Shown: one piece after another, positions 1 through 64,000 of the stretch | Numbering within the stretch: position 1 is the stretch's first letter | How the letters are laid out: every line of letters starts with the position of its first letter | From: Streptomyces sp. JJ38 | GTDB taxonomy: Bacteria > Actinomycetota > Actinomycetes > Streptomycetales > Streptomycetaceae | Reading direction: 5' to 3' | Assembly: GCF_019303475.1 (NCBI RefSeq) | Contig: NZ_JABLSI010000001.1 | Coordinates: 5,610-69,609, forward strand | Length of the DNA: 64,000 nt | Position numbers and translations under genes: made by a program | Notes under the pieces: model-generated | What the model was told of the DNA's origin: nothing | The model's database searches: none | Seen by the model: only the letters and a program-made list of their open reading frames with translations

Positions 1-1
1 C

Positions 2-1640
2 GAGATGCTGGAGCTGAAGAACACCGTCAACACGATGGTGGACCAGCTCTCCTCCTTCGCCGACCAGGTCACCCGCATGTCCCGGGACGTGGGCACCGAG
101 GGCCGACTCGGCGGCCAGGCGCGGGTGGACGGCGTCTCGGGCACCTGGAAGGACCTGACGGACTCCGTCAACTCGATGGCCGGGAACCTGACCGATCAGG
201 TGCGGCAGATCGCCCAGGTCACCACCGCGGTGGCGCGGGGCGACCTCTCGCAGAAGATCCAGGTGGACGCCCGCGGGGAGATCCTGGAGCTGAAGAACAC
301 CATCAACACCATGGTGGACCAGCTCTCGGCCTTCGCCGACCAGGTGACCCGGGTGGCCCTGGAGGTGGGCACCGAGGGCCGACTCGGCGGCCAGGCGCAG
401 GTGCCCGGCGTCGCGGGTGTGTGGCGGGACCTGACGGACTCGGTGAACGGCATGGCCGGGAACCTCACCTCGCAGGTGCGCAACATCTCGCAGGTCGCCA
501 CCGCCGTCGCGCGGGGTGATCTCTCGCAGAAGATCACCGTCGACGCCCGGGGCGAGATCCTGGAGCTGAAGACCACGATCAACACGATGGTGGACCAGCT
601 GTCCTCGTTCGCCGAGCAGGTGACGCGGGTCGCGCGCGAGGTGGGGACCGAGGGCATCCTCGGCGGCCAGGCCGAGGTCAAGGGGCTCTCCGGCACCTGG
701 AAGGACCTCACCCAGTCGGTGAACGGGATGGCGAACAACCTCACCTCCCAGGTCCGCAACATCGCCGAGGTGACGACGGCGGTGGCCCAGGGCGACCTGT
801 CCAAGAAGATCACCGTTGACGCGAAGGGCGAGATCCTGGAGCTGGTCACCACGGTGAACACGATGGTGGACCAGCTGTCGTCGTTCGCCGAGCAGGTGAC
901 CCGGGTCGCCCGTGAGGTGGGCACCGAGGGCAAGCTCGGAGGCCAGGCCCAGGTGCGGGGCGTCTCCGGGATCTGGAAGAACCTCACCGACAACGTCAAC
1001 CTGATGGCGAACAACCTCACCGGTCAGGTGCGGAACATCTCCGAGGTGGCCACCTCCGTCGCCAACGGCGATCTGACGAAGAAGGTCACGGTCGAGGCGA
1101 GCGGCGAGGTCGCGCGGCTCGCGGACACGGTCAACACGATGGTGACGACGCTGTCCTCCTTCGCCGCCGAGGTGACGCGGGTGGCCCGTGAGGTGGGCAC
1201 CGACGGCATCCTGGGCGGCCAGGCACGGGTGCCCGGCGTCTCGGGCACCTGGAAGGACCTCACCGAGTCCGTGAACTCGATGGCGAACAACCTCACCGGT
1301 CAGGTGCGGAACATCGCCCAGGTCACGACCGCCATTGCCAAGGGCGACCTCACCAAGAAGATCGACATTGAGGCGCGCGGCGAGATCCTCGCCCTCAAGA
1401 CGACGATCAACACGATGGTCGACCAGCTCTCGCTGTTCGCGGAGCAGGTGACGCGGGTGGCCCGTGAGGTGGGCACCGAGGGCATCCTCGGCGGCCAGGC
1501 CCGGGTCCGGGACGTCGCCGGTACGTGGAAGGACCTCACCGAGTCCGTGAACGAGATGGCCGGGAACCTGACCCGTCAGGTCCGCGCCATCGCCGAGGTG
1601 GCCACCGCCGTGACCCGAGGCGACCACGGGGTGCGGATCG
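2..1640 (+). repeat. 276-bp tandem repeat array encoding HAMP units
   Basis: The block [14 protein letters not shown] recurs every 92 codons; for example GAGATCCTGGAGCTGAAG starts at 278 and again at 554, 276 bases apart. At least six copies are seen, diverging towards the 3' end. This is a coding repeat in a sensor kinase, not a mobile element. It is a likely site of misassembly or unequal recombination. Confidence 0.85.
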
Positions 1641-3964
1641 ACGTGGACGCCGCCGGCGAGATCATGGAGCTCCAGGGCTACCTGAACGAGATGATCCGCA
1701 ACCTGCGCGAGACCACGCTGGCCAACCGCGAGCAGGACTGGCTGAAGGGCAACCTGGCGCGGATCTCCGGGCTCATGCAGGGCCGCCGCGACCTGGACGA
1801 CGTCGCCCAGCTGATCATGAGCGAGCTGGCTCCGGCCGTCTCGGCGCAGCACGGGGCGTTCTTCCTCGCGGTGCCCACCGGTCCGGCGACGGAGAAGGCG
1901 GGCGTCGGGGAGGGCGACGGCGAGTACGAGCTGCGGCTCCTCGGCGCCTACGGCTACGCGCCCGGCTCGATGCCGATGTCCTTCGCGCCGGGTGAGTCGC
2001 TGGTGGGGACGGCGGCCGCGGAGAAGCGCACGATCATCATGGAGAACGTGCCCCCCGGCTATCTGAAGATCACCTCGGGGCTGGGCGAGGCGCCGGCCGC
2101 GGACGTGATCATCATGCCGGTGGTCTTCGAGGGGCAGGTCCTCGGCGTGGTGGAGCTGGCGGCGTTCCAGTCCTTCACCCAGATCCAGAAGGACTTCCTC
2201 AGCCAGATCGTCGAGATGATCGCCACGAGCGTCAACACGATCAGCGTCAACACCAAGACGGAGGTCCTGCTCAAGCAGTCCCAGGAGCTCGCGGAGCAGC
2301 TCCAGGAGCGCTCCGGGGAGCTGGAGAGCCGCCAGAAGGCCCTGGAGAAGTCCAACGCCCAGTTGGAGGAGAAGGCCGAGCAGCTCGCCCAGACCAACCA
2401 GGCCGTGGAGATCAAGAACTCCGAGATCGAGCAGGCGCGGCAGGTGCTGGAGGAGCGGGCCGAGCAGCTCGCCGTCTCGATGCGCTACAAGTCGGAGTTC
2501 CTGGCGAACATGTCGCACGAGCTGCGCACGCCGCTGAACTCGCTGCTGATCCTCGCCAAGCTGCTCGCGGACAACGGGGAGGGCAACCTCAACCCGAAGC
2601 AGGTCGAGTTCGCCGAGACGATCCACAGCGCCGGTTCGGACCTGCTGCAGCTGATCAACGACATCCTCGACCTGTCGAAGGTCGAGGCCGGCAAGATGGA
2701 CGTCAGCCCGACGCGCATCGCGCTGGTGCAGCTCGTCGACTACGTCGAGGCGCACTTCCGGCCGCTCACCGCCGAGAAGAGCCTCGACTTCTCCGTGCGG
2801 GTCTCGCCGGAGCTGCCGCCCACCCTGCACACCGACGAGCAGCGGCTGCTGCAGGTGCTGCGGAACCTGCTGTCGAACGCGGTGAAGTTCACCGACACGG
2901 GCGCGGTGCAGCTGATGATCCGCGCCGCGCGCCACGACGTGCCCGTCGCCATCCGCCAGCAGATGCTGGAGCAGGGCGCGCTGCGGGACGCCGACGCCGA
3001 GCTGATCGCCTTCTCGGTCACCGACACCGGCATCGGGATCGCCCAGAGCAAGATGAGGGTGATCTTCGAGGCCTTCAAGCAGGCGGACGGCACGACGAGC
3101 CGCAAGTACGGCGGCACCGGGCTCGGGCTGTCGATCAGCCGGGAGATCGCGCGCCTGCTCGGCGGCGAGATCGACGCCGTCAGCGAGCCGGGCCGCGGTT
3201 CGACGTTCACGCTGTACCTGCCGCTGCACCCCACCGAGCTGCCGCCGCCGCGGTTCGAGCAGCCCGACGGCGCGCCGCTGGCCCTGCCCGGGCTGCCGGA
3301 GCCCGGGCCCGTGGAGCACGCGCCCGATCCCGTCTCGCCGCGGCTGGTGCCCCCGGCCCTGCCCGCGCCGGTGGACGGCCGGGCGAACGGCTGGGCGGCC
3401 GGGCGGCTGGGCGAGCGCTTCGCCGACGAGGCGGAGCCGGCCGGGGAGCCGGTCGTCGGGGAGGCACCCGAGCGGGCCGCCGGTCCGGCGTCCGCGGAGC
3501 CGGTGGGCGAGGGGCTGACCGAGCCGGAGCCACCGCGCTACGGCATGCGCCGCGGCGCGGGCCCCCAGCCGGTGGACCCGAGCCGCTTCGAGGGGCGCAA
3601 GGTGCTCATCGTCGACGACGACGTGCGGAACGTGTTCGCCCTCACCAGCGTGCTGGAGCAGAACGGGCTGCAGGTGCTGTACGCGGAGAACGGCCGCGAG
3701 GGCATCGAGGTGTTGGAGCAACACGACGACGTCGCGCTGGTCCTGATGGACATCATGATGCCGGAGATGGACGGCTACGCCACGACGCAGGCGATCCGCC
3801 GGATGCCGCAGTTCGCCGGGCTGCCGATCATCGCGCTCACCGCGAAGGCGATGAAGGGAGACCGCGAGAAGAGCATCGGGGCGGGCGCGTCCGACCACGT
3901 GACGAAGCCCGTCGACCCGGACCACCTGCTCTCCGTCATGGACGAGTGGATGCGGGCGGGCTGA
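2..3964 (+). CDS. osaA: Hybrid histidine kinase with HAMP-repeat array, GAF and receiver domains (OsaA-like), 5' truncated
   Basis: The reading frame is open at the window edge, so the N-terminus is missing and the Met at base 5 is internal. The visible ~1320 residues begin with about six and a half near-identical HAMP-type repeats of 92 residues (repeated [14 protein letters not shown] and GTEG.LGGQA blocks), followed by a GAF-like domain (about 580-750) and a coiled coil. The HisKA box [17 protein letters not shown] has its phospho-accepting His at visible residue 838. An HATPase domain with [13 protein letters not shown] follows, then a Pro/Glu-rich linker and a C-terminal receiver domain ([12 protein letters not shown]). 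The protein is cytoplasmic as far as seen. In Streptomyces coelicolor the homologue OsaA, next to OsaB and ftsK, is involved in osmoadaptation and development; the same order here supports the name. The downstream response regulator is 243 bases away with its own RBS. Confidence 0.88.
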
Positions 3965-4207
3965 TATGCGGCTCTTCGGACCGGCCGTGTATGTTGACTG
4001 ACTGTGGCCGGTTCCGGAGGGAACTGCGGCATTCGGGAACCTCCTGGTCTCCTGGGGCGTTCCCGCTGTGTGCACAGTGACATCTCGGTGACAGGGTGTG
4101 GCGGACCGCGGGGTTTGGCTACCATGACCGGCACAAGGACGGGCGGCGCAAAGGAGTCGTCCCCAGGGGTGGCGCCCTCGGCGCTACCGGGGCGAGGAGG
4201 ACGGGCC

Positions 4208-4885
4208 ATGGTGCAGAAGGCCAAGATCCTCCTGGTCGATGACCGGCCGGAGAATCTGCTGGCGTTGGAGGCGATCCTCTCCGCGCTCGATCAGACGCTG
4301 GTTCGGGCATCGTCAGGGGAGGAAGCGCTCAAGGCATTGCTCACGGACGATTTCGCCGTGATCCTGCTGGATGTCCAGATGCCGGGCATGGACGGCTTCG
4401 AGACGGCCGCCCACATCAAGCGGCGGGAGCGCACGCGCGACATCCCGATCATCTTCCTCACGGCCATCAACCACGGCCCGCACCACACCTTCCGCGGCTA
4501 CGCCGCCGGCGCTGTCGACTACATCTCCAAGCCCTTCGACCCGTGGGTCCTGCGGGCCAAGGTCTCGGTGTTCGTCGAGCTGTACATGAAGAACGTGCAG
4601 CTGCGGGAGCAGGCCGCGCTGCTGCGGCTCCAGTTGGAGAACGGCCAGGGCCCGGAGAACACCAAGGAGACGGCGGCGGGCGTCCTCGCCGAGCTCTCGG
4701 CGCGGCTGGCCGCCGTCGAGGAGCAGGCGGAGGCGCTCTCCAAGCAGTTGGGTGACCACGCGGACGCCGGAGCCGTCGCCACGGCGGCGCATCTGGAACG
4801 CAAACTGTCCGGGCTGCGCAGGGCACTTGACGCGCTGGAGCCGGGCTCGGAAGGCCAGCCCGCCTCCGTGCCCACCCAGCAGTGA
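4208..4885 (+). CDS. osaB: Response regulator with C-terminal coiled coil (OsaB-like)
   Basis: A 225-residue protein with an N-terminal receiver domain: acidic pair at DD(11-12), phospho-acceptor Asp55 in VILLDVQMPGMDGF, and the conserved Lys in DYISKPFDPW. The second half has no DNA-binding domain. It is a Leu/Glu/Ala-rich heptad-like region (QAALLRLQLENG..., LSARLAAVEEQAEALSKQL), so output is probably protein-protein interaction. The start at 4208 is chosen because GAGGAGG lies 7 bases upstream; an upstream in-frame extension exists but has no RBS. It directly follows the hybrid kinase, matching the OsaA-OsaB pair that governs osmotic adaptation in S. coelicolor. The gene ends at a hairpin terminator. 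Confidence 0.85.
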   Translation: MVQKAKILLVDDRPENLLALEAILSALDQTLVRASSGEEALKALLTDDFAVILLDVQMPGMDGFETAAHIKRRERTRDIPIIFLTAINHGPHHTFRGYAAGAVDYISKPFDPWVLRAKVSVFVELYMKNVQLREQAALLRLQLENGQGPENTKETAAGVLAELSARLAAVEEQAEALSKQLGDHADAGAVATAAHLERKLSGLRRALDALEPGSEGQPASVPTQQ

Positions 4886-4915
4886 GCGCAGCGCGCTCCT
4901 CCCGGCGCCGTTGAT

Positions 4916-4950
4916 CCAGGCCCCATCGCGTTCGGCGCGACGGGGCCTGG
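4916..4950 (+). terminator. Hairpin terminator after osaB
   Basis: Inverted repeat CCAGGCCCC / GGGGCCTGG (9 bp), continued inward after one mismatch by TCGCG / CGCGA around a TTCGG loop. It starts about 30 bases after the osaB stop. There is no U-tract, which is normal for Streptomyces terminators. Confidence 0.7.
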
Positions 4951-5164
4951 CGCGTCCTGGCCGGCGCGCGGACACCGGCTCGCCGGGGGCGCCGCGTCCG
5001 GCGCCGGGCGCATGCCGACGGGGACGAGGGCGGGCCCGCACGGACGCTGACCGCGCGTCAGCCGGGGAGGCGCGGGCGGCGGACGGAGCGGAGGCACCCC
5101 TGCTCCCGCGCGAACCCCCGGTCCATCCGTGCCTCACCCGGCGTGCGGCGGTAACCTCGCCATC

Positions 5165-7972
5165 ATGGCCTCACGTACGTCCGGCAGTCGGGCAGCAGCC
5201 GGCAAGGCGCCCGCGAAGAAGTCAGCGGCGAAGCCGTCGGCCAAACCGTCGGCGAACAAGGCCACGGGGAAGAAGGCGCCGGCGAAGAAGGCCGCGGCCA
5301 AGAAGCCGCCGCCGAAGCCCGCGCCGTCCCCCACCGGCGGCATCTTCCGCCTGGTGCGCGCGGTCTGGCTGGGCGTCGCCCACGCCGTCGGCGCGCTCCT
5401 GCGGGGCATAGGGCGCGGCGCGAAGGGGCTCGATCCGGCCCACCGCAAGGACGGGCTGGCGCTGCTGCTGCTGGGGCTGGCCATCGTCGTCGCCGCGGGG
5501 ACGTGGTCGAACCTGCAGGGGCCCGTGGGGGACCTCATCACCATGCTGGTCACCGGCGCGTTCGGCCGGCTCGACCTGCTGGTGCCCGTCCTGCTCGGTG
5601 CCATGGCGGTCCGGCTCATCCGGCATCCCGAGGAGCAGGACGCCAACGGGCGCGTCGTCATCGGGCTCTCCGCGCTCGTCGCCGCCGTCCTGGGGCTGGT
5701 GCACATCGCCTGCGGCGCTCCGGGCCGGGACGCGGGTGAGGAGGCGCTGCGGGACGCCGGAGGGCTGATCGGCTGGGCGGCGGCCCAGCCACTGATCCTC
5801 AGCGTCACCGAGGTGCTGGCCGTTCCGCTGCTCGTGCTGCTGCTGGTGTTCGGCCTGCTCGTGGTCACCGCCACCCCGGTCAACGCCGTTCCGCAGCGAC
5901 TGCGTCAGGCGGGCGTGCGGCTGGGCATCGTGGCCGCCCCGGAGGAGGCCGAGGACGGCTTCGACGTGACGGAGGACGAGGGCGCGGAGGCCGCGCCGCG
6001 CCGGCGCCGCGCGGACCTGCGCAAGGACGCCGGTCCGCAGGAGGCCGAGAAGGAGGCCCTGGACCGGCGCCGTGCGGCGCGCCGGCCGCGTCGCGGCGCC
6101 GGCGCGGTGGACGGTGACGGGGCCGACGGCGATGGCGAGGGCGTGGGCCCGGGGCCGGTGGACCGGCTTCCGGCGATGCCCACCCGTCGCGACGGGCGGT
6201 CGCTGGACGCGGTCGATCTCGCGGCGGCGGCCGCGGCGGACCTGGACGGCGCGCTGCTGCACGGGGTGCAGCCGTCGCGGCTGCTGGCCGACATCAGCAG
6301 CACGGTGGCCGCCGAGCGGGACGAGGCGCGGGCGGCGGCCGTCGAGGACTCCCTGGGGGCGGGTGCTCCCGGGCGGGGCCCTGTGGCGGGGCAGGCCCGG
6401 CCGGAGCCGTCCGGCGGCGTGCCGGACCTGACGAAACCGGCCCCCGAGCGCGCCGGCGACCTGCCGCCGCGGGCCGAGCAGCTACAGCTCGCCGGGGACA
6501 TCACCTATGCCCTGCCCTCGCTGGACCTGCTGGAGCGCGGGGGCCCCGGCCGCACGCGCAGCGCGGCCAACGACGCCGTCGTCGAGTCGCTGACGAAGGT
6601 GTTCTCCGAGTTCAAGGTCGACGCCGCCGTCACGGGTTTCACGCGCGGTCCCACCGTCACGCGCTACGAGGTGGAACTCGGGCCGGCGGTGAAGGTGGAG
6701 AAGATCACCGCCCTGACGAAGAACATCGCCTACGCGGTGGCCAGTCCGGACGTGCGGATCATCTCCCCGATCCCCGGCAAGTCCGCCGTGGGCATCGAGA
6801 TCCCCAACAGCGACCGGGAGATGGTGAACTGCGGCGACGTGCTGCGCTCGGCCGAGGCCCAGGGCGAGGACCACCCCATGGTCGTGGCGCTCGGCAAGGA
6901 CGTGGAGGGCGGTTACGTCAACGCGAACCTCGCGAAGATGCCGCACATCCTGATCGCGGGCGCCACCGGTTCCGGCAAGTCGTCGTGCATCAACTGCCTG
7001 ATCACCTCGGTCATGGCGCGGGCGACGCCGGAGGACGTGCGGATGGTCCTGGTGGACCCCAAACGGGTGGAGCTGACGGCCTATGAGGGCATCCCGCACC
7101 TGGTCACCCCCATCATCACCAACCCCAAGAAGGCCGCCGAGGCCCTGCAGTGGGTGGTGCGCGAGATGGACCTGCGCTACGACGACCTGGCCGCCTACGG
7201 GTTCCGTCACATCGACGACTTCAACGCGGCGGTGCGCGCCGGTTCGGTGACGGCGCCCGAGGGCAGCGAACGCGAACTGGCGCCCTATCCCTACCTGCTG
7301 GTCATCGTCGACGAGCTGGCCGACCTGATGATGGTGGCTCCGCGGGACGTCGAGGACGCCATCGTCCGGATCACCCAGCTGGCCCGGGCGGCGGGCATCC
7401 ACCTCGTGCTGGCGACGCAGCGCCCGTCCGTCGACGTCGTCACCGGCCTCATCAAGGCCAACGTGCCCTCCCGGCTCGCGTTCGCCACCTCCTCACTGGC
7501 CGACAGCCGGGTCATCCTCGACCAGGCGGGTGCGGAGAAGCTGATCGGCAAGGGCGACGGGCTGTACCTCCCCATGGGGCAGGGCAAGCCCACCCGAATG
7601 CAGGGGGCCTTCGTCACGGAGGACGAGATCCGCGCGGTCGTCGCGCACTGCAAGGAGCAGATGACACCGGTCTTCCGGGACGACGTGCTCGTCGGCCAGG
7701 GGAAGAAGAAGGAGATCGACGAGGAGATCGGTGACGACCTGGACCTGCTGTGTCAGGCCGCGGAGCTGGTGGTCTCCACGCAGTTCGGCTCCACCTCGAT
7801 GCTCCAGCGCAAGCTGCGGGTCGGCTTCGCGAAGGCGGGTCGGCTGATGGACCTGATGGAGAGCCGCGACATCGTCGGCCCGAGCGAGGGCTCCAAGGCA
7901 CGGGACGTACTCGTCAAACCGGATGAACTCGATGGAGTGCTGGCACTCATCCGCGGGGACACTGATAGGTAA
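5165..7972 (+). CDS. ftsK: DNA translocase FtsK/SpoIIIE
   Basis: A 935-residue membrane-anchored chromosome-pumping ATPase that clears DNA from the sporulation septum. The N-terminus is a Lys/Ala/Pro-rich, histone-tail-like stretch (about 1-60), followed by about four membrane spans (about 100-240) and a charged linker. The motor carries Walker [10 protein letters not shown] (Lys605) and Walker [15 protein letters not shown]-terminal winged-helix gamma domain (about 860-930, [24 protein letters not shown]) recognises orienting sequences. The ATG at 5165 is preferred over the GTG at 5129: a -10-like TAACCT (5152-5157) sits 7 bases before it, suggesting a leaderless mRNA, and there is no Shine-Dalgarno. 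It lies between osaB and the RodZ-like gene, as in S. coelicolor. Confidence 0.93.
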
Positions 7973-8138
7973 CTCATTAAGACTAGGTCTCGTAACGAAC
8001 ACGCGGACAACCGTTTCCTCTGGGCATACGTCCAGTTAGGCGGGTAAGCGGAACATCACCCGTACCGCTGCGGCGCTGCGCGTCTCCACCCTCGGGATGC
8101 TCGGCCATCCTGGGTGCGGAAGACGTCCGTCCGCCCCG

Positions 8139-8169
8139 TTGTCCGAACCTGTCACGACCCCCTTAGACT
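8139..8169 (+). promoter_or_regulatory. Candidate promoter of the RodZ-like gene
   Basis: TTGTCC at 8139-8144 and TAGACT at 8164-8169 with a 19-base spacer resemble the housekeeping sigma consensus. They lie 40 bases upstream of the GTG start at 8210. The spacer is slightly long. The rest of the 237-base gap after ftsK shows no gene. Confidence 0.4.
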
Positions 8170-8209
8170 GAATCCCCAGCAGGTGGCTACACGCTCGAAA
8201 GGCGCCCCC

Positions 8210-9034
8210 GTGTCCATCGGCAACTCCCCCGAAGAGGACCGGCCTTCAGCCGTTCCACACGAGGACCGTCCGGCCGTCGGCCGGGTCCTCCAGCAAGCCC
8301 GAGTCGAAGCGGGACTGACCGTCGAGGAGGTCAGTGCCGCCACCCGCGTGCGCGTTCCCATCGTGCAGGCGATCGAACAGGACGACTTCACCCGCTGTGG
8401 CGGCGACGTGTACGCGCGCGGGCACATCCGCTCGCTCGCCAGGGCGGTGGGTCTCGACCCGCGGCCCGTCGTCGAGCAGTACGACACAGAGCACGGCGGA
8501 CGTCCCGCGGCCACGCCGGCCGCACCGCTGTTCGAAGCCGAACGTATCCGGCCCGAGCGCCGCCGTCCGAACTGGACGGCGGCGATGGTCGCGGCGATCG
8601 TCGTGGTCGTCGGCTTCGTCGGCTTCACCCTCGTCGGGGGTGAGGACAAGGGCACGCCCGTCGCCGAATCCAGTGATCAGCAGTCCGCCGAGGCGGAGCC
8701 CAGTCCCTCCGCGACGGCCGAACCCGAGCCGGAACCGAAGCCGTCCGACAGCGCCATCGCCGCGGCCCCGGCCGACAAGGTGACCGTGAAGCTCGTCGCC
8801 AAGGACGGCAACAGCTGGATCTCCGCGGAGGACCACACCGGGCGCCTCCTGCACGAGGGCGTGCTCAAGGACGGCGACAGCAAGACGTTCACCGACGACG
8901 AGCAGATCGACCTCGTCCTCGGCAACGCCGGAGCCGTCGAGCTGTACGTCAACGGCAAGAAGGTCGAGCAGGTGGGCGAGGTCGGCCAGGTGCAGCGCGT
9001 CAGCTACACCAAGGGCGACCCTGCGCAGGGCTGA
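8210..9034 (+). CDS. RodZ-like membrane helix-turn-helix protein
   Basis: A 274-residue protein. The N-terminal HTH (about 20-90) includes [19 protein letters not shown] and [17 protein letters not shown], the HTH_25 pattern of RodZ. A basic segment and one transmembrane helix follow ([19 protein letters not shown], about 125-145). Then come a Pro/Glu/Ser spacer and an extracytoplasmic DUF4115-type beta domain ([21 protein letters not shown]). RodZ proteins link MreB and the elongation machinery to the membrane; this role is inferred from the family. The GTG at 8210 has GAAAGG 7 bases upstream, whereas longer starts lack an RBS. It is the usual neighbour between ftsK and rimO in Streptomyces. 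Confidence 0.8.
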
Positions 9035-9081
9035 GCCGCACCCGGTCCTGGCGCCCGGCGCATGCCCGCCCCCGCCGCGGC

Positions 9082-9118
9082 CCCGGCCGTGTCCCGCTTC
9101 GCGCAGGGCACGGCCGGG
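9082..9118. terminator. Hairpin terminator between the RodZ-like gene and rimO
   Basis: Perfect 10-bp arms CCCGGCCGTG / CACGGCCGGG enclose a GC-rich loop containing TTCG. The hairpin begins 48 bases after the upstream stop and ends before the rimO -10 element. Confidence 0.6.
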
Positions 9119-9149
9119 TCCACGGCCGGGACGAAGTAGGGTTGAGCCC

Positions 9150-10622
9150 ATGCCCGAACGCCGTACCGTCGCCCTGGTCACACTTGGCTGCGCCCGTAAC
9201 GAGGTGGACTCGGAGGAGCTCGCAGGCCGTCTGGCGGCCGACGGCTGGGACCTCGTCCACGACGCGGAGCAGGCCGATGTCGCCGTCGTCAACACCTGTG
9301 GATTCGTCGAGGCCGCCAAGAAGGACTCCGTCGACGCCCTGCTCGAAGCCGACGACCTGAAGGGCCGGGGGCGCACCCAGGCCGTCGTCGCGGTGGGCTG
9401 CATGGCCGAGCGCTACGGCGCCGAACTCGCCGACGCACTGCCCGAGGCCGACGGTGTCCTCGGCTTCGACGACTACGCCGACATCTCCGACCGCCTGCAG
9501 ACCATCCTCTCCGGCGGCGTCCACGCCCCGCACACGCCCCGGGACCGGCGCAAGCTGCTGCCCGTCACGCCTGCCGAGCGGCAGGGCAGCCAGGTCGCGC
9601 TGCCCGGTCACGGCGACGCTCTCGCGTCCGCCCCCGCCGATCTCCCCGACGGGATCGCCCCGGCCTCCGGCCCGCGCGCGCCGCTGCGCCGTCGGCTCGA
9701 CACCAGCCCCGTCGCCTCGGTGAAGCTCGCCTCCGGCTGCGACCGCCGCTGCTCGTTCTGCGCGATCCCCTCCTTCCGGGGATCTTTCGTCTCCCGGCGC
9801 CCCGCCGACGTGCTCGGCGAGACCCGCTGGCTGGCCGAGCAGGGGGTCAGGGAGATCATGCTCGTCTCCGAGAACAACACGTCCTACGGCAAGGACCTCG
9901 GGGACATCCGCCTCCTGGAGACGCTGCTGCCCGAGCTGGCCGCCGTCGACGGCATCGAGCGCGTCCGCGTCAGCTATCTGCAGCCCGCCGAGCTGCGCCC
10001 CGGGCTGATCGACGTGCTCGCCGGTACCGACAAGGTGGCGCCGTACTTCGACCTCTCGTTCCAGCACGCCGCGCCCTCGGTGCTGCGCGCGATGCGCCGC
10101 TTCGGTGACACCGAGCGCTTCTGGGAGCTGCTGGAGACGATCCGGGCCAAGGCGCCCGAGGCCGGGGTGCGCTCGAACTTCATCGTCGGCTTCCCCGGCG
10201 AGAGTGAGGCCGACTTCGCCGAGCTGGAACGCTTCCTCTCCGGCGCCCGCCTGGACGCGATCGGCGTCTTCGGCTACTCGGACGAGGACGGCACCGAGGC
10301 CGCGGGCTACGCGGACAAGCTCGACCCCGACGTCGTCGCGGAGCGGCTCGCGCACCTGACGCCGCTGGCGGAGGAGCTGACCGCGCAGCGCGCCGAGGAG
10401 CGGCTCGGGCAGACGCTGCACGTGCTCGTGGAAAGCGTCGACGCGGAGGACGGCGTCCTCGGCCGAGCGGCCCACCAGGCGCCCGAGACCGACGGCCAGG
10501 TGCGGCTTGTCGGGCCCGGCTGCGCCGGTCTCACCCCCGGACGTATGGTCGAAGCGAAGGCTGTGGCGGCCGAGGGTGTGGACCTGGTCGCCGAGCCGGA
10601 GACGGTCGAGGAGGCCCCATGA
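9150..10622 (+). CDS. rimO: Ribosomal protein S12 methylthiotransferase RimO
   Basis: A 490-residue radical-SAM enzyme that adds a methylthio group to the beta-carbon of an Asp in ribosomal protein S12. It has an N-terminal MTTase domain ([29 protein letters not shown]) with the cluster-binding cysteines. The radical-SAM core has Cys197, Cys201 and Cys204 in [16 protein letters not shown], and a TRAM domain lies at the C-terminus. The LGCARNxVDS signature distinguishes RimO from MiaB, which is also in this window. A TAGGGT hexamer (9137-9142) ends 7 bases before the ATG and no clear RBS is seen, so the transcript may be leaderless. The stop overlaps the pgsA start (ATGA), indicating translational coupling. 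Confidence 0.95.
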
Positions 10623-11257
10623 CAGGCGTCCCGGCCTCCGCGGCCGACGGCGGGCGGCTGGCGCAGCCCCGCCCGGCATCGGCGCGGCAGGCGGGCGTGT
10701 GGAACATCGCCAACGTCCTGACCATGATCCGCTTGGCCCTCGTGCCCGGTTTCGTGGTGCTGATGCTGGTGGACGGCGGCCATGACCCGGGTTGGCGCTC
10801 GCTGGCCTGGGCCGCCTTCACCGTCGCCATGATCACGGATCTGTTCGACGGCGAGCTGGCCCGCCGGTACGACCTCGTCACCGACTTCGGCAAGATCGCC
10901 GACCCCATCGCCGACAAGGCGATCATGGGCGCCGCACTGGTCTGCCTCTCGGCGCTCGGCGACCTGCCCTGGTGGGTCACCCTCGTGATCATCGGCAGGG
11001 AGCTGGGCATCACGCTCATGCGCTTCTGGGTGATCCGCTACGGCGTCATCCCCGCCAGCCGCGGCGGCAAGCTCAAGACGCTCGCCCAGGGTGTCGCGGT
11101 CGGCATGTACATCCTCGTCCTGACCGGCCCGCTGGCCAGCCTGCGCTGGTGGATCATGGCGGCGGCCGTCGTCCTGACCGTCGGCAGCGCCGTGGAGTAC
11201 GTCCTGCAGGCCGCGCGGCTGCGCCGGGCGGGGCTCGCGGAGGAGCGGGCCCGGTGA
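10619..11257 (+). CDS. pgsA: CDP-alcohol phosphatidyltransferase (phosphatidylglycerophosphate synthase type)
   Basis: A 212-residue integral membrane enzyme with several hydrophobic helices. The hallmark motif DGxxAR-x8-GxxxDxxxD is present as [23 protein letters not shown] (about 75-97), so all metal-binding acidic residues are kept. It most likely transfers a phosphatidyl group from CDP-diacylglycerol to glycerol-3-phosphate. Actinobacterial paralogues use other acceptors, so the substrate is inferred. It overlaps rimO by 4 bases at the 5' end and cinA by 4 bases (GTGA) at the 3' end, so the three are one coupled operon. The rimO/pgsA/cinA/clgR order resembles the pgsA3-clgR neighbourhood of Mycobacterium. 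Confidence 0.9.
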
Positions 11258-11808
11258 GCCCCGCGGCGAGTGGCCCGGACAGCGGCTCCCTCGCCGCCGA
11301 GGCGCTGAGGCTGCTCCGCGCCCGCGGCGAGACGGTCGGGGTCGCCGAGTCGCTGACCGGCGGGCTGGTGGCCGCCGCGCTCACCACCGTCCCCGGCGCC
11401 TCCCGGAGTTTCCGCGGCTCGCTCACGGCGTACGCGACGGACGTCAAGCAGCGGCTGCTGGGCGTCGACGGCGAACTGCTCTCCGCCGAGGGCGCCGTCC
11501 ACCCCGAGGTCGCCCGGCAGATGGCAGGTGGGGTCCGGGCGTTGCTGGGTACCCGCTGGGGCGTGGCCACCACCGGTGTCGCCGGACCGGAGCCGCAGGA
11601 CGGACAACCGGTCGGGACGGTGTACGTCGCCGTCGCCGGCCCCACGGGCCCGGTGACCGCCCGTCGCCTGGCTCTCACCGGAGACCGGACGCGCATCCGG
11701 GAGGAGAGCGTCCGAGCCGTTCTCCGTCTGCTCTGCGGGGAACTGCTGGAGAATGGCGGGGGACAGGATACGGAACAGAGCGGGGGTGAGGGATGTTTGC
11801 AGCCCTGA
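11254..11808 (+). CDS. cinA: CinA-family nicotinamide-nucleotide amidase (C-terminal domain only)
   Basis: A 184-residue stand-alone CinA C-terminal (PncC) domain: GVAESLTGGLVAAALTTVPGASRSFRGS, TTGVAGPEPQDGQPVGTVYVA. PncC deamidates nicotinamide mononucleotide in NAD salvage. The N-terminal COG1058 half found in long CinA proteins is absent, as is common in actinobacteria. The GTG start overlaps the pgsA stop as GTGA. The last ~20 residues are low complexity (GGGQDTEQSGGEG). Confidence 0.88.
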   Translation: MSPAASGPDSGSLAAEALRLLRARGETVGVAESLTGGLVAAALTTVPGASRSFRGSLTAYATDVKQRLLGVDGELLSAEGAVHPEVARQMAGGVRALLGTRWGVATTGVAGPEPQDGQPVGTVYVAVAGPTGPVTARRLALTGDRTRIREESVRAVLRLLCGELLENGGGQDTEQSGGEGCLQP

Positions 11809-11902
11809 GTGAACACGACATCGCTCCCCGCACGCCCGCGGTTGTAGGCGGTACGGTGGGGCATGAAGGATTCAGGTCCACGGTCCGAGGAGGGAGCCAC
11901 CG

Positions 11903-12283
11903 ATGATTCTGCTCCGTCGCCTGCTGGGTGACGTGCTGCGTCGGCAGCGCCAGCGTCAGGGCCGTACCCTGCGCGAAGTCTCCGCATCCGCGCGCGTCTC
12001 ACTCGGCTACCTGTCCGAGGTGGAGCGAGGGCAGAAGGAGGCTTCCTCCGAACTGCTGTCGTCCATCTGCGATGCACTGGACGTACCGATGTCCGAACTG
12101 ATGCGTGAGGTCAGCGACGAGCTGGCCCTGGCCGAGCTGGCCCAGTCGGCCGCCGGCGATGCGGTACCGGCGCCGATGCGGCCCGTGCTCAACCCGGTGT
12201 CGGTCACCTCCGTCACCGGTCGCCCCGACGAGCGGGTGACGATCAAGCGGCCCCAGGAGGCCGTGGACGTCGTCGCCGCGTAG
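11903..12283 (+). CDS. clgR: XRE-family regulator of Clp proteases, ClgR
   Basis: A 126-residue Cro/CI-type HTH activator: [45 protein letters not shown] (about 8-53). ClgR activates clpP, clpC and lon genes in actinobacteria. It ends in VDVVAA; in S. lividans the C-terminal alanines of ClgR form a ClpP degron, so this tail fits self-limiting proteolysis. GGAGGGAG lies 8 bases before the ATG. The position after pgsA matches the M. tuberculosis pgsA3-clgR pair. Two consecutive hairpins follow the stop. Confidence 0.88.
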
Positions 12284-12292
12284 CGCTCGGCC

Positions 12293-12323
12293 CCGTGCGG
12301 CAGGCAGACCTCCTGCCGCACGG
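12293..12323. terminator. Hairpin 1 after clgR
   Basis: Perfect 12-bp arms CCGTGCGGCAGG / CCTGCCGCACGG with a 7-base loop, starting 10 bases after the clgR stop. Confidence 0.75.
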
Positions 12324-12334
12324 CACTGACGCCA

Positions 12335-12376
12335 AAGACCCCGGGTGGGCTGCCTCGGCAGCCCACCCGGGGTCTT
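12335..12376. terminator. Strong bidirectional terminator between convergent genes
   Basis: A 20-bp perfect inverted repeat (12335-12354 with 12357-12376, arms beginning AAGACCCCGGG and ending CCCGGGGTCTT), separated by only two bases. The flanking A and T runs give a U-rich end on both strands. It separates clgR (+) from the NAD(P)-binding gene (-), whose stop is 21 bases away, and so serves both. Confidence 0.88.
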
Positions 12377-12396
12377 CGTGTGGGGCGGGACGGTTC

Positions 12397-13143
12397 TCAG
12401 CCCTGATCAGCGAGCCACTGGTCGAACGTGGTGGGTGCGATACGGGCGCCCTTCCCGGGCAGTAGCGCGTTGCCGCCGTTGGCGGTGTCGAACACGCCTT
12501 CCCACGTCGGCACCAGGCGCACGTCGCGGCCTCGGGCCCGCAGGGTGCGGCGGGCCATGTCCACCAGGTCCTGCGTCTCCGGCCCGGCGACATCGGGGTA
12601 GCGGCCCTGCGGCGGCCCCACGGCCACCTCGGCCAGCACCTCGGCGACGTCGCCGGGCGCGATCGGCTGCACGAGGAGGGGCGGGATGGTGGCGACACCG
12701 TCCTGCTCCGTCCAGCCCGCCACCATCTCGGCGAAGTCGTGGAACTGCGTGACGGGGACGATCGTCCACGGCACCGGCCCCTCGGACACGAGGCGCTCCT
12801 GCTCGCGCTTGCCAGCGTAGTGGGCGTTCTCGCTCGCGTTCTGCTGGATACCGACGATGGACAGCAGTACGTGGTGCCGGACGCCGGCCCGTTCCTCGGC
12901 GGCCAGCAGGTTGCGGGTGGTCGTGCCGAAGTAGTCGACCGTCTCCTTCCGCTCGCCGGCCGGCGCGTTGGTGGCGTCGACGACCACCTCCACCCCGGCC
13001 AGCGCCTCGTCGAGGCCCTGGCCGCTCGTCAGGTCGACGCCGGTCGAGCGGCTGACGCGTACTACCTCGTGCCCGCGCTGATGCAGCAGAGCGACCGTGC
13101 GCGCCCCGATGTTGCCCGTGGCACCGGCGACTGCGATCCGCAT
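12397..13143 (-). CDS. NmrA-like NAD(P)-binding reductase
   Basis: A 248-residue atypical short-chain dehydrogenase fold. The N-terminal dinucleotide motif is VAGATGNIGARTVALL (GxxGxxG) and the strand-4 region is VVVDATN. The canonical YxxxK catalytic pair is not evident, so it may be an NmrA/HSCARG-type redox sensor or a quinone/flavin-linked reductase. GTWEGVFDTANGGNALLPG and the C-terminal FDQWLADQG resemble the SDR family a5/NmrA clade. It diverges from an Rrf2 regulator across 82 bases, and that regulator probably controls it. The physiological substrate is unknown. Confidence 0.75.
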   Translation of the reverse strand: MRIAVAGATGNIGARTVALLHQRGHEVVRVSRSTGVDLTSGQGLDEALAGVEVVVDATNAPAGERKETVDYFGTTTRNLLAAEERAGVRHHVLLSIVGIQQNASENAHYAGKREQERLVSEGPVPWTIVPVTQFHDFAEMVAGWTEQDGVATIPPLLVQPIAPGDVAEVLAEVAVGPPQGRYPDVAGPETQDLVDMARRTLRARGRDVRLVPTWEGVFDTANGGNALLPGKGARIAPTTFDQWLADQG

Positions 13144-13225
13144 GATGATCTCCCTTTCTCTCGCGTCGGCGAAAAGCTATCACGGATAATGAGGGTCTGT
13201 AATATCTACGATTAGACTCGGAGGC
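13144..13225. promoter_or_regulatory. Divergent promoter region of the reductase and Rrf2 genes
   Basis: This 82-base region is clearly AT-richer than its surroundings. TAGACT (13213-13218) ends 7 bases before the GTG at 13226, consistent with a leaderless rrf2 transcript. Related blocks ATCACGGATAAT and ATCTACGATTAG are plausible Rrf2 operator half-sites. Minus-strand GGGAGA (13151-13156, about 7 bases before the ATG) is the reductase RBS. Confidence 0.5.
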
Positions 13226-13705
13226 GTGAAGCTGCCAGTGAGCACCGAATGGGTTCTGCACTGCGCCACCTCCCTGGCGCAGCTCGATCCGGGCGCCAGT
13301 GCGTCCACCACCCAGCTCGCGCAGTACTACGACCTGCCCGCGCCCTCGTTGGCGAAGCAGCTCAAGGCACTGGTCAAGGCCGGTGTGCTCAGCGCGACCA
13401 CCGGCCCGCGCGGCGGCTTCCGGCTCGCCCGGCCCGCCGCCCAGATCACCCTGCTGGAGATCGTCGAAGCCGTGGACGGGGCGTCGTCACCGTTCGAGTG
13501 CCGCGAGATCCGCCGACAGGGTCGCGGGGGCCTGCCACCGGAGGAGTGCGGTCACGCCTGCCTCCTCGCCGCGCGGATGGCCGACGCCCACCGGGCCTGG
13601 CGCAGCAGCCTCGCCGACGTCACCCTCGCCGACGTCCTCGCGGACCTGCCCCCGGCCGCGCCCGCCCGCACCCGGGCCCTCCTCACCGGCCCGGACGCTC
13701 CGTAA
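13226..13705 (+). CDS. Rrf2-family transcriptional regulator with three conserved-type cysteines
   Basis: A 159-residue Rrf2 protein with a winged HTH (STTQLAQYYDLPAPSLAKQL, SATTGPRGGFRLARPAAQITLLEIVEAVDG). Cys92, Cys108 and Cys112 (FECREI, EECGHAC) occupy the region where IscR and NsrR coordinate an iron-sulfur cluster, so redox or NO sensing is plausible. The spacing (C-x15-C-x3-C) differs from the classical sensors. It diverges from the reductase gene and probably regulates it. The start is uncertain: GTG 13226 has GGAGG only 1 base away but fits a leaderless start; GTG 13238 is an alternative. Confidence 0.82.
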   Translation: MKLPVSTEWVLHCATSLAQLDPGASASTTQLAQYYDLPAPSLAKQLKALVKAGVLSATTGPRGGFRLARPAAQITLLEIVEAVDGASSPFECREIRRQGRGGLPPEECGHACLLAARMADAHRAWRSSLADVTLADVLADLPPAAPARTRALLTGPDAP

Positions 13706-13738
13706 CCCCCGGCTCTCCCGGCTCAGGCCCCTCCCGGC

Positions 13739-14551
13739 TCAGGCCCACGGAGGCGCGTCGCCGTGGCCGGGCTGGCACCGAGGACACCAGTAGACGGGGC
13801 GGCGCGTGCCGTCCCGCCCGGCGGACTCCACGCGCCGCACCGGCGTCCCGCAGCGCAGACACGGGCGATGGTGCCGCCCGTACACCCACAGCCGCCGGCC
13901 CCGCCGGGCATCCCCCGTCGTCACCCGCTCCGGCCGCGCCCTGTTCACCTCCAGCAGCCGCCGGGCCAGCGTGACCATCCGCTCCAGCGAGGGCACCTCA
14001 CCCACCGGCGCCCACGGCGGCACCCGGCCCAGGAAGCACAGCTCTGAGCGGTACACGTTGCCGATTCCGGCCAGATTGCGCTGATCCAGCAACGCCTCCC
14101 CGATCTCCCGCCCCGGCTCGGCGCGCAGCCGGCGCAGCGCCTCCGCGCCGTCCCAGCCCGGCCCCAGCAGATCCGGCCCCAGATGCCCGACGACCTCGCC
14201 CTCGGCCCGCGTCGGCAGCAGCTCCAGCACCGGCAGCCGGTAGCCGACCGCCACGGCCTCCGGAACGCCCAGCACCGCCCGGATCTGGTGGCCCGGGCCG
14301 CCGTTCCAGCGTTCCCCCGCACCGAACACCCGCCAGGAGCCGTCCATCCGCAGATGTGAGTGCAGCGTCAGACCCCCGCCGAACCGCGTCAGCAGATGCT
14401 TGCCGCACGCCACCGTCTCCAGCACCTCACGGCCCGCCAGATCAGCCGTCGCGAACGCCGGGACCCGCAGCTCGCCCCGGCTCAGCCGGCAGCCGGAGAG
14501 CACCTCGTGCAGCCTCCGCGCCGTGCGCCAGACCGTGTCTCCCTCCGGCAT
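13739..14551 (-). CDS. nei2: Fpg/Nei-family DNA glycosylase (endonuclease VIII, Nei2 type)
   Basis: A 270-residue base-excision repair enzyme removing oxidised pyrimidines, with beta/delta-lyase activity. The N-terminus MPEGDTVWRTARRL supplies the catalytic Pro2 and Glu3. The H2TH region contains LLDQRNLAGIGNVYRSELCF (the NxxGIGNxY motif). A C-terminal zinc finger is present (CLRCG ... YWCPRC). It lies 22 bases downstream of lhr on the same strand, forming a two-gene repair operon common in actinobacteria. Confidence 0.92.
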   Translation of the reverse strand: MPEGDTVWRTARRLHEVLSGCRLSRGELRVPAFATADLAGREVLETVACGKHLLTRFGGGLTLHSHLRMDGSWRVFGAGERWNGGPGHQIRAVLGVPEAVAVGYRLPVLELLPTRAEGEVVGHLGPDLLGPGWDGAEALRRLRAEPGREIGEALLDQRNLAGIGNVYRSELCFLGRVPPWAPVGEVPSLERMVTLARRLLEVNRARPERVTTGDARRGRRLWVYGRHHRPCLRCGTPVRRVESAGRDGTRRPVYWCPRCQPGHGDAPPWA

Positions 14552-14573
14552 GCCCTGCCCCTTCCGGTGACGC

Positions 14574-17500
14574 CTACGGCCGCAGCCGCAGCCCGCGCGG
14601 GGTCGCGTGGAAACCCGCGGCCTCCAGGACGCGACCCAGCGCAGACGTCAGCACCGCGGCACCGTTGGCCCGCTCGACGGTGAGGGAACCCAGCATCCCC
14701 GAACGTGCCGCCTCCGCCAGGGCCGACGTGGCCTCCTCCAGCGCCCGCCCCTCGCCCCAGGCCAGCATCGACCGCCCGCCACGTTCCAGATACAGCACGA
14801 GTTCCCCGTCCACCAGGACGACCAGGGCGCCCGCCTTGCGGCCCGGCTTGTGGCCCGCGCCCTCCGGTGACTCCGGCCACGGCAGCGCCGCCCCGTAGGC
14901 GTTCGCCGGATCGGCCGCCGCCAGCACCACGGCTCGCCCCTCCCGCTCCCGCTCCCGCGCGGTGTGCACCGCCCGCAGCCGGTCCACCGCGCCGTCCATC
15001 GCGAACTGCGCGGCCCCGAGATGCTCGACGACGTAGCCACGCCGCGCCTGGCCGCTCTCCTCGAACGCGGACAGCACCCGGTAGGCCGCCGCGAAGCCGC
15101 CCGGCACACCCTCCGTGGCGACGGCGCCCCGGGTGACGACCCCGTGCCGGTCCAGCAGGGTGCCCGCCACGGCGTGGGCGCGCAGCGTGGGCTCCTCCTC
15201 CCGGGGCGGCAGCAGCGACCACCGTCCGGCCACCGTGGGCGGCCCGTTCCTGGAGGCGGTGCGCACCCCCAGCGAGCCGTACCGGCCGCGCGGCACCGGA
15301 CGCCGCGCCCGGTGCGCCGTGGAGCCGGCCGTGCGCCCCGAACCCAGCAGCGCGCGGAGCGGGGCCAGGCCGTCGTTCGTGAGCCGCCCCGACCAGGCCA
15401 GCTCCCACACCGTCTCGGCCAGCAGCAGATCCGTCACCTCAGGGTCGACGGCCCGCACCTGTTCGGCGATCTGCCGGAAGAACAGGCCGTACCCGCCCGA
15501 CAGAGCGTCCAGCACCGCCCGGTGGTGCGGCGTCAGCTCCAGCGGATGCGGCTCCGGCAGGAGCAGCGGCGCCGCGTCCGCCGGATACAGCGCGACCCAG
15601 CCGTCCTTGCCGGGCAGCGCCCCGGCCCCGGCCCACAGCACCTCGCCCGTCGTCGTCAACTCGTCCAGCATGGCGGGGCTGTAGCCGGCCACCCGGCTCG
15701 GCAGCACCAGCCGCTCCAGCGCCGAGGCCGGCACGGCCGCGCCCTGCAACTGCTCCACCGCCCGCGCCAGCCCGTCGACACCGCGCAGCCCACCGGCCCC
15801 CACGTGCTGCCACCGGGGCAGGAACGCCGCCAGGGCCGGGCCCGGGACCGGCTCCAGCTCCTGCCGCAGCGCCGCCAGCGAACGCCGCCGCAGCCGCCGC
15901 AGCACCGTGGGATCACACCACTCCTGACCTGCTCCCGCGGGATGGAACTCGCCTTGCAGCAGCCGGCCCTCGGCCGCCATCCGGTGCAGCGCGCCGTCGG
16001 CCACCGCCTGACCGAGGCCGAAGCGCGCGGCGGCCGCCGCCGTCGTGAACGGGCCGTGGGTGCGGGCGAACCGGGCCAGCAGATCACCCAGCGGATCGGG
16101 CACCGGCTCGGTGAACGCCTCCGGCACCCCCACCGGCAGGGCCACGCCCAGGGCGTCCCGCAGCCGGCCCGCGTCCTCGACCGCGGCCCAGCGCTCCCGG
16201 CCCGCGATCCGCACCGGGATCGCCCGCCGCGCCGCCGCCAGCTCGGCCGCCCAGCCGGGCTCGGCGCCGCGCTCGGCCAACTCCGCCTCCTCGAGCGGCC
16301 CCAGCAGCCGCAGCGCGTCGGCCACCCCCTCGACGTCCTTGATCCTCCGGTCCTCGGTGTGCCACTGGAGCTCGGCCTCCAGCTCGGCCACCACCTCCGC
16401 GTCCAACAGCTCCCGCAGCTCGGCCCGGCCCAGCAGCTCCGCGAGCAGCCGGGAATCCAGCGAGAGGGCCGCGGCACGCCGCTCGGCCAGCGGGGTGTCA
16501 CCCTCGTAGAGGAACTGCGCCACGTAGCCGAACAGCAGCGACCGCGCGAACGGCGAGGGCTCCGGCGTCGTGACCTCCACCAGCCGCACGCGGCGGGCCG
16601 CCACGTCCCCCATCAGCTCCGCCAGACCCGGCACGTCGAACACGTCCTGCAGGCACTCCCGTACGGCCTCCAGCACGATCGGGAACGAACCGAACTCGCT
16701 CGCCACCTGCAGGAGCTGCGAGGCCCGGCGCCGCTGCTGCCACAGCGGGGTGCGCCGGCCCGGATCGCGGCGCGGCAGCAGCAGCGCCCGCGCCGCGCAC
16801 TCGCGGAACCGGGCGGCGAACAGCGCGGAACCGCCCACCTCGGCCGTGACGGTCTCCTCGACCTCACCCTGCTCGAACAGCACGTCCTGCGCACCGACGG
16901 GCGCCTGCTCGGCGTCGAACGCGCGATCCGGCTCCAGCGGGCCGTCCAGCGCGTCCAGCCCCAGGAGGTCGGCGTCCGGGAGCCGCAGCACGATCCCGTC
17001 GTCCGCGTGCATCACCTGGGCGTCCAGCCCGTAGCGCTCGGTCAGCCGGGACCCCAGCGCCAAGGCCCAGGGAGCGTGCACCTGCGCCCCGAACGGCGAG
17101 TGCACGACCACCCGCCAGTCGCCCAGCTCGTCCCGGAACCGCTCCACCACGATCGTGCGGTCATCCGGAACATGGCCGCAGGCCGCCCGCTGCTCCGCCA
17201 GATAGGCCAGGAGGTTGCCCACCGCCAGCTCGTCCAGCCCCGCCGACGCCAGCCGTTCGCGCGCCGCGTCCTCCGCCAGCGCCCCGATCTCCCGCAGGAA
17301 CGCCCCGAGCGCCCGCCCCAGCTCCAGCGGGCGGCCGAGCTGGTCGCCCTTCCAGAACGGCAGCCGCCCCGGCACCCCCGGGGCTGGGGAGACCAGCACC
17401 CGGTCCCGCGTGATGTCCTCGATGCGCCAGGACGTCGTGCCCAGCGTGAAGACGTCCCCCACCCGGGACTCGTACACCATCTCCTCGTCCAGCTCGCCGA

Positions 17501-19187
17501 CCCGCCCGCCGCCGCGCTTCGGATCGGCCCCGGCCAGGAAGACGCCGAACAGCCCGCGGTCCGGAATGGTGCCGCCCGAGGTGACGGCGAGCCGCTGCGC
17601 GCCGGGCCGGGCGGCGACCGTGTGCGCGACCCGGTCCCACACGACGCGGGGGCGCAGCTCCGCGAAGGCGTCCGAGGGGTAGCGGCCCGCCAGCATGTCC
17701 AGCACGCCGTCGAACGCCGACTCCGGCAGCGCCGAGAAGGGCGCGGCCCGGCGCACGAGCGCCAGCAGCTCGCCCACGTCCCAGGTGTCCATCGCGGTGA
17801 TGGCCACGAGCTGCTGGGCCAGGACGTCCAGCGGGTTCGCCGGGACGCGCAGCGCCTCGATGGCCCCCTGCCGCATCCGCTCCGTCACCACCGCCGACTG
17901 CACGAGATCACCGCGGTACTTGGGGAAGACGACGCCCGCCGAGACCGCGCCCACCTGGTGCCCGGCCCGGCCCACCCGCTGCAGCCCCGAGGCCACCGAG
18001 GGCGGCGACTCCACCTGGACGACCAGGTCCACCGCCCCCATGTCGATCCCCAGCTCCAGGCTGGAGGTGGCCACGACGGCCTGCAGCCGCCCGGCCTTCA
18101 GATCCTCCTCGACCTGCGCCCGCTGCTCCTTGGACACCGAACCGTGGTGGGCCCGCGCCAGCACCGGCGGCGCCCCCTCGGCGGCACCGGAGCCGCCCAT
18201 CAGCTCCGCCGGCGCGTGGTGCTCGGGCAGCGGCTCACCCGTCGCCCGCTCGTACGCGATCTCGTTCAGCCGGTTGCACAGCCGCTCGGCGAGCCTGCGG
18301 GAGTTGACGAACACGATCGTGGAGCGGTGCTCCTGCACCAGGTCGCAGATCCGCTCCTCCACCGAGGGCCAGATGGAGGGCCTGGTGCCGGGGGCGTCCG
18401 GCTCGGAGACCGGGGAACCGCCCAGCTCGCCCATGTCCTCCACCGGGACGACGACGCGCAGGGCGAACTCCTTCTCCGCCGGCGGCTGGACGATCTTCAC
18501 CGGGCGCTGCGGGGAGAGGAACCGGGCGACCTCCTCCACCGGACGTACCGTCGCGGACAGCCCGATGCGGCGCGCGGGCCGCTCCAGCAGGGCGTCCAGC
18601 CGCTCCAGCGTGAGGGCGAGATGGGCGCCGCGCTTGGTGCCCGCCACCGCGTGCACCTCGTCCAGGATCACCGTCTCCACCCCGCTCAGCGCCTCGCGCG
18701 TCTGCGAGGTGAGCATGAGGAACAGCGACTCCGGCGTCGTGATGAGGATGTCCGGCGGCCTCCGGGCGAGGGCGCGCCGCTCGGCCGCGGGGGTGTCCCC
18801 GGAACGGATCGCCACCCGCACCTGCGGCTCGGGCAGCCCGAGCCGCAGCGCCTCCTGCCGGATGCCCGTCAGCGGGCTGCGCAGGTTCCGCTCGACGTCG
18901 ACCGCCAGCGCCTTGAGCGGCGACACGTACAGCACGCGGCAGCGCCTCAGCGGCTCGGCGGGCGGGGGCTGGGCCGCCAGACGGTCCAGCGAGGCGAGGA
19001 AGGCGGCCAGCGTCTTCCCCGAGCCCGTCGGGGCGACGACCAGGGCGTCCGAGCCTTCTGCCAGGGCCTGCCAGGCGCCCTCCTGCGCGGCCGTGGGTGC
19101 GCGGAACGCCCCCGCGAACCACGCGCGCGTCGCGGGGGAGAAGCCGTCCAGGGCATCGGGGCCGGGCACGGCCGAGGAGTCACCCAT
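14574..19187 (-). CDS. lhr: ATP-dependent helicase Lhr (Lhr-core plus C-terminal extension)
   Basis: A 1537-residue superfamily 2 helicase. Motif I is VVAPTGSGKTLAAFL (about 45-60), motif Ia VLYVSPLKAL, motif II LDEVHAV, motif III LSATVRP and motif VI QRVGRAGHQVGAVS. The Lhr winged helix and the DUF1998-free C-terminal expansion make it the full-length bacterial type (about 1500 residues). Lhr unwinds RNA:DNA hybrids and branched DNA and is tied to repair of crosslinks. The ATG at 19187 (MGDSSAVPGPD) is preferred over the longer frame reaching 19292, which would run into the divergent AraC gene. Nei2 follows it directly. Confidence 0.93.
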   Translation of the reverse strand: MGDSSAVPGPDALDGFSPATRAWFAGAFRAPTAAQEGAWQALAEGSDALVVAPTGSGKTLAAFLASLDRLAAQPPPAEPLRRCRVLYVSPLKALAVDVERNLRSPLTGIRQEALRLGLPEPQVRVAIRSGDTPAAERRALARRPPDILITTPESLFLMLTSQTREALSGVETVILDEVHAVAGTKRGAHLALTLERLDALLERPARRIGLSATVRPVEEVARFLSPQRPVKIVQPPAEKEFALRVVVPVEDMGELGGSPVSEPDAPGTRPSIWPSVEERICDLVQEHRSTIVFVNSRRLAERLCNRLNEIAYERATGEPLPEHHAPAELMGGSGAAEGAPPVLARAHHGSVSKEQRAQVEEDLKAGRLQAVVATSSLELGIDMGAVDLVVQVESPPSVASGLQRVGRAGHQVGAVSAGVVFPKYRGDLVQSAVVTERMRQGAIEALRVPANPLDVLAQQLVAITAMDTWDVGELLALVRRAAPFSALPESAFDGVLDMLAGRYPSDAFAELRPRVVWDRVAHTVAARPGAQRLAVTSGGTIPDRGLFGVFLAGADPKRGGGRVGELDEEMVYESRVGDVFTLGTTSWRIEDITRDRVLVSPAPGVPGRLPFWKGDQLGRPLELGRALGAFLREIGALAEDAARERLASAGLDELAVGNLLAYLAEQRAACGHVPDDRTIVVERFRDELGDWRVVVHSPFGAQVHAPWALALGSRLTERYGLDAQVMHADDGIVLRLPDADLLGLDALDGPLEPDRAFDAEQAPVGAQDVLFEQGEVEETVTAEVGGSALFAARFRECAARALLLPRRDPGRRTPLWQQRRRASQLLQVASEFGSFPIVLEAVRECLQDVFDVPGLAELMGDVAARRVRLVEVTTPEPSPFARSLLFGYVAQFLYEGDTPLAERRAAALSLDSRLLAELLGRAELRELLDAEVVAELEAELQWHTEDRRIKDVEGVADALRLLGPLEEAELAERGAEPGWAAELAAARRAIPVRIAGRERWAAVEDAGRLRDALGVALPVGVPEAFTEPVPDPLGDLLARFARTHGPFTTAAAAARFGLGQAVADGALHRMAAEGRLLQGEFHPAGAGQEWCDPTVLRRLRRRSLAALRQELEPVPGPALAAFLPRWQHVGAGGLRGVDGLARAVEQLQGAAVPASALERLVLPSRVAGYSPAMLDELTTTGEVLWAGAGALPGKDGWVALYPADAAPLLLPEPHPLELTPHHRAVLDALSGGYGLFFRQIAEQVRAVDPEVTDLLLAETVWELAWSGRLTNDGLAPLRALLGSGRTAGSTAHRARRPVPRGRYGSLGVRTASRNGPPTVAGRWSLLPPREEEPTLRAHAVAGTLLDRHGVVTRGAVATEGVPGGFAAAYRVLSAFEESGQARRGYVVEHLGAAQFAMDGAVDRLRAVHTAREREREGRAVVLAAADPANAYGAALPWPESPEGAGHKPGRKAGALVVLVDGELVLYLERGGRSMLAWGEGRALEEATSALAEAARSGMLGSLTVERANGAAVLTSALGRVLEAAGFHATPRGLRLRP

Positions 19188-19270
19188 GCCCCCATCGTGC
19201 ACCCGGGCACCGACAGCGGCCCCGCATGGCCGCCGCCCCGGGGCCGCGGCCCGGTTGGGACACTGAAGGG

Positions 19271-20122
19271 GTGAGCGACGCGGAGTGGGCACGGCACTGG
19301 CGGTGCGAGGAACTGCCCGGGCTGGACCTCCTGCGCGCCCGCTACGTGGACCACACCTTCCCCCGGCACACCCACGAGGGCTACGTCCTGGGCGCGGTCG
19401 CCGGCGGGGTCGAGGAGGTGGGCACGCCCGGAGGGGTCATACGAGCCGTCCCGGGCAGCGTCGTCATGATCAACCCGGAGGTTCCGCACACCGCGCGCGC
19501 CGGCGTCCCGGAGGGCTGGTCCTACTACACGCTCTACCCCTCGGCGGAGCTCGTCCGTGAGATCGCCGAAGAGACCCTCGCGCTGCGGGGCACCCCCGCC
19601 TTCGCGGAGAGCTACGTGCTCGACGAGCGCACCTCCGCGCTCATCGGCGGCGTGCACCGGGCCGCCGAGGCGGGCAACCCCCTCGCGGCGGACAGCATGC
19701 TGCGCCTGGCCGTCGCCCGGCTGCTGCGGCGGTGCGGCGCCCCGGCCCCCGTCCGCGCCCAGCCCGGGGCCGGGGCGGGCGTGGCGGCCCGTGCCCGGGA
19801 GATCCTGGAGGAGCGGATGGCCGAGCCGCCCACCCTGGGCACGCTCGCGGCCGAGCTGGCCGCCAGCCCGTTCGCGCTCTCCCGCGCCTTCCGCGAGCGT
19901 TACGGCCTGCCGCCGCACGCCTGGCTCACCGACGCTCGGGTGCGCCGCGCCCGCGGGCTGCTGGAGGACGGGCTGCCGCCGGCCGCCGCCGCGGTGACGG
20001 TCGGTTTCACGGACCAGGCCCACCTGGGTCGGCACTTCCGGCGCATCGTCGGCGTTCCGCCCGGCGCCTACCAGCGCGAACGTGCAAGAACGTACAAGAC
20101 CGGCGACGGGCCGACCGCCTAG
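19271..20122 (+). CDS. AraC-family transcriptional regulator
   Basis: A 283-residue regulator with an N-terminal AraC-type cupin ligand domain (FPRHTHEGYVLGAVAGGVEE; VVMINPEVPHTARA). A C-terminal pair of HTHs follows (LAAELAASPFALSRAFRERYGLPPHAWL; AAAVTVGFTDQAHLGRHFRRIVGVPPGAYQ). GTG 19271 is used because the longer frame overlaps lhr; GACACT 6 bases upstream could be a -10 for a leaderless mRNA. It immediately precedes azlCD and probably activates that exporter in response to an amino acid or related ligand. Its last codons overlap a tandem site that looks like its own binding sequence. Confidence 0.85.
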   Translation: MSDAEWARHWRCEELPGLDLLRARYVDHTFPRHTHEGYVLGAVAGGVEEVGTPGGVIRAVPGSVVMINPEVPHTARAGVPEGWSYYTLYPSAELVREIAEETLALRGTPAFAESYVLDERTSALIGGVHRAAEAGNPLAADSMLRLAVARLLRRCGAPAPVRAQPGAGAGVAARAREILEERMAEPPTLGTLAAELAASPFALSRAFRERYGLPPHAWLTDARVRRARGLLEDGLPPAAAAVTVGFTDQAHLGRHFRRIVGVPPGAYQRERARTYKTGDGPTA

Positions 20123-20125
20123 CGT
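20081..20125 (+). promoter_or_regulatory. Tandem 10-bp AraC site and -10 for azlC, embedded in the araC 3' end
   Basis: CGTGCAAGAA (20081-20090) and CGTACAAGAC (20091-20100) are adjacent direct repeats with 8 of 10 identical bases. TAGCGT (20120-20125, starting on the last base before the araC stop codon region) can serve as a -10 element 8 bases before the azlC GTG. The repeats lie where an activator would contact RNA polymerase at -35. Confidence 0.55.
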
Positions 20126-20133
20126 CCCGAACC

Positions 20134-20874
20134 GTGACGAACCAGGTTTCCCCCAGAACGGCGTCCCCGATACCGCGGCCCGGGGACGACGACCCGGCAC
20201 CGGGCGGCGAGCGGGCCGTCGTCCGCGACGCCCTCGGTGTCGGCGTCGCCGTCGGGCTGTCCGGCTTCGCGTTCGGGGTCACCTCCGCCGGCTCCGGCCT
20301 CGACCTGTGGCAGACGTGTGCCCTCAGCCTCCTGGTGTTCACGGGGGCCTCGCAGTTCGCCCTGGTCGCGGCGCTCGCCGGGGGCGGCGGCCCCGGGACC
20401 GCCGCGGCGGGCGCGCTGTTCCTCGGCGTCCGCAACGCCTTCTACGGTCTGCGCCTCTCCTCGCTCCTGCGGCTGCCCCGCGCGGTGCGTCCGCTGGCCG
20501 CCCAGTGGGTCATCGACGAGACCGCCGCCGTGGCGCTGGCGCAGCGCGACCGGCGGTCGGCCCGCGTCGGCTTCGTCGTCACCGGCCTCACGCTGTACGT
20601 CCTGTGGAACCTGACGACCCTGCTGGGCGCGCTCGGTGCCGAGCGGCTGGGTGATCCGGCCGCCTGGGGGCTGGACGCCGCCGGGCCCGCGGTGTTCCTC
20701 GCCCTGCTGGCGCCCATGCTGCGGTCCACGAGGGAGGGGGCGACCGCCGGGCTCGCCGTCGTGCTCGCCGTGGCCTGCCAACCGCTTCTGCCCGCGGGGG
20801 TGCCCGTCCTCGTCGCCGCGCTGGCCGCCCCGGCCGTGCTGCTCGTCATCCGGACGCGGGAGGGCGTGCGATGA
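20134..20874 (+). CDS. azlC: Branched-chain amino acid exporter large subunit AzlC
   Basis: A 246-residue AzlC-family membrane protein (about 6-7 helices) with the family signature LSLLVFTGASQFALVAAL and GALFLGVRNAFYGLRLS. With AzlD it forms the two-component exporter (LIV-E family) for branched-chain amino acids or related compounds. The GTG at 20134 lies 11 bases after the araC stop, with no Shine-Dalgarno, probably leaderless. The stop overlaps the azlD ATG (ATGA). Confidence 0.88.
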   Translation: MTNQVSPRTASPIPRPGDDDPAPGGERAVVRDALGVGVAVGLSGFAFGVTSAGSGLDLWQTCALSLLVFTGASQFALVAALAGGGGPGTAAAGALFLGVRNAFYGLRLSSLLRLPRAVRPLAAQWVIDETAAVALAQRDRRSARVGFVVTGLTLYVLWNLTTLLGALGAERLGDPAAWGLDAAGPAVFLALLAPMLRSTREGATAGLAVVLAVACQPLLPAGVPVLVAALAAPAVLLVIRTREGVR

Positions 20875-21182
20875 ACGTGTGGCTCGCCATCGCCGTCACC
20901 GCCGCCGGGTGCTACCTGATCAAGCTGCTGGGGCTCGCCGTGCCGGCCGGGGCGCTGGAACGGCCGGTCGTGCGGCGCCTGGCGGCGCTGCTGCCGGTCG
21001 CGCTGCTGGCGGCGCTCACCGCGCTGCAGACCTTCGAGGGCGCCGGCGGCTCGCTTACCGTGGACGCCCGCGCGGCCGGGCTCGCCGCCGCGGCGGGCGC
21101 CCTGCTGCTGCGGGCGCCGTTCCTGGCCGTGATCGGCGCCGCGGTCGTGGTCACGGCCGGGGTGCGGGCGCTGGGCGGCTGA
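20871..21182 (+). CDS. azlD: Branched-chain amino acid exporter small subunit AzlD
   Basis: A 103-residue protein with four predicted hydrophobic helices, starting MNVWLAIAVTAAGCYLIKLL and containing the VRRLAALLPVALLAALTALQ block typical of AzlD. It overlaps azlC by 4 bases and is presumably translated with it as the small partner. Confidence 0.86.
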   Translation: MNVWLAIAVTAAGCYLIKLLGLAVPAGALERPVVRRLAALLPVALLAALTALQTFEGAGGSLTVDARAAGLAAAAGALLLRAPFLAVIGAAVVVTAGVRALGG

Positions 21183-21292
21183 CGCCGTGAGCCGCCCGTG
21201 GCCGGGCGCGGGAGTGGGGCCCGCCTGGACGTCGGCGTCCCGGTCGGACGGCGGCGTCCCGGGTGCGGCGAGCACTGCGCGATACTGGGGGC

Positions 21293-21487
21293 ATGCGGCT
21301 GACGGACTTCTGGGAGCGGATGGCGGCGCACTTCGGGTCGGCCTACGCGGACTCCTTCGCGCGGGACCACGTGATGTCGGAGCTGGGCGGGCGCACGGTC
21401 CGCGAGGCGCTGGACGCGGGGTGGGCGGCGAAGGACGTCTGGCGCGGGGTGTGCGCGGCCATGGACGTCCCGGCCGAGCTGCGCTGA
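21293..21487 (+). CDS. DUF3046 protein upstream of recA
   Basis: A 64-residue protein, [15 protein letters not shown] ... [24 protein letters not shown], matching DUF3046, a small actinobacterial family found next to recA. The function is unknown. GATACT (21281-21286) ends 6 bases before the ATG without a Shine-Dalgarno, so it is probably leaderless. It is separated from recA by 271 bases containing the recA promoter. Confidence 0.85.
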
Positions 21488-21614
21488 GGGCGGCGCGCCC
21501 CCGGTTCCCGGCGCTCCGGGGGCCTCTCCGGTGCTGGGCGAATGCGGGCACAACAGACCTCGTACTTGTCTTGACCTGTGGGTTTCCCGTTATCCACAGC
21601 CTCGGCGGCGTCAC

Positions 21615-21643
21615 TTGACACAAAAATCGAACATCGATTCCCA
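21615..21643 (+). promoter_or_regulatory. recA promoter with Cheo/LexA-like SOS box
   Basis: A perfect -35 hexamer TTGACA (21615-21620) is followed by GAACATCGATTC (21629-21640). This differs at one base from the Cheo-like box I recall for S. lividans recA (GAACATCCATTC). It also fits half of the actinobacterial LexA consensus TCGAAC-N4-GTTCGA (TCGAAC at 21627-21632). The box lies between -35 and -10, where repressor binding would block transcription. Confidence 0.75.
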
Positions 21644-21758
21644 TGGTGGCGGCAGAGGCGGCTCAGGCACGGCTCCCGGCCCGGTCCGGGCCGGTTGTCA
21701 GTGGCAGCCGCTAGCGTCGTCGGATGTGAAGCGATCGAACCAGAAACCGGTGGCACCC

Positions 21759-22895
21759 ATGGCAGGAACCGACCGCGAGAAGGCGCTCGACGCCGCGCTC
21801 GCGCAGATTGAACGGCAATTCGGCAAGGGCGCCGTGATGCGTCTCGGTGAGCGGCCGGACGAGCCCGTGGAGGTCATCCCCACCGGATCGACGGCGCTGG
21901 ACGTCGCGCTCGGGGTCGGCGGCCTGCCGCGGGGCCGCGTCGTGGAGGTCTACGGCCCGGAGTCCAGCGGTAAGACGACGCTCACGCTGCACGCGGTGGC
22001 CAACGCGCAGAAGGCCGGCGGTACCGTCGCCTTCGTCGACGCCGAGCACGCGCTCGACCCGGAGTACGCCAAGAAGCTCGGTGTGGACGTGGACCAGCTG
22101 ATCCTCTCCCAGCCGGACAACGGTGAGCAGGCGCTGGAGATCACCGACATGCTCATCAGGTCCGGCGCGCTGGACCTGATCGTGGTGGACTCCGTGGCCG
22201 CGCTCGTGCCCCGTGCCGAGATCGAGGGCGAGATGGGCGACTCCCACGTCGGCCTCCAGGCCCGGCTGATGAGCCAGGCGCTCCGCAAGATCACCGGAGC
22301 GCTGAGCCAGTCCAAGACGACGGCGATCTTCATCAACCAGCTCCGGGAGAAGGTCGGCGTCATGTTCGGCTCGCCCGAGACGACGACCGGTGGCCGGGCG
22401 CTGAAGTTCTACTCCTCGGTGCGGCTCGACATCCGGCGGATCGAGACCCTGAAGGACGGCACCGAGGCCGTCGGCAACCGCACCCGGGTCAAGGTCGTGA
22501 AGAACAAGGTCGCACCGCCCTTCAAGCAGGCGGAGTTCGACATCCTCTACGGCGTGGGCATCAGCCGCGAGGGCGGCCTGATCGACATGGGCGTGGAGCA
22601 CGGCTTCATCCGCAAGTCCGGTGCCTGGTACACCTACGAGGGCGACCAGCTCGGCCAGGGCAAGGAGAACGCCCGCAACTTCCTGCGGGACAACCCGGAC
22701 CTGGCCAACGAGATCGAGAAGAAGATCAAGGAGAAGCTGGGCATCGGCCCGCGCACGCAGGAGGCCACGGGGGAGCCCGGCCAGGACGCCGCGGCCGGCG
22801 GCCCCGCCGCGGCCGAGTCCGCCGCCAAGGCCGCCCCGGTGACGGCGGCCAAGGGGAAGGCCGCGAAGGCGGCCGGCAGCGCGGCCAAGAGCTAG
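21759..22895 (+). CDS. recA: Recombinase RecA
   Basis: A 378-residue strand-exchange ATPase. Walker A is GPESSGKTT in [20 protein letters not shown], Walker B is [13 protein letters not shown], and the L2/MAW region [36 protein letters not shown] is intact. The C-terminal ~35 residues are Ala/Lys-rich ([17 protein letters not shown]), as in other Streptomyces RecA proteins. The start [16 protein letters not shown] at 21759 matches known RecA N-termini; the longer upstream frame would include the SOS promoter. recX follows after 12 bases. Confidence 0.97.
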
Positions 22896-22907
22896 CCCGG
22901 CCGCGCG

Positions 22908-23516
22908 ATGACACGGCGGACGGAATGGCCGGAGCAGGCTCCGGCACCCCAGAACGGCGGTGCTGTCTCCTCGTCGAGGGCCGAGGGGGCAGCACCGTCC
23001 GAACCCCGTGATCCGGTGGAGCGGGCGAGGACGATCTGCCTGCGCCTGCTCACCGGGACGCCCCGCACCCGCAGCCAGCTCGCGGAGGCCCTGGACCGCC
23101 GGGGCATCCCCGAGGAGGCGGCCGAGGAGGTGCTCGCCCGGTTCGAGGAGGTGGGCCTCATCGACGACGCGAGTTTCGCCGACGCCTGGGTGGAGTCCCG
23201 CCACCACAGCCGCGGCCTCGCGCGCCGCGCCCTGGCCCGCGAGCTGCGCACCCGCGGTGTGGACTCCTCGGTCATCGACGGCGCGCTGGGCCGGCTCGAC
23301 GCCGATCAGGAGGCGGAGACGGCGCGTGCCCTCGTGGAGCGCAAGCTCCGCACGACGCGCGGCCTCGCCCCGGAGAAGCGGATACGCCGCCTCGTGGGCA
23401 TGCTCGCCCGCAAGGGGTACGCCGAGGGACTGGCGCTCCGCGTGGTGCGGCAGGCCCTGGCGGACGAGGGTGAGGAGGGCGAGGCCGCCTGGGAGGAACA
23501 CCTCCCCGACGTCTGA
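22908..23516 (+). CDS. recX: Regulatory protein RecX
   Basis: A 202-residue RecX with the three-helix repeats ERARTICLRLLTGTPRTRSQLAEALDRRGIP, LIDDASFADAWVESRHHSRGLARRALARELRTRGVD and RIRRLVGMLARKGYAEGLALRVVRQAL. RecX binds RecA filaments and limits their activity. It lies 12 bases behind recA, so it is co-transcribed and SOS-controlled. The N-terminal ~45 residues are non-conserved, so the true start may be further downstream. Confidence 0.93.
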   Translation: MTRRTEWPEQAPAPQNGGAVSSSRAEGAAPSEPRDPVERARTICLRLLTGTPRTRSQLAEALDRRGIPEEAAEEVLARFEEVGLIDDASFADAWVESRHHSRGLARRALARELRTRGVDSSVIDGALGRLDADQEAETARALVERKLRTTRGLAPEKRIRRLVGMLARKGYAEGLALRVVRQALADEGEEGEAAWEEHLPDV

Positions 23517-23517
23517 C

Positions 23518-23545
23518 CACCGTGACGGTACGCGCGGTCACGGTG
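23518..23545. terminator. Bidirectional terminator between recX and gluK
   Basis: Perfect 9-bp arms CACCGTGAC / GTCACGGTG with a 10-base loop between convergent genes. The 3' arm overlaps the gluK stop region. Confidence 0.65.
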
Positions 23546-24968
23546 CCGTCCGCGGCAGTGTCACGGTCACCCGCAGGCCCGTGGGGTCGCCCGGGGAGTA
23601 CGCGATCGACGCGTCCCCCGCGGCCAGCAGGGCCCGTGCGATCGACAGCCCCAGGCCGGAGCCGGAGACGTTCTGGTGGCGTCCGCTGCGCCAGAACCGG
23701 TCCCCGATGCGGGTGAGCTCGTCCTCCGTGAGTCCCGGCCCCTCGTCGGCCACCTCCACGGTGACGCGTTCCCCCGAGGCGGCCACCGTGACGGTGACCG
23801 CCTTCCCCTCCGGCGTGAACTTCACCGCGTTGTCCACCACGGCGTCCAGGGCGCTGGAGAGGGTGAGCGGATCGGCCCACGCCGTCACCGCGCCCGCCCC
23901 GGCCGTCCGCAGGGTCACCCCCGCCCGCTCCGCGACCGGGCGCCAGGCGGCCACCCGTTCGGCGACGAGCGCGGCCACGTCCGTCAGCCGCAGGTCGGCC
24001 CGGCTGTGCTCCGCCGTGGCCAGCCCGAGCAGGTCGTCCAGCACCCGTGCCAGCCGCTTCCCCTCCGTCTGCACCGAGGCGAAGTCCGCGCTGCCCTCCG
24101 GCAGCTCCAGCCCCAGGAGCTCGATCCTCAGGAGCAGGGCCGACAGCGGGTTGCGCAGCTGGTGCGAGGCGTCGGCCACGAACGCCCGCTGCTGCTCCAG
24201 CACGTCCTCGACGTGGTCCGCCATCTCGTTGAACGAGTGCGCAAGCCGCCGCAGCTCCGGTGGCCCGCCCGCGGCGGCGACCCGGGAGGTGAGCCGCCCG
24301 GTGGCGATGTCGTGGGTCGCCTTGTCCAGGTCCCGCACGGGCCGCAGCACCCACCCGGCCAGCCGGACGGCCGCCCCGAGCGCCAGCAGCATCGCAGCCG
24401 CCTCCCCGGCGGCGAGCGGGATCCAGTCGCGCAGGATGCGTGAACGCAGCGGGCCGGTGGGGGAGTCGGTGAGGACGACGGCGACCACGTCCCCGTCCCG
24501 TACGACGGGCGACGCGACGGCGATCCGGTTCCGCTGCCAGGGCCACACCTGCGGGGGGTCGTGGCTGCGGCGCCCCGCGAGCGCCTCGGCGAAGGCGTCG
24601 GCGCCCTCGCCGTGCTCCGGTACCCGCCAGCCCGCGGGGGAGGCCGCCATCGCCTGCCCGTCCCGGTAGAAGACGCCGGCGTCGATGCCGTACAGCTCGT
24701 GGTAGCGGGTGAGTTCGCTGGTGAGGGTGGACAGCCGTTCGTCCCGGAGGCCGTCGGCGATGCGTGCCTCGGCCGTGGGCTGGGACACCCGCTCGGGGCG
24801 TGCGGTGACGAACTGGGCCAGGGAGGCGAAGCGCGCGGTGTCGTCGATGCGGTCGACGACCAGCCGCTGCTGTTCGGCCGCGGCCATGCTGGCGGCCAGG
24901 GGGAACCCCAGGGCCAGGAGCACACCGGCCATCAGGACGATGAGCAGGGGCAGCAGTCGGGCGCGCAC
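23538..24968 (-). CDS. gluK: Sensor histidine kinase of the glutamate-uptake system (GluK-like)
   Basis: A 476-residue membrane kinase. TM1 is at about 4-28, an extracytoplasmic sensing domain of about 150 residues follows, and TM2 is at about 183-207. A HAMP domain (about 208-260) is followed by the HisKA box FVADASHQLRNPLSALLLRIE with His269. The HATPase motifs are DNAVKF, DEGPGL and GSGLGLSIARAL. It is encoded 19 bases behind the OmpR-type regulator and divergently from gluABCD. In S. coelicolor the GluR-GluK pair in this same place senses glutamate and controls gluABCD, which supports the assignment. The C-terminus converges on recX. Confidence 0.88.
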   Translation of the reverse strand: MRARLLPLLIVLMAGVLLALGFPLAASMAAAEQQRLVVDRIDDTARFASLAQFVTARPERVSQPTAEARIADGLRDERLSTLTSELTRYHELYGIDAGVFYRDGQAMAASPAGWRVPEHGEGADAFAEALAGRRSHDPPQVWPWQRNRIAVASPVVRDGDVVAVVLTDSPTGPLRSRILRDWIPLAAGEAAAMLLALGAAVRLAGWVLRPVRDLDKATHDIATGRLTSRVAAAGGPPELRRLAHSFNEMADHVEDVLEQQRAFVADASHQLRNPLSALLLRIELLGLELPEGSADFASVQTEGKRLARVLDDLLGLATAEHSRADLRLTDVAALVAERVAAWRPVAERAGVTLRTAGAGAVTAWADPLTLSSALDAVVDNAVKFTPEGKAVTVTVAASGERVTVEVADEGPGLTEDELTRIGDRFWRSGRHQNVSGSGLGLSIARALLAAGDASIAYSPGDPTGLRVTVTLPRTAP

Positions 24969-24987
24969 CGGCGGAAGGCTACCCGCG

Positions 24988-25707
24988 TCAGCCGGCCGGT
25001 GCGGACAGCCGGTAGCCGACGCCGCGCACCGTCTCGATCAGCGCCGGCAGCCGCAGCTTCGAGCGCAGCGAGGCGACGTGGACCTCCAGCGTGCGCCCGG
25101 TGCCCTCCCAGCTCGTGCGCCACACCTCGCTGATGATCTGCTCCCGCCGGTAAACGACGCCGGGGCGCTGGGCCAGCAGCGCCAGCAGGTCGAACTCCTT
25201 GCGGGTGAGCGCCACGACCTCGCCGTCGACGGTGACGCGGCGGCCGGCGGGTTCGATCAGCACCGGCCCGAACCGCAGCCCCGCGGGCGTGTCCGGCTCA
25301 CCGCCTCCGCCTCCGGTCCCGGCCGCGCTCTCGCCGCCCGCCGTGCGGCGGCTGACGGCGTGGATACGGGCGAGCAGTTCCCCGGTGTCGTACGGCTTGA
25401 CGACGTAGTCGTCGGCTCCGAGATTGAGCCCGTGGATGCGGGAGCGCACGTCGGCCCGCGCGGTCACCATGATCACGGGGATGTCGGCCCGGTGCCGGAT
25501 GCGCCCGCACACCTCGAAGCCGTCCTGGTCGGGCAGGCCGAGGTCCAGCAGGACGACGTCGAAGGGGGCGGAGCCCTCGCCGGGGAGGAGCCGTTCCAGC
25601 GCCTCGGCTCCACAGCGCGCGTGGGCGGTGTGGATGCCGTGCCGGGCGAGGACGGCGGACAGCGCGGCGGCGACGTGTTCGTCGTCCTCCACCAGTAGCA
25701 CCCGCAT
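24988..25707 (-). CDS. gluR: OmpR-family response regulator (GluR-like)
   Basis: A 239-residue regulator with a receiver domain (VEDDE at 6-10, phospho-Asp55 in [14 protein letters not shown], switch Lys in [14 protein letters not shown]). A Gly-rich linker leads to a winged-helix DNA-binding domain ([32 protein letters not shown]). The ATG at 25707 starts [10 protein letters not shown] with GGGAGG upstream; the longer frame to 25953 is not supported. It is co-transcribed with gluK, and the likely target is the divergent gluABCD operon. Confidence 0.9.
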
Positions 25708-26034
25708 GGCGCCTCCCGTCCGTTCCGTCGTTCGTCCCGCGTTCGTCGTTCCTTCGCCCGCCGTCCCCGCGCGGGACGTCTTCCCGGGGAGAGGGGTCCG
25801 GCGACCAGGGCCCTGCGCAGCATCCATGCCGACGCCGGTGGGGGACGTCAAGGCGGTTCCCGGCCGTCCCGGCCTTCCGTTATCCAGCCGGTACGCCACG
25901 AGCTGGCGTTCCTCACCCAGTGTGTCCGGGGGTGTCCTTATCGTTATGCTCAATTTCCGCTCAGATGTGATGACGGCGCTTCGTCGTGGTCATTAAGGTC
26001 CCAGCAACCGATGAGGACGGAGCGAGTGACGCCG
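25708..26034. promoter_or_regulatory. Divergent gluR / gluA control region
   Basis: A 327-base region without a convincing gene. Next to gluR, GTTCGTC occurs at 25730-25736 and 25741-25747, an 11-bp spacing typical of OmpR-family half-sites. An AT-richer block around 25935-25995 (TTATCGTTATGCTCAATTT) contains TATGCT, a possible -10 for gluA. GluR would be expected to bind here. Confidence 0.45.
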
Positions 26035-26820
26035 ATGAGCGCAGTATCGGTGACGCAGGACGCCGGAGGCACGGCGGACCCGGCGGAACCTCTGGTCGTG
26101 CTGGACAACGTCAACAAGTATTTCGGTGCGCTGCATGTGCTCCAGGACATCGACCTGACCATCGCCCGGGGCGAAGTGGTCGTCGTGATCGGTCCCTCGG
26201 GATCCGGCAAGTCCACCCTGTGCCGCACCATCAACCGGCTGGAGACGATCGACTCCGGGTCGATCACCATCGACGGCAAGCCGCTGCCGGACGAGGGCAG
26301 GGAGCTGGCCAGGCTGCGCTCGGACGTGGGCATGGTCTTCCAGTCCTTCAACCTCTTCGCGCACATGACGGTCCTGCAGAACGTCACGCTGGGCCAGCTC
26401 AAGGTGCGGCGTACGCCGAAGGCCGAGGCCGAGGAGCGGGCCCGCGCCCTGCTGGACCGTGTGGGGGTGGGCAACCAGGCGGACAAGTTCCCCGCGCAGC
26501 TCTCCGGCGGACAGCAGCAGCGGGTGGCCATCGCCCGGGCGCTGGCGATGGAGCCGAAGGTCATGCTCTTCGACGAGCCGACCTCCGCGCTGGACCCCGA
26601 GATGATCAACGAGGTGCTCGAGGTCATGCAGCAACTGGCCCGGGACGGGATGACGATGGTCGTCGTCACCCACGAGATGGGCTTCGCCCGGTCCGCGGCG
26701 AACCGGGTGGTCTTCATGGCCGACGGGCGGATCGTCGAGGAGGCGACGCCCGACCAGTTCTTCAGCAACCCGCGCAGTGACCGCGCCAAGGACTTCCTCT
26801 CGAAGATCCTGGCGCACTGA
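26035..26820 (+). CDS. gluA: Glutamate ABC transporter ATP-binding protein GluA
   Basis: A 261-residue polar-amino-acid ABC ATPase: Walker [12 protein letters not shown]-loop [13 protein letters not shown], signature [15 protein letters not shown], Walker [15 protein letters not shown] and H-loop VVTHEMGFA. It powers the GluCD permease fed by lipoprotein GluB. The start is chosen at ATG 26035 with GGAGCG about 12 bases upstream; ATG 26011 and GTG 26026 are in-frame alternatives. It is separated from gluB by 188 bases that carry short tandem repeats. Confidence 0.92.
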
Positions 26821-26930
26821 CCGGGAGCCGTGAGGGACCGGACGCGGCCACGGGCGCGGCACGCACCCCGCCTCCCCACGCTCTCGCACCCCGCCCGCCG
26901 CGCTACCGAGCCGCGGTTCCGGGCACCGCA

Positions 26931-26977
26931 GCACCGAGCCGCCGTACCGAGTTGTCGTACCGAGCCGTCGTACCGAG
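26931..26977 (+). repeat. 13-bp tandem repeat in the gluA-gluB spacer
   Basis: G(C/T)ACCGAG recurs at 26931, 26944, 26957 and 26970, exactly 13 bases apart, with a fifth related copy at 26903. The spacer otherwise encodes nothing recognisable. It might affect processing or translation of the highly needed gluB message. Confidence 0.6.
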
Positions 26978-27008
26978 TCAACCAGTCAAGACCCCTCAAG
27001 GACGCATC

Positions 27009-27923
27009 ATGAGACTTCGCAGGACCGCAGCCGCCACCGCCGTCGTCTTCGCCCTCACCGCAGCCGCCACGGCCTGCGGCAAGGAAGGCGACCCGAGCGA
27101 CGACAACGGTGCGGACGCGCCGGAGCTGCCCACGTACACCGTCGCCGAGAACGTCGACATCGACTCCGCGGTGCTCAAGGCCGCCCAGGACCGCGGCAAG
27201 CTGGTCATCGGCTCCAAGGCCGACCAGCCCTTCCTCGGCTTCCAGGACCCGGCCACCAAGGAGTACGAGGGCTTCGACGTCGAGATCGCCAAGATGATCG
27301 CGGCGGACCTGGGCTTCGACCCCGAGAAGGAGGTCGAGTTCAAGACGATCGACTCCTCGATCCGGGAGACGGCGGTCTCCAAGGGTCAGGTCGACCTGAT
27401 GATCGGCACCTACACGATCAACGACGAGCGCAAGAAGCAGATCGACTTCGCGGGTCCCTACTACCTGGCCGGCCAGGACCTCCTCGTGCGCAAGGACGAG
27501 GAGGAGATCAAGGGCCCCGACAGCATCAAGGGCAAGACGGTCTGCTCCATCAAGGGCTCGACCCCGCTGCGGAACATCACCGAGAACAAGGACAAGTACG
27601 GGGCCGACACGGTCGAGCTCGGCAAGTACACGGACTGCGTCAAGCAGCTGATCGACGGTCAGGTCGACGCGATCACGACCGACGACGCCATCCTCAAGGG
27701 TTACGCCGCCCAGCGTCCCGACGACCTGAAGGTCGTGGGCGAGACGTTCAGCGACGAGCCCTACGGCGTCGGCCTGAAGAAGGGTGAGGACGAGCTGCGC
27801 GCGGCCGTCAACGACGCCATCCAGGCGCACATCGACAACGGGGACTACGAGAAGGCGTACGAGGCGACGCTCGGCCAGTCCGGCTCCGCCTACGTGGAGC
27901 CGCCGGCGCTCGACCGGTACTGA
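27009..27923 (+). CDS. gluB: Glutamate-binding lipoprotein GluB
   Basis: A 304-residue solute-binding protein of family 3. The signal peptide has lipobox LTAAATAC (Cys23) after a basic MRLRRTAA start, so the protein is lipid-anchored outside the membrane. The mature part carries the family pattern (KLVIGSKADQPFLGF, YEGFDVEIAKMIAADLGF, VDLMIGTYTINDERKKQIDFAGPYY). It binds glutamate, and probably related acidic amino acids, and delivers it to GluCD/GluA. The ATG at 27009 has AAGGAC just upstream. Confidence 0.92.
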   Translation: MRLRRTAAATAVVFALTAAATACGKEGDPSDDNGADAPELPTYTVAENVDIDSAVLKAAQDRGKLVIGSKADQPFLGFQDPATKEYEGFDVEIAKMIAADLGFDPEKEVEFKTIDSSIRETAVSKGQVDLMIGTYTINDERKKQIDFAGPYYLAGQDLLVRKDEEEIKGPDSIKGKTVCSIKGSTPLRNITENKDKYGADTVELGKYTDCVKQLIDGQVDAITTDDAILKGYAAQRPDDLKVVGETFSDEPYGVGLKKGEDELRAAVNDAIQAHIDNGDYEKAYEATLGQSGSAYVEPPALDRY

Positions 27924-28032
27924 CGGACCGCACCGCGCCCCGCGGCAGCCGCTGAGCGCCGCGGGGTGCGGTCCGGACGCGCCCGTTCACCCGTACCGCC
28001 CGACTGCCTGCGCGGACACACGCGGAGAATTC

Positions 28033-28680
28033 ATGAATGTACTGCTCGACCACTTCGCCTTGTTCCGCGAAGGGTTCCTCGGAACGGTGTCGCTGACCCT
28101 CACCAGCGCGCTGATAGCGCTGGTCCTGGGCATCGTCATCGCGGGTTGCCGGGTGTCCCCCGTGCCACCGCTGCGGGCGTTCGGCGCCGCCTGGGTGACG
28201 GTGCTGCGCAACACGCCGCTGCTGCTGCTGTTCCTCGTCGCCTTCTTCATCCTCCCGGAGGTCCTCTTCCCCGGGATGAGCCCGTACGTCCTCGCCATCC
28301 TGGCCCTGGGCTTCTACACCTCGTCCTTCGTGTGCGAGGCGATCCGCTCCGGCATCAACACGGTGCCGGTCGGCCAGGCGGAGGCCGCGCGCAGTCTCGG
28401 GCTGACGTTCCTGCAGACGCTGAGCCTCGTCGTGCTCCCCCAGGCCACGCGGACCGTGCTGCCGCCCATGAGCAGCATCCTCATCGCGCTCACCAAGAAC
28501 TCCGCCATCGCCGGTGCCTTCAGCAACACCGAACTGTTCGGTGTCCAGAAGGACCTGAGCGACATGGGATACAACATCATGACCGTGTTCTTCTGGGTCG
28601 CGGCCGCCTACCTGATCATCACGTTCTCGATCAGCGGCGTCTTCCGCGCACTGGAGAGCAGGATGGGGGTCGCCCGATGA
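28033..28680 (+). CDS. gluC: Glutamate ABC transporter permease GluC
   Basis: A 215-residue permease with five predicted helices and the HisMQ-type motif VRSGI/ EAIRSGINTVPVGQAEAARSLGLTFLQTL with the EAA loop. The ATG at 28033 is chosen because of the upstream CGGAGA and because the longer frame reads through the gluB-gluC spacer. The stop overlaps gluD (ATGA). Confidence 0.92.
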   Translation: MNVLLDHFALFREGFLGTVSLTLTSALIALVLGIVIAGCRVSPVPPLRAFGAAWVTVLRNTPLLLLFLVAFFILPEVLFPGMSPYVLAILALGFYTSSFVCEAIRSGINTVPVGQAEAARSLGLTFLQTLSLVVLPQATRTVLPPMSSILIALTKNSAIAGAFSNTELFGVQKDLSDMGYNIMTVFFWVAAAYLIITFSISGVFRALESRMGVAR

Positions 28681-29540
28681 GTTCGGTCCTGTACGACACC
28701 CCGGGGCCGAGGGCGAGGCGCCGCAACGCGATCCTGTCCGTCGTCGGCGGCGGAGCCATCCTCGGCCTCCTGGTCTTCAGCCTGGTGCGGATCGCCGACT
28801 CCGGCCAACTGGCCCCCGAGATGTGGGAGATCTTCCAGTACTCGGGCATCATCGACGGCCTCGTCGACGGCCTGGTGAGCACGCTGCAGGCGTTCGTCCT
28901 GGCCGGGGTGCTCTCCCTCGTCCTCGCCGCCGTCCTGGCCGTCGCCCGGCTCTCGGACCACCTCCCGGTGCGGTGGTTCGCCATCGGGTTCATCGAGCTG
29001 TTCCGCGCCGTGCCGCTTCTGATCACCATCTTCGTGATCTGGGCGGGCTTCCTGACGGACGAACCCATGTGGGCCCTGGTCCTCGGCCTCACGCTGTACA
29101 ACGGGGCGGTGCAGGCCGAGGTGCTGCGCGCCGGCATCCTCGCCGTGCCCAAGGGCCAGGTCGAGGCCGCGTACGCGCTCGGCATGCGCAAGACGCAGGT
29201 CATGCTGACGGTGCAGATCCCCCAGGCCGTGCGCGCCATGCTCCCGGCAGTGATCAGCCAGCTCGTCGTGACCCTCAAGGACACCTCGCTCGGCTACATC
29301 ATCGTCTACGAGGAGCTGCTCTACGCCGGCCGCCTCATCGCCAGCAACACGCTCATCAACGGCGACAATCCGTACGTCACCGTGATCATCGTCATGGGTT
29401 CCCTGTACATCGGCCTGTGCATGGCACTGTCCGCCCTGGCCACCTGGATCGAGAAGCGCGGCCGACGGGCGCCGACCGGGGTGAAGATGGCGCACGCCGA
29501 AGCGGTGGAGACCGGGGAGCCGCTCAAGGACGGGAGCTGA
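28677..29540 (+). CDS. gluD: Glutamate ABC transporter permease GluD
   Basis: A 287-residue second permease, larger than GluC through N- and C-terminal extensions. Core helices and the EAA loop EVLRAGILAVPKGQVEAAYALGM are clear. It starts within the gluC stop (4-base overlap), so the two permeases are translationally coupled to form the heterodimer. The 264 bases downstream are GC-rich with short hairpins but no gene. Confidence 0.92.
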   Translation: MSSVLYDTPGPRARRRNAILSVVGGGAILGLLVFSLVRIADSGQLAPEMWEIFQYSGIIDGLVDGLVSTLQAFVLAGVLSLVLAAVLAVARLSDHLPVRWFAIGFIELFRAVPLLITIFVIWAGFLTDEPMWALVLGLTLYNGAVQAEVLRAGILAVPKGQVEAAYALGMRKTQVMLTVQIPQAVRAMLPAVISQLVVTLKDTSLGYIIVYEELLYAGRLIASNTLINGDNPYVTVIIVMGSLYIGLCMALSALATWIEKRGRRAPTGVKMAHAEAVETGEPLKDGS

Positions 29541-29680
29541 CCACCGGCCCGGACGGCGCCGCCGCCCGGGCCGGCCGGGCCCCGCACCTCCCGGGCGCCC
29601 GCTCGCGGGCCCACGGGACGCCAGCGCCCCGCGGGCCCGCGCGGCACGTCCCGGATGCCCGGCCGCCGTGTGGCCGTCAC

Positions 29681-29710
29681 TTGACGGCTGCACGGGCAGT
29701 CGGTTGCATA
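29681..29710 (+). promoter_or_regulatory. Candidate promoter of the flavin monooxygenase
   Basis: TTGACG (29681-29686), 18 bases, then TGCATA (29705-29710). This is a good housekeeping-type match about 95 bases upstream of the GTG start. Confidence 0.5.
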
Positions 29711-29804
29711 CCGTTGTGATCACGCACGACCTCCGGCCGCCGACGCCAACTTCCCCGCCCGTCAAGGGTTCTCACCGTCCGTCGGGGCGGCGAAGCGAGG
29801 TGCG

Positions 29805-31382
29805 GTGGAGCCGGTGATCGTGGTCGGCGCCGGGCCCGTGGGGCTGGCGCTGGCCCTGGCACTCGCCCGGCACGACGTGCCGTCGGTGCTGCTGGAGTCG
29901 GGGGACGGGGAGATCGTCGCCCGGCCCGCCCGCACCTGCGTCCTGCGTCCGGACACCGCCGCGCTGGCCCAGCGGCTGGCCGGTGCCGCCGAACTGCCCG
30001 GCACCCATTGGCGGGTGTGGCGGACGATACGCCGCCGCCAGTGCGTCCACCAGGAGGACTTCGCGCCCGGCAGCGCGCCCTTCCACCTCCACCAGCACAC
30101 CCTCACCGGGGCGCTGGTGGCCGCCGTACGGCGCAGCGAGCTGGTGGACTTCGTGCCCGGGCGGCGGCTCACCGAACTCGAGCAGCACGCCCACGGGGTC
30201 CGGGCCCGCACGGCGGGCGGCCTCGGCGTCACCTGGTCGGGCAGCTATCTGGTCGGTTGCGACGGCGCCCGGTCCACGGTCCGTAAGCTCCTCGGCGTCC
30301 GCTTCCCCGGCCGGACGTCCGTCGAGCGGCGGGCCGTCGCGGCCCTGCGCACCCCGCTGCCCTGGCCGGACGAGGCGCTGGTCCACCGCGAGCCGCCCGG
30401 GGGCGAGGAGGTGTGCGCGCGCTCCCTGCCCGGCGGCGTGTGGCGGCTGGACTGGCAGCTCCCGCCGCGGGGCGACCTGATCACCCCGCAGGACCTGCTG
30501 GGACGCGTCGACGCGACGCTGGCCGCCTGGTCGGACGGGGCCGAGCCGGCCTACGAGCTGCTGGACACCGGTGTCCACACGGCCCATCAGCGGCTGGCGC
30601 GCCACTGGCGTTCCGGCCGCGTCTTCCTGGCGGGGGACGCGGCACGGCTGCTGGGGGCGCTCGGTACCCAGAGCGTGGACGAGGGCCTGCGCGACGTCGA
30701 CAACCTCGCCTGGAAGCTCGCCGTGGCCTGGCACGGAACGGGCGCCGGGGCCGTGTCCGGTGAGAGTTCCGAGGACACGGCGCTGGAGCTGCTGTTGGAC
30801 AGCTACGAGGAGGAGCGGCGCGGCGCTTCCGTCGCCCGGCTCCGGGCGCTGGACCAGGCGGTGCCCCTGGTACACGGCGGGAGCGGTCTGCGCGCGCTGC
30901 TGCCGGGCGGGCGCGGCCCGCTGACGCTCCTCACGGACGGGCATGTGGGCCGGGGCGCGCTGGGTGCCCCGGCCGGCTACGCCGACTCCCCGCTCACCTC
31001 CGCCCCGCTGCCCGGGCTCGGCGCGGGGGAGGCCGTGGGCGAGGTGGCGGCCGACGTCCCCGTCACCCCACCGGGCGGAGAGCGTCAGCCCCTGCGACAG
31101 CGGCTCGGCCGCGGCCTGCTCGTGGTGCTCGTCGCCCCCGGCTCCGCCGTGTGGGAGAGCCGGCACTGGATGAACGCCGGGGTCATGCCCGCTCTCGCGG
31201 CGGCGGTGCGGGGACTGCCGCTGCGGGCGGAGCTGCTGGTGGCCGAGGCGTATCCGGGCGCTGACCCCCACACCGTCCTGCTCGTGCGCCCCGACGGCCA
31301 TCTGGCCGCCGCGCTGCCGGGCGTCGACCCCGGGGGGCTCCACACCTGCGCCGCCGCGCTGAGCGGTGCCACCGTCCCGTGA
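29805..31382 (+). CDS. FAD-dependent aromatic monooxygenase (class A, PHBH fold)
   Basis: A 525-residue flavoprotein. The N-terminal Rossmann motif is VIVVGAGPVGLALALALARH (about 4-23), the DG motif VGCDGARSTVRKLLG (about 150-165) and the GD motif FLAGDAARLLGALGTQSVDEGLRDVDNLAWKLA (about 275-307). A C-terminal thioredoxin-like extension (LLVVLVAPGSAVWES) is seen in polyketide and phenol hydroxylases. It should hydroxylate an aromatic substrate with NAD(P)H and O2. It stands alone, convergent with the TAXI gene, so the substrate cannot be inferred. The usual active-site GD sequence GDAAHxxPPxGxxG is changed to GDAARLLGALGTQ, which may alter substrate or flavin movement. Confidence 0.82.
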   Translation: MEPVIVVGAGPVGLALALALARHDVPSVLLESGDGEIVARPARTCVLRPDTAALAQRLAGAAELPGTHWRVWRTIRRRQCVHQEDFAPGSAPFHLHQHTLTGALVAAVRRSELVDFVPGRRLTELEQHAHGVRARTAGGLGVTWSGSYLVGCDGARSTVRKLLGVRFPGRTSVERRAVAALRTPLPWPDEALVHREPPGGEEVCARSLPGGVWRLDWQLPPRGDLITPQDLLGRVDATLAAWSDGAEPAYELLDTGVHTAHQRLARHWRSGRVFLAGDAARLLGALGTQSVDEGLRDVDNLAWKLAVAWHGTGAGAVSGESSEDTALELLLDSYEEERRGASVARLRALDQAVPLVHGGSGLRALLPGGRGPLTLLTDGHVGRGALGAPAGYADSPLTSAPLPGLGAGEAVGEVAADVPVTPPGGERQPLRQRLGRGLLVVLVAPGSAVWESRHWMNAGVMPALAAAVRGLPLRAELLVAEAYPGADPHTVLLVRPDGHLAAALPGVDPGGLHTCAAALSGATVP

Positions 31383-31412
31383 AGGCTCAGGGCCCGGCCC
31401 GCGCGGTGCCAA

Positions 31413-32411
31413 TCAGGGCTTGACGGCGCGGTAGTAGCGCTCGGCACCCTCGTGCAGCGGCAGCGGGTCCGTGTAGATGGCCGTACGCAGATCGACCCGC
31501 TGCGCGGCGTGCACCTGACTTCCGATGCGGTCGCGGCTGTTGATGAGCACGCGGGTCACACCGGCGGCGACCGCGGGATCCACCCGGCGGGCCGTCACCA
31601 GCAGGTTCGCCACGGCCACCGTCTCCACGCCCTGGCCGCGCTGCATGGCCGGATAGGCGTCGGCGGGCATGACGGCCGCGCGGTAGTGCCGGGCGAGCGG
31701 GTCCTGCTCGTGCAGCGCGGGCACCAGCTCACCGAGCGGGACGAGCCGGATGTCGGCGCGGGCCGCGAGGTCCTGGACGGCCGCGGTGGGCAGCCCGCCG
31801 CTCCAGAAGAACGCGTCCAGCCGGCGCTCCTCCAGCAGCCGCGGCATGGTGTCGATGCCCTCGTGGACGGGCGTGACGTCGTGGTCCGGGTCGAGCCCCG
31901 CGGCGCGCAGCATCCGGCGGGCGATGGGCCGCACCCCGGACTCCAGCTCCCCGACGCCGACCCTGAGCCCGGCGAGGTCGGCCGCCCCGCGCACGGGTGA
32001 GCCGGCGGGGACGACGAGCTGCACGTAGTCGTCGTAGAGCCGGGCGCACGCCCGCAGCCCGTCCGCGCCCTCGCCGTCGGCGGCCAGGTGGGCGGCCACC
32101 GCGTCGGCCTGCGCGATGGTGAAGTCCGCCTCGCCCGCGACCACGCGCCGGATGTTCTCCACCGACCCCTGGCTGGGGCGCAGCGCCATCTCCAGCTCCG
32201 GCAGCTCCGTGCGCACGCGCTCCCGGAGCAGCGAGCCGTAGCGCTCGTAGACGCCGGTGGGCACGCCGGTGGCGAAGGTGACCCGGCCCACGGGCTCCGC
32301 GCCGCCGCCCGGCAGCAGCCACCACGCGAGCAGGCTCAGGACGACCAGGGCCGCCGCGGCGGCTCCCAGCGTCCTGCGGCGGCCGGGGCCGCCCCCGCGG
32401 AAGGTGAGCAT
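31413..32411 (-). CDS. TAXI-family TRAP transporter solute-binding protein (orphan)
   Basis: A 332-residue protein with an uncleaved or late-cleaved N-terminal hydrophobic segment ([17 protein letters not shown], about 17-33). A TAXI domain follows: [49 protein letters not shown] and [24 protein letters not shown] proteins bind acidic ligands such as glutamate, 2-oxoglutarate or glutarate for TRAP permeases. No TRAP permease gene is nearby, which is common for actinobacterial copies and suggests a sensing role or a partner elsewhere. It diverges from miaB. Confidence 0.8.
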
Positions 32412-32504
32412 GGGGCGATCCTGCCACCCGTCCCGCGCGTCGGGGAGGGGCCGGGCACCGGGGGAGCGCGGGCCGGGCCGGAACGCGTACCCTGGTCGAC
32501 TGAG

Positions 32505-33986
32505 ATGACTGCGAAGACTTATGAGCTGCGCACCTTCGGCTGCCAGATGAACGTCCACGACTCCGAGCGGATGGCCGGTCTGCTGGAGGACGCCGGATAC
32601 GTACGGGCCCCCGAGGGCGGGGACGGCGCCGATGTCGTCGTCTTCAACACCTGTGCGGTGCGGGAGAACGCCGACAACCGGCTGTACGGGAACCTCGGCC
32701 AGCTCGCGCCGAAGAAGGCGGCCCGGCCGGGCATGCAGATCGCCGTGGGCGGCTGCCTGGCCCAGAAGGACCGGGACACCATCGTCAAGAAGGCGCCCTG
32801 GGTGGACGTCGTCTTCGGCACCCACAACGTCGGCAAGCTGCCCGTGCTGCTGGAGCGCGCCCGCGTCCAGCGGGAGGCGCAGGTCGAGATCGCCGAGTCG
32901 CTGGAGGCGTTCCCCTCCACGCTCCCCACGCGCCGGGAGTCCGCCTATGCGGCCTGGGTCTCGGTCTCCGTCGGCTGCAACAACACCTGCACCTTCTGCA
33001 TCGTCCCGCAGCTGCGCGGCAAGGAGAAGGACCGCAGGACGGGCGACATCCTGGCCGAGATCGAGGCGCTGGTCGCCGAGGGGGTCATCGAGATCACCCT
33101 GCTCGGCCAGAACGTCAACGCCTACGGCAGTGACATCGGTGACCGGGAGGCCTTCTCCAAGCTGCTGCGCGCCTGCGGCGACATCGAGGGGCTGGAGCGG
33201 GTCCGGTTCACCTCCCCGCACCCGAGGGACTTCACGGACGACGTCATCGCCGCCATGGCCGAGACGCCCAACGTCATGCCGCAGCTCCACATGCCGCTGC
33301 AGTCCGGCTCGTCCAAGGTGCTGAAGGACATGCGCCGCTCCTACCGGCAGGAGCGCTTCTTGAAGATCATCGAGAACGTGCGCGCCGCCATGCCGGACGC
33401 GGCGCTGTCCACCGACATCATCGTGGGCTTCCCCGGCGAGACGGAGGAGGACTTCCAGGAGACCCTGCACGTCGTGCGCGAGGCCCGCTTCGCCCAGGCG
33501 TTCACCTTCCAGTACTCCAAGCGTCCGGGCACTCCCGCCGCCGAGATGGACGGCCAGATTCCCAAGGAGGTCGTCCAGGAGCGCTACGAGCGGCTCGTGG
33601 CGCTTCAGGAGGAGATCTCCTGGGCCGAGAACAAGGCCCAGGTCGGCCGCAGGCTGGAGGTGCTCGTCGCCGAGGGAGAGGGCCGCAAGGACGACGTGAC
33701 GCGGCGGCTGTCCGGGCGGGCCCCCGACAACCGGCTCGTGCACTTCACCCGCCCCGAGGAGCCGGTGCGCCCCGGCGACGTGGTGAGCGTCGAGGTCACC
33801 TACGCCGCCCCGCACCACCTGCTGGCCGAGGGCCCCGCCCTCGGCGTGCGCCGCACCCGGGCCGGGGACGCCTGGGAGGCCCGCACCGGTGCCGCCGCGC
33901 CCACCGGCGGCGTCATGCTCGGCCTGCCGAAGGTGGGCGCCCCCGCTCCGCTGCCCGCCCAGGGCGACGGCTGCGGTGTCTGCTGA
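32505..33986 (+). CDS. miaB: tRNA-2-methylthio-N6-dimethylallyladenosine synthase MiaB
   Basis: A 493-residue radical-SAM methylthiotransferase acting on i6A37 of tRNAs. MTTase domain: [42 protein letters not shown]. The radical-SAM triad is Cys158, Cys162 and Cys165 in [21 protein letters not shown] domain lies around 390-450, followed by an Ala/Pro-rich tail. The start [13 protein letters not shown] at 32505 is chosen because the longer frame runs through the divergent TAXI gene. miaA, which makes its substrate, lies 1.3 kb downstream. Confidence 0.95.
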
Positions 33987-34109
33987 ACGCCCGCTCGACG
34001 TGCGCTGAACGCCCGTCGGCCGGCCCCGGGTTCCGCACGGTTCGCCACGATGAGCCGATCCGTGTCGGGCAGCGGGGTGAACCGGCCGGTCGGCGCTAGG
34101 CTGCCGCCC

Positions 34110-34817
34110 ATGCTTGCCGCTGCCGCCGTCTGCCCCTGTCCGCCGCTGCTCGTGCCCGAGGTCGCCGGGGACGCGTCCTCCGAGATGGACGACGCGAGGG
34201 CCGCCTGCGCCGAGGCCCTGGAGGCCCTCGCCACCGCCCGGCCCGAACGCCTCGTCGTCGTCGGCCCCGCCCAGCCCGTGGCCCGGGGCGAGTACCCCGC
34301 AGGCAGCCGCGGCTCCTTCCGCGGCTTCGGGGTGGATCTCGACGTCACCCTCGGTCGGGGCCCGGGGGGCGAGCGCGCCCTGCCGGCCTCCCTCGCCGTC
34401 GCCGCCTGGCTGCTGGACCGCCACGGCTGGGACACCGCGCCGGTCACCGGCCGCGGGGTGGCCGAGACCCTCACGCCCGAGCGCTGTGCCGAGGTCGGCC
34501 GCGAGCTGGCACCGGACGGGGAGCGCGTGGCCCTGCTCGTGATGGGTGACGGAAGTGCCTGCCGCACCGTGAAGGCACCCGGCTACTTCGACGAGCGGGC
34601 CGCCGCCTTCGACGCCGAGGCAGCCCGCGCCCTGGGCACCGGGGATGTCGACGCGCTGGCGGGCCTGGACGCCGAACTCGGCTACGAGCTCCAGGTGTCG
34701 GGCCGGGCCGGCTGGCAGATCCTGGCCGGTGCCGCGGGCCGGAGCCGGCTCTCGGGGAAGCTGCTGTACGACCGTGCGCCCTACGGCGTCGGCTACGTCG
34801 TCGCCCGCTGGTCCTGA
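34110..34817 (+). CDS. Class III extradiol dioxygenase (LigB)-like protein
   Basis: A 235-residue protein with the fold pattern of the LigB/class III extradiol ring-cleavage family: AAAVCPCPPLLVPEVAG at the start, RLVVVGPAQ, ALLVMGDGSACRTVKAPGYFDERAAAFDAEA and APYGVGYVVARW. The histidine residues usual for the iron site are mostly missing, so enzyme activity is doubtful. It is conserved between miaB and miaA in Streptomyces, hinting at a tRNA-modification or housekeeping link. TAGGCT (34097-34102) ends 7 bases before the ATG, so it is probably leaderless. Confidence 0.72.
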   Translation: MLAAAAVCPCPPLLVPEVAGDASSEMDDARAACAEALEALATARPERLVVVGPAQPVARGEYPAGSRGSFRGFGVDLDVTLGRGPGGERALPASLAVAAWLLDRHGWDTAPVTGRGVAETLTPERCAEVGRELAPDGERVALLVMGDGSACRTVKAPGYFDERAAAFDAEAARALGTGDVDALAGLDAELGYELQVSGRAGWQILAGAAGRSRLSGKLLYDRAPYGVGYVVARWS

Positions 34818-34922
34818 CCCGCCTGCCCCGGGCCCTCGGACTCGGTCCGCCCGCTCCGGGCCCACGCCCCGGACTCACGCCCCGCGGTCGCGAGGCGTGC
34901 CGGGGCGGGCGAACGGCGGCCC

Positions 34923-35135
34923 TCAGGCGCCGGATCCGGGCCGTCCTCCCGGCCCGCGCCGCCGCTCCTCCTCGGCCAACCGGTCCACGGCCTGCCTGGC
35001 CTTCTGGCTGCCCGTCCTCAGCTGGCTGCTGTACTTGCCCTTGGTCTTCTTGTCGGCCATCTGGGCAGCCCTGTCGACAGCCTGCCCCACCTTGCTCTCG
35101 TGCTTGACGAGCATTCCCTTGAGCTTGTTCAGCAT
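34923..35135 (-). CDS. Small antitoxin-like protein (Rv0909 family)
   Basis: A 70-residue, very basic protein: MLNKLKGMLVKHESKVGQAV, DRAAQMADKKTKGKYSSQL, RTGSQKARQAVDRLAEEE. It resembles the Rv0909/MT0933-like antitoxin family, small helical proteins annotated as antitoxins although most stand alone. No toxin gene is adjacent. The ATG at 35135 is preferred to a longer frame that would cross the divergent miaA promoter. The function is unproven. Confidence 0.68.
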   Translation of the reverse strand: MLNKLKGMLVKHESKVGQAVDRAAQMADKKTKGKYSSQLRTGSQKARQAVDRLAEEERRRGPGGRPGSGA

Positions 35136-35292
35136 GCTCACGCAATCCACCTTCCACGTGCGGTGACTCCCTGCGGACGGTAACGAACCGCCGCGCGCTC
35201 GTGTTCCGGGCACGGCCCCGGGGCCCGCCGGGCTGGGCACCGCGGAGCGCCCACCACCCCCGCACACGGTCCGGTTTGCGAGACTGGCGGGT

Positions 35293-36249
35293 GTGAACAG
35301 CGCCGCGAACCCCCCATCGTCACCCCAGGTCGTCGCCGTCGTCGGTCCCACCGCTGCGGGCAAGTCCGATCTGGGCGTGGCACTCGCCCGTGAGCTGGGC
35401 GGCGAGGTCGTCAACGCCGACTCCATGCAGCTCTACCGCGGCATGGACATCGGTACGGCCAAGCTGACGACCGAGGAGCGGCACGGCGTTCCCCACCACC
35501 TCCTCGACATCTGGGACGTCACCGTCACGGCCAGCGTCGCCGAGTACCAGCGGCTCGCGCGCGCGGAGATCGAGCGGCTGCTCGACCGGGGCCGTGTCCC
35601 GGTCCTCGTCGGCGGCTCCGGACTGTACGTGCGCGGGGCGCTGGACGCGCTGGAGTTCCCCGGCACCGACCCGGGGGTGCGCGCCCGGCTGGAGGCGGAG
35701 CTGGCCGAGCGGGGGCCGGGGGAGCTGCACCGCCGGCTCGCCGCTGCCGACCCGGCCGCGGCCGCGGCCATCCTGCCCGGCAACGGCCGCCGGATCGTAC
35801 GGGCCCTTGAGGTCATCGAGATCACCGGCCGGCCCTTCACCGCCCAGCTGCCGGAGCCCGGAGCGCGGCTGGACGTCTACGACACGTTCTACGTCGGTGT
35901 CGACGTCCCGCGGCCCGAGCTCGACGAACGGATCGCACGCCGGGTGGACGTCATGTGGGACCGAGGGCTGGCCGAGGAGGTCCGCGGCCTGGAGGCCGCG
36001 GGGCTCCGCGAGGGGCGGACGGCCTCCCGGGCTCTCGGCTACCAGCAGCTCCTGGCGGCCTTCGCCGGCGAGTGCACCGAGGAGGAGGCCCGGGAGCAGA
36101 CCGTCCGGGCCACGAAACGCTTCGCCAGGCGGCAGGACTCCTGGTTCCGGCGCGACGCGCGGGTGCACTGGCTGAGCGGGGCGGCCGAGCACCGCGACCG
36201 GCTGACCGGACACGCGCTGTCGCTGGTCGAACGAGCGGTCACAGCCTGA
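35293..36249 (+). CDS. miaA: tRNA dimethylallyltransferase MiaA
   Basis: A 318-residue enzyme transferring dimethylallyl to A37 of tRNAs reading UNN codons. P-loop [19 protein letters not shown] (about 14-32), substrate motif [41 protein letters not shown] and [15 protein letters not shown] are all present. The product is the substrate of MiaB upstream. GAGACT 7 bases before the GTG and no Shine-Dalgarno suggest a leaderless start. dapF follows after one small membrane-protein gene. Confidence 0.95.
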
Positions 36250-36349
36250 TCACGTCCTGGCATCGGGACGTTCCAAGCGCCCGGAGCGGCAGTTCCGACG
36301 TGCCATCATCGACGCTCAGGCCGCTACGCCGTTGTCGTTGGGAGGGCAC

Positions 36350-36904
36350 GTGGCGATGGATGCGGGCCCTCGCGGCGGTGACGACCCGGCCCGGGAGTCC
36401 GGTCGTACGACGCAGGTCCACGACGGGTTCCCCGAGGCGGACGAGCCAGCCTTCGCGGGCGTCGAGCCCTCGCTCGGCGCCGCGTCCCCCGAGTACCCGG
36501 TCGACCCCGCGAGCGCCGTGGACCCCGTCGACGGGGAGGCCGCCGAGGACGGCACGGCCCCGGAGGAGTCATACGGTGAGCTCCGGCCGCCCCGTCGGCT
36601 GCGCCTGTGGCAGCTCGCCCCGATCGTGGGCCTCGCGGTGCTCGGCTCGCTGATGTTCTCCTTCCCGCTGGCCTTCGAGTTCGGTGACGGCGGCGCCGTC
36701 GTGGCCATGCTGGGCCTGCTGATCACCGGGTGCGCCGCGGGCTGGGGTCTGATGGCCGCCCGCCGCGTCGGCGCCACTCTGCCGGGCATGCCGCCGCGCG
36801 GCTCGGGCGAACGTCCGGACTGGCGGGTGGTCGCCCTGTACGCGCTGGTCTGCCTCACCCTGACCGGCCTGGCCGTGTGGCGGGTGGCCCGGCTGCGCGG
36901 CTGA
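36350..36904 (+). CDS. Hypothetical membrane protein between miaA and dapF
   Basis: A 184-residue protein. The first ~80 residues are acidic and disordered-looking (Asp/Glu/Pro-rich). Three transmembrane helices follow (about 92-110, 117-135, 158-175), with a short basic tail RVARLRG. GGAGG lies 4-5 bases before the GTG at 36350; ATG 36356 is an alternative. No family function is recognised; it occurs as a core gene beside dapF in streptomycetes. Confidence 0.75.
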   Translation: MAMDAGPRGGDDPARESGRTTQVHDGFPEADEPAFAGVEPSLGAASPEYPVDPASAVDPVDGEAAEDGTAPEESYGELRPPRRLRLWQLAPIVGLAVLGSLMFSFPLAFEFGDGGAVVAMLGLLITGCAAGWGLMAARRVGATLPGMPPRGSGERPDWRVVALYALVCLTLTGLAVWRVARLRG

Positions 36905-37008
36905 GCACGGCACGGCCCAGAACAGCACGGGGCGGCCACGGGCCCCGGGGAACGGTGGCGCCCCGGGGAGCGGCCGCGAACGCGGGACGCCTCCCGTACG
37001 ATCGCCCC

Positions 37009-37899
37009 GTGAGCACCACAGCGCAGCCCGCCGCCCCGCTGGTCTTCCTCAAGGGGCACGGCACCGAGAACGACTTCGTGATCATCCCCGACCCCGAGGG
37101 GCTCGTCGAGCTCTCCTCGGGCACCGTCGCCCGGCTGTGCGACCGGCGGGCCGGCATCGGCGGGGACGGCGTCCTCCACGTGGTCCGCTCCGCCGCCCAC
37201 CCCGAGGCCGCGGAGCTGGCGGCCGAGGCCGAGTGGTTCATGGACTACCGCAACAGCGACGGCAGCATCGCGGAGATGTGCGGCAACGGTGTGCGGGTCT
37301 TCGCGGCCTACCTCCGCCGTGCCGGGCTGGTGGGGGAGGACGCCTTCGCCGTGGCCACGCGGGCGGGCCTGCGGCGGGTCCGGGTGGCCGGAGACGGCCG
37401 GGTCACGGTCGGCATGGGCCGGGCCGCGCTGCCCGCCGACGAGGGCGGGCCCGTCACCGTGACGGTGGGGGAGCGGAGCTGGCCCGCGCGCAACGTCAAC
37501 ATGGGCAACCCGCACGCCGTCGTCTTCGTCGACGCGCTCGCGGAGGCCGGGACCCTCCTCGACGCCCCGCTCGTCGCCCCGGCCGCCGCCTATCCGCAGG
37601 GCACCAACGTCGAGTTCGTCGTCGACCGCGGGCCGCGGCACGTGGCGATGCGGGTGCACGAGCGCGGCTCCGGGGAGACCCGCTCCTGCGGCACCGGCGC
37701 CTGCGCCGTCATGGTCGCGGCGGCCCGCCGGGACGGCGCGGACCCGGCCGAGGACGGCCGTGCGGTCACCTACACCGTGGACGTTCCGGGCGGGCGGCTG
37801 GAGATCACCGAGGGGGCGGACGGCGAGATCGAGATGACGGGACCCGCCGCCATCGTCGCCGAGGGCATCGTCGAGCCCGGCTGGCTCGCCGCGGGCTGA
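37009..37899 (+). CDS. dapF: Diaminopimelate epimerase DapF
   Basis: A 296-residue enzyme converting LL- to meso-diaminopimelate. The first catalytic Cys is in AEMCGNGVRVFAAYL and the second in RSCGTGACAVMVAA, with the typical FLKGHGTENDFVII start and VNMGNPHAVVFVD. Streptomyces walls use LL-DAP, so the enzyme mainly serves lysine synthesis. The GTG start at 37009 lies 6 bases after TACGAT (36997-37002), suggesting a leaderless transcript. Confidence 0.95.
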   Translation: MSTTAQPAAPLVFLKGHGTENDFVIIPDPEGLVELSSGTVARLCDRRAGIGGDGVLHVVRSAAHPEAAELAAEAEWFMDYRNSDGSIAEMCGNGVRVFAAYLRRAGLVGEDAFAVATRAGLRRVRVAGDGRVTVGMGRAALPADEGGPVTVTVGERSWPARNVNMGNPHAVVFVDALAEAGTLLDAPLVAPAAAYPQGTNVEFVVDRGPRHVAMRVHERGSGETRSCGTGACAVMVAAARRDGADPAEDGRAVTYTVDVPGGRLEITEGADGEIEMTGPAAIVAEGIVEPGWLAAG

Positions 37900-37901
37900 G
37901 C

Positions 37902-37958
37902 TCCGGGCCCGGGCGACCGAAGCCCGAACCGCGGGCTCGGGCTGCCGAGGGGCCCGGA
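37902..37958 (+). terminator. Nested hairpin terminator after dapF
   Basis: Outer arms TCCGGGCCC / GGGCCCGGA (9 bp) enclose an inner hairpin AGCCCGA / TCGGGCT. It starts immediately after the dapF stop. Confidence 0.65.
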
Positions 37959-38103
37959 CACCCGCGCCACAACTCCCCACGGAGCCCGCGCAGATCGCCC
38001 GATGGGGTGATCGGGCACCGGGTGGGCACCACCCGGACGGTGCGCCGTGATGGGGTCGGTAGCATCGAGCAACTGACGGTGCGACACCTTGCAGGGGGCT
38101 GTG

Positions 38104-40221
38104 GTGAGTGCGGTACGGGGCCTCAGAAAGCTCAGCCGGGCCGCGATGAGCGGTTCGGCCCCGCGAGGCCGCCTGCCGGACGCGCTGGAGCACGTCGCCC
38201 AGGCGCACCGCGCCCACCACCCCGGGGCCGAGCTGGACACGCTGCGCCGCGCGTATCTGCTGGCGGAGTCGTCGCACCGGGGCCAGATGCGCAAGAGCGG
38301 CGAGCCGTACATCACCCACCCGCTCGCCGTGACGCTCATCCTCGCCCAGCTCGGCGCCGGGACGACGACGCTGACGGCTTCGCTCCTGCACGACACCGTC
38401 GAGGACACCGAGGTCACGCTCGACCAGGTGCGTGCCGAGTTCGGCGCCGAGGTGGCCTACCTCGTGGACGGCGTCACCAAGCTGGAGAAGGTCGACTACG
38501 GCGCCGCGGCCGAGCCGGAGACGTTCCGGAAGATGCTCGTGGCCACCGGCGACGACGTGCGGGTCATGGCCGTCAAGCTCGCCGACCGGCTGCACAACAT
38601 GCGCACGCTCTCCGTCATGCGGCCGGAGAAGCAGGCACGCATCGCCAGGGTCACGCGGGACGTGTTGATCCCGCTGGCCGAGCGGCTGGGCGTGCAGGCG
38701 CTCAAGACCGAGCTGGAGGACCTCGTCTTCCAGATCCTGCACCCCGAGGAGTACGCGCGGACCCAGGAGGTCATCCGGGCGCACGCCGCGGGGCCCGATC
38801 CGCTGGCCGCCGTCGCCGAATCCGTGCGGGCCGTGCTCCGCGAGGCGCAGGTGTCGGCCGAGGTGCGGATCCGGCCACGGCACGCCCTGTCCGTCCACCG
38901 GGCCGGGAGGAAGCGCGGGCCGCTGGGCCCGTGTGACTTCGGTCGGCTGCTGATCCTCGTCGCGGACGAGGCCGACTGCTATGCCGTCCTCGGTGAGCTG
39001 CACACCTGCTTCACCCCGGTGATCTCGGAGTTCAAGGACTTCATCGCGGTACCCAAGTTCAACCTCTACCAGTCCCTGCACACGGCGTTCGCGAACGCGG
39101 AGGGGCGGGTCGCCGAGGTTCTCATCCGCACCCACCGGATGCACCGCGTCGCCGAGGCCGGCGTCATCGCGCTCGGTGACCCGCACCCGCGGTCGGTGTC
39201 CCCCGGGCCGGAGGACGGCACGCAGCCGGCCGGCGCGGCGGCCCCGGCCCCGGGCGACGGTGAGCGGGCGGACCCGACGCGCCCGGGCTGGCTCTCGCGG
39301 CTGCTGGAGTGGCAGAGCAACGCGCCGGATCCCGACACCTTCTGGGCCCACCTGCGCCAGGACCTCGCCCAGGACCGCGAGATCACCGTGTTCTGCAGTG
39401 GGGGAACGTTGCACCTCCCCGCGGGGGCCACCTGTCTCGACGCCGCGTACGCGCGCCACGGCGAGTGCGCCCACCACTGCGTGGGAGCCCGGGTGGACGG
39501 ACGGCTCACCACACTCGGCACCGTGCTGCGCGACGGCGACGCCCTCCAGCTCCTGCTGGCCCCGGGGGGAACCTCCGGCCCCTCCTCCGACTGGCTCGAC
39601 CACGTCAGAACGCCCGCCGCGCGGATCGCCGTCCGCCGCTGGCTCGACGCCCAGCCGGTGCCGTCGTCCGTCCCGGCGGAGTCCTCCTCCACCGGGACGG
39701 ACGACGGCGCGGACGACGGCGGGGTGGCTCCCGGCGCGGCCGTACGCCCGGCCCCGGCATCCGGCGGGGAGCGCGCGGCCGTTGCCGTGGACCTGCCCGA
39801 CCGGCCGGTGCGGCTGGCCCGCTGCTGTACCCCGGTCCCGCCGGACCGCGTCACCGGCTTCACCGTCCGCGGCGGCGCCGTGACGGTCCACCGCGACACC
39901 TGCTCGGCGGTGGGGCGCATGACGGCCGCCGGCCGCGACCCCGTGGACGTCCGGTGGCGGAGCGGCAGCGGGGGCTACCGGGTCACGCTGCAGGCGGAGG
40001 CCTTCGGACGGCCCCGGCTGCTGGCCGACCTCACGGAGGCCATCGCCGTGCAGGGCGCCGCCGTCGTCTCCGCCAGCGTCGATCCGCCCAGGGAGCAGCG
40101 GGTGCGGCACCGGTACACCCTCCGGCTCGCGGACGCGAGCACGCTGCCCGCCCTCATGCGGGCGATGAGGGGGGTGCCCGGGGTGTACGACGTCGCCCGG
40201 GCCACGCGCCCGATGCTGTGA
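38104..40221 (+). CDS. rshA: RelA/SpoT homologue (RshA-like) with degenerate synthetase domain
   Basis: A 705-residue RSH protein. The HD hydrolase domain is well kept (SSHRGQMRKSGEPYITHP; LLHDTVEDTEVTLD with His96-Asp97; VMAVKLADRLHNMRTL). The synthetase domain is recognisable (ISEFKDFIAVPKFNLYQSLHTAF, VLIRTHRMHRVAEAGV) but its front half is rewritten: the usual substrate-binding stretch is PRHALSVHRAGRKRGPLGPCDFG, and the AHWxYK block after the IRT motif is missing. TGS and ACT domains follow. In S. coelicolor the gene here is rshA. It is likely mainly a (p)ppGpp hydrolase or regulator. GTG 38104 is chosen with AGGGGG 5 bases upstream. Confidence 0.85.
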   Translation: MSAVRGLRKLSRAAMSGSAPRGRLPDALEHVAQAHRAHHPGAELDTLRRAYLLAESSHRGQMRKSGEPYITHPLAVTLILAQLGAGTTTLTASLLHDTVEDTEVTLDQVRAEFGAEVAYLVDGVTKLEKVDYGAAAEPETFRKMLVATGDDVRVMAVKLADRLHNMRTLSVMRPEKQARIARVTRDVLIPLAERLGVQALKTELEDLVFQILHPEEYARTQEVIRAHAAGPDPLAAVAESVRAVLREAQVSAEVRIRPRHALSVHRAGRKRGPLGPCDFGRLLILVADEADCYAVLGELHTCFTPVISEFKDFIAVPKFNLYQSLHTAFANAEGRVAEVLIRTHRMHRVAEAGVIALGDPHPRSVSPGPEDGTQPAGAAAPAPGDGERADPTRPGWLSRLLEWQSNAPDPDTFWAHLRQDLAQDREITVFCSGGTLHLPAGATCLDAAYARHGECAHHCVGARVDGRLTTLGTVLRDGDALQLLLAPGGTSGPSSDWLDHVRTPAARIAVRRWLDAQPVPSSVPAESSSTGTDDGADDGGVAPGAAVRPAPASGGERAAVAVDLPDRPVRLARCCTPVPPDRVTGFTVRGGAVTVHRDTCSAVGRMTAAGRDPVDVRWRSGSGGYRVTLQAEAFGRPRLLADLTEAIAVQGAAVVSASVDPPREQRVRHRYTLRLADASTLPALMRAMRGVPGVYDVARATRPML

Positions 40222-40334
40222 ACGGCGGCGGGCGCAAGCGGTCAGGTCCGTCCGTCCCGGTATGACCATCCCATCGGGTGGGTCGTCGATGCGCCCTCAC
40301 GGACGCCACCCGTCCCGCTGGTACCTGGTGGACC

Positions 40335-41798
40335 ATGACCACCGCCCGCGCCCGTTCCGCGTCCCGCCCCGCCCTGGCCGCCGCCAGCGCCGCCGTCTCC
40401 CTCGCCCTCCTCGCCGCCGCTCCGGCCCCCGAACCGCTCGGCGTCGGCGACCGGCTGTTCCCCACCCTCGGCAACCCCGGCTACGACGTCCTCCGCTACG
40501 ACATCACCCTGCGCTACACGGGGGACAACACCCTGCCCCTGGAGGCCCGGACGCGCCTCGCCGCACGCGTCACCGGCGAGCCGCTCGAGCGGCTGAATCT
40601 CGACTTCGCCAACGGCACCGTCCGCGAGGCCCGCATCGACGGCGCCGAGGTTCCCTGGCAGGCGGCCGGTGAGGACATCGTCCTCACCCCCGAGCGTCCC
40701 CTGCCCGCGGGGAAGGTCGTCGACATCGACATCCGCCACACCAGTCCCACGCGCGGCCCCAAGCCCAGCGGCTGGATCAGGACCGAGCGCAACGGCCTGG
40801 TCATGGCCAACCAGGCGGACGCGGCGCACCGCGTCTTCCCGTCCAACGACCACCCCTCGGACAAGGCCGAGTTCACCTTCCGCGTCACCACCCCCGCCGA
40901 GTTCACCGCCGTCGCCAGCGGCCGCCGCACCGAGCGGCGGGCGGACGAGGCCACCGTCACCCGCACCTTCCGCACCGCCCGGCCCATGGCCACGGAGCTC
41001 GCCCAGGTCGCGATCGGGCGCTCCCTCGTCCTGCGGCGCGAAGGGCCGGACGGGCTGCCCCTGCGCGACGTGATCCCCGCCGGACACCGCGCGGAGCTCG
41101 AACCCTGGCTGCGCAAGACCTCCGGCCATCTGCGCTGGATGCGCGAGCGCGTCGGCGACTACCCCTTCGCGAACTACGGGCTCCTCGTCGCCGAGGCCGA
41201 TCTCGGCTTCGCGCTGGAGACGCAGACGCTGTCGCTGTTCTCCGTGGACTTCTTCACCGATCCCCGCCGACCCGACTGGTACCGCGAGGCCGTCATGATC
41301 CACGAACTGGCCCACCACTGGTTCGGGAACAGCGTCAGCCCGCGCCGGTGGAGTGATCTGTGGCTCAACGAGGGCCACGCGACCTGGTACGAGTGGCTGT
41401 ACGCGGCCGAGCACGGCGGCCCCTCTCTGGAGGCGCTGGCCGAGCGGGCGTACCAGGCCTCCGACGTCTGGCGTGGGGACTACGGTCCGCCCGCCCGGAT
41501 CGACGTACCGGAGGACGACGACAAGCTCGGCATCTTCCGTCCCGTCGTCTACGAGGGCGCGGCCGTGGCGCTGTACGCGCTGCGGCAGGAGATCGGGGCG
41601 GAGAAGTTCGGCGAACTCCAGCGTGCCTGGGTGAACCGCCACGCCCACAAGGTCGCCTCCACCGAGGACTTCATCCGGCTCGCGAGCGAGGTTGCGGGCG
41701 AGGACCTGAGCGCGTTTCTGCGGGACTGGCTGTACGGGGAGCGGACCCCGGCCATGCCCGGGCACCCTCACTGGCGCACCAAGCCGCGTCAGAGCTGA
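40335..41798 (+). CDS. M1-family metallopeptidase, exported
   Basis: A 487-residue zinc aminopeptidase-like protein. The zinc site HELAH (His323, Glu324, His327) is followed 18 residues on by NEGHATW with the third ligand Glu346. The exopeptidase GAMEN motif appears as GFALET, so aminopeptidase specificity may be altered. The N-terminus is an Ala-rich signal-like stretch (about 8-30, ending near APAPEPLG), suggesting export. Length and domain order (N-terminal beta saddle, catalytic domain) fit short M1 proteins. It lies alone between rshA and hflX. Confidence 0.87.
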   Translation: MTTARARSASRPALAAASAAVSLALLAAAPAPEPLGVGDRLFPTLGNPGYDVLRYDITLRYTGDNTLPLEARTRLAARVTGEPLERLNLDFANGTVREARIDGAEVPWQAAGEDIVLTPERPLPAGKVVDIDIRHTSPTRGPKPSGWIRTERNGLVMANQADAAHRVFPSNDHPSDKAEFTFRVTTPAEFTAVASGRRTERRADEATVTRTFRTARPMATELAQVAIGRSLVLRREGPDGLPLRDVIPAGHRAELEPWLRKTSGHLRWMRERVGDYPFANYGLLVAEADLGFALETQTLSLFSVDFFTDPRRPDWYREAVMIHELAHHWFGNSVSPRRWSDLWLNEGHATWYEWLYAAEHGGPSLEALAERAYQASDVWRGDYGPPARIDVPEDDDKLGIFRPVVYEGAAVALYALRQEIGAEKFGELQRAWVNRHAHKVASTEDFIRLASEVAGEDLSAFLRDWLYGERTPAMPGHPHWRTKPRQS

Positions 41799-41976
41799 GG
41801 TGGAGGCCCGGCCCCTGGAGGCCCGAGGGCGGGATATGCGCGTGACGCCGGGGGCCGGGCGTGTCACCATCGTCACCGAGCCCCCGGCCAGGCGCCGGGA
41901 GCCGGACCGCGGGGAATGAACGCCACCCGTTGCGCGTTGTGCCTGGCGAGTCCGTTCCATCGACGTGAGGACACCC

Positions 41977-43470
41977 TTGACCTTCTCTTCTTCTCTTCCG
42001 CACCTCGGCCAGCGCAACGACTCGAACACGCGCCGTGCTGACGCCCTGATGGAGGAGGACGTCGCATGGAGCCACGAGATCGACGAGGAGCGTGACGGGC
42101 ACCAGCTCGACCGCTCCGAGCGCGCGGCCCTGCGCCGCGTGGCCGGCCTGTCGACCGAGCTCCAGGACGTCACGGAGGTCGAGTACCGGCAGCTCCGCCT
42201 GGAGCGGGTCGTACTCGTCGGCGTCTGGACCTCCGGCACCGCCCAGGACGCGGAGAACTCCCTCGCGGAGCTGGCCGCGCTCGCCGAGACGGCCGGTGCC
42301 CAGGTGCTCGACGGCGTCATCCAGCGCCGCGACAAGCCGGACCCGGCCACCTACATCGGCTCCGGCAAGGCCGAGGAGCTGCGCGACATCGTGCTGGAGT
42401 CGGGTGCCGACACCGTCGTGTGCGACGGTGAGCTCAGCCCCGGCCAGCTCATCCACCTGGAGGACGTCGTCAAGGTCAAGGTGGTCGACCGCACCGCCCT
42501 GATCCTCGACATCTTCGCCCAGCACGCCAAGTCCCGCGAGGGCAAGGCGCAGGTCTCGCTCGCGCAGATGCAGTACATGCTGCCGCGGCTGCGCGGCTGG
42601 GGTCAGTCGCTGTCCCGGCAGATGGGTGGTGGCGGCTCCGGCTCGTCCGGCGGCGGCATGGCCACCCGTGGTCCGGGTGAGACGAAGATCGAGACGGACC
42701 GCCGCCGCATCCGCGAGAAGATGGCCAAGCTGCGCCGCGAGATCGCCGAGATGAAGACCGGCCGCGACGTCAAGCGCCAGGAGCGCCGTCGCAACCAGGT
42801 GCCCTCGGTGGCGATCGCCGGGTACACCAACGCGGGCAAGTCCTCCCTGCTCAACCGCCTCACCGGGGCGGGCGTGCTGGTGGAGAACGCCCTGTTCGCG
42901 ACCCTGGACCCGACGGTCCGGCGGGCGGAGACGCCCAGCGGCCGGCAGTACACCCTGTCGGACACCGTCGGCTTCGTCCGGCATCTTCCGCACCACCTGG
43001 TCGAGGCCTTCCGGTCCACGATGGAGGAGGTCGGCGACTCCGACCTGATCCTCCACGTGGTCGACGGCGCGCATCCCGTCCCCGAGGAGCAGCTGGCGGC
43101 GGTACGCGAGGTCTTCCGCGACGTCGGGGCCGTGGACGTCCCGGAGATCGTGGTGATCAACAAGGCGGACGTGGCCGACCCGCTCGTCGTCCAGCGGCTC
43201 CTGCGCGCCGAGCAGCACGCCATCGTCGTCTCCGCGCACTCCGGTGAGGGCGTGGCCGAGCTGCTCGAGCTGATCGACGCGGAGCTGCCTCGCCCGTCGG
43301 TCGAGCTGGAGGCCCTGGTGCCCTACACCGAGGGCGCGCTCGTCTCCCGGATCCACACCGAGGGCGAGCTGCTGTCGGAGGAGCACACGGAGTCCGGCAC
43401 GCTGATCAAGGCCCGCGTCCACGAGGAGCTGGCCGCCGCTCTGCGCCCCTTCGTGCCCACCAGCCGCTGA
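41977..43470 (+). CDS. hflX: Ribosome-splitting GTPase HflX
   Basis: A 497-residue translational GTPase-like protein: N-terminal domain with PDPATYIGSGKAEELRDIV, then the Gly-rich linker RQMGGGGSGSSGGGMATRGPGETKIETDRR. The G domain has G1 GYTNAGKSS, G2-G3 ATLDPTVRRAE and SDTVGFVRHLP, and G4 NKAD. HflX rescues stalled or heat-damaged ribosomes. The TTG at 41977 with GAGGA upstream is preferred, but GTG 41965 is in frame, so the start is uncertain. It is the last gene of the conserved block and ends at a strong terminator. Confidence 0.93.
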   Translation: MTFSSSLPHLGQRNDSNTRRADALMEEDVAWSHEIDEERDGHQLDRSERAALRRVAGLSTELQDVTEVEYRQLRLERVVLVGVWTSGTAQDAENSLAELAALAETAGAQVLDGVIQRRDKPDPATYIGSGKAEELRDIVLESGADTVVCDGELSPGQLIHLEDVVKVKVVDRTALILDIFAQHAKSREGKAQVSLAQMQYMLPRLRGWGQSLSRQMGGGGSGSSGGGMATRGPGETKIETDRRRIREKMAKLRREIAEMKTGRDVKRQERRRNQVPSVAIAGYTNAGKSSLLNRLTGAGVLVENALFATLDPTVRRAETPSGRQYTLSDTVGFVRHLPHHLVEAFRSTMEEVGDSDLILHVVDGAHPVPEEQLAAVREVFRDVGAVDVPEIVVINKADVADPLVVQRLLRAEQHAIVVSAHSGEGVAELLELIDAELPRPSVELEALVPYTEGALVSRIHTEGELLSEEHTESGTLIKARVHEELAAALRPFVPTSR

Positions 43471-43482
43471 CCCACACCACCC

Positions 43483-43515
43483 TGCGCCCGCCGCGGAGCC
43501 CCCGCGGCGGGCGCA
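43483..43515 (+). terminator. Strong hairpin terminator after hflX
   Basis: Perfect 14-bp arms TGCGCCCGCCGCGG / CCGCGGCGGGCGCA with a 5-base loop, starting 13 bases after the stop. The rest of the gap to 43671 holds no recognisable gene. Confidence 0.8.
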
Positions 43516-43671
43516 GCGCGCCGGGGCCTGGTGGTCAGCCGCTGTCGCCGGTCAGCCCGACCGGCCCCGGGAAACATCGGTACAGCGGCTGCCGGAGGTC
43601 AGGCTGGACCGCTGTCTGCCATCGGTGAACACCAGCCCCGAGCGGGCGCAACGGTCATACCGTTCAGTCGC

Positions 43672-44397
43672 ATGACGACGGTCACAACCCGTACGGTCGA
43701 ATACCCGGCCGACAACCTGACGATGATCGGATACCTGGCGCTCCCGGCCGGCGCTGGGCGTCGGCCCGCAGTCCTGATCGGACCCGAGGGGATGGGGCTC
43801 AGCGATGTCGAGCGCCGCCGGGCCGAGGCTCTGGCCGAGCTGGGCTACGTGGCGCTGGCCTTCGACCTCCACGGCGGACGCTATCTGGAGGACCCGGAGG
43901 AGATGTTGGCCCGCTGCATGCCGCTGCTCGCCGACCCTGACCGGATGCGAGGAATCGGTCACGCAGCGCTCGACGTGTTGCGTGCCGAACCACGGGCCGA
44001 CCTCGACCGGACCGCCGCCCTCGGCTACGGCACCGGAGGTGCGGTCGCACTCGAGCTCGGCCGCGATGGCGTCGACCTGCGTGCGATCGCGACGGTCAAC
44101 GCACTGACCACAGGCCGGCCGGGCGAGGCGGCACGCATCCGCTGTCCGGTATGGGCCGGGGTCGGGTCGGAGGACCCGATCATGCCGCCCGCGCAACGGA
44201 ACGCGTTCACCGAGGAGATGCGGGCCGCGGGCATCGACTGGCGCCTCGTCGTCTACGGAGGAGCCCTTCACGCCTTCCACCACCCACCGGTCGACCACGC
44301 CGTGCCTCCCGGCGTCGGCTACCACCCACGGCACGCACAGCGAGCCTGGCGTGACATCGTCGACCTGCTCGCCGAGTGCCTGCCGGTCACCAACTGA
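43672..44397 (+). CDS. Dienelactone hydrolase-family protein lacking the usual nucleophile
   Basis: A 241-residue alpha/beta-hydrolase: RTVEYPADNLTMIGYLALPAG, PAVLIGPEGMGLSDVERRRAEALAELGYVALAFDLHG, VWAGVGSEDPIMPP, and a C-terminal GGALHAFHHP with the catalytic-type His. The nucleophile elbow, normally GxCxGG or GxSxG, reads GYGTGGAVAL, so Cys/Ser is Gly. Activity is therefore unlikely unless Thr or another residue substitutes. A pseudoenzyme or a shifted active site is possible. It is the first gene after the conserved block. Confidence 0.75.
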   Translation: MTTVTTRTVEYPADNLTMIGYLALPAGAGRRPAVLIGPEGMGLSDVERRRAEALAELGYVALAFDLHGGRYLEDPEEMLARCMPLLADPDRMRGIGHAALDVLRAEPRADLDRTAALGYGTGGAVALELGRDGVDLRAIATVNALTTGRPGEAARIRCPVWAGVGSEDPIMPPAQRNAFTEEMRAAGIDWRLVVYGGALHAFHHPPVDHAVPPGVGYHPRHAQRAWRDIVDLLAECLPVTN

Positions 44398-44416
44398 CCC
44401 GACCGGCCCCTGACCC

Positions 44417-44524
44417 TCACTCCTGCCCGTCGGCCTCCTCCAGCTCGGGCGCGTCCGGGCCGGGTCGGCGGCCTCGGTCCGGCGGGTGATCCGAGCCCGG
44501 CGTCAGCACGTGATGTACCCGCAT
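44417..44524 (-). CDS. Possible 35-residue protein with strong RBS
   Basis: ATG at 44524 is preceded on the minus strand by GGGAGG at 5 bases, one of the best ribosome-binding sites in the window. The protein (MRVHHVLTPGSDHPPDRGRR, then an acidic tail ELEEADGQE) vaguely recalls small Streptomyces DUF6191 proteins, which have a hydrophobic-x-PG-x-x-H start. The rest of the 356-base gap before the LacI gene shows nothing else. It could equally be chance. Confidence 0.35.
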   Translation of the reverse strand: MRVHHVLTPGSDHPPDRGRRPGPDAPELEEADGQE

Positions 44525-44753
44525 GGAACCTCCCGTTCATCCGTGGTGGATGACGGAGACTCATCCCGCCCAGGACGGGGCAGAGGGGGCCTTGCTGACG
44601 TGATGGACAGAAGCCTCGGGGCTCCGGACAACGAACCCGAGCCGGTGATGCTCCGTCAGCCGAGCTGGTCCCGGTGCGGGCCTGGGGCTGAGCTGTCCGG
44701 GCCGGCGGGTGGGAGCGGGGGGCGCGCGGCCGTGAGGGGGGCCGCGTGAGCCG

Positions 44754-45866
44754 TCAGCCTGGTGGGGCGGTGCTCTCCCTGAGTTCCAGGCGTGGCAGTT
44801 CCGCCTGCACGCTGCGGACGGGGCCGCCGTCCAGCAGCGCGAGCAGCTCCTCGGCGGCCAGCCTGCCGAAGCCGCCGGTGTCCCGGACGAGGGCGGTCAG
44901 CGCGGGGTGGGTGACGCGGCACAGAGCCGAGTCGTCCCAGGCGACGATGGAGAGCTGGCCGGGGACCGGAAGGCCGCGGGAGGCGGCGACGGAGGCTCCG
45001 GCGACGGCCATGACGTCGTTGTCGTAGACGATCGCGGTGGGCGGCTGCGGCCGGTCCAGCAGTTCGCGGGTGGCCTCGGCGCCCTCGGCGTCCGAGTAGT
45101 CGGCGCTGACCGTGCACACGTCGCCGGGGGACAGCCCCAGCCGTACGGACTCCTCACGCAGAGCGTGCAGGCGCCGCTCGGTGTGGGCGAGTTCTGGCAG
45201 CCCGGCCACGTGGGCGATCCGGCGGTGCCCGAGCCGGTGGAGATGCCCGAGGATCGAGCGCATGGCCGCCGCGTCGTCGGCCCACACGGTGGAGATCGGC
45301 GCGGCCTCTCCGGAGGCCGTGCCCTGACCGGACAGACCGCCCACCGCGACCGCCGGGAACCCCAGCGACTCCAGCAGCGCGGGGCGGGGGTCGTCGGTGC
45401 GCGGGTCGACCATGAGGACGCCGTCGACCCGGCGCTCGCCCCACCAGCGGCGGTAGAGGACACACTCGGCGTCCAGGTCCGGGACGACCTGGAACATCAG
45501 CGCCGTGCCGCGCACGGAGAGGGCCTCCTGTACTCCCGAGACCAGCTGCAGGAAGAAGGACTCGACGCCGAGGGTGCGGGCGGGCCGGTTCAGCACGAGC
45601 CCGACGCAGCCCAGCCGTTCACCGCTGAGCGCGCGGGCCGCGCTGTCGGGTACCCAGCCGAGTTGTTCGGCGGCGCGCAGCACCCGGGCGCGGGTGGCCG
45701 GTGAGACACCGGCACGGCCGTTGAGGGCGAAGGAGACGGCGGAGGCCGAGACGCCGACCCGGTCGGCGATGTCCCTCATGGTCGGCCGCCGCGGGGGCGC
45801 CGCACGCCGCGGCCGTCCGGCCTCCCCGTCCCACCGGTCCCCGGCCGGGCGGGCGGTGTCCGTCAT
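44754..45866 (-). CDS. LacI-family repressor of the glycan locus
   Basis: A 370-residue regulator. After a 28-residue basic extension, the HTH and hinge helix are TMRDIADRVGVSASAVSFALNGRAGVSPATRARVLRAAEQLGW (about 29-71). A periplasmic-binding-protein-like effector domain follows (VDGVLMVDPRTDD, ISTVWADDAAAMRSILGHL, PTAIVYDNDVMA, LSIVAWDDSALCRVTHPALTAL). It diverges from the sugar transporter operon, with two clear operator-like palindromes in between. It should repress the operon until the imported sugar binds. Confidence 0.9.
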   Translation of the reverse strand: MTDTARPAGDRWDGEAGRPRRAAPPRRPTMRDIADRVGVSASAVSFALNGRAGVSPATRARVLRAAEQLGWVPDSAARALSGERLGCVGLVLNRPARTLGVESFFLQLVSGVQEALSVRGTALMFQVVPDLDAECVLYRRWWGERRVDGVLMVDPRTDDPRPALLESLGFPAVAVGGLSGQGTASGEAAPISTVWADDAAAMRSILGHLHRLGHRRIAHVAGLPELAHTERRLHALREESVRLGLSPGDVCTVSADYSDAEGAEATRELLDRPQPPTAIVYDNDVMAVAGASVAASRGLPVPGQLSIVAWDDSALCRVTHPALTALVRDTGGFGRLAAEELLALLDGGPVRSVQAELPRLELRESTAPPG

Positions 45867-46273
45867 GCCTCACGCTCCTCGTGTGCGCGCGGTGGACCGG
45901 AGGTGGGCCACCCCGCGGCCGGTTCCGGTCACGGACCCGAGCCTGTTGCTAAACCGTATTAGTCCCTCATGCTAAACCGGTTAAGTGGATCTGCGACAGC
46001 CTGGAAGGCAAGCGGAGATCGAGCCGAGATGGGTGGCGTGAATGGCTGGGTGTTATCTCATTGTTACCTAAGGGGTCGTGAGGAAAGGTTAAGCGCATTA
46101 GTGCAGCTCAGAGTCGCTGCCAATTCGCCTTCTGGGCCGCTTGGGTGTCTCTCGGGGGGAGTCCCCGCGGTGCACGGCCACGGCAGGAGTTATTGACGGC
46201 GACTCCGCACGGGGGCAACGTGAGCGCCCGTCCGGCAGCGCCGCCGGTCCGCCGCCCTCCCAAGGAGTTGCGA
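45867..46273. promoter_or_regulatory. Divergent control region of the glycan locus
   Basis: A 407-base non-coding region between the LacI gene and the binding-protein gene. It is AT-richer from about 45940 to 46110 and contains the tandem operators described separately, a third weaker site (TTAAGCGCATTA, 46089-46100) and several TTxxxx/TAxxxT hexamers (for example TTACCT near 46064) that could form the promoter. AAGGAG before 46274 is the RBS. Confidence 0.6.
45949..45985. promoter_or_regulatory. Tandem LacI-type operators
   Basis: CTAAACCGTATTAG (45949-45962) and CTAAACCGGTTAAG (45972-45985) share CTAAACCG and are near-palindromes centred on C/G; the second has a single mismatch between arms. 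Centres are 23 bases apart, about two helical turns. This is the expected kind of target for the adjacent LacI regulator. Confidence 0.7.
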
Positions 46274-47614
46274 ATGATGCGCAGACGCCTGCCCAGGCGC
46301 TCCCTCGCCGTTGTCCTCGGAGCACTGCTGACCGCGACGGCCGCGTGCGGAGTAGGCGGCGACGGCTCGTCCCCGGACACGGGTCAGCCGGAACGGACGG
46401 GCACGGTGTCCGGCGAGATCACCTTCCGCACCCTGCAGCTGAAGCCGACCTTCACCGACTACGTGCAGGGTGTCATCGACGCCTTCGAGGCCGAGTACCC
46501 GGACGTGACCGTCACGTGGCAGGACGTGCCGGGGGAGGGCTACAACGAGAAGCTCGTCGCCGACGCGCAGGCCGGTGCCCTGCCGGACGTCGTCAACGTC
46601 AACACCGACTCCTTCCAACTCCTCGCGGACCGCGGGATGCTCGCCGACATCGCCGCCCTCGACCCCGAGGCGCGCGAGGACTTCGTGCCCGGAGCCTGGG
46701 ACCAGTACAAGCTCCCCGACACGGGCGACGCGGTCTACGCCTACCCGTGGTATGTCACTCCGGAGATCCTCACCTACAACGAGGAGCTCTTCGAGAAGGC
46801 CGGGCTGGACCCGGAGAAGCCGCCGACGTCCGTCGAGCAGCTCTTCGACTACGCGGAGCGGATAGCCGAGCGCTCCGACGGCGCGTTCTCGGCCTTCATG
46901 GCCGACCCGAAGGGCCGACTGCCCGGGGACTGGCAGAAGATGGGCATCCCGATCCTCGACGAGGCGGGCGAGGAGTTCACCTTCGGCACCGACGAGGCCG
47001 TTCGGTGGGTTGAGCGGATGACAGAGCTCTACGACCAGGGCGCCATGCCCAGGGAGTCGCTCACCGGAGCCGCCGACATCAACCAGCTCTACGGCGCCGG
47101 GAAGATCGTCTTCGGCCCCGGCTCGCCCGGGTTCGTCAAGGACATCAAGCAGAACGCGCCCGAGGTCTACGACGCGACCCGGGTCGCCGACGCCATCACC
47201 GGCGAGCTGGGTCACATCGGTATCTACACCCAGGCCGTCGCCGTCCGGAAGGACACCCGGCACGTCGACGCGGCCGTGGAGTTCGCCAAGTGGGTGACCA
47301 ACGGCCCCAACCAGGTGGAGTTCTCCCAGCACGCCACCATCTACCCCTCCAACGCCGACGGCCTGGACGACCCGAGATTCTCCGACCGGGGCGACGGCCG
47401 GGACGCCGAGACCGTGGCCCGTGCCGTGGGCGCCGACCTGCTGCGGGAGGCGCAGCTCGACGCCAACACGCCCGTGCAGTGGACCAACCAGGTCGGTGAC
47501 GCGGTGGTGCGGGAGATGCAGAAGGCGATCAAGGGGGAGATCTCACCCCGGGAGGCGGTGGACAACGCCCTGGCCGCCGCGAACGACATCCTCGATCGCC
47601 AGCGGAAGCAGTGA
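46274..47614 (+). CDS. Sugar ABC transporter lipoprotein (family 1 solute-binding protein)
   Basis: A 446-residue lipoprotein with a basic N-terminus (MMRRRLPRRS) and lipobox LTATAAC followed by GVGGDGSS, so it is anchored outside the membrane. The mature domain is SBP family 1 (EITFRTLQLKPTFTDYVQGVIDAFEAEYPDVTVTWQDVPGEGY; AGALPDVVNVNT; YAYPWYVTPEILTYNEELFEKAG). Family members bind oligosaccharides. Given the hydrolases downstream, a mannose-rich N-glycan fragment is the likely ligand (inference). The start is at the first of two adjacent ATGs, 6 bases after AAGGAG. The stop overlaps the first permease. Confidence 0.9.
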   Translation: MMRRRLPRRSLAVVLGALLTATAACGVGGDGSSPDTGQPERTGTVSGEITFRTLQLKPTFTDYVQGVIDAFEAEYPDVTVTWQDVPGEGYNEKLVADAQAGALPDVVNVNTDSFQLLADRGMLADIAALDPEAREDFVPGAWDQYKLPDTGDAVYAYPWYVTPEILTYNEELFEKAGLDPEKPPTSVEQLFDYAERIAERSDGAFSAFMADPKGRLPGDWQKMGIPILDEAGEEFTFGTDEAVRWVERMTELYDQGAMPRESLTGAADINQLYGAGKIVFGPGSPGFVKDIKQNAPEVYDATRVADAITGELGHIGIYTQAVAVRKDTRHVDAAVEFAKWVTNGPNQVEFSQHATIYPSNADGLDDPRFSDRGDGRDAETVARAVGADLLREAQLDANTPVQWTNQVGDAVVREMQKAIKGEISPREAVDNALAAANDILDRQRKQ

Positions 47615-48636
47615 CGCGCCCGATGACCGACGCCACCGGTGAGGTGGTCCGCCCGGCACCGACCGGGCGGACCACCGGGTTCGGAGCCGCCCCCGGCCCG
47701 GCCCGTCCCGGCCGACGCGCGCGGCGGCGGCGACGGAAGGCGATGGAGACGGAGTCGGGGCTGGTGCACCGCCGTTGGTGGGCGCCCTACCTGTTTCTGC
47801 TGCCGGGCCTGACGATGGTGGTCCTCTTCAGCTTCTGGCCCTTCCTCAACACCGTCGTCCTGTCCTTCACCGACGCGCAGATCCTGCGCGGCGGCGGGTT
47901 CGTCGGCTTCGACAACTACACCCGCGCCTTCGACGACCCGGACTTCTGGAGCGCGCTCACGAACTCGGTGCTCTACACCGCGGTCGTCGTCCCCGCCCTG
48001 GTGTTCCTGCCGCTGGCGCTGGCCGTGCTCGTGCAGAAGAGGGTCCCGGGCATCGGGTTCTTCCGCTCAGCCTTCTACACCCCCGTGATCGCCTCGGCCG
48101 TGGTGGTGGGCCTGATCTGGCAGTGGTTCCTGCGCAGCGACGGCCTGGTCAACACCGTCTTCGTGAAGCTGCGTGTCGTCTCCGAGCCCGTACCCTTCCT
48201 CACCGACAGCACGATGCTGCTGGTCTCGGCCATGCTGGTCACCATCTGGAAGGGCCTGGGCTACTACATGATCTTCTACCTGGCGGCCCTGGGGAACGTG
48301 CCCAAGCAGCTCTACGAGGCGGCCGAACTGGACGGCGCGGGCGCGGTGCGGCGCTTCATCAGCATCACCGTCCCCTCGGTCAAACCGATGCTGCTCCTGG
48401 TGGGAACCCTCTCCGCGATCTCCGCGCTCCGGGTGTTCACCGAGATCTACATCCTCGGCGGTGAGAGCGGCGGCCCGGGCGGGGGCGCCCGCACTCTGCC
48501 GTTCATGATCCGCAAGGTGGGGCTCGGTTTCTCCGGGGAGACCGGGTACGCCTCCGCCGTCTCGATCCTCCTCTTCCTCCTCACCCTGGTCTTCAGCCTG
48601 CTCGGGCACCGCCTGTCGAAGGGAGACGAGCGATGA
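47611..48636 (+). CDS. Sugar ABC transporter permease (MalF-like)
   Basis: A 341-residue permease with a basic cytoplasmic N-terminus (ARRRRRK) and six predicted helices. The EAA loop is LYEAAELDGAGAVRRFISITVPSVKP. GTG 47611 overlaps the previous stop (GTGA); ATG 47623 is an alternative. Its stop overlaps the next permease (ATGA). Confidence 0.9.
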   Translation: MTRPMTDATGEVVRPAPTGRTTGFGAAPGPARPGRRARRRRRKAMETESGLVHRRWWAPYLFLLPGLTMVVLFSFWPFLNTVVLSFTDAQILRGGGFVGFDNYTRAFDDPDFWSALTNSVLYTAVVVPALVFLPLALAVLVQKRVPGIGFFRSAFYTPVIASAVVVGLIWQWFLRSDGLVNTVFVKLRVVSEPVPFLTDSTMLLVSAMLVTIWKGLGYYMIFYLAALGNVPKQLYEAAELDGAGAVRRFISITVPSVKPMLLLVGTLSAISALRVFTEIYILGGESGGPGGGARTLPFMIRKVGLGFSGETGYASAVSILLFLLTLVFSLLGHRLSKGDER

Positions 48637-49547
48637 GCGCCCTGGCCCCGAGCCGCTCGGCCACCACCGGCGGCGACCGTGACCGTGACCACGATCTCCG
48701 ACGCGGGCGCGGGCGCGGGCGCGGACGCGGGCGCAGGCGGGCCGGGCTCGCCGGCCGGTATCTGACGCTGTGCCTGATGCTGGTCGTGATGCTCGGCCCG
48801 ATCGTGTGGCAGTTCCTGACCTCCATCAAGGGCCGGGGCGAGAACGTCTACGACGGTTTCCTGCCGGGCGCGCCCACCCTGGACAACTACGCGGAGGTGG
48901 CCGACTCCTTCCCGCTCTTCCAGTACGTCGGCAACACGCTGGTCGTGGCCGCGCTCGCCGTCACCTCCAACCTCGTGTTCGCCTCCATGGGCGGCTACGC
49001 GCTCTCGCGAGCGGGCTGGCGGGGCCGGAAGGCCGTCTTCACGGTCCTGGTGGCGACCCTGATGTTCCCCTTCGAATCCGTGATGATCTCGATGTTCCTC
49101 ACCGTGCGCTCCATGGGACTGGTGGACACGCTCGTCGGCGTCTGGCTGCCCGGTGCCGTCTCCGTGCTCAACCTGCTGCTCATGCGCGCGGCGTTCCTGG
49201 CCGTGCCCACCGAGCTGGAGGAGGCCGCGGTGCTGGACGGGGCGAACGAGTGGCAGCGCTTCACCCGGGTCTTCCTGCCCTCCGCCAAGGGCGCGCTCGC
49301 CGTCGTGTGCATCACGAGCTTCATGGGCGCCTGGGACGACTTCCTGTGGCCCCTGATCGTCCTGTCCAGCAGCGAGAACTACACGCTGCAACTCGGCCTC
49401 GCCACCCTGGCGGGTGCGACCACCGTCAGCGACCAGCGGGTGATCGCCGCCGGCTCCATCGCGGCCCTGCTCCCGATGATGGTCCTCTTCTTCTCGCTCC
49501 AGCGGTTCTTCTTCAAGGGCGTCGGCGAGGGCGCCATCAAGACCTGA
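48633..49547 (+). CDS. Sugar ABC transporter permease (MalG-like)
   Basis: A 304-residue permease with an Arg/Gly-rich N-terminus (RRGRGRGRGRRR), six helices and EAA loop LEEAAVLDGANEWQRFTRVFLPSAKG. It pairs with the preceding permease. No ATPase gene is in the operon; Streptomyces sugar importers commonly share the ATPase MsiK encoded elsewhere. Confidence 0.9.
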   Translation: MSALAPSRSATTGGDRDRDHDLRRGRGRGRGRGRRRAGLAGRYLTLCLMLVVMLGPIVWQFLTSIKGRGENVYDGFLPGAPTLDNYAEVADSFPLFQYVGNTLVVAALAVTSNLVFASMGGYALSRAGWRGRKAVFTVLVATLMFPFESVMISMFLTVRSMGLVDTLVGVWLPGAVSVLNLLLMRAAFLAVPTELEEAAVLDGANEWQRFTRVFLPSAKGALAVVCITSFMGAWDDFLWPLIVLSSSENYTLQLGLATLAGATTVSDQRVIAAGSIAALLPMMVLFFSLQRFFFKGVGEGAIKT

Positions 49548-49644
49548 GCCCGTCCTCCGCCCCATCCTCACGACCCAACGTCCCGCTGGACGGCATCGGC
49601 CCCGGTGCCGTCCGCCCCCCATCCGAACGGGGAGCCAGACCACG

Positions 49645-50907
49645 ATGACCCCACCCGTGCCGCCCCGCGTGCGACTCGGCGTCAACTACACGCCCAGCCA
49701 GGGCTGGTTCCACCACTGGCTGGACTTCGACCTCGACACCGTCCGCCGGGACCTCGACTCCATCGCCGGACTCGGCCTCGACCACGTGCGCGCCTTCGCG
49801 CTCTGGCCGCTGTTCCAGCCCAACCGCTCGCTCGTGCGCCCCCGCGCCGTCGAACAGCTGGTGCGGCTCGTGGACGCCGCCGCCGAGCGTGGGCTCGACG
49901 TCGCCGTGGACGCCCTCCAGGGACACCTGTCCAGCTTCGACTTCGTGCCCGCGTGGCTGCGCACCTGGCACCGCCGCAACCTGTTCACCGACCCGGACGC
50001 GCTCGACGGCCAGGAGCGGTACGTCGAGACTCTCGCCGCCGCCCTCGTCGACCGGCCGGGCTTCCTCGGCATCACCCTCGGCAACGAGGTCAACCAGTTC
50101 TCCGACCGGCCCCACCCCGACCCCGACCCGTGCACGCACCGGGAGGCGGGACGGTGGCTGGAGCGGCTGCTCACCGCCTGTGGGCGTGCCGCGCCCGGAC
50201 ACCCCCACACCCACTCGGAGTACGACGCGGTGTGGTTCCGGGACGGCCACCCCTTCACCCCCGCCCACGCCTCCCGGCTCGGCGCCATGACCACCGTCCA
50301 CTCCTGGGTGTTCAACGGCACCGCGCAACGCCACGGCCACGACGGCACGGCCACCCGGCACCTTGCCGAGTACCTGATCGAGCTCTCCCGGGCCTGGGCG
50401 GTCGACCCGCACCGGGCCGTATGGCTCCAGGAGGTCGGGGCGCCCGCCCCGCTGATCCCGCCCGGGCAGGCCGCCGCGTTCGCCGAGGCCACCGTCGACA
50501 ACGCGCTGACCTGCTCCGGCCTGTACGGCGTCACCTGGTGGTGCTCCCACGACGTGCCCCGCTCCCTGGCCGACTTCCCGGAGCTGGAGTACACGCTCGG
50601 GCTGCTCACCACCGACCGCGAGGTGAAGCCGGCGGGCCGGGCCCTGGCCGCGGCGGCCGAACGGCTGCGGCGCGAGCCGCCCCGCCCGCACCCCCGGAGC
50701 ACCGCCCTCGTCCTGGACGCCGGCGACGAGGAGACGGCGCCCCACCGCTCCGTCTGCGCCCCCGGGGGGCGGTACTTCGACGCCTGGATGCGGCTGGCCG
50801 CCCAGGGGGTGCGGGCGACCGCCGTCCTCGATCGCCGGGCCCGGGAGCCGGGGCACCTCGCCGCCCGTGGCATCACCGAACTGGTCCACCCCGACGACGT
50901 CCACTGA
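49645..50907 (+). CDS. Cytoplasmic GH5 glycoside hydrolase, probable beta-mannosidase (GH5_18-like)
   Basis: A 420-residue (beta/alpha)8 hydrolase of clan GH-A, with acid/base Glu148 in ITLGNEVNQF and nucleophile Glu263 in VWLQEVGAP. The N-terminal LGVNYTPSQGWFHHWLDFD and the overall layout resemble GH5 subfamily 18, which in Bifidobacterium cleaves the Man-beta1,4-GlcNAc bond left from N-glycan cores. No signal peptide is present, so it would act on imported sugars. GGGGAG precedes the ATG. Its place between the transporter and GH85/GH38 genes fits. The subfamily is assigned by pattern memory and is less certain than GH5. Confidence 0.78.
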   Translation: MTPPVPPRVRLGVNYTPSQGWFHHWLDFDLDTVRRDLDSIAGLGLDHVRAFALWPLFQPNRSLVRPRAVEQLVRLVDAAAERGLDVAVDALQGHLSSFDFVPAWLRTWHRRNLFTDPDALDGQERYVETLAAALVDRPGFLGITLGNEVNQFSDRPHPDPDPCTHREAGRWLERLLTACGRAAPGHPHTHSEYDAVWFRDGHPFTPAHASRLGAMTTVHSWVFNGTAQRHGHDGTATRHLAEYLIELSRAWAVDPHRAVWLQEVGAPAPLIPPGQAAAFAEATVDNALTCSGLYGVTWWCSHDVPRSLADFPELEYTLGLLTTDREVKPAGRALAAAAERLRREPPRPHPRSTALVLDAGDEETAPHRSVCAPGGRYFDAWMRLAAQGVRATAVLDRRAREPGHLAARGITELVHPDDVH

Positions 50908-50958
50908 GCCCCACACCCCGCCCCCGCACAACCCCGCCCGCGCACGCCCCGCCCACGC

Positions 50959-51006
50959 GAACCGCCAGCCCCGTACCGCCAGCCCCGAACCGCCAGCCCC
51001 GAACCG
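50959..51006 (+). repeat. 14-bp tandem repeat upstream of the GH85 gene
   Basis: GAACCGCCAGCCCC (50959-50972), GTACCGCCAGCCCC (50973-50986) and GAACCGCCAGCCCC (50987-51000) are followed by a partial fourth copy GAACCG. They lie in the 142-base spacer before the endoglycosidase and are probably a slippage-derived leader sequence. Confidence 0.7.
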
Positions 51007-51049
51007 TCGGCGCCCTGTCGTCCCGGGCGCCGGGAGAAACGGAGTGAGC

Positions 51050-53212
51050 ATGTCCGAGGTCCAACGCCGTGCCTCAGCGCCGTCCGGGCCGGGCCGCCGC
51101 AGCCTGCTGACCGCCGCCGCGACCGCAGCCGGTGCCGCCGCCCTGCCGCTGGCCGGCGCCGGTTCCGCCCGCGCGGCCCTGACGCCCGCCACCACCCGGG
51201 CGGCCGTCTCCGCCCCGGTCGCCGAGGCCACCCTCCAGCCCTACGCGTCCTACTGGTTCCCCGAGAGCTTCCCCGAGGGCCGCGAGCCCGACCCGGGCGC
51301 CGTCTGGCGCAGCCTCAAGGACTGGCGTCCGCAGGACGACCCCGACCTCCCCTACAACACCGCCACTGTGCCGCTCGCCGAGCGCTTCACGCCCACCCCG
51401 CCCAACGGCACCGCGCGCGCGGGCCAGGGCGGGGTCAGCGCGCTGGTCTCCTTCGCGGGGACGGCCCGCAACCCCGCACAGGGCTCCCCGACGGCCGACT
51501 ACTACGCCCTCACCCAGTGGGCCTACCTCGACGAACTCGTCTTCTGGGGAGGCTCCTCGGGCGAGGGCATCATCCTCGCGCCGAACGCGCCCGTCGTCGA
51601 CGCCGCGCACCGGCACGGCGTCCCCGTCCTCGGCAACGTCTTCCTGCCGCCCGTGGCCTACGGCGGCGACCTGACCTGGACGCGCGAACTCGTCCAGCGC
51701 GACGCCCTCGGACGGTTCCCGATCGCCGACAAGCTGATCCAGGTGGCCCGCACCTACGGGTTCGACGGCTGGTTCCTCAACGGCGAGACGAGCGGCGGCG
51801 ACCCGGAGCTCGGGCAGCGCTTCGCCGACTTCGTGGCCGCGCTCCGCCGAGGCGCCCCCGACCTGCGCATCACCTGGTACGACGCGTTCACCATCGACGG
51901 TGACGTGGCCTGGCAGGGTGCCCTCAACGACCGCAACGCCGCCTTCTTCCACCGCGACGGCGTCCGGCAGGCCGACACCGTCTTCCTCGACTTCCGATGG
52001 CAGGCCGACAGCCGGCGGCTCGCCTCCTCCGCCGCCCACGCCCGCCGCCTCGGCCGCTCCGGGCACGAGCTGTGGGCGGGGCTCAACGTCGAGCCCGGCG
52101 GCTGGCACACCCGCGTCGACTGGGACGCCCTCATGCCCGACGGCGAGGACCACGTCGTCTCCTACGGCCTCTACCGCCCCGAGTGGACGCTGCACTCGCT
52201 GCCCCACGCGACGCGTACCCCGGCCGAGTTCCACGAGCGCGACGACCGGTTCTGGAGCGGTGCGGACACCGACCCCGCCGCACCCGAGGGACCGGGGGAC
52301 TGGCGCCCGGCCGCCCGGCACGTCGCCGACCGCTCCACCGTCACCGCCCTGCCGTTCGCCACCGCCTTCAACACCGGCCACGGAACGGCCTGGTACGCCG
52401 CGGGACGACGCACGGGCGACCGGGAGTGGAACCACCTCGGCCTCCAGGACGTCCTGCCAGCCCGGCGCTGGCCGCAGCGGACCGACGGCGAACGTGCCCA
52501 CGTCGCCTTCGACTTCGCCGACGCCTGGCACGGCGGCAGCAGCCTCCTCGTCAGCGGCGGGCTCACCTGTCCGGTCCTGCTGGAGCTGTTCCGCACCCGG
52601 CTGCCCGCCGACCCCGGCACCGTCGTCGAGCTCGCGCACCGCGCCGACGGCGGCTCGGCACCCGTCGAGGTGCACCTCGCGGTCGCGGACGCCGAGCCCC
52701 GGCGGCCGGGGCGATGGCCCGCCTACCGGATGCTGCGGGCCGGTACCGTGTCGGACGCCGACGGCTGGACCGTCTCGGCCTTCCGCCTGAACGGGCTGCG
52801 CGGCATCCGTGCCCTCGGCGTCCGCCTCACTGCCCAGGGCTCCGGGCACGCCTCCGGGCAGGCCGACGGCGTCCGCTGGCGGCTCGGGATGCTCTCCGTA
52901 CGCCACGGCACGCCCGACGTCCCCGCCGCCCCCGAACGCGCGCGCGTCACCGACCGCCGCCTCCGCGCCCCCGGCACCGCCGAGCTGCGCCTGACCTGGC
53001 GGCCGGGCCGGGGCTCCCCGGCTCGCCGCCACGAGGTCCACCAGGTGCTGCCGGACGGCGAGCGCCGTTTCCTCGGCGCCACCGGCGGCACCGCCCTCCA
53101 CCTGCCCGAGGTGCGCCGCTCCGGCGACGAGGCGCGGACCGCCCTGGAGATCCGCGCCGTCGGCACCTCGTACCTCCCGTCCCCGCCCGTCCGCGTCCTG
53201 CACGACTGGTGA
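51050..53212 (+). CDS. Secreted endo-beta-N-acetylglucosaminidase (GH85), Tat substrate
   Basis: A 720-residue ENGase that cuts the chitobiose core of N-linked glycans (GlcNAc-beta1,4-GlcNAc). The twin-arginine signal GRRSLLTAAATAAGAAALPL (about 14-35) predicts Tat export. The GH85 domain includes YASYWFPESFPEG, WAYLDELVFWGGSSGEGIILAP, HGVPVLGNVFLPP and the catalytic pair Asn244/Glu246 in FDGWFLNGETSGG. A C-terminal beta-sandwich (VHLAVADAEPRRPGRW onwards) is probably carbohydrate-binding. The product, a GlcNAc-terminated oligomannose, would be imported by the ABC system upstream. ATG 51050 is chosen; GTG 51044 is in frame with an equal RBS. Confidence 0.88.
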   Translation: MSEVQRRASAPSGPGRRSLLTAAATAAGAAALPLAGAGSARAALTPATTRAAVSAPVAEATLQPYASYWFPESFPEGREPDPGAVWRSLKDWRPQDDPDLPYNTATVPLAERFTPTPPNGTARAGQGGVSALVSFAGTARNPAQGSPTADYYALTQWAYLDELVFWGGSSGEGIILAPNAPVVDAAHRHGVPVLGNVFLPPVAYGGDLTWTRELVQRDALGRFPIADKLIQVARTYGFDGWFLNGETSGGDPELGQRFADFVAALRRGAPDLRITWYDAFTIDGDVAWQGALNDRNAAFFHRDGVRQADTVFLDFRWQADSRRLASSAAHARRLGRSGHELWAGLNVEPGGWHTRVDWDALMPDGEDHVVSYGLYRPEWTLHSLPHATRTPAEFHERDDRFWSGADTDPAAPEGPGDWRPAARHVADRSTVTALPFATAFNTGHGTAWYAAGRRTGDREWNHLGLQDVLPARRWPQRTDGERAHVAFDFADAWHGGSSLLVSGGLTCPVLLELFRTRLPADPGTVVELAHRADGGSAPVEVHLAVADAEPRRPGRWPAYRMLRAGTVSDADGWTVSAFRLNGLRGIRALGVRLTAQGSGHASGQADGVRWRLGMLSVRHGTPDVPAAPERARVTDRRLRAPGTAELRLTWRPGRGSPARRHEVHQVLPDGERRFLGATGGTALHLPEVRRSGDEARTALEIRAVGTSYLPSPPVRVLHDW

Positions 53213-53249
53213 CCCCCGCGGCCACCCCTCACCCCACCACGGAGACCTC

Positions 53250-56200
53250 ATGCACGACGACAGCAGTCTGGTCGAAGCCCGCCTCCGCCGCGTGCTCACC
53301 GAGCGCGTCAAACCCCACGTCCACACCCGCGCGGTGCCGCTGGACATCGCCGTATGGCAGGCGCCCGGCGAACCCGTCCCCGTCGCCGAGGGGCTGGCGG
53401 CACCGTACGAGCCGACCGCCGCGGGCCGGGAGTGGGGCCCGGCCTGGGGCACCACCTGGTTCAGGGTCAGCGGCCGGGTGCCGCGGGAGTGGGCCGGCCG
53501 GACCGTCGAGGCCGTCCTCGACCTCGGCTTCGACCGCATGATGCCCGGATTCCAGTGCGAGGGCCTGGTGTTCCGGCCCGACGGCGAACCGGTCAAAGCC
53601 CTCAACCCGTACAACGACTGGGTGCGGGTGGCCGAACGGGCCCGCGGCGGGGAGGAGGTGGAGTACTTCGTCGAGGCCGCCTCCAACCCCGTGCTCGTCC
53701 ACCACCAGCCCACCTACGAGGGTGACCGGCTCACCGCCAGCGACCAGCCCCTGTACCGGCTCGCCCGCATGGACCTCACCGTCTTCGAGCCCGAGGTGTG
53801 GGAGCTCGTCCAGGACCTGGAGGTACTCGGCGCCCTCGTGGAGCAGCTCTCGCGGGGGGAGGCCCGGCGGCACGGCATCCTGCGCGCCGTCGAACGCTGT
53901 CTCGACGCCCTCGACCTCGCCGACGTCCCCGGTACCGCGGCCCGCGCCCGCGAGCGGCTGACCGGGGTGCTCGCCTCACCCGCGCACGCCTCGGCGCACC
54001 GCGTCAGCGCCGTCGGCCACGCCCACATCGACTCCGCCTGGCTGTGGCCGCTGCGCGAGACCGTGCGCAAGGTCGCCCGCACCTCGTCCAACATGGTCAA
54101 CCTCATGGAGGACCACGACGACCTCGTCTTCGCCATGTCGCAGGCCCAGCAGTTCGCCTGGCTCAAGGAGCACCGCCCCGAGGTCTACGCCAAGGTGTGC
54201 AAGCAGGTGGCGGCCGGGAGGTTCGTGCCGGTCGGCGGCATGTGGGTGGAGTCCGACACCAACATGGTCGGTGGCGAGGCCATGGCGCGGCAGTTCCTCT
54301 ACGGCAAGAAGTTCTTCCTCGACGAGTTCGGCATCGAGACCGAGGAGGTGTGGTTGCCCGACTCCTTCGGCTACACCGCGGCCCTGCCGCAACTCGTCAA
54401 GCTCTCCGGCGCCCGCTGGTTCCTGACGCAGAAGATCTCCTGGAGTCAGATCAACAAGTTCCCGCACCACACCTTCTGGTGGGAGGGCATCGACGGCACC
54501 CGCGTGTTCACCCACTTCCCGCCCATCGACACCTACAACTCCGACCTGGGCGGCGAGCAGCTCGCCCATGCCGCGCGCAACTACCAGGAGAAGGGGGCGG
54601 CCAGCCGCTCCCTGGCCCCCTTCGGCTGGGGCGACGGCGGTGGCGGGCCCACCCGCGAGATGCTCGCCCGCGCCCGGCGCACCCGGGACCTGGAGGGCTC
54701 ACCGCGGGTCGAGGTCGAAAGGCCGGGCGCCTTCTTCGAGAAGGCGCACTCCGAGTACCCGCACGCGCCGGTGTGGCAGGGCGAGCTGTATCTGGAGCTG
54801 CACCGCGGCACCTACACCTCGCAGGCCAAGACCAAACAGGGCAACCGGCGCAGCGAGTCCCTGCTGCGCGAGGCGGAGCTGTGGGCCGCCACCGCCGCCG
54901 TCCGGGTGCCCGGCCACCGCTATCCGCGGGCCGAGCTGGAGCGGATCTGGAAGACCGTCCTGCTGCACCAGTTCCACGACATCCTGCCCGGCTCCTCCAT
55001 CGCCTGGGTGCACCGCGAGGCCCGCGAGACCTACGCCCGGGTGCGGGAGGAGCTGACGGCGATCATCGACGCCGCACAGTCCGCGCTGGCCGGTGCCGGC
55101 GACCGGCCGATGGTGTTCAACGGCGCCCCGCACGCCCGCGGACCGCTCCCCGGCGGAGGAGCCGGCCCGGCGCCGGAGCCCACCGGGGCCCCGGTCACCG
55201 TCAGCGGCCGGGCGGACGGCGGCCACGTGCTGGACAACGGCCTGCTCAGGGTGGAGGTCGACGAGCGCGGGCTGATCGTCTCCGCCTTCGACCTCGCCTC
55301 CGGGCGCGAGGCCGTCGCCCCCGGGGCCGTGGCCGGCCTGCTCCAGCTCCACCCGGACTTCCCCAACATGTGGGACGCCTGGGACATCGACGCGTTCTAC
55401 CGCAACAACGTCACCGATCTGACCGGCGTGGACGAACTGGACCTCACCCACACCGGACCGGACCGCGCCACCGTCCGCGTGTCCCGTACCTTCGGCGACT
55501 CCTCGGTGGTGCAGACGGTCACGCTCCGGGCCGGTGCGCGGTCGGTGGACCTGGAGACCGAGGTCGACTGGCGGGAGACGGAGAAGTTCCTCAAGGCGGC
55601 CTTCCCCCTGGACGTGAAGGCCGACCGGTCCGCCGCCGAGACGCAGTTCGGGCACGTCTTCCGGGCCACCCACACCAACACCTCCTGGGAGGCCGCCAAG
55701 TTCGAGATCTGCGCGCACCGCTGGCTGCACGTCGAGGAGCCGGGCTGGGGCGCGGCCCTCGTCAACGACTCCACCTACGGACACGACGTCACCCGCGACA
55801 TCCGTCCCGACGGCGGCCAGACCACCACCGTGCGGCTCTCGCTGCTGCGCGCCCCGCGCTACCCCGACCCCGAGACCGACCACGGCACCCACCGACTGCG
55901 CTACGCGCTCGTCCCCGGGGCGAGCATCGGTGACGCCGTCCGGGAGGGCCATGCGATCAACCTCCCCGAGCGCACGGTCACCGGTTCCGGCGAACCCGTC
56001 GAACCGCTGGTGTCGGTGAGCGACGAGGGGGTCGTCGTCGAGACCGTCAAACTCGCCGAGGACGGCAGCGGCGACGTCGTCGCGCGGCTCTACGAGTCCC
56101 TCGGGAGCCGGGCGGCCGTGCGGCTGCGGCCCGGCTTCCCGGTGGCCGGGACGGCGGAGACCGACCTGCTGGAACGTCCCCTCGCCGAGGGCAGCGCCCT

Positions 56201-56282
56201 GAGCACCGGACCAGACGGCGGCCTGCGGGTGACGCTGCGGCCCTTCCAGATCGTGACGCTGAGGTTCCACGTGGCCGGCTGA
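53250..56282 (+). CDS. Cytoplasmic alpha-mannosidase (GH38)
   Basis: A 1010-residue retaining alpha-mannosidase. The zinc motif HAHID (His257, His259, Asp261) is in VGHAHIDSAWLWPLRETVRK and the nucleophile Asp371 in WLPDSFGYTAALPQ. Central helical and C-terminal beta domains (GLIVSAFDLASGREAV, DWRETEKFLKAAFPLDVKAD) are complete. There is no signal peptide, so it trims alpha-mannose from imported glycans. GGAGA precedes the ATG. It is the last gene of the operon and is followed by a hairpin. Confidence 0.94.
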   Translation: MHDDSSLVEARLRRVLTERVKPHVHTRAVPLDIAVWQAPGEPVPVAEGLAAPYEPTAAGREWGPAWGTTWFRVSGRVPREWAGRTVEAVLDLGFDRMMPGFQCEGLVFRPDGEPVKALNPYNDWVRVAERARGGEEVEYFVEAASNPVLVHHQPTYEGDRLTASDQPLYRLARMDLTVFEPEVWELVQDLEVLGALVEQLSRGEARRHGILRAVERCLDALDLADVPGTAARARERLTGVLASPAHASAHRVSAVGHAHIDSAWLWPLRETVRKVARTSSNMVNLMEDHDDLVFAMSQAQQFAWLKEHRPEVYAKVCKQVAAGRFVPVGGMWVESDTNMVGGEAMARQFLYGKKFFLDEFGIETEEVWLPDSFGYTAALPQLVKLSGARWFLTQKISWSQINKFPHHTFWWEGIDGTRVFTHFPPIDTYNSDLGGEQLAHAARNYQEKGAASRSLAPFGWGDGGGGPTREMLARARRTRDLEGSPRVEVERPGAFFEKAHSEYPHAPVWQGELYLELHRGTYTSQAKTKQGNRRSESLLREAELWAATAAVRVPGHRYPRAELERIWKTVLLHQFHDILPGSSIAWVHREARETYARVREELTAIIDAAQSALAGAGDRPMVFNGAPHARGPLPGGGAGPAPEPTGAPVTVSGRADGGHVLDNGLLRVEVDERGLIVSAFDLASGREAVAPGAVAGLLQLHPDFPNMWDAWDIDAFYRNNVTDLTGVDELDLTHTGPDRATVRVSRTFGDSSVVQTVTLRAGARSVDLETEVDWRETEKFLKAAFPLDVKADRSAAETQFGHVFRATHTNTSWEAAKFEICAHRWLHVEEPGWGAALVNDSTYGHDVTRDIRPDGGQTTTVRLSLLRAPRYPDPETDHGTHRLRYALVPGASIGDAVREGHAINLPERTVTGSGEPVEPLVSVSDEGVVVETVKLAEDGSGDVVARLYESLGSRAAVRLRPGFPVAGTAETDLLERPLAEGSALSTGPDGGLRVTLRPFQIVTLRFHVAG

Positions 56283-56291
56283 GCCCGACGG

Positions 56292-56324
56292 GCCCGGGCG
56301 CGCCGGCGACGGTGCTGCCCGGGC
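56292..56324. terminator. Terminator between convergent GH38 and ROK genes
   Basis: GCCCGGGC occurs at 56292-56299 and again at 56317-56324; being self-complementary, the copies can pair as an 8-bp stem with a 17-base loop. It lies between the convergent stops at 56282 and 56365. Confidence 0.5.
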
Positions 56325-56364
56325 TCTTCCGGCCCGAATCACACCGTCCGGCCGCCCGCATCCG

Positions 56365-57327
56365 TCACGGAACCGGGGCCGTCAGCGCGGCGGCCGCGGC
56401 ACCGACCAGACCGGCGTCCGTCCCCAGCCGTGCGGGCGCCACCTCGATGCCGCGCTGGAACGGCAGGGTGGCGTACCGGTCCAGCGCAGCCCGCAGCGGC
56501 CCGAACAGCAGCTCTCCGGAGCGCGCCACACCGCCACCGACCACGACGACGTCCAGCTCCACCAGCGCCGCGGTCGCCGCGACGGCGGCGGCGAGCGCCT
56601 GCCCCGCCCGCTCGAACACCGCGAGCGCGACGGGGTCTCCTGCCCCCGCCGCTGCCGCCACCGCGGCCGTCGACGCCGCACCGCCGGCCGGGCTCCAGCC
56701 CGCCCGCAGGGCCCGCCGCGTGATCGCCGTTCCGCTGGCGAGCGTCTCCACACAGCCGCGGCCGCCGCAGGCACAGGGCTCGCCGTCGAGGTCCACGCTG
56801 AGATGGCCGATGTGCCCGGCGTTGCCCGTCGGCCCCGCGTACGGGACGCCGTCCAGCACCAGCCCGCCGCCGACGCCCGTGGAGACCACCATGCACAGCG
56901 CGTTGGCATGGCCTCGGGCGGCGCCGTACCGGTGTTCGGCGGCGGCGATGGCCACGCCGTCCCCGACGAGCGTCACCGGCAGCCCGGCCACCGCGGGATG
57001 GCGCCGGACCCGGTCGACGAGCGGGAAGTCCCGCCAGTCGGGGATGTTGACGGGGCTGACGGTCCCGGCCGCGGCGTCCACCGGCCCCGCGCTGCCGATC
57101 CCGACCCGCCGCACCGCGCCCCGGCCCGGCGCGACCGCCAGCTCGTCCAGCACGCCCGTGACCGCGGCCAGTACCGCGTCCGCGGGAGCCGTCGCGGGAG
57201 TGGGCCGCTGGGTGCGCAGGAGGAGGGCCCCGTCCCCGCCCACCAGCGCCCCGGCGATCTTCGTTCCGCCGATGTCCACGGCGGCGCACAGCCCGTCGGC
57301 CGCGCTCCTCTCGGGTGGCTCAGCCAT
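56365..57327 (-). CDS. ROK-family sugar kinase
   Basis: A 320-residue kinase with phosphate-1 motif AAVDIGGTKIAGALVG, phosphate-2/adenosine region STGVGGGLVLDG and ROK zinc cluster HIGHLSVDLDGEPCACGGRGCVE. No N-terminal HTH is present, so it is an enzyme and not a NagC-type repressor. In the setting of ENGase and mannosidases it probably phosphorylates mannose or GlcNAc released in the cytoplasm; glucokinase is the alternative. GGAGG precedes the ATG. It converges on the GH38 gene and lies 54 bases downstream of the DUF6545 gene on the same strand. Confidence 0.86.
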   Translation of the reverse strand: MAEPPERSAADGLCAAVDIGGTKIAGALVGGDGALLLRTQRPTPATAPADAVLAAVTGVLDELAVAPGRGAVRRVGIGSAGPVDAAAGTVSPVNIPDWRDFPLVDRVRRHPAVAGLPVTLVGDGVAIAAAEHRYGAARGHANALCMVVSTGVGGGLVLDGVPYAGPTGNAGHIGHLSVDLDGEPCACGGRGCVETLASGTAITRRALRAGWSPAGGAASTAAVAAAAGAGDPVALAVFERAGQALAAAVAATAALVELDVVVVGGGVARSGELLFGPLRAALDRYATLPFQRGIEVAPARLGTDAGLVGAAAAALTAPVP

Positions 57328-57380
57328 GGCCCCTCCGCCACCTCCGGTGCCCGGTCCTCGTCTGACGACCGACAACGGTG

Positions 57381-58646
57381 TCAACTCGCGCCGCGGCCCG
57401 TCAACGGTGGCGCGGGCCCGGTCCCGGCGGCCCGGGCCCGCGCGTGGGCCACGGCGGGGGAGTGGACGAACTCCCAGGCGACGTCGGCGAGCCAGGCCGC
57501 CTCGGCGTCGACGCGGTCGCGCCGCACCGGTATCGCCGGGGCGCTGGTGTGCCCCACCCGCTCGGCGGTGCGGGGCCTCCGCCGTCCCGTTCCCGCGCAC
57601 TCCAGGGCGACGGCGAGGGCCGCCGCCTCGGTGGCGGCGGCCCGGCGCTCCTCGGGCACCGGATGCCTGCGGAGGGCCTCGGCCGTCCACGCGGCGGTGT
57701 CGGGGTGGACGTAGGGGCGCAGGGCCAGGTACCCGTCCCGGATCTCGATCACCCGGCGGTACCGGGCGAACTCCACGCCCCGCCGCCGGGGCACCAGCAC
57801 CGCGCTCTCCGGCAGCACGCTCCACAGGGCCGACCACAGGGGCCGAAGCGCCCGGTGGTCGCGGTAGGCGCGCAGCCAGCGTGCCGGACGTTCGGTGAGC
57901 GGCCCCCAGCGCGCGGCCGTCGCGCCCAGCCCCGCCAGCAGCAGGCAGCACCCGCTGAGCAGCACCGAAACGGTGCTGTGGCCGACCGGCTGGGCTCCCG
58001 TGCCCAGCATGTCGACGATCGCGGTCACCCCCCAGGCGGCCCACAGCAGCCCGACCACCCCGCTGGCGACGAGCAACCGCAGCCCCGTGCGCAACGGGCC
58101 GGGTGGCAGGCCACGCGCGTGCTGCACGACGACGAGGACGAAGACGCACACGCACCACAGGCTGTACAGGGTGAAGACGGTGTTGGCGGCGGCGACGGCG
58201 TACCGCCCGGCGCCGTGCGCGTACACGTGCCCGTCCGCCGCCCGCGGGCGGGCGGCCAGGAAGCACACCGCACACACCACCAGCGCCGTGACGGTCAACC
58301 GGCCGTGCCCGCGTCCCGTCCACCGCTCCTCCCGGGTGACCGTCGGCCCGGACAGCCGCAGCTTGAAGACCGTCAGAACCAGGAAGTACAGCGCCACCAT
58401 CTTGAGCTCGCGGCCCAGCAGATGGGCCGGGGCGGTCAGCGAGGAGAAGGGGGCGGCGAGCCGGTCCAGGGCCTCGCCGGTGGGCGGGGCGAGGATCACC
58501 ACGGCCGCTCCCATGGCGAACCCGAAGCAGCAGAGCAGCCGCGCGGCCGGCCCCGTCCTGCCCTTGCGGATCTGCCGGAACTCGTAGCCGCTCACCCCGA
58601 TGGCGAGAAGCGCCGGCAGGTAGGGCAGCGTCTCGCCCGGCCCCAC
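57381..58646 (-). CDS. MAB_1171c-like multi-spanning membrane protein (DUF6545)
   Basis: A 421-residue protein with about seven transmembrane helices in the first ~230 residues. A soluble C-terminal part follows (YRDHRALRPLWSALWSVLPE, VEFARYRRVIEIRDGYLALRPYV), the pattern of the MAB_1171c family, annotated as putative transporters of unknown substrate. The GTG at 58646 is 5 bases after the stop of the metallopeptidase gene, so they form one operon. Such pairs recur in actinobacteria. The biochemical role is unknown. Confidence 0.75.
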   Translation of the reverse strand: MGPGETLPYLPALLAIGVSGYEFRQIRKGRTGPAARLLCCFGFAMGAAVVILAPPTGEALDRLAAPFSSLTAPAHLLGRELKMVALYFLVLTVFKLRLSGPTVTREERWTGRGHGRLTVTALVVCAVCFLAARPRAADGHVYAHGAGRYAVAAANTVFTLYSLWCVCVFVLVVVQHARGLPPGPLRTGLRLLVASGVVGLLWAAWGVTAIVDMLGTGAQPVGHSTVSVLLSGCCLLLAGLGATAARWGPLTERPARWLRAYRDHRALRPLWSALWSVLPESAVLVPRRRGVEFARYRRVIEIRDGYLALRPYVHPDTAAWTAEALRRHPVPEERRAAATEAAALAVALECAGTGRRRPRTAERVGHTSAPAIPVRRDRVDAEAAWLADVAWEFVHSPAVAHARARAAGTGPAPPLTGRGAS

Positions 58647-58651
58647 GGAGG

Positions 58652-59185
58652 TCAGTTCCCGTCCGGCCGGCGGACGGGTTCTCCGATCAGGGCCGCCGCC
58701 CGGGAGCGCCCCTGGCCGGGCGGCGGGGACACGGCGTCGTTGCGCAGCGCGCGGTAGCGCAGCAGCGAGGCGAGGACCTCGGCCTCCTGCTCGTGCGGCT
58801 CGCTGTAGCAGGTGCGTCCGAGCACCTGCCGCACGAGCGTCGGCGGCAGATGCGGGATCAGGATGCCGAGGGCCCCCGCGTCGGCGTCGGCCTCGCGGTC
58901 GTGGCCGAAGAGCAGGTGTGCCGCCTCGTGGAGCAGGATGTGTTCACGGTGCAGTGTGGTGGTGTCCCGCGTGCAGAGGATGTAGTCGGTGCCGCCGGTG
59001 GTCGCCAGCAGCCCGCAGGGAGCGGTGTGCGGGAGCGGGACGGGCAGGATCTCGATGGGCCGTCCGCGCCGCTCGGCCACGGACGCGATGAACGCGGTGG
59101 CGTCGAAGGGGCTGGGCAGGGGCAGGCTGTCGGCGATCCGGCCGGCCCGTCGCCATAAGCGCCTTTGCTGCCGAACGACGCGCAC
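58652..59185 (-). CDS. ImmA/IrrE-type zinc metallopeptidase
   Basis: A 177-residue protein with the gluzincin motif HEAAH in LLHEAAHLLFGHDREADADA; the downstream acidic residues can supply the third ligand. A conserved-type front domain (IEILPVPLPHTAPCGLLATTGGTDYILC) is also present. ImmA/IrrE proteases cleave DNA-binding repressors, but no XRE repressor partner is adjacent here. The GTG at 59185 has GAGAGGGG about 6 bases upstream. A good -10 (TATACT, minus strand) lies 112 bases upstream. It is coupled to the DUF6545 gene. Confidence 0.78.
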   Translation of the reverse strand: MRVVRQQRRLWRRAGRIADSLPLPSPFDATAFIASVAERRGRPIEILPVPLPHTAPCGLLATTGGTDYILCTRDTTTLHREHILLHEAAHLLFGHDREADADAGALGILIPHLPPTLVRQVLGRTCYSEPHEQEAEVLASLLRYRALRNDAVSPPPGQGRSRAAALIGEPVRRPDGN

Positions 59186-59444
59186 TCGATGCCCCTCTCA
59201 GCGCGGAGTTCCTCTCCGCGGCGGTGCGAGGATGAACGCGGAACTAAAGGGAGAAACCTGTGACCGCTCGGTGATCGGACCGTGTCGAGAAGTGAAAGTA
59301 TACCGTCAGCCCGCACGGGTGACGAGTGATCACCACGGCCGTTCACCCTCCCGCCCGGGGCGAGTCGGCCCCGAAGCGGCCCGGTGGCCGTCCTCCTGGC
59401 ACCGGCTTCCCCGGCCTCGGCGCCGTCGCCGCCCGGCCCTCGCG
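59186..59444. promoter_or_regulatory. Promoter region of the metallopeptidase-DUF6545 operon
   Basis: On the minus strand a perfect-looking -10 TATACT (59302-59297) is preceded at 17-18 bases by TCGTCA. The perfect palindrome GTGATCAC lies at 59326-59333 just upstream, a possible operator. No gene is seen in these 259 bases. Confidence 0.5.
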
Positions 59445-60803
59445 TTACGGCCGCTCCGCGGCCCGCGCTCGTCCCTCCGCCGGCCTCTCGGCGTTGCTCC
59501 CCTCCTCCTCGGGGCGGCCCGTGGCCCGCGCCTTCTCCTCGGCCGTCTCGGCGGCCCGCAGACGCCGCGCCGCCCGCAGCGCGGGGGGCACGGCGAGCGC
59601 GCTGACGGTCAGCTGGCCCAGGCCCAGGAGGAGCAGGGCCTCCCGCACCCCCGCCCACTGGCCCAGCATTCCGCCGGCCAGCGCCCCCAGGGCGTTGGCG
59701 CCCGCCACGAACACCTGGATCGCCGTCATCACCCGCCCCAGCTCGTCCTCGGCGGCGTCGAGCGTGAGGGCCGTGCCCATGCCCACGTTGGCGATCGCGC
59801 CGAAGAAGACCGGCAGCGAGACGCCCACCGCGGCGATGGCGGCGGCCAGCGGCAACGGGCCGAAGGCCAGCGGGAGCAGCAGGGTGGAGACCGCCGCGAG
59901 GCTGAAGGTGGCCACGGTGATCCGGCGTGCGTCGCTGCCGGGGCCCAGGAGGCGGCCTGCGACGACCGAGCCCCCGAGCCCGGCGAGCCCGGACAGGGCG
60001 AAGACGAGCCCGTAGGCCGATGTGGGAAGCCCGACCTCCCGCAGGAGGAAGAGGCCGGTGAGCGCCGTGAAGCCCGAGCTGCACAGGGCGGTGGAGACCA
60101 GGAAGACCGCAAGCGACCGTTGGTAGGCGTCGCCGAGGAAGAATTTCACCCCCGCCGCTCTCCGCTCCCGGCCCCGCCTCTGGGCCGTGGGCCTGGCCCG
60201 GGCGGCGTCCGGTGCCCGCATCGACACCAGGGCCAGGGCGCTGAGCAGATAGCTGAGGGTGTCCACGGCCAGGGCCGCCTCGCCGCCGAACACGGCCACG
60301 GCCGGGCCCGCCAGTGAACGGCCGACCAGGGAGGCGCCGAACTTGCCGGACTGCAGGCGGGCCCGGGCCGGCCCGATCTGGTCCCGGTCGACCAGCTCGC
60401 GCAGGTGCACGAAGAACAGGGCCCCGGACACCGTGCCGAGGAGCGCGCGCACCGCGCTCAGAGCGGCGAGCCACAGGAGGGAGACGGCGTCCACCACCAG
60501 GCCCAGGGCGACGACGCCCACCGCCGCCGCGGAGAGCAGGTCCATGATGACCAGTGCGCGACGGGGGCGGGCGATCCGGTCCGCGAACGTGCCCAGGGGC
60601 AGGCCGAAGAGCAGCACGGGCAGGATGCCGGAGGCGGTGAGCAGGCCCGCCTCGGCCGCCGACACGTTCAACTGGACGACGGCGATGAGGGGGAAGGCGA
60701 CCGCGGTGAAGTAGGAACCGAAGGCGGAGGTGGTCTGGCCCCACCAGTACAAGCTGACATCACGCCGCACGGCGGTCACTCCAGGACGTGTCGTACCGGT
60801 CAT
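59445..60803 (-). CDS. MFS efflux protein of the lanthipeptide operon
   Basis: A 452-residue major facilitator with about 12 helices (MFS_3/drug-efflux subfamily): YWWGQTTSAFGSYFTAVAFPL, LLFGLPLGTFADRIARPRRALVIMDLLSA and LGRVMTAIQVFVAGANALGAL. The C-terminal ~45 residues are charged and Ala/Arg/Glu-rich. The ATG overlaps the LanKC stop by 4 bases (ATGA), so expression is coupled to the synthetase. It is the likely exporter or self-resistance pump for the lanthipeptide. Class III clusters more often carry RamAB-type ABC genes, none of which is seen here. Confidence 0.85.
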   Translation of the reverse strand: MTGTTRPGVTAVRRDVSLYWWGQTTSAFGSYFTAVAFPLIAVVQLNVSAAEAGLLTASGILPVLLFGLPLGTFADRIARPRRALVIMDLLSAAAVGVVALGLVVDAVSLLWLAALSAVRALLGTVSGALFFVHLRELVDRDQIGPARARLQSGKFGASLVGRSLAGPAVAVFGGEAALAVDTLSYLLSALALVSMRAPDAARARPTAQRRGRERRAAGVKFFLGDAYQRSLAVFLVSTALCSSGFTALTGLFLLREVGLPTSAYGLVFALSGLAGLGGSVVAGRLLGPGSDARRITVATFSLAAVSTLLLPLAFGPLPLAAAIAAVGVSLPVFFGAIANVGMGTALTLDAAEDELGRVMTAIQVFVAGANALGALAGGMLGQWAGVREALLLLGLGQLTVSALAVPPALRAARRLRAAETAEEKARATGRPEEEGSNAERPAEGRARAAERP

Positions 60804-63445
60804 GCCGGTGTGGGCGCGGGCCGGGCGGCGAGCGCGTCCACGGTGAACAGGGCGTCGGGCTCGGGGTCGAGCAGGTCGGACAGGAACAGCAGCACTCCGG
60901 CCGAGCCGCTGAACAGCTCCGCGCTGTAGCGCAGCGACTGGTCACCCAGCACCCGGACGCCGGTGGGATGCGGGATCACGTACTTGAACAGGGCGCGCCC
61001 GATGCGGACGGCGTCGCGACGGCTCTCCTGGTCCCCGGTCAGTGCCGCGTGCTCGGCCAGTGCGAAGCCCCGGCCCGCCAGCCCCTGGTACAGGCCCGGC
61101 ATGACGGTGAACGGGAGACGCAGCGGGGCGAGCAGTCTGGGCAGTGCCTCGGCGAGTCGGTCGTCGTCCAGCACGCTTAGGTACCGGGTGACGGTGTGCA
61201 CCATGCCGGCCGAGCCGCAGGAGAGGTAGGCCATCCTGCGGCTGTCGGACGCCGAGACGGGGAAGGTCAGCGTCGGCGCGTCGGGGTCGCAGGCGCGGTC
61301 GAGTTCCGCGTGCAGCAGCCGCAGTCCGCGCGCGAGATGGCTCGTGTCCCCCGTGACCGCGGCCAGCTGCTGGAGCATCAGCGCGATGCCGCACCGGCCG
61401 TGCAGGAGGCCCGTGGCGTCGTCCGGGCCGAGGAGTGGCCGCAGGAGGGCGTCCGGCGGGAGCTCGGCGGCGATCGCGAGTGCCCGGTCGAGATGGCGGG
61501 GGTCACCGGTGTGGCCGTGGACGGCCAGGTGGGCCATGGCCACACCGGCGGCGCCGCCGAACAGCGTGGCGCACTCGCGGGTGAGGGGGTGGCGGTCGGC
61601 ACGGCCCAGCAGGTCGACGGCCTCGGTGAGCATGCCGTGGTCGGCGAGTACGCGGGCGATACCGGCGGCCCCGGCGTACAGGCCGGGGGGCAGGTTCGCG
61701 GCGGCCAGGGCGTCCTTGCGCAACCGTTCCAGCACGCCGTCGGGCGCGGGCCGGCCGGCGCGGCGCAGCGCGTGGAGCACGCCGGCCGCGCCGTAGGCGA
61801 CGCACAGGGTGTTGAGCGCGTACCCCTCCATGACGGTGGGGAACATGCGGGTCGCGTGGTCGGCGTCGGCCATGGCGACGAGTGCGTCGGCGACGCCGTC
61901 CCGCAGGTCGGCGAGGTGCCGCTCGGGTTCGAGCGCGACCTCGTCCGGGCCGGGCAGCTCGGCGGTGCCCCGCGGCCGGTCGTAGCGGGTGGCGCGGTCC
62001 CACAGCGGCTTCGGCACCGGGGCGTAGCGGGACAGTTCGTGGTGCTGGTGGGCGAGGACGTGCGGGTTGCGCCGGGCCTCGTGCCGCAGGGGCCCGAGCA
62101 GGAGGTGGGTCAGGGCGGAGACGCCGTAGTCGTCCTTGACCGCGGGGTCGTCCACGGCCATGCCGGGCGGTGGCGTGTATCCGGGGGTGCCCACCGAGGA
62201 CGGCGGCTCGTCGACGGAACGGGCGGCTCCGAAGTCCACCAGGCGGGCCTGGTCGTCCTCGTCCACGAGAACGTTCCCGGGGCTGACGTCGCCGAAGCGG
62301 TAACCGACCGCGTGCAGACGCTCGATCGCCCGCTCGACCGCCGAGATGATCCGCAGGCACCGCTGGTAGTAGCGGCGCAGCTCCTCCCGGTGGACAGGGG
62401 GCGACAGCAGCGGGTGGGCGGTGTTGAGCCAGCGCGACAGAGGGACGCCGGGCACCAGCTCGGTCACCATGAAGTGGTGCTCCCAGACCTGGAAGACGTC
62501 CAGGGGTTCGGGGGCCAGCCCCGGGGCGAGCGCGTGGAGGCGGCGCAGGGTCTCCCACTCCCGCCGCAGGTTCTCCGGTGCCGTGCTGCCGTCTTCCAGG
62601 ACTCCGCAGTGCGCCCGGGCCTCCTTGACGAACACCGTCCTGCCCGTGGACGTCTCCCGGCCCCGGTAGGTGCCCCCGGCGTTGCTGAAGCGGATCGCCT
62701 CCTCGAAGGCGAAGCCGTTGAAGACCGAAGGCCCGTCGGCGCCCGCTCCCTCGGAAGCCGCCGCCCGGGCGTTTCCCCCATCGGCCGCCGCGGTCTGCCG
62801 CCCGGAACCGCTGCCTTGGTGCGTCACGAACGGGTCGGTGATGCCCTCGGGGAGGTGGAACTCCACGCCGCGGCGGTCCTCGACCAGCCTGCCGTGCCCG
62901 TCACGGACCAGGGAGACGGACGTCCCGTCCCCCCGCGTCCGGGGACGGTGGACGAAGGCCCCGTACCGGTAGTGCACGGTGCGGGACGTTCCGAAGCGCC
63001 GGTCGGTGAGGATGAAGGGGCCTTCCTCACCGTCCAGTTCCTCGCTCAGCCGCTCCATCAGCCCGCGGGCCGTCGGCACGTCGGGCGGGTAGGCGGCGAT
63101 GAACTTCCCGTTCTGGGCGCGGGAACCGTGGGGGTAGTGGGTACACAGGTGGAACAGCCGGCTGGCGAGGTGCTTGAAGGGGACCGCGTGGGCGAAGCAC
63201 ACCCGGGCCGTCGTGTCGAGCACCCGGGCGAGGCGGTCGGGCCGGGCCGACACGTGCACCTTCCAGCCGTCCTCGACGCCCCCGAGCCCGTCGCGATGCC
63301 AGACGGTCCACAGCCCCGACGGACGGCTGCGCCACCCGTCGGGTATCCGGGCGGGCCGGAACAGCTCGCCCTGGTCCGTGCAGGTTTCCAGCGGCGCGTA
63401 GAACTCCGGGTCCGCGACGATGTACCCGGAGGGGTTCTTCCTCAT
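60800..63445 (-). CDS. Class III lanthipeptide synthetase LanKC
   Basis: An 881-residue three-domain enzyme that phosphorylates Ser/Thr of a precursor, eliminates phosphate and cyclises. The N-terminal lyase domain (about 1-235) contains SRLFHLCTHYPHGSRAQNGKFIAAYP and RFGTSRTVHYRYGAF. The kinase domain (about 240-520) has the nucleotide Lys274 (VFVKEAR), catalytic loop GDVSPGNVLV (Asp386, Asn391) and DFG at 404-406. The C-terminal LanC-like domain (about 530-870) keeps GxxG repeats (GLYAGAAGIA, LFGGAAGVAMAHL, LSCGSAGMVHT, GLYQGLAGRGFAL) but not the zinc ligands, as the Cys and Cys-His positions read S and Y-Q. That is the hallmark of class III rather than class IV. The gene lies between the precursor gene and the MFS gene. 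Confidence 0.92.
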   Translation of the reverse strand: MRKNPSGYIVADPEFYAPLETCTDQGELFRPARIPDGWRSRPSGLWTVWHRDGLGGVEDGWKVHVSARPDRLARVLDTTARVCFAHAVPFKHLASRLFHLCTHYPHGSRAQNGKFIAAYPPDVPTARGLMERLSEELDGEEGPFILTDRRFGTSRTVHYRYGAFVHRPRTRGDGTSVSLVRDGHGRLVEDRRGVEFHLPEGITDPFVTHQGSGSGRQTAAADGGNARAAASEGAGADGPSVFNGFAFEEAIRFSNAGGTYRGRETSTGRTVFVKEARAHCGVLEDGSTAPENLRREWETLRRLHALAPGLAPEPLDVFQVWEHHFMVTELVPGVPLSRWLNTAHPLLSPPVHREELRRYYQRCLRIISAVERAIERLHAVGYRFGDVSPGNVLVDEDDQARLVDFGAARSVDEPPSSVGTPGYTPPPGMAVDDPAVKDDYGVSALTHLLLGPLRHEARRNPHVLAHQHHELSRYAPVPKPLWDRATRYDRPRGTAELPGPDEVALEPERHLADLRDGVADALVAMADADHATRMFPTVMEGYALNTLCVAYGAAGVLHALRRAGRPAPDGVLERLRKDALAAANLPPGLYAGAAGIARVLADHGMLTEAVDLLGRADRHPLTRECATLFGGAAGVAMAHLAVHGHTGDPRHLDRALAIAAELPPDALLRPLLGPDDATGLLHGRCGIALMLQQLAAVTGDTSHLARGLRLLHAELDRACDPDAPTLTFPVSASDSRRMAYLSCGSAGMVHTVTRYLSVLDDDRLAEALPRLLAPLRLPFTVMPGLYQGLAGRGFALAEHAALTGDQESRRDAVRIGRALFKYVIPHPTGVRVLGDQSLRYSAELFSGSAGVLLFLSDLLDPEPDALFTVDALAARPAPTPA

Positions 63446-63516
63446 CCTCGATCCACCCGTCCTGAAGAGAGATCACCGGCCGGCGCGGCCGTGGCCGGAG
63501 GTGTGCGCATGCCCTT

Positions 63517-63554
63517 GGTGCCGGTGTGGCCGCCGCGGCGGCCACACCGGCACC
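63517..63554. terminator. Perfect 38-bp palindrome between lanA and lanKC (attenuator)
   Basis: Arms at 63517-63535 and 63536-63554 are exact reverse complements (19 bp each, no spacer; arm GGTGCCGGTGTGGCCGCCG). On the minus strand it begins 10 bases after the precursor stop and ends 72 bases before the LanKC start. An RNA hairpin here would partly stop transcription or protect the precursor message, giving more peptide than enzyme. Confidence 0.8.
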
Positions 63555-63563
63555 CTGTGCGCT

Positions 63564-63725
63564 TCAGCAGAGGAGCAGGCTGACGTCGCTGTTGCCCGCG
63601 GGGTCCTCGATCTTCTCGCCCTCCATGCCCTGGAGGTTGCGGACCGAGTGGGCCTCCACCTCGGCCTCTTCCTCCTGCGGCGCGGCCTGCGGCTCCTCGG
63701 GCTTCGGCTCGTTGACGTCCGACAT
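63564..63725 (-). CDS. Class III lanthipeptide precursor with a single SxxSxxxC ring motif
   Basis: A 53-residue peptide. The N-terminus is acidic and Pro/Glu-rich (MSDVNEPKPEEPQAAPQEEE). A leader motif SVRNLQGMEGEKIEDPAG follows, resembling the LQxME of RamS/AmfS leaders, and the peptide ends NSDVSLLLC. The last eight residues S-D-V-S-L-L-L-C form one SxxSxxxC motif for labionin or lanthionine formation, identical in spacing to the first ring of SapB, and the Cys is the final residue. AAGGGAG sits about 7 bases before the ATG. It is the first gene of the lanKC-MFS operon. Only one ring is possible, whereas SapB has two. The mature N-terminus and cleaving protease are unknown. Confidence 0.88.
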   Translation of the reverse strand: MSDVNEPKPEEPQAAPQEEEAEVEAHSVRNLQGMEGEKIEDPAGNSDVSLLLC

Positions 63726-64000
63726 ACCGGATCTCCCTTCTCATCGGGGGGTGACGGAGGCCGTGCCCGGCTTCCGTCCGTGCTCCGAAGCTAGGGCGGG
63801 GGGATTCGACAGCGGCTTGGCGACGGTATGGCCCCGGTATCCCCGCCAGGCCAGGAACGTGCGAGAGGCCCTTGACGCTCCGTGCCGCTGAGGCGACGTC
63901 AAGTTCCCCGGCACGACCGCGGGTTGATGACTGGCGCGGAGCCAGTCAATGTCCTAGGCTCACTGTGGGTACATAAGCTGAAATGAATGATCTTGTGAGA
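63726..64000. promoter_or_regulatory. Upstream control region of the lanthipeptide operon
   Basis: This 275-base region holds CGGTAT direct repeats 11 bases apart (63824-63829, 63835-63840), a typical response-regulator spacing. It also holds an inverted repeat CTTGACG-N19-CGTCAAG (63871-63877, 63897-63903) and a perfect 8-bp hairpin TGACTGGC / GCCAGTCA with a 5-base loop (63928-63948). No strong -35/-10 pair was identified for the minus strand. Confidence 0.4.
63983..64000 (+). CDS. Possible start of a divergent gene, cut by the window end
   Basis: ATG at 63983 opens MNDLVR and runs off the window. TACATA (63970-63975) ends 7 bases upstream, similar to the leaderless starts elsewhere in this window. 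Only six codons are visible, so this is a guess. A regulator of the lanthipeptide operon would be a natural occupant. Confidence 0.2.

What the first reader, a model, noticed from the sequence alone, without database searches (positions are those of the whole stretch)
63564..63725. Minimal one-ring SapB-like class III lanthipeptide precursor ending on the ring Cys
Seen: a 53-codon gene with a strong RBS directly before lanKC. Its C-terminus is exactly one SxxSxxxC motif (SDVSLLLC) with no residue after the Cys, preceded by an LQxME leader motif like RamS/AmfS. Known: SapB and most RamS-type peptides have two such motifs. Inference: the product is a single-labionin (or lanthionine) peptide of perhaps 8-12 residues, a stripped-down morphogen or signal. 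The strongly acidic ~25-residue N-terminal leader extension is also unlike short RamS leaders.
Basis: partly seen in the sequence, partly recalled or inferred. Interest (0 to 1): 0.85.

Follow-up and report, generated by a model that had tools for sequence, protein, structure and literature searches.

The report
One-ring lanthipeptide from a swappable-cargo cluster
A 53-residue Streptomyces gene ends in a single ring motif and is predicted to be made into a one-ring class III lanthipeptide; it belongs to an unnamed family whose gene clusters in most relatives also carry a second small peptide and a protease that likely cuts both at the same short motif, which matters because much of the same gene set is found beside several unrelated peptide types.

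Summary
In detail: 63564-63725 (-) encodes a 53-residue precursor ending exactly on SDVSLLLC, followed by an intact-looking LanKC and an MFS transporter. It is not the strain's SapB, whose two-ring RamS lies elsewhere in the genome. A profile search found 30 such proteins; 29 end in one SxxSx(2-3)C motif and all 30 carry EVxAH. The one-ring LanKCs form one supported clade. Just outside the window lies a cassette: SARP regulator, radical SAM enzyme, haem-oxygenase-like iron enzyme, a second precursor ending EVxAH-xExAGGALF, cyclase/ATPase, S8 protease, GAF protein. The two precursors lie within 15 kb in 35 of 45 genomes. Much of the cassette, with EVxAH, recurs beside other cargo (CxSxxS lanthipeptides, radical-SAM multicore peptides and others). 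The S8 gene is in 15 of 15 motif-bearing genomes tested and, at similar identity, in 0 of 20 controls. Best reading: a one-ring labionin/lanthionine peptide released by S8 cleavage at EVxAH under SARP control; ring, cleavage and role are untested. Single-labionin class III peptides are known (andalusicin, noursin), so the ring is a variant; the shared cassette is the surprise.

The parts
63564..63725 (-). lanA: one-ring class III lanthipeptide precursor, 53 aa
63567..63590 (-). core ring motif SDVSLLLC (residues 46-53), ends on the ring Cys
   Evidence: sequence; one SxxSx(2-3)C at or near the C-terminus in 29 of 30 family proteins
63621..63635 (-). LQGME: predicted LanKC leader-recognition motif (residues 31-35)
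   Evidence: LQ in 30 of 30 family proteins (in P0032 it stands apart and may be chance); a LELQL motif is critical for ThurKC (passage of PMC10604976)
63648..63662 (-). EVEAH: predicted S8 protease recognition/cut motif (residues 22-26)
   Evidence: EVxAH-type motif in 30 of 30 family proteins and in 120 of 120 listed AGGALF precursors; before each core of multicore precursors; S8 co-occurrence
63733..63740 (-). ribosome binding site (GAAGGGAG)
   Evidence: sequence
63813..63840 (-). three 11-bp-spaced direct repeats (ATACCG/ATACCG/AAGCCG), predicted SARP operator
   Evidence: only TACCG-N6-TACCG in the window, 0.01 expected; 10 or more of 12 positions kept in 26 of 30 upstream regions
63788..63793 (-). 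TAGCTT, predicted -10 box
   Evidence: similar hexamers at a like distance from the repeats in most relatives (by eye)
63517..63554 (-). 17-bp perfect hairpin between lanA and lanKC
   Evidence: z -3.85; long hairpins of other sequence in most of the seven loci measured
60800..63445 (-). lanKC, class III lanthionine synthetase, 881 aa
59445..60803 (-). MFS transporter, probable exporter
   Evidence: follows LanKC in 14 of 14 distinct one-ring loci
58652..59185 (-). 177-aa protein with no Pfam or NCBIfam match, present in part of the loci
57381..58646 (-). MAB_1171c family putative transporter (DUF6545), present in part of the loci
63983..64000 (+). first codons of the divergent SARP/AfsR-like regulator; the rest of the cassette lies outside the window (G000:C30:69592-78154: SARP, radical SAM, PF14518 enzyme, AGGALF precursor 73418-73633, cyclase/ATPase, S8, GAF)

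Best explanation
This 53-codon gene encodes a precursor with one C-terminal SxxSxxxC motif and is predicted to yield a one-ring class III lanthipeptide, likely dehydrated and cyclised by the adjacent LanKC, likely released by the cluster's S8 protease at the EVEAH motif and likely exported by the MFS transporter. Shown by sequence: the precursor, its one-ring family, the LanKC clade, the recurring cassette, the shared EVxAH motif, the repeat-bearing upstream region and the co-occurrence of the S8 gene. Inferred: (1) the divergent SARP activates lanA through the 11-bp direct repeats; (2) LanKC binds the LQ motif and makes a labionin or lanthionine from Ser46, Ser49 and Cys53; (3) the S8 protease cuts at EVxAH both here and in the second, AGGALF-ending precursor, perhaps followed by aminopeptidase trimming; (4) the hairpin after lanA keeps the precursor more abundant than the synthetase. 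The radical SAM and PF14518 enzymes most likely act on the AGGALF peptide, not on the lanthipeptide. The peptide's biological role is unknown; a secreted signal or competition peptide, not SapB, is the working guess.
For: Class III synthetase; kinase Lys, GDVSPGNVLV and DFG read by eye. Family: (29 of 30 end SxxSx(2-3)C plus 0-4 residues, 26 of 30 have one Cys, 30 of 30 have EVxAH). One-ring LanKCs form a clade, 100/99 support. Cassette in relatives. AGGALF precursor within 15 kb of an EVxAH precursor-profile hit in 35 of 45 genomes; present in 37 of 45 against 22 of 349. EVxAH-type motifs stand before each core in multicore cargo precursors and 1-3 residues before the ring motif in permuted one-ring precursors of G445 (five), G480 (two), G463 (two) and G335 (one). 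S8 gene in 15 of 15 genomes with such precursors, 0 of 20 controls at comparable identity; triad readable. AmyP, a known class III S8 protease, has a (T/S/A)EVE motif (PMC10885120 passage); here the stretch reads AEVEAH. Seven genomes lack an intact radical SAM-PF14518-AGGALF trio at the locus yet keep lanthipeptide precursor, LanKC and S8: G335, G447, G483, G506, G528, G556 and G567. Upstream repeats; SARP operators are 11-bp repeats (PMC5930380 passages).
Against: No product, transcript or cleavage has been observed. In the window's precursor EVEAH lies before LQ, so a cut there would leave LQGME in the product unless more trimming follows; 29 of 30 family proteins have that order, and the spacing is 9-11 in 28 of 30, so EVxAH might be part of LanKC binding instead. 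The precursor scores below the curated lanthipeptide cut-offs. All 20 S8 controls are from the window's genus while 13 of the 15 positives are from other genera, so kinship is only partly controlled (one search adds S8 at ten loci of the window's genus, window included). G460's and G489's one-ring loci have no S8 in the stretch read, only elsewhere in the genome. The hairpin z-score is beyond -2 in 3 of 7 loci measured.
Confidence: 0.72

Rival explanations
1. It is a reduced SapB/AmfS-type morphogen that helps aerial growth.
For: Weak matches to SapB/AmfS (20.9 bits) and RamS (19.5 bits) models over the leader LQ and first ring; SLLLC is shared with the genome's own RamS.
Against: Both scores are under the cut-offs (25 and 24.3). 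The genome has a full two-ring RamS precursor beside another LanKC. MFS instead of an ABC pair (RamAB recalled); different regulator and a second RiPP in the cluster. Relatives' cores differ (STVSLGEC, SNISVALC, STVSLAACA).
Confidence: 0.07
2. The radical SAM and PF14518 enzymes tailor the lanthipeptide itself, so the product is a hybrid RiPP.
For: They stand in the same cluster in many relatives, with promoter-like repeats before the radical SAM gene in 7 of 13 distinct loci; both precursors carry EVxAH.
Against: A dedicated precursor (AGGALF) follows the PF14518 gene directly; the trio persists beside cargo with no LanKC in the stretch read; seven genomes keep lanthipeptide genes without an intact trio.
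Confidence: 0.13
3. EVxAH is not a cut site but a docking element (for LanKC, a transporter or a chaperone); the leader is removed by an unclustered M1 or S9 peptidase as in other class III peptides.
For: EVxAH-LQ spacing is nearly constant; unclustered proteases are common for class III (PMC10885120 passages).
Against: EVxAH-type motifs also occur in precursors with no LanKC nearby, once per core in multicore precursors, and track the S8 gene.
Confidence: 0.2
4. It is a lipolanthine-like peptide: the C-terminal Cys is decarboxylated to an avionin and the N-terminus acylated.
For: A C-terminal Cys in a single labionin motif is the lipolanthine pattern (recalled; PMC11251773 passages name lipolanthines as single-Cys).
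Against: No flavoprotein decarboxylase (PF02441) on the window's contig; the three in the genome lie on other contigs. Of 29 relatives with the motif, 14 have residues after the ring Cys.
Confidence: 0.03

Closest known systems
SapB/AmfS (RamS) class III lanthipeptides
   Same: LanKC synthetase, LQ leader motif, first ring motif SxxSLLLC
   Different: one ring not two; EVxAH leader; MFS exporter; own SapB elsewhere in the genome; SARP, S8 and second RiPP in the cluster
Andalusicin (ThurA1/ThurKC, Bacillus thuringiensis; passages of PMC10604976)
   Same: class III, a labionin ring formed with a terminal Cys
   Different: 11 dehydrations, methylated N-terminus, seven nearly identical precursors, M16 proteases outside the cluster, Firmicutes
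Noursin (NorA/NorKC; passages of PMC10206099)
   Same: Streptomyces class III, single Cys, one labionin, LELQEL leader
   Different: wider ring spacing and a His-to-butyrine crosslink; the window core has no His and exact SxxSxxxC spacing; S9 peptidase
'Reverse labionin' subfamily C, CxSxxS (PMC11251773, passages)
   Same: single-Cys Streptomyces peptides with class III synthetases; the CxSxxS peptides found here share the EVEAH-LxLQ leader and most of the cassette
   Different: motif order inverted; LanKC only about 32-34% identical. That these are the same peptides as subfamily C is my inference from the motif
S8 protease AmyP of a Bacillus amyloliquefaciens class III system (PMC10885120, passage)
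   Same: S8 protease for a class III leader with a (T/S/A)EVE motif
   Different: Bacillus; here the motif is EVxAH and is shared with non-lanthipeptide precursors
NCBIfam NF045560 'aroma-sacti cluster domain' precursors
   Same: the cluster's second precursor matches it above cut-off (51.4 bits, cut-off 30)
   Different: the model's name points to sactipeptides; here it sits with lanthipeptides too, with a nearly invariant AGGALF end

Membership tests
Class III lanthipeptide | LanKC synthetase (lyase, kinase, cyclase) beside the precursor | tested here: met
   NF038151 706.9 bits over 575, residues 8-855; PF25816, PF00069, PF05147; absence of zinc ligands not checked
Class III lanthipeptide | LQ leader motif and SxxSx(2-5)C core | tested here: met
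   LQGME and SDVSLLLC; conserved
Class III lanthipeptide | lanthionine or labionin in the product | not testable with these tools
   needs mass spectrometry
SapB/AmfS family | match over curated cut-off | tested here: not met
   NF033212 20.9 of 25; PF19402 19.5 of 24.3
SapB/AmfS family | two ring motifs | tested here: not met
   one motif; the genome's own RamS has two
Lipolanthine | LanD-type flavoprotein in the cluster | tested here: not met
   no PF02441 on contig C30
Lipolanthine | acyl-chain (PKS/FAS) genes in the cluster | not tested
   neighbouring genes named are of other kinds, but the contig was not searched for such genes
Noursin-type (LanKC-Hbt) | core His for the histidinobutyrine bridge | tested here: not met
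   no His after residue 26
EVxAH one-ring family (this work) | EVxAH, LQ and terminal SxxSx(2-3)C, LanKC in the one-ring clade | tested here: met
aroma-sacti cluster | NF045560-type precursor in the cluster | tested here: met
   outside the window at G000:C30:73418-73633

The most novel reading that the evidence does not exclude
The one-ring lanthipeptide is one cargo of a class-independent RiPP chassis: a recurring set of S8 protease, cyclase/ATPase, GAF protein, usually a SARP regulator and an invariant radical-SAM/iron-enzyme-made peptide (AGGALF) that carries interchangeable cargo peptides (forward and reverse labionin lanthipeptides, radical-SAM multicore peptides, JmjC- or methyltransferase-linked peptides), wired in by the same EVxAH cut site and often the same promoter repeats; the constant AGGALF product would be a shared signal or cofactor.
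Probability: 0.42. Interest if true: 0.87.

Novelty: new variant of a known kind. Interest (0 to 1): 0.7.

Why it matters
It describes a one-ring class III family whose window member falls under the cut-offs of the curated lanthipeptide models, and ties it to a recurring gene set that appears to serve several RiPP classes through one leader motif. If the S8 protease really cuts at EVxAH in lanthipeptide, radical-SAM and other precursors alike, that would be a ready-made, class-independent leader peptidase, useful for RiPP engineering, and the constant AGGALF peptide would be a new small-molecule lead with an unknown role.

Tried and rejected
Rejected: SapB identity (own RamS found); lipolanthine; noursin type (no core His); chance ORF. 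Direct searches with the 53-mer alone found little: one relative besides itself in the 5.8-billion-protein set, none in genome contigs; the genus search (105 of 392 genomes at E 1 or better) gave one clear new locus (G361) and, lower down, matches that later proved to be CxSxxS relatives (L005, L008, L009, L013-L015, L018) among many unrelated ones. A profile of seven precursors opened the family. Pfam and NCBIfam gave no name for the 177-aa neighbour. Paper searches (open-licence PMC only) found no paper with both EVEAH and lanthipeptide, none with 'single labionin' and lanthipeptide, and none with aroma-sacti or AGGALF; they do not cover most subscription journals, and no supplement was read. 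Structure prediction, RNA model building and Rfam were not used.

Rows dropped and limits of the counts: L033/L095, L034/L099 and L035/L105 are the same records (equal contig lengths) and count once per genome. One search listed 120 of 473 hits, the best scoring, found with a query that already had EVxAH and AGGALF, so 120 of 120 is not an unbiased rate. In one search the 59 AGGALF genomes are those whose hit reaches profile position 71; weaker partial hits were dropped. The 45 genomes are profile hits; reading later showed that G414's precursor has no LanKC in the 10 kb read and is other cargo, and that one of G463's two copies has none either. G499 counts as lacking AGGALF although the protein set holds one from Streptomyces sp. 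CBMA29 (P0138), the record that G499's contig matches, so that absence is probably fragmentation. For one search I chose the 36 genomes: 15 with EVxAH LanKC-type precursors (LanKC itself read in 14; G487 only the precursor), G113, and 20 that appear without hits.

Full report
What is there. The minus strand at 63564-63725 encodes MSDVNEPKPEEPQAAPQEEEAEVEAHSVRNLQGMEGEKIEDPAGNSDVSLLLC, ending on the ring Cys. A ribosome binding site precedes it and lanKC starts 118 nt after its stop. The 881-aa LanKC passes the curated class III cut-off (706.9 of 575 bits), has lyase, kinase and cyclase domains and matches solved class III synthetases. An MFS transporter overlaps its end. The precursor matches the SapB/AmfS and RamS models weakly, under both cut-offs (20.9 of 25; 19.5 of 24.3 bits).

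It is a family. The 53-mer alone found one relative (76% identical by BLASTP, SNVSLLLC end). LanKC relatives in named genomes (five loci) include three with similar precursors (L033, L034, L035); in L036 the contig starts just before lanKC, and L037 showed none. A profile of seven sequences found 30 proteins at E 0.1 or better, the window's own included; the names shown are hypothetical or uncharacterised protein, from Streptomyces, Actinacidiphila or Kitasatospora. Of these 30, 29 end in SxxSxxxC (24) or SxxSxxC (5) followed by 0 to 4 residues, 26 have a single Cys, and all 30 have LQ and an EVxAH-type motif. In NCBIfam, 20 of 28 aligned members touch the SapB/AmfS model at E 1 or better; the best E-value, 2e-4, is about that of the window's member, which is under the cut-off. 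In a tree of 44 LanKCs the 13 rows marked one-ring and G335's fall in one clade of 14 (100/99). The nearest outside rows have two-Cys precursors (L043/L106 and L044).

It is not the strain's SapB. The genome has two more LanKCs; beside one lies MTLLDLQTMETVKDEAMGDTAHGSEASLLLCGDSSLSVTTC, a classic two-ring RamS.

The surroundings. Beyond the window's end, on the plus strand, follow an AfsR-like SARP regulator (BTAD 134.5 bits), a radical SAM protein, a haem-oxygenase-like iron enzyme (PF14518, 55.3 bits), a 71-aa second precursor ending DDEVQAHCEVAGGALF (NF045560 'aroma-sacti cluster domain', 51.4 of 30 bits), a guanylate-cyclase/AAA protein, an S8 peptidase (99.8 bits; nearest curated names mycosin and QhpE, below cut-off) and a GAF protein (found by similarity; the GAF name comes from its L107 relative). 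Of 14 distinct one-ring loci, all 14 have MFS after LanKC, 9 have the radical SAM gene over most of its length and 8 the PF14518 gene and the AGGALF precursor in the stretch read; G335 has a decayed radical SAM gene and neither of the others; G460 and G489 lack them nearby; three loci lie on short contigs or at a contig end.

A second core type shares the cassette. A 28-row profile run over 394 Streptomycetaceae genomes hit 45 at E 0.001. Many hits have the same kind of leader (MSENT..EVEAHSVLDLQ) but an inverted core (CVSVLS and the like), as in the 'reverse labionin' CxSxxS subfamily C of PMC11251773 (passages read). Their LanKC passes the class III cut-off (two tested) but is only 32-34% identical to the window's and lies on another deep branch, while SARP, radical SAM, PF14518 enzyme and cyclase/ATPase are 50-62% identical where present. 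A third type ends SCSSCxGS[LF]C (G435, G693, G487, G476). G414's hit is other cargo: no LanKC in the 10 kb read.

Two precursors, linked. The AGGALF profile hit 87 of the same 394 genomes; counting only hits that reach the AGGALF end, 59 genomes. It is present in 37 of the 45 genomes against 22 of the other 349, and within 15 kb in 35 of 45. In 120 listed AGGALF proteins (of 473 hits) the EVxAH motif stands exactly 9 residues from the end (query-biased). The link is not absolute: six genomes with CxSxxS precursors (G447, G483, G506, G528, G556, G567) have no AGGALF hit, and the radical SAM and PF14518 genes are missing from the stretch between precursor and cyclase/ATPase, while S8 is present.

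Other cargo. Of the 22 genomes with AGGALF but no hit I read 13 loci (L120-L132). All 13 hold radical SAM, PF14518, cyclase/ATPase, S8 and GAF genes; 8 of 13 have a SARP in the stretch. Two have LanKC after all: L120 (CxSxxS) and L125 (G445), the latter with five tandem precursors in which EVxAH-type motifs come 1-3 residues before the ring motif. The same permuted order is seen in G480 (two), G463 (two) and G335. Others have different cargo: L123, L124, L128 and L129 encode multicore precursors in which cores such as DEDTPWCVINTGT follow EVVAH or DVVAH, beside a radical SAM/SPASM maturase in the two checked (L123, L124); L121 has a precursor near radical SAM and methyltransferase genes; L122 one near a JmjC protein; L126 one near a DUF6895 protein and a glycosyltransferase-like one. 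In L130 and L131 no other EVxAH precursor was seen near the AGGALF one. Several cargo precursors begin like the lanthipeptide ones (MAENTEPT, MSENTQPT).

The EVxAH motif and the S8 protease. The motif's place before cores in unrelated cargo fits a leader-core boundary. The S8 gene was sought in 36 genomes: 15 of 15 with an EVxAH LanKC-type precursor have it (66-74% identity, E 5e-118 or lower), including all 8 that lacked an AGGALF hit; 0 of 20 genomes without either hit have it at that level (three weak 35% matches); G113, a two-Cys LanKC relative, has none. All controls are from the window's genus and 13 of the 15 positives are not, so kinship is only partly controlled; one search adds S8 at ten loci of the window's genus. 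Its Asp, His and Ser can be read in VVDSG, CGHGT and GNSFATP (by eye). A passage of PMC10885120 gives a (T/S/A)EVE motif for the S8 protease AmyP of a Bacillus class III system; the window leader reads AEVEAH. Against this, EVEAH lies before LQ here, as in 29 of 30 family proteins, at a spacing of 9-11 in 28 of 30, so further trimming would be needed, as in other class III peptides with endo- plus aminopeptidase processing (same source), or the motif may serve LanKC binding.

Promoter and hairpin. The upstream region has three repeats at 11-bp spacing, 63813-63840, and a TAGCTT hexamer at 63788-63793. TACCG-N6-TACCG occurs once in the 64-kb window, 0.01 expected. Over 30 upstream regions, 26 score 10 or more of 12 against the repeat pair: 21 of 21 LanKC loci and 5 of 9 others; the four that fall short are matched by shuffles in 10-84 of 300. 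A weaker pair lies before the radical SAM gene in 7 of 13 distinct loci. SARP operators are 11-bp repeats (passages of PMC5930380), so SARP control is a fair inference, untested. Between lanA and lanKC a 17-bp hairpin folds at z -3.85; of seven loci measured three have z beyond -2, and in five others my script found no LanKC start.

What is known. Single-labionin class III peptides exist: andalusicin with a terminal Cys (passages of PMC10604976) and noursin (PMC10206099 passages). PMC11251773 predicts 179 single-Cys peptides (passages). Durhapeptin and SapB/AmfS have two rings (PMC13380574 passages). Hence the ring itself is a variant of a known kind; what I did not find in print, within the searches named, is the EVxAH leader, the family, or the shared cassette.

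How it probably works. SARP turns on lanA; LanKC, docked on LQ, dehydrates Ser46 and Ser49 and closes the ring on Cys53; the S8 protease cuts at EVEAH, further trimming follows, and the MFS protein exports the peptide. The radical SAM and PF14518 enzymes most likely modify the AGGALF peptide. All these steps are inferred.

Noticed in passing
G000:C30:73418-73633 (L002:13418-13633), outside the window: Second RiPP precursor ending AGGALF beside radical SAM and PF14518 enzymes; the AGGALF end is kept in all 120 listed relatives (of 473 hits), which hints at a constant product such as a signal or cofactor.
   Followed up: partly
L129:12354-13298, L123:12183, L124:12029, L128: Multicore precursors with EVVAH/DVVAH before repeated cores (DEDTPWCVINTGT, GEDTPSWCIVHSAPDA), about a dozen copies in G503, next to a radical SAM/SPASM maturase in the two loci checked (L123, L124).
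   Followed up: partly
L125:14161-15404: G445 has five tandem class III precursors with EVxAH-type motifs directly before one-ring cores, beside a LanKC 56% identical to the window's; G480 (L144) and G463 (L141) have the same permuted order.
   Followed up: partly
L098: G335 carries a decayed radical SAM gene (cluster Cys motif not readable), no PF14518 hit and no AGGALF precursor in the stretch, but intact-looking lanthipeptide genes; its precursor has DVLAH after LQ, right before the core.
   Followed up: partly
L140:3472-4074: G463 has a second one-ring precursor copy (ending SSVSLAACAMEPF) with no LanKC in the 10 kb read, far from its twin in L141.
   Followed up: no
L034:7781-8068: A further class III-like precursor (NF038154 22.3 of 22 bits) downstream of the one-ring cluster of Streptomyces sp. 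CBMA29.
   Followed up: no
L114:4020-4145 (G000:C23): The strain's own two-ring RamS/SapB precursor beside another LanKC; a third LanKC lies on G000:C107 with no precursor recognised by my motif filter.
   Followed up: partly
window 53250-56282 (+): GH38 alpha-mannosidase near the cluster; no sign that it belongs to it.
   Followed up: no
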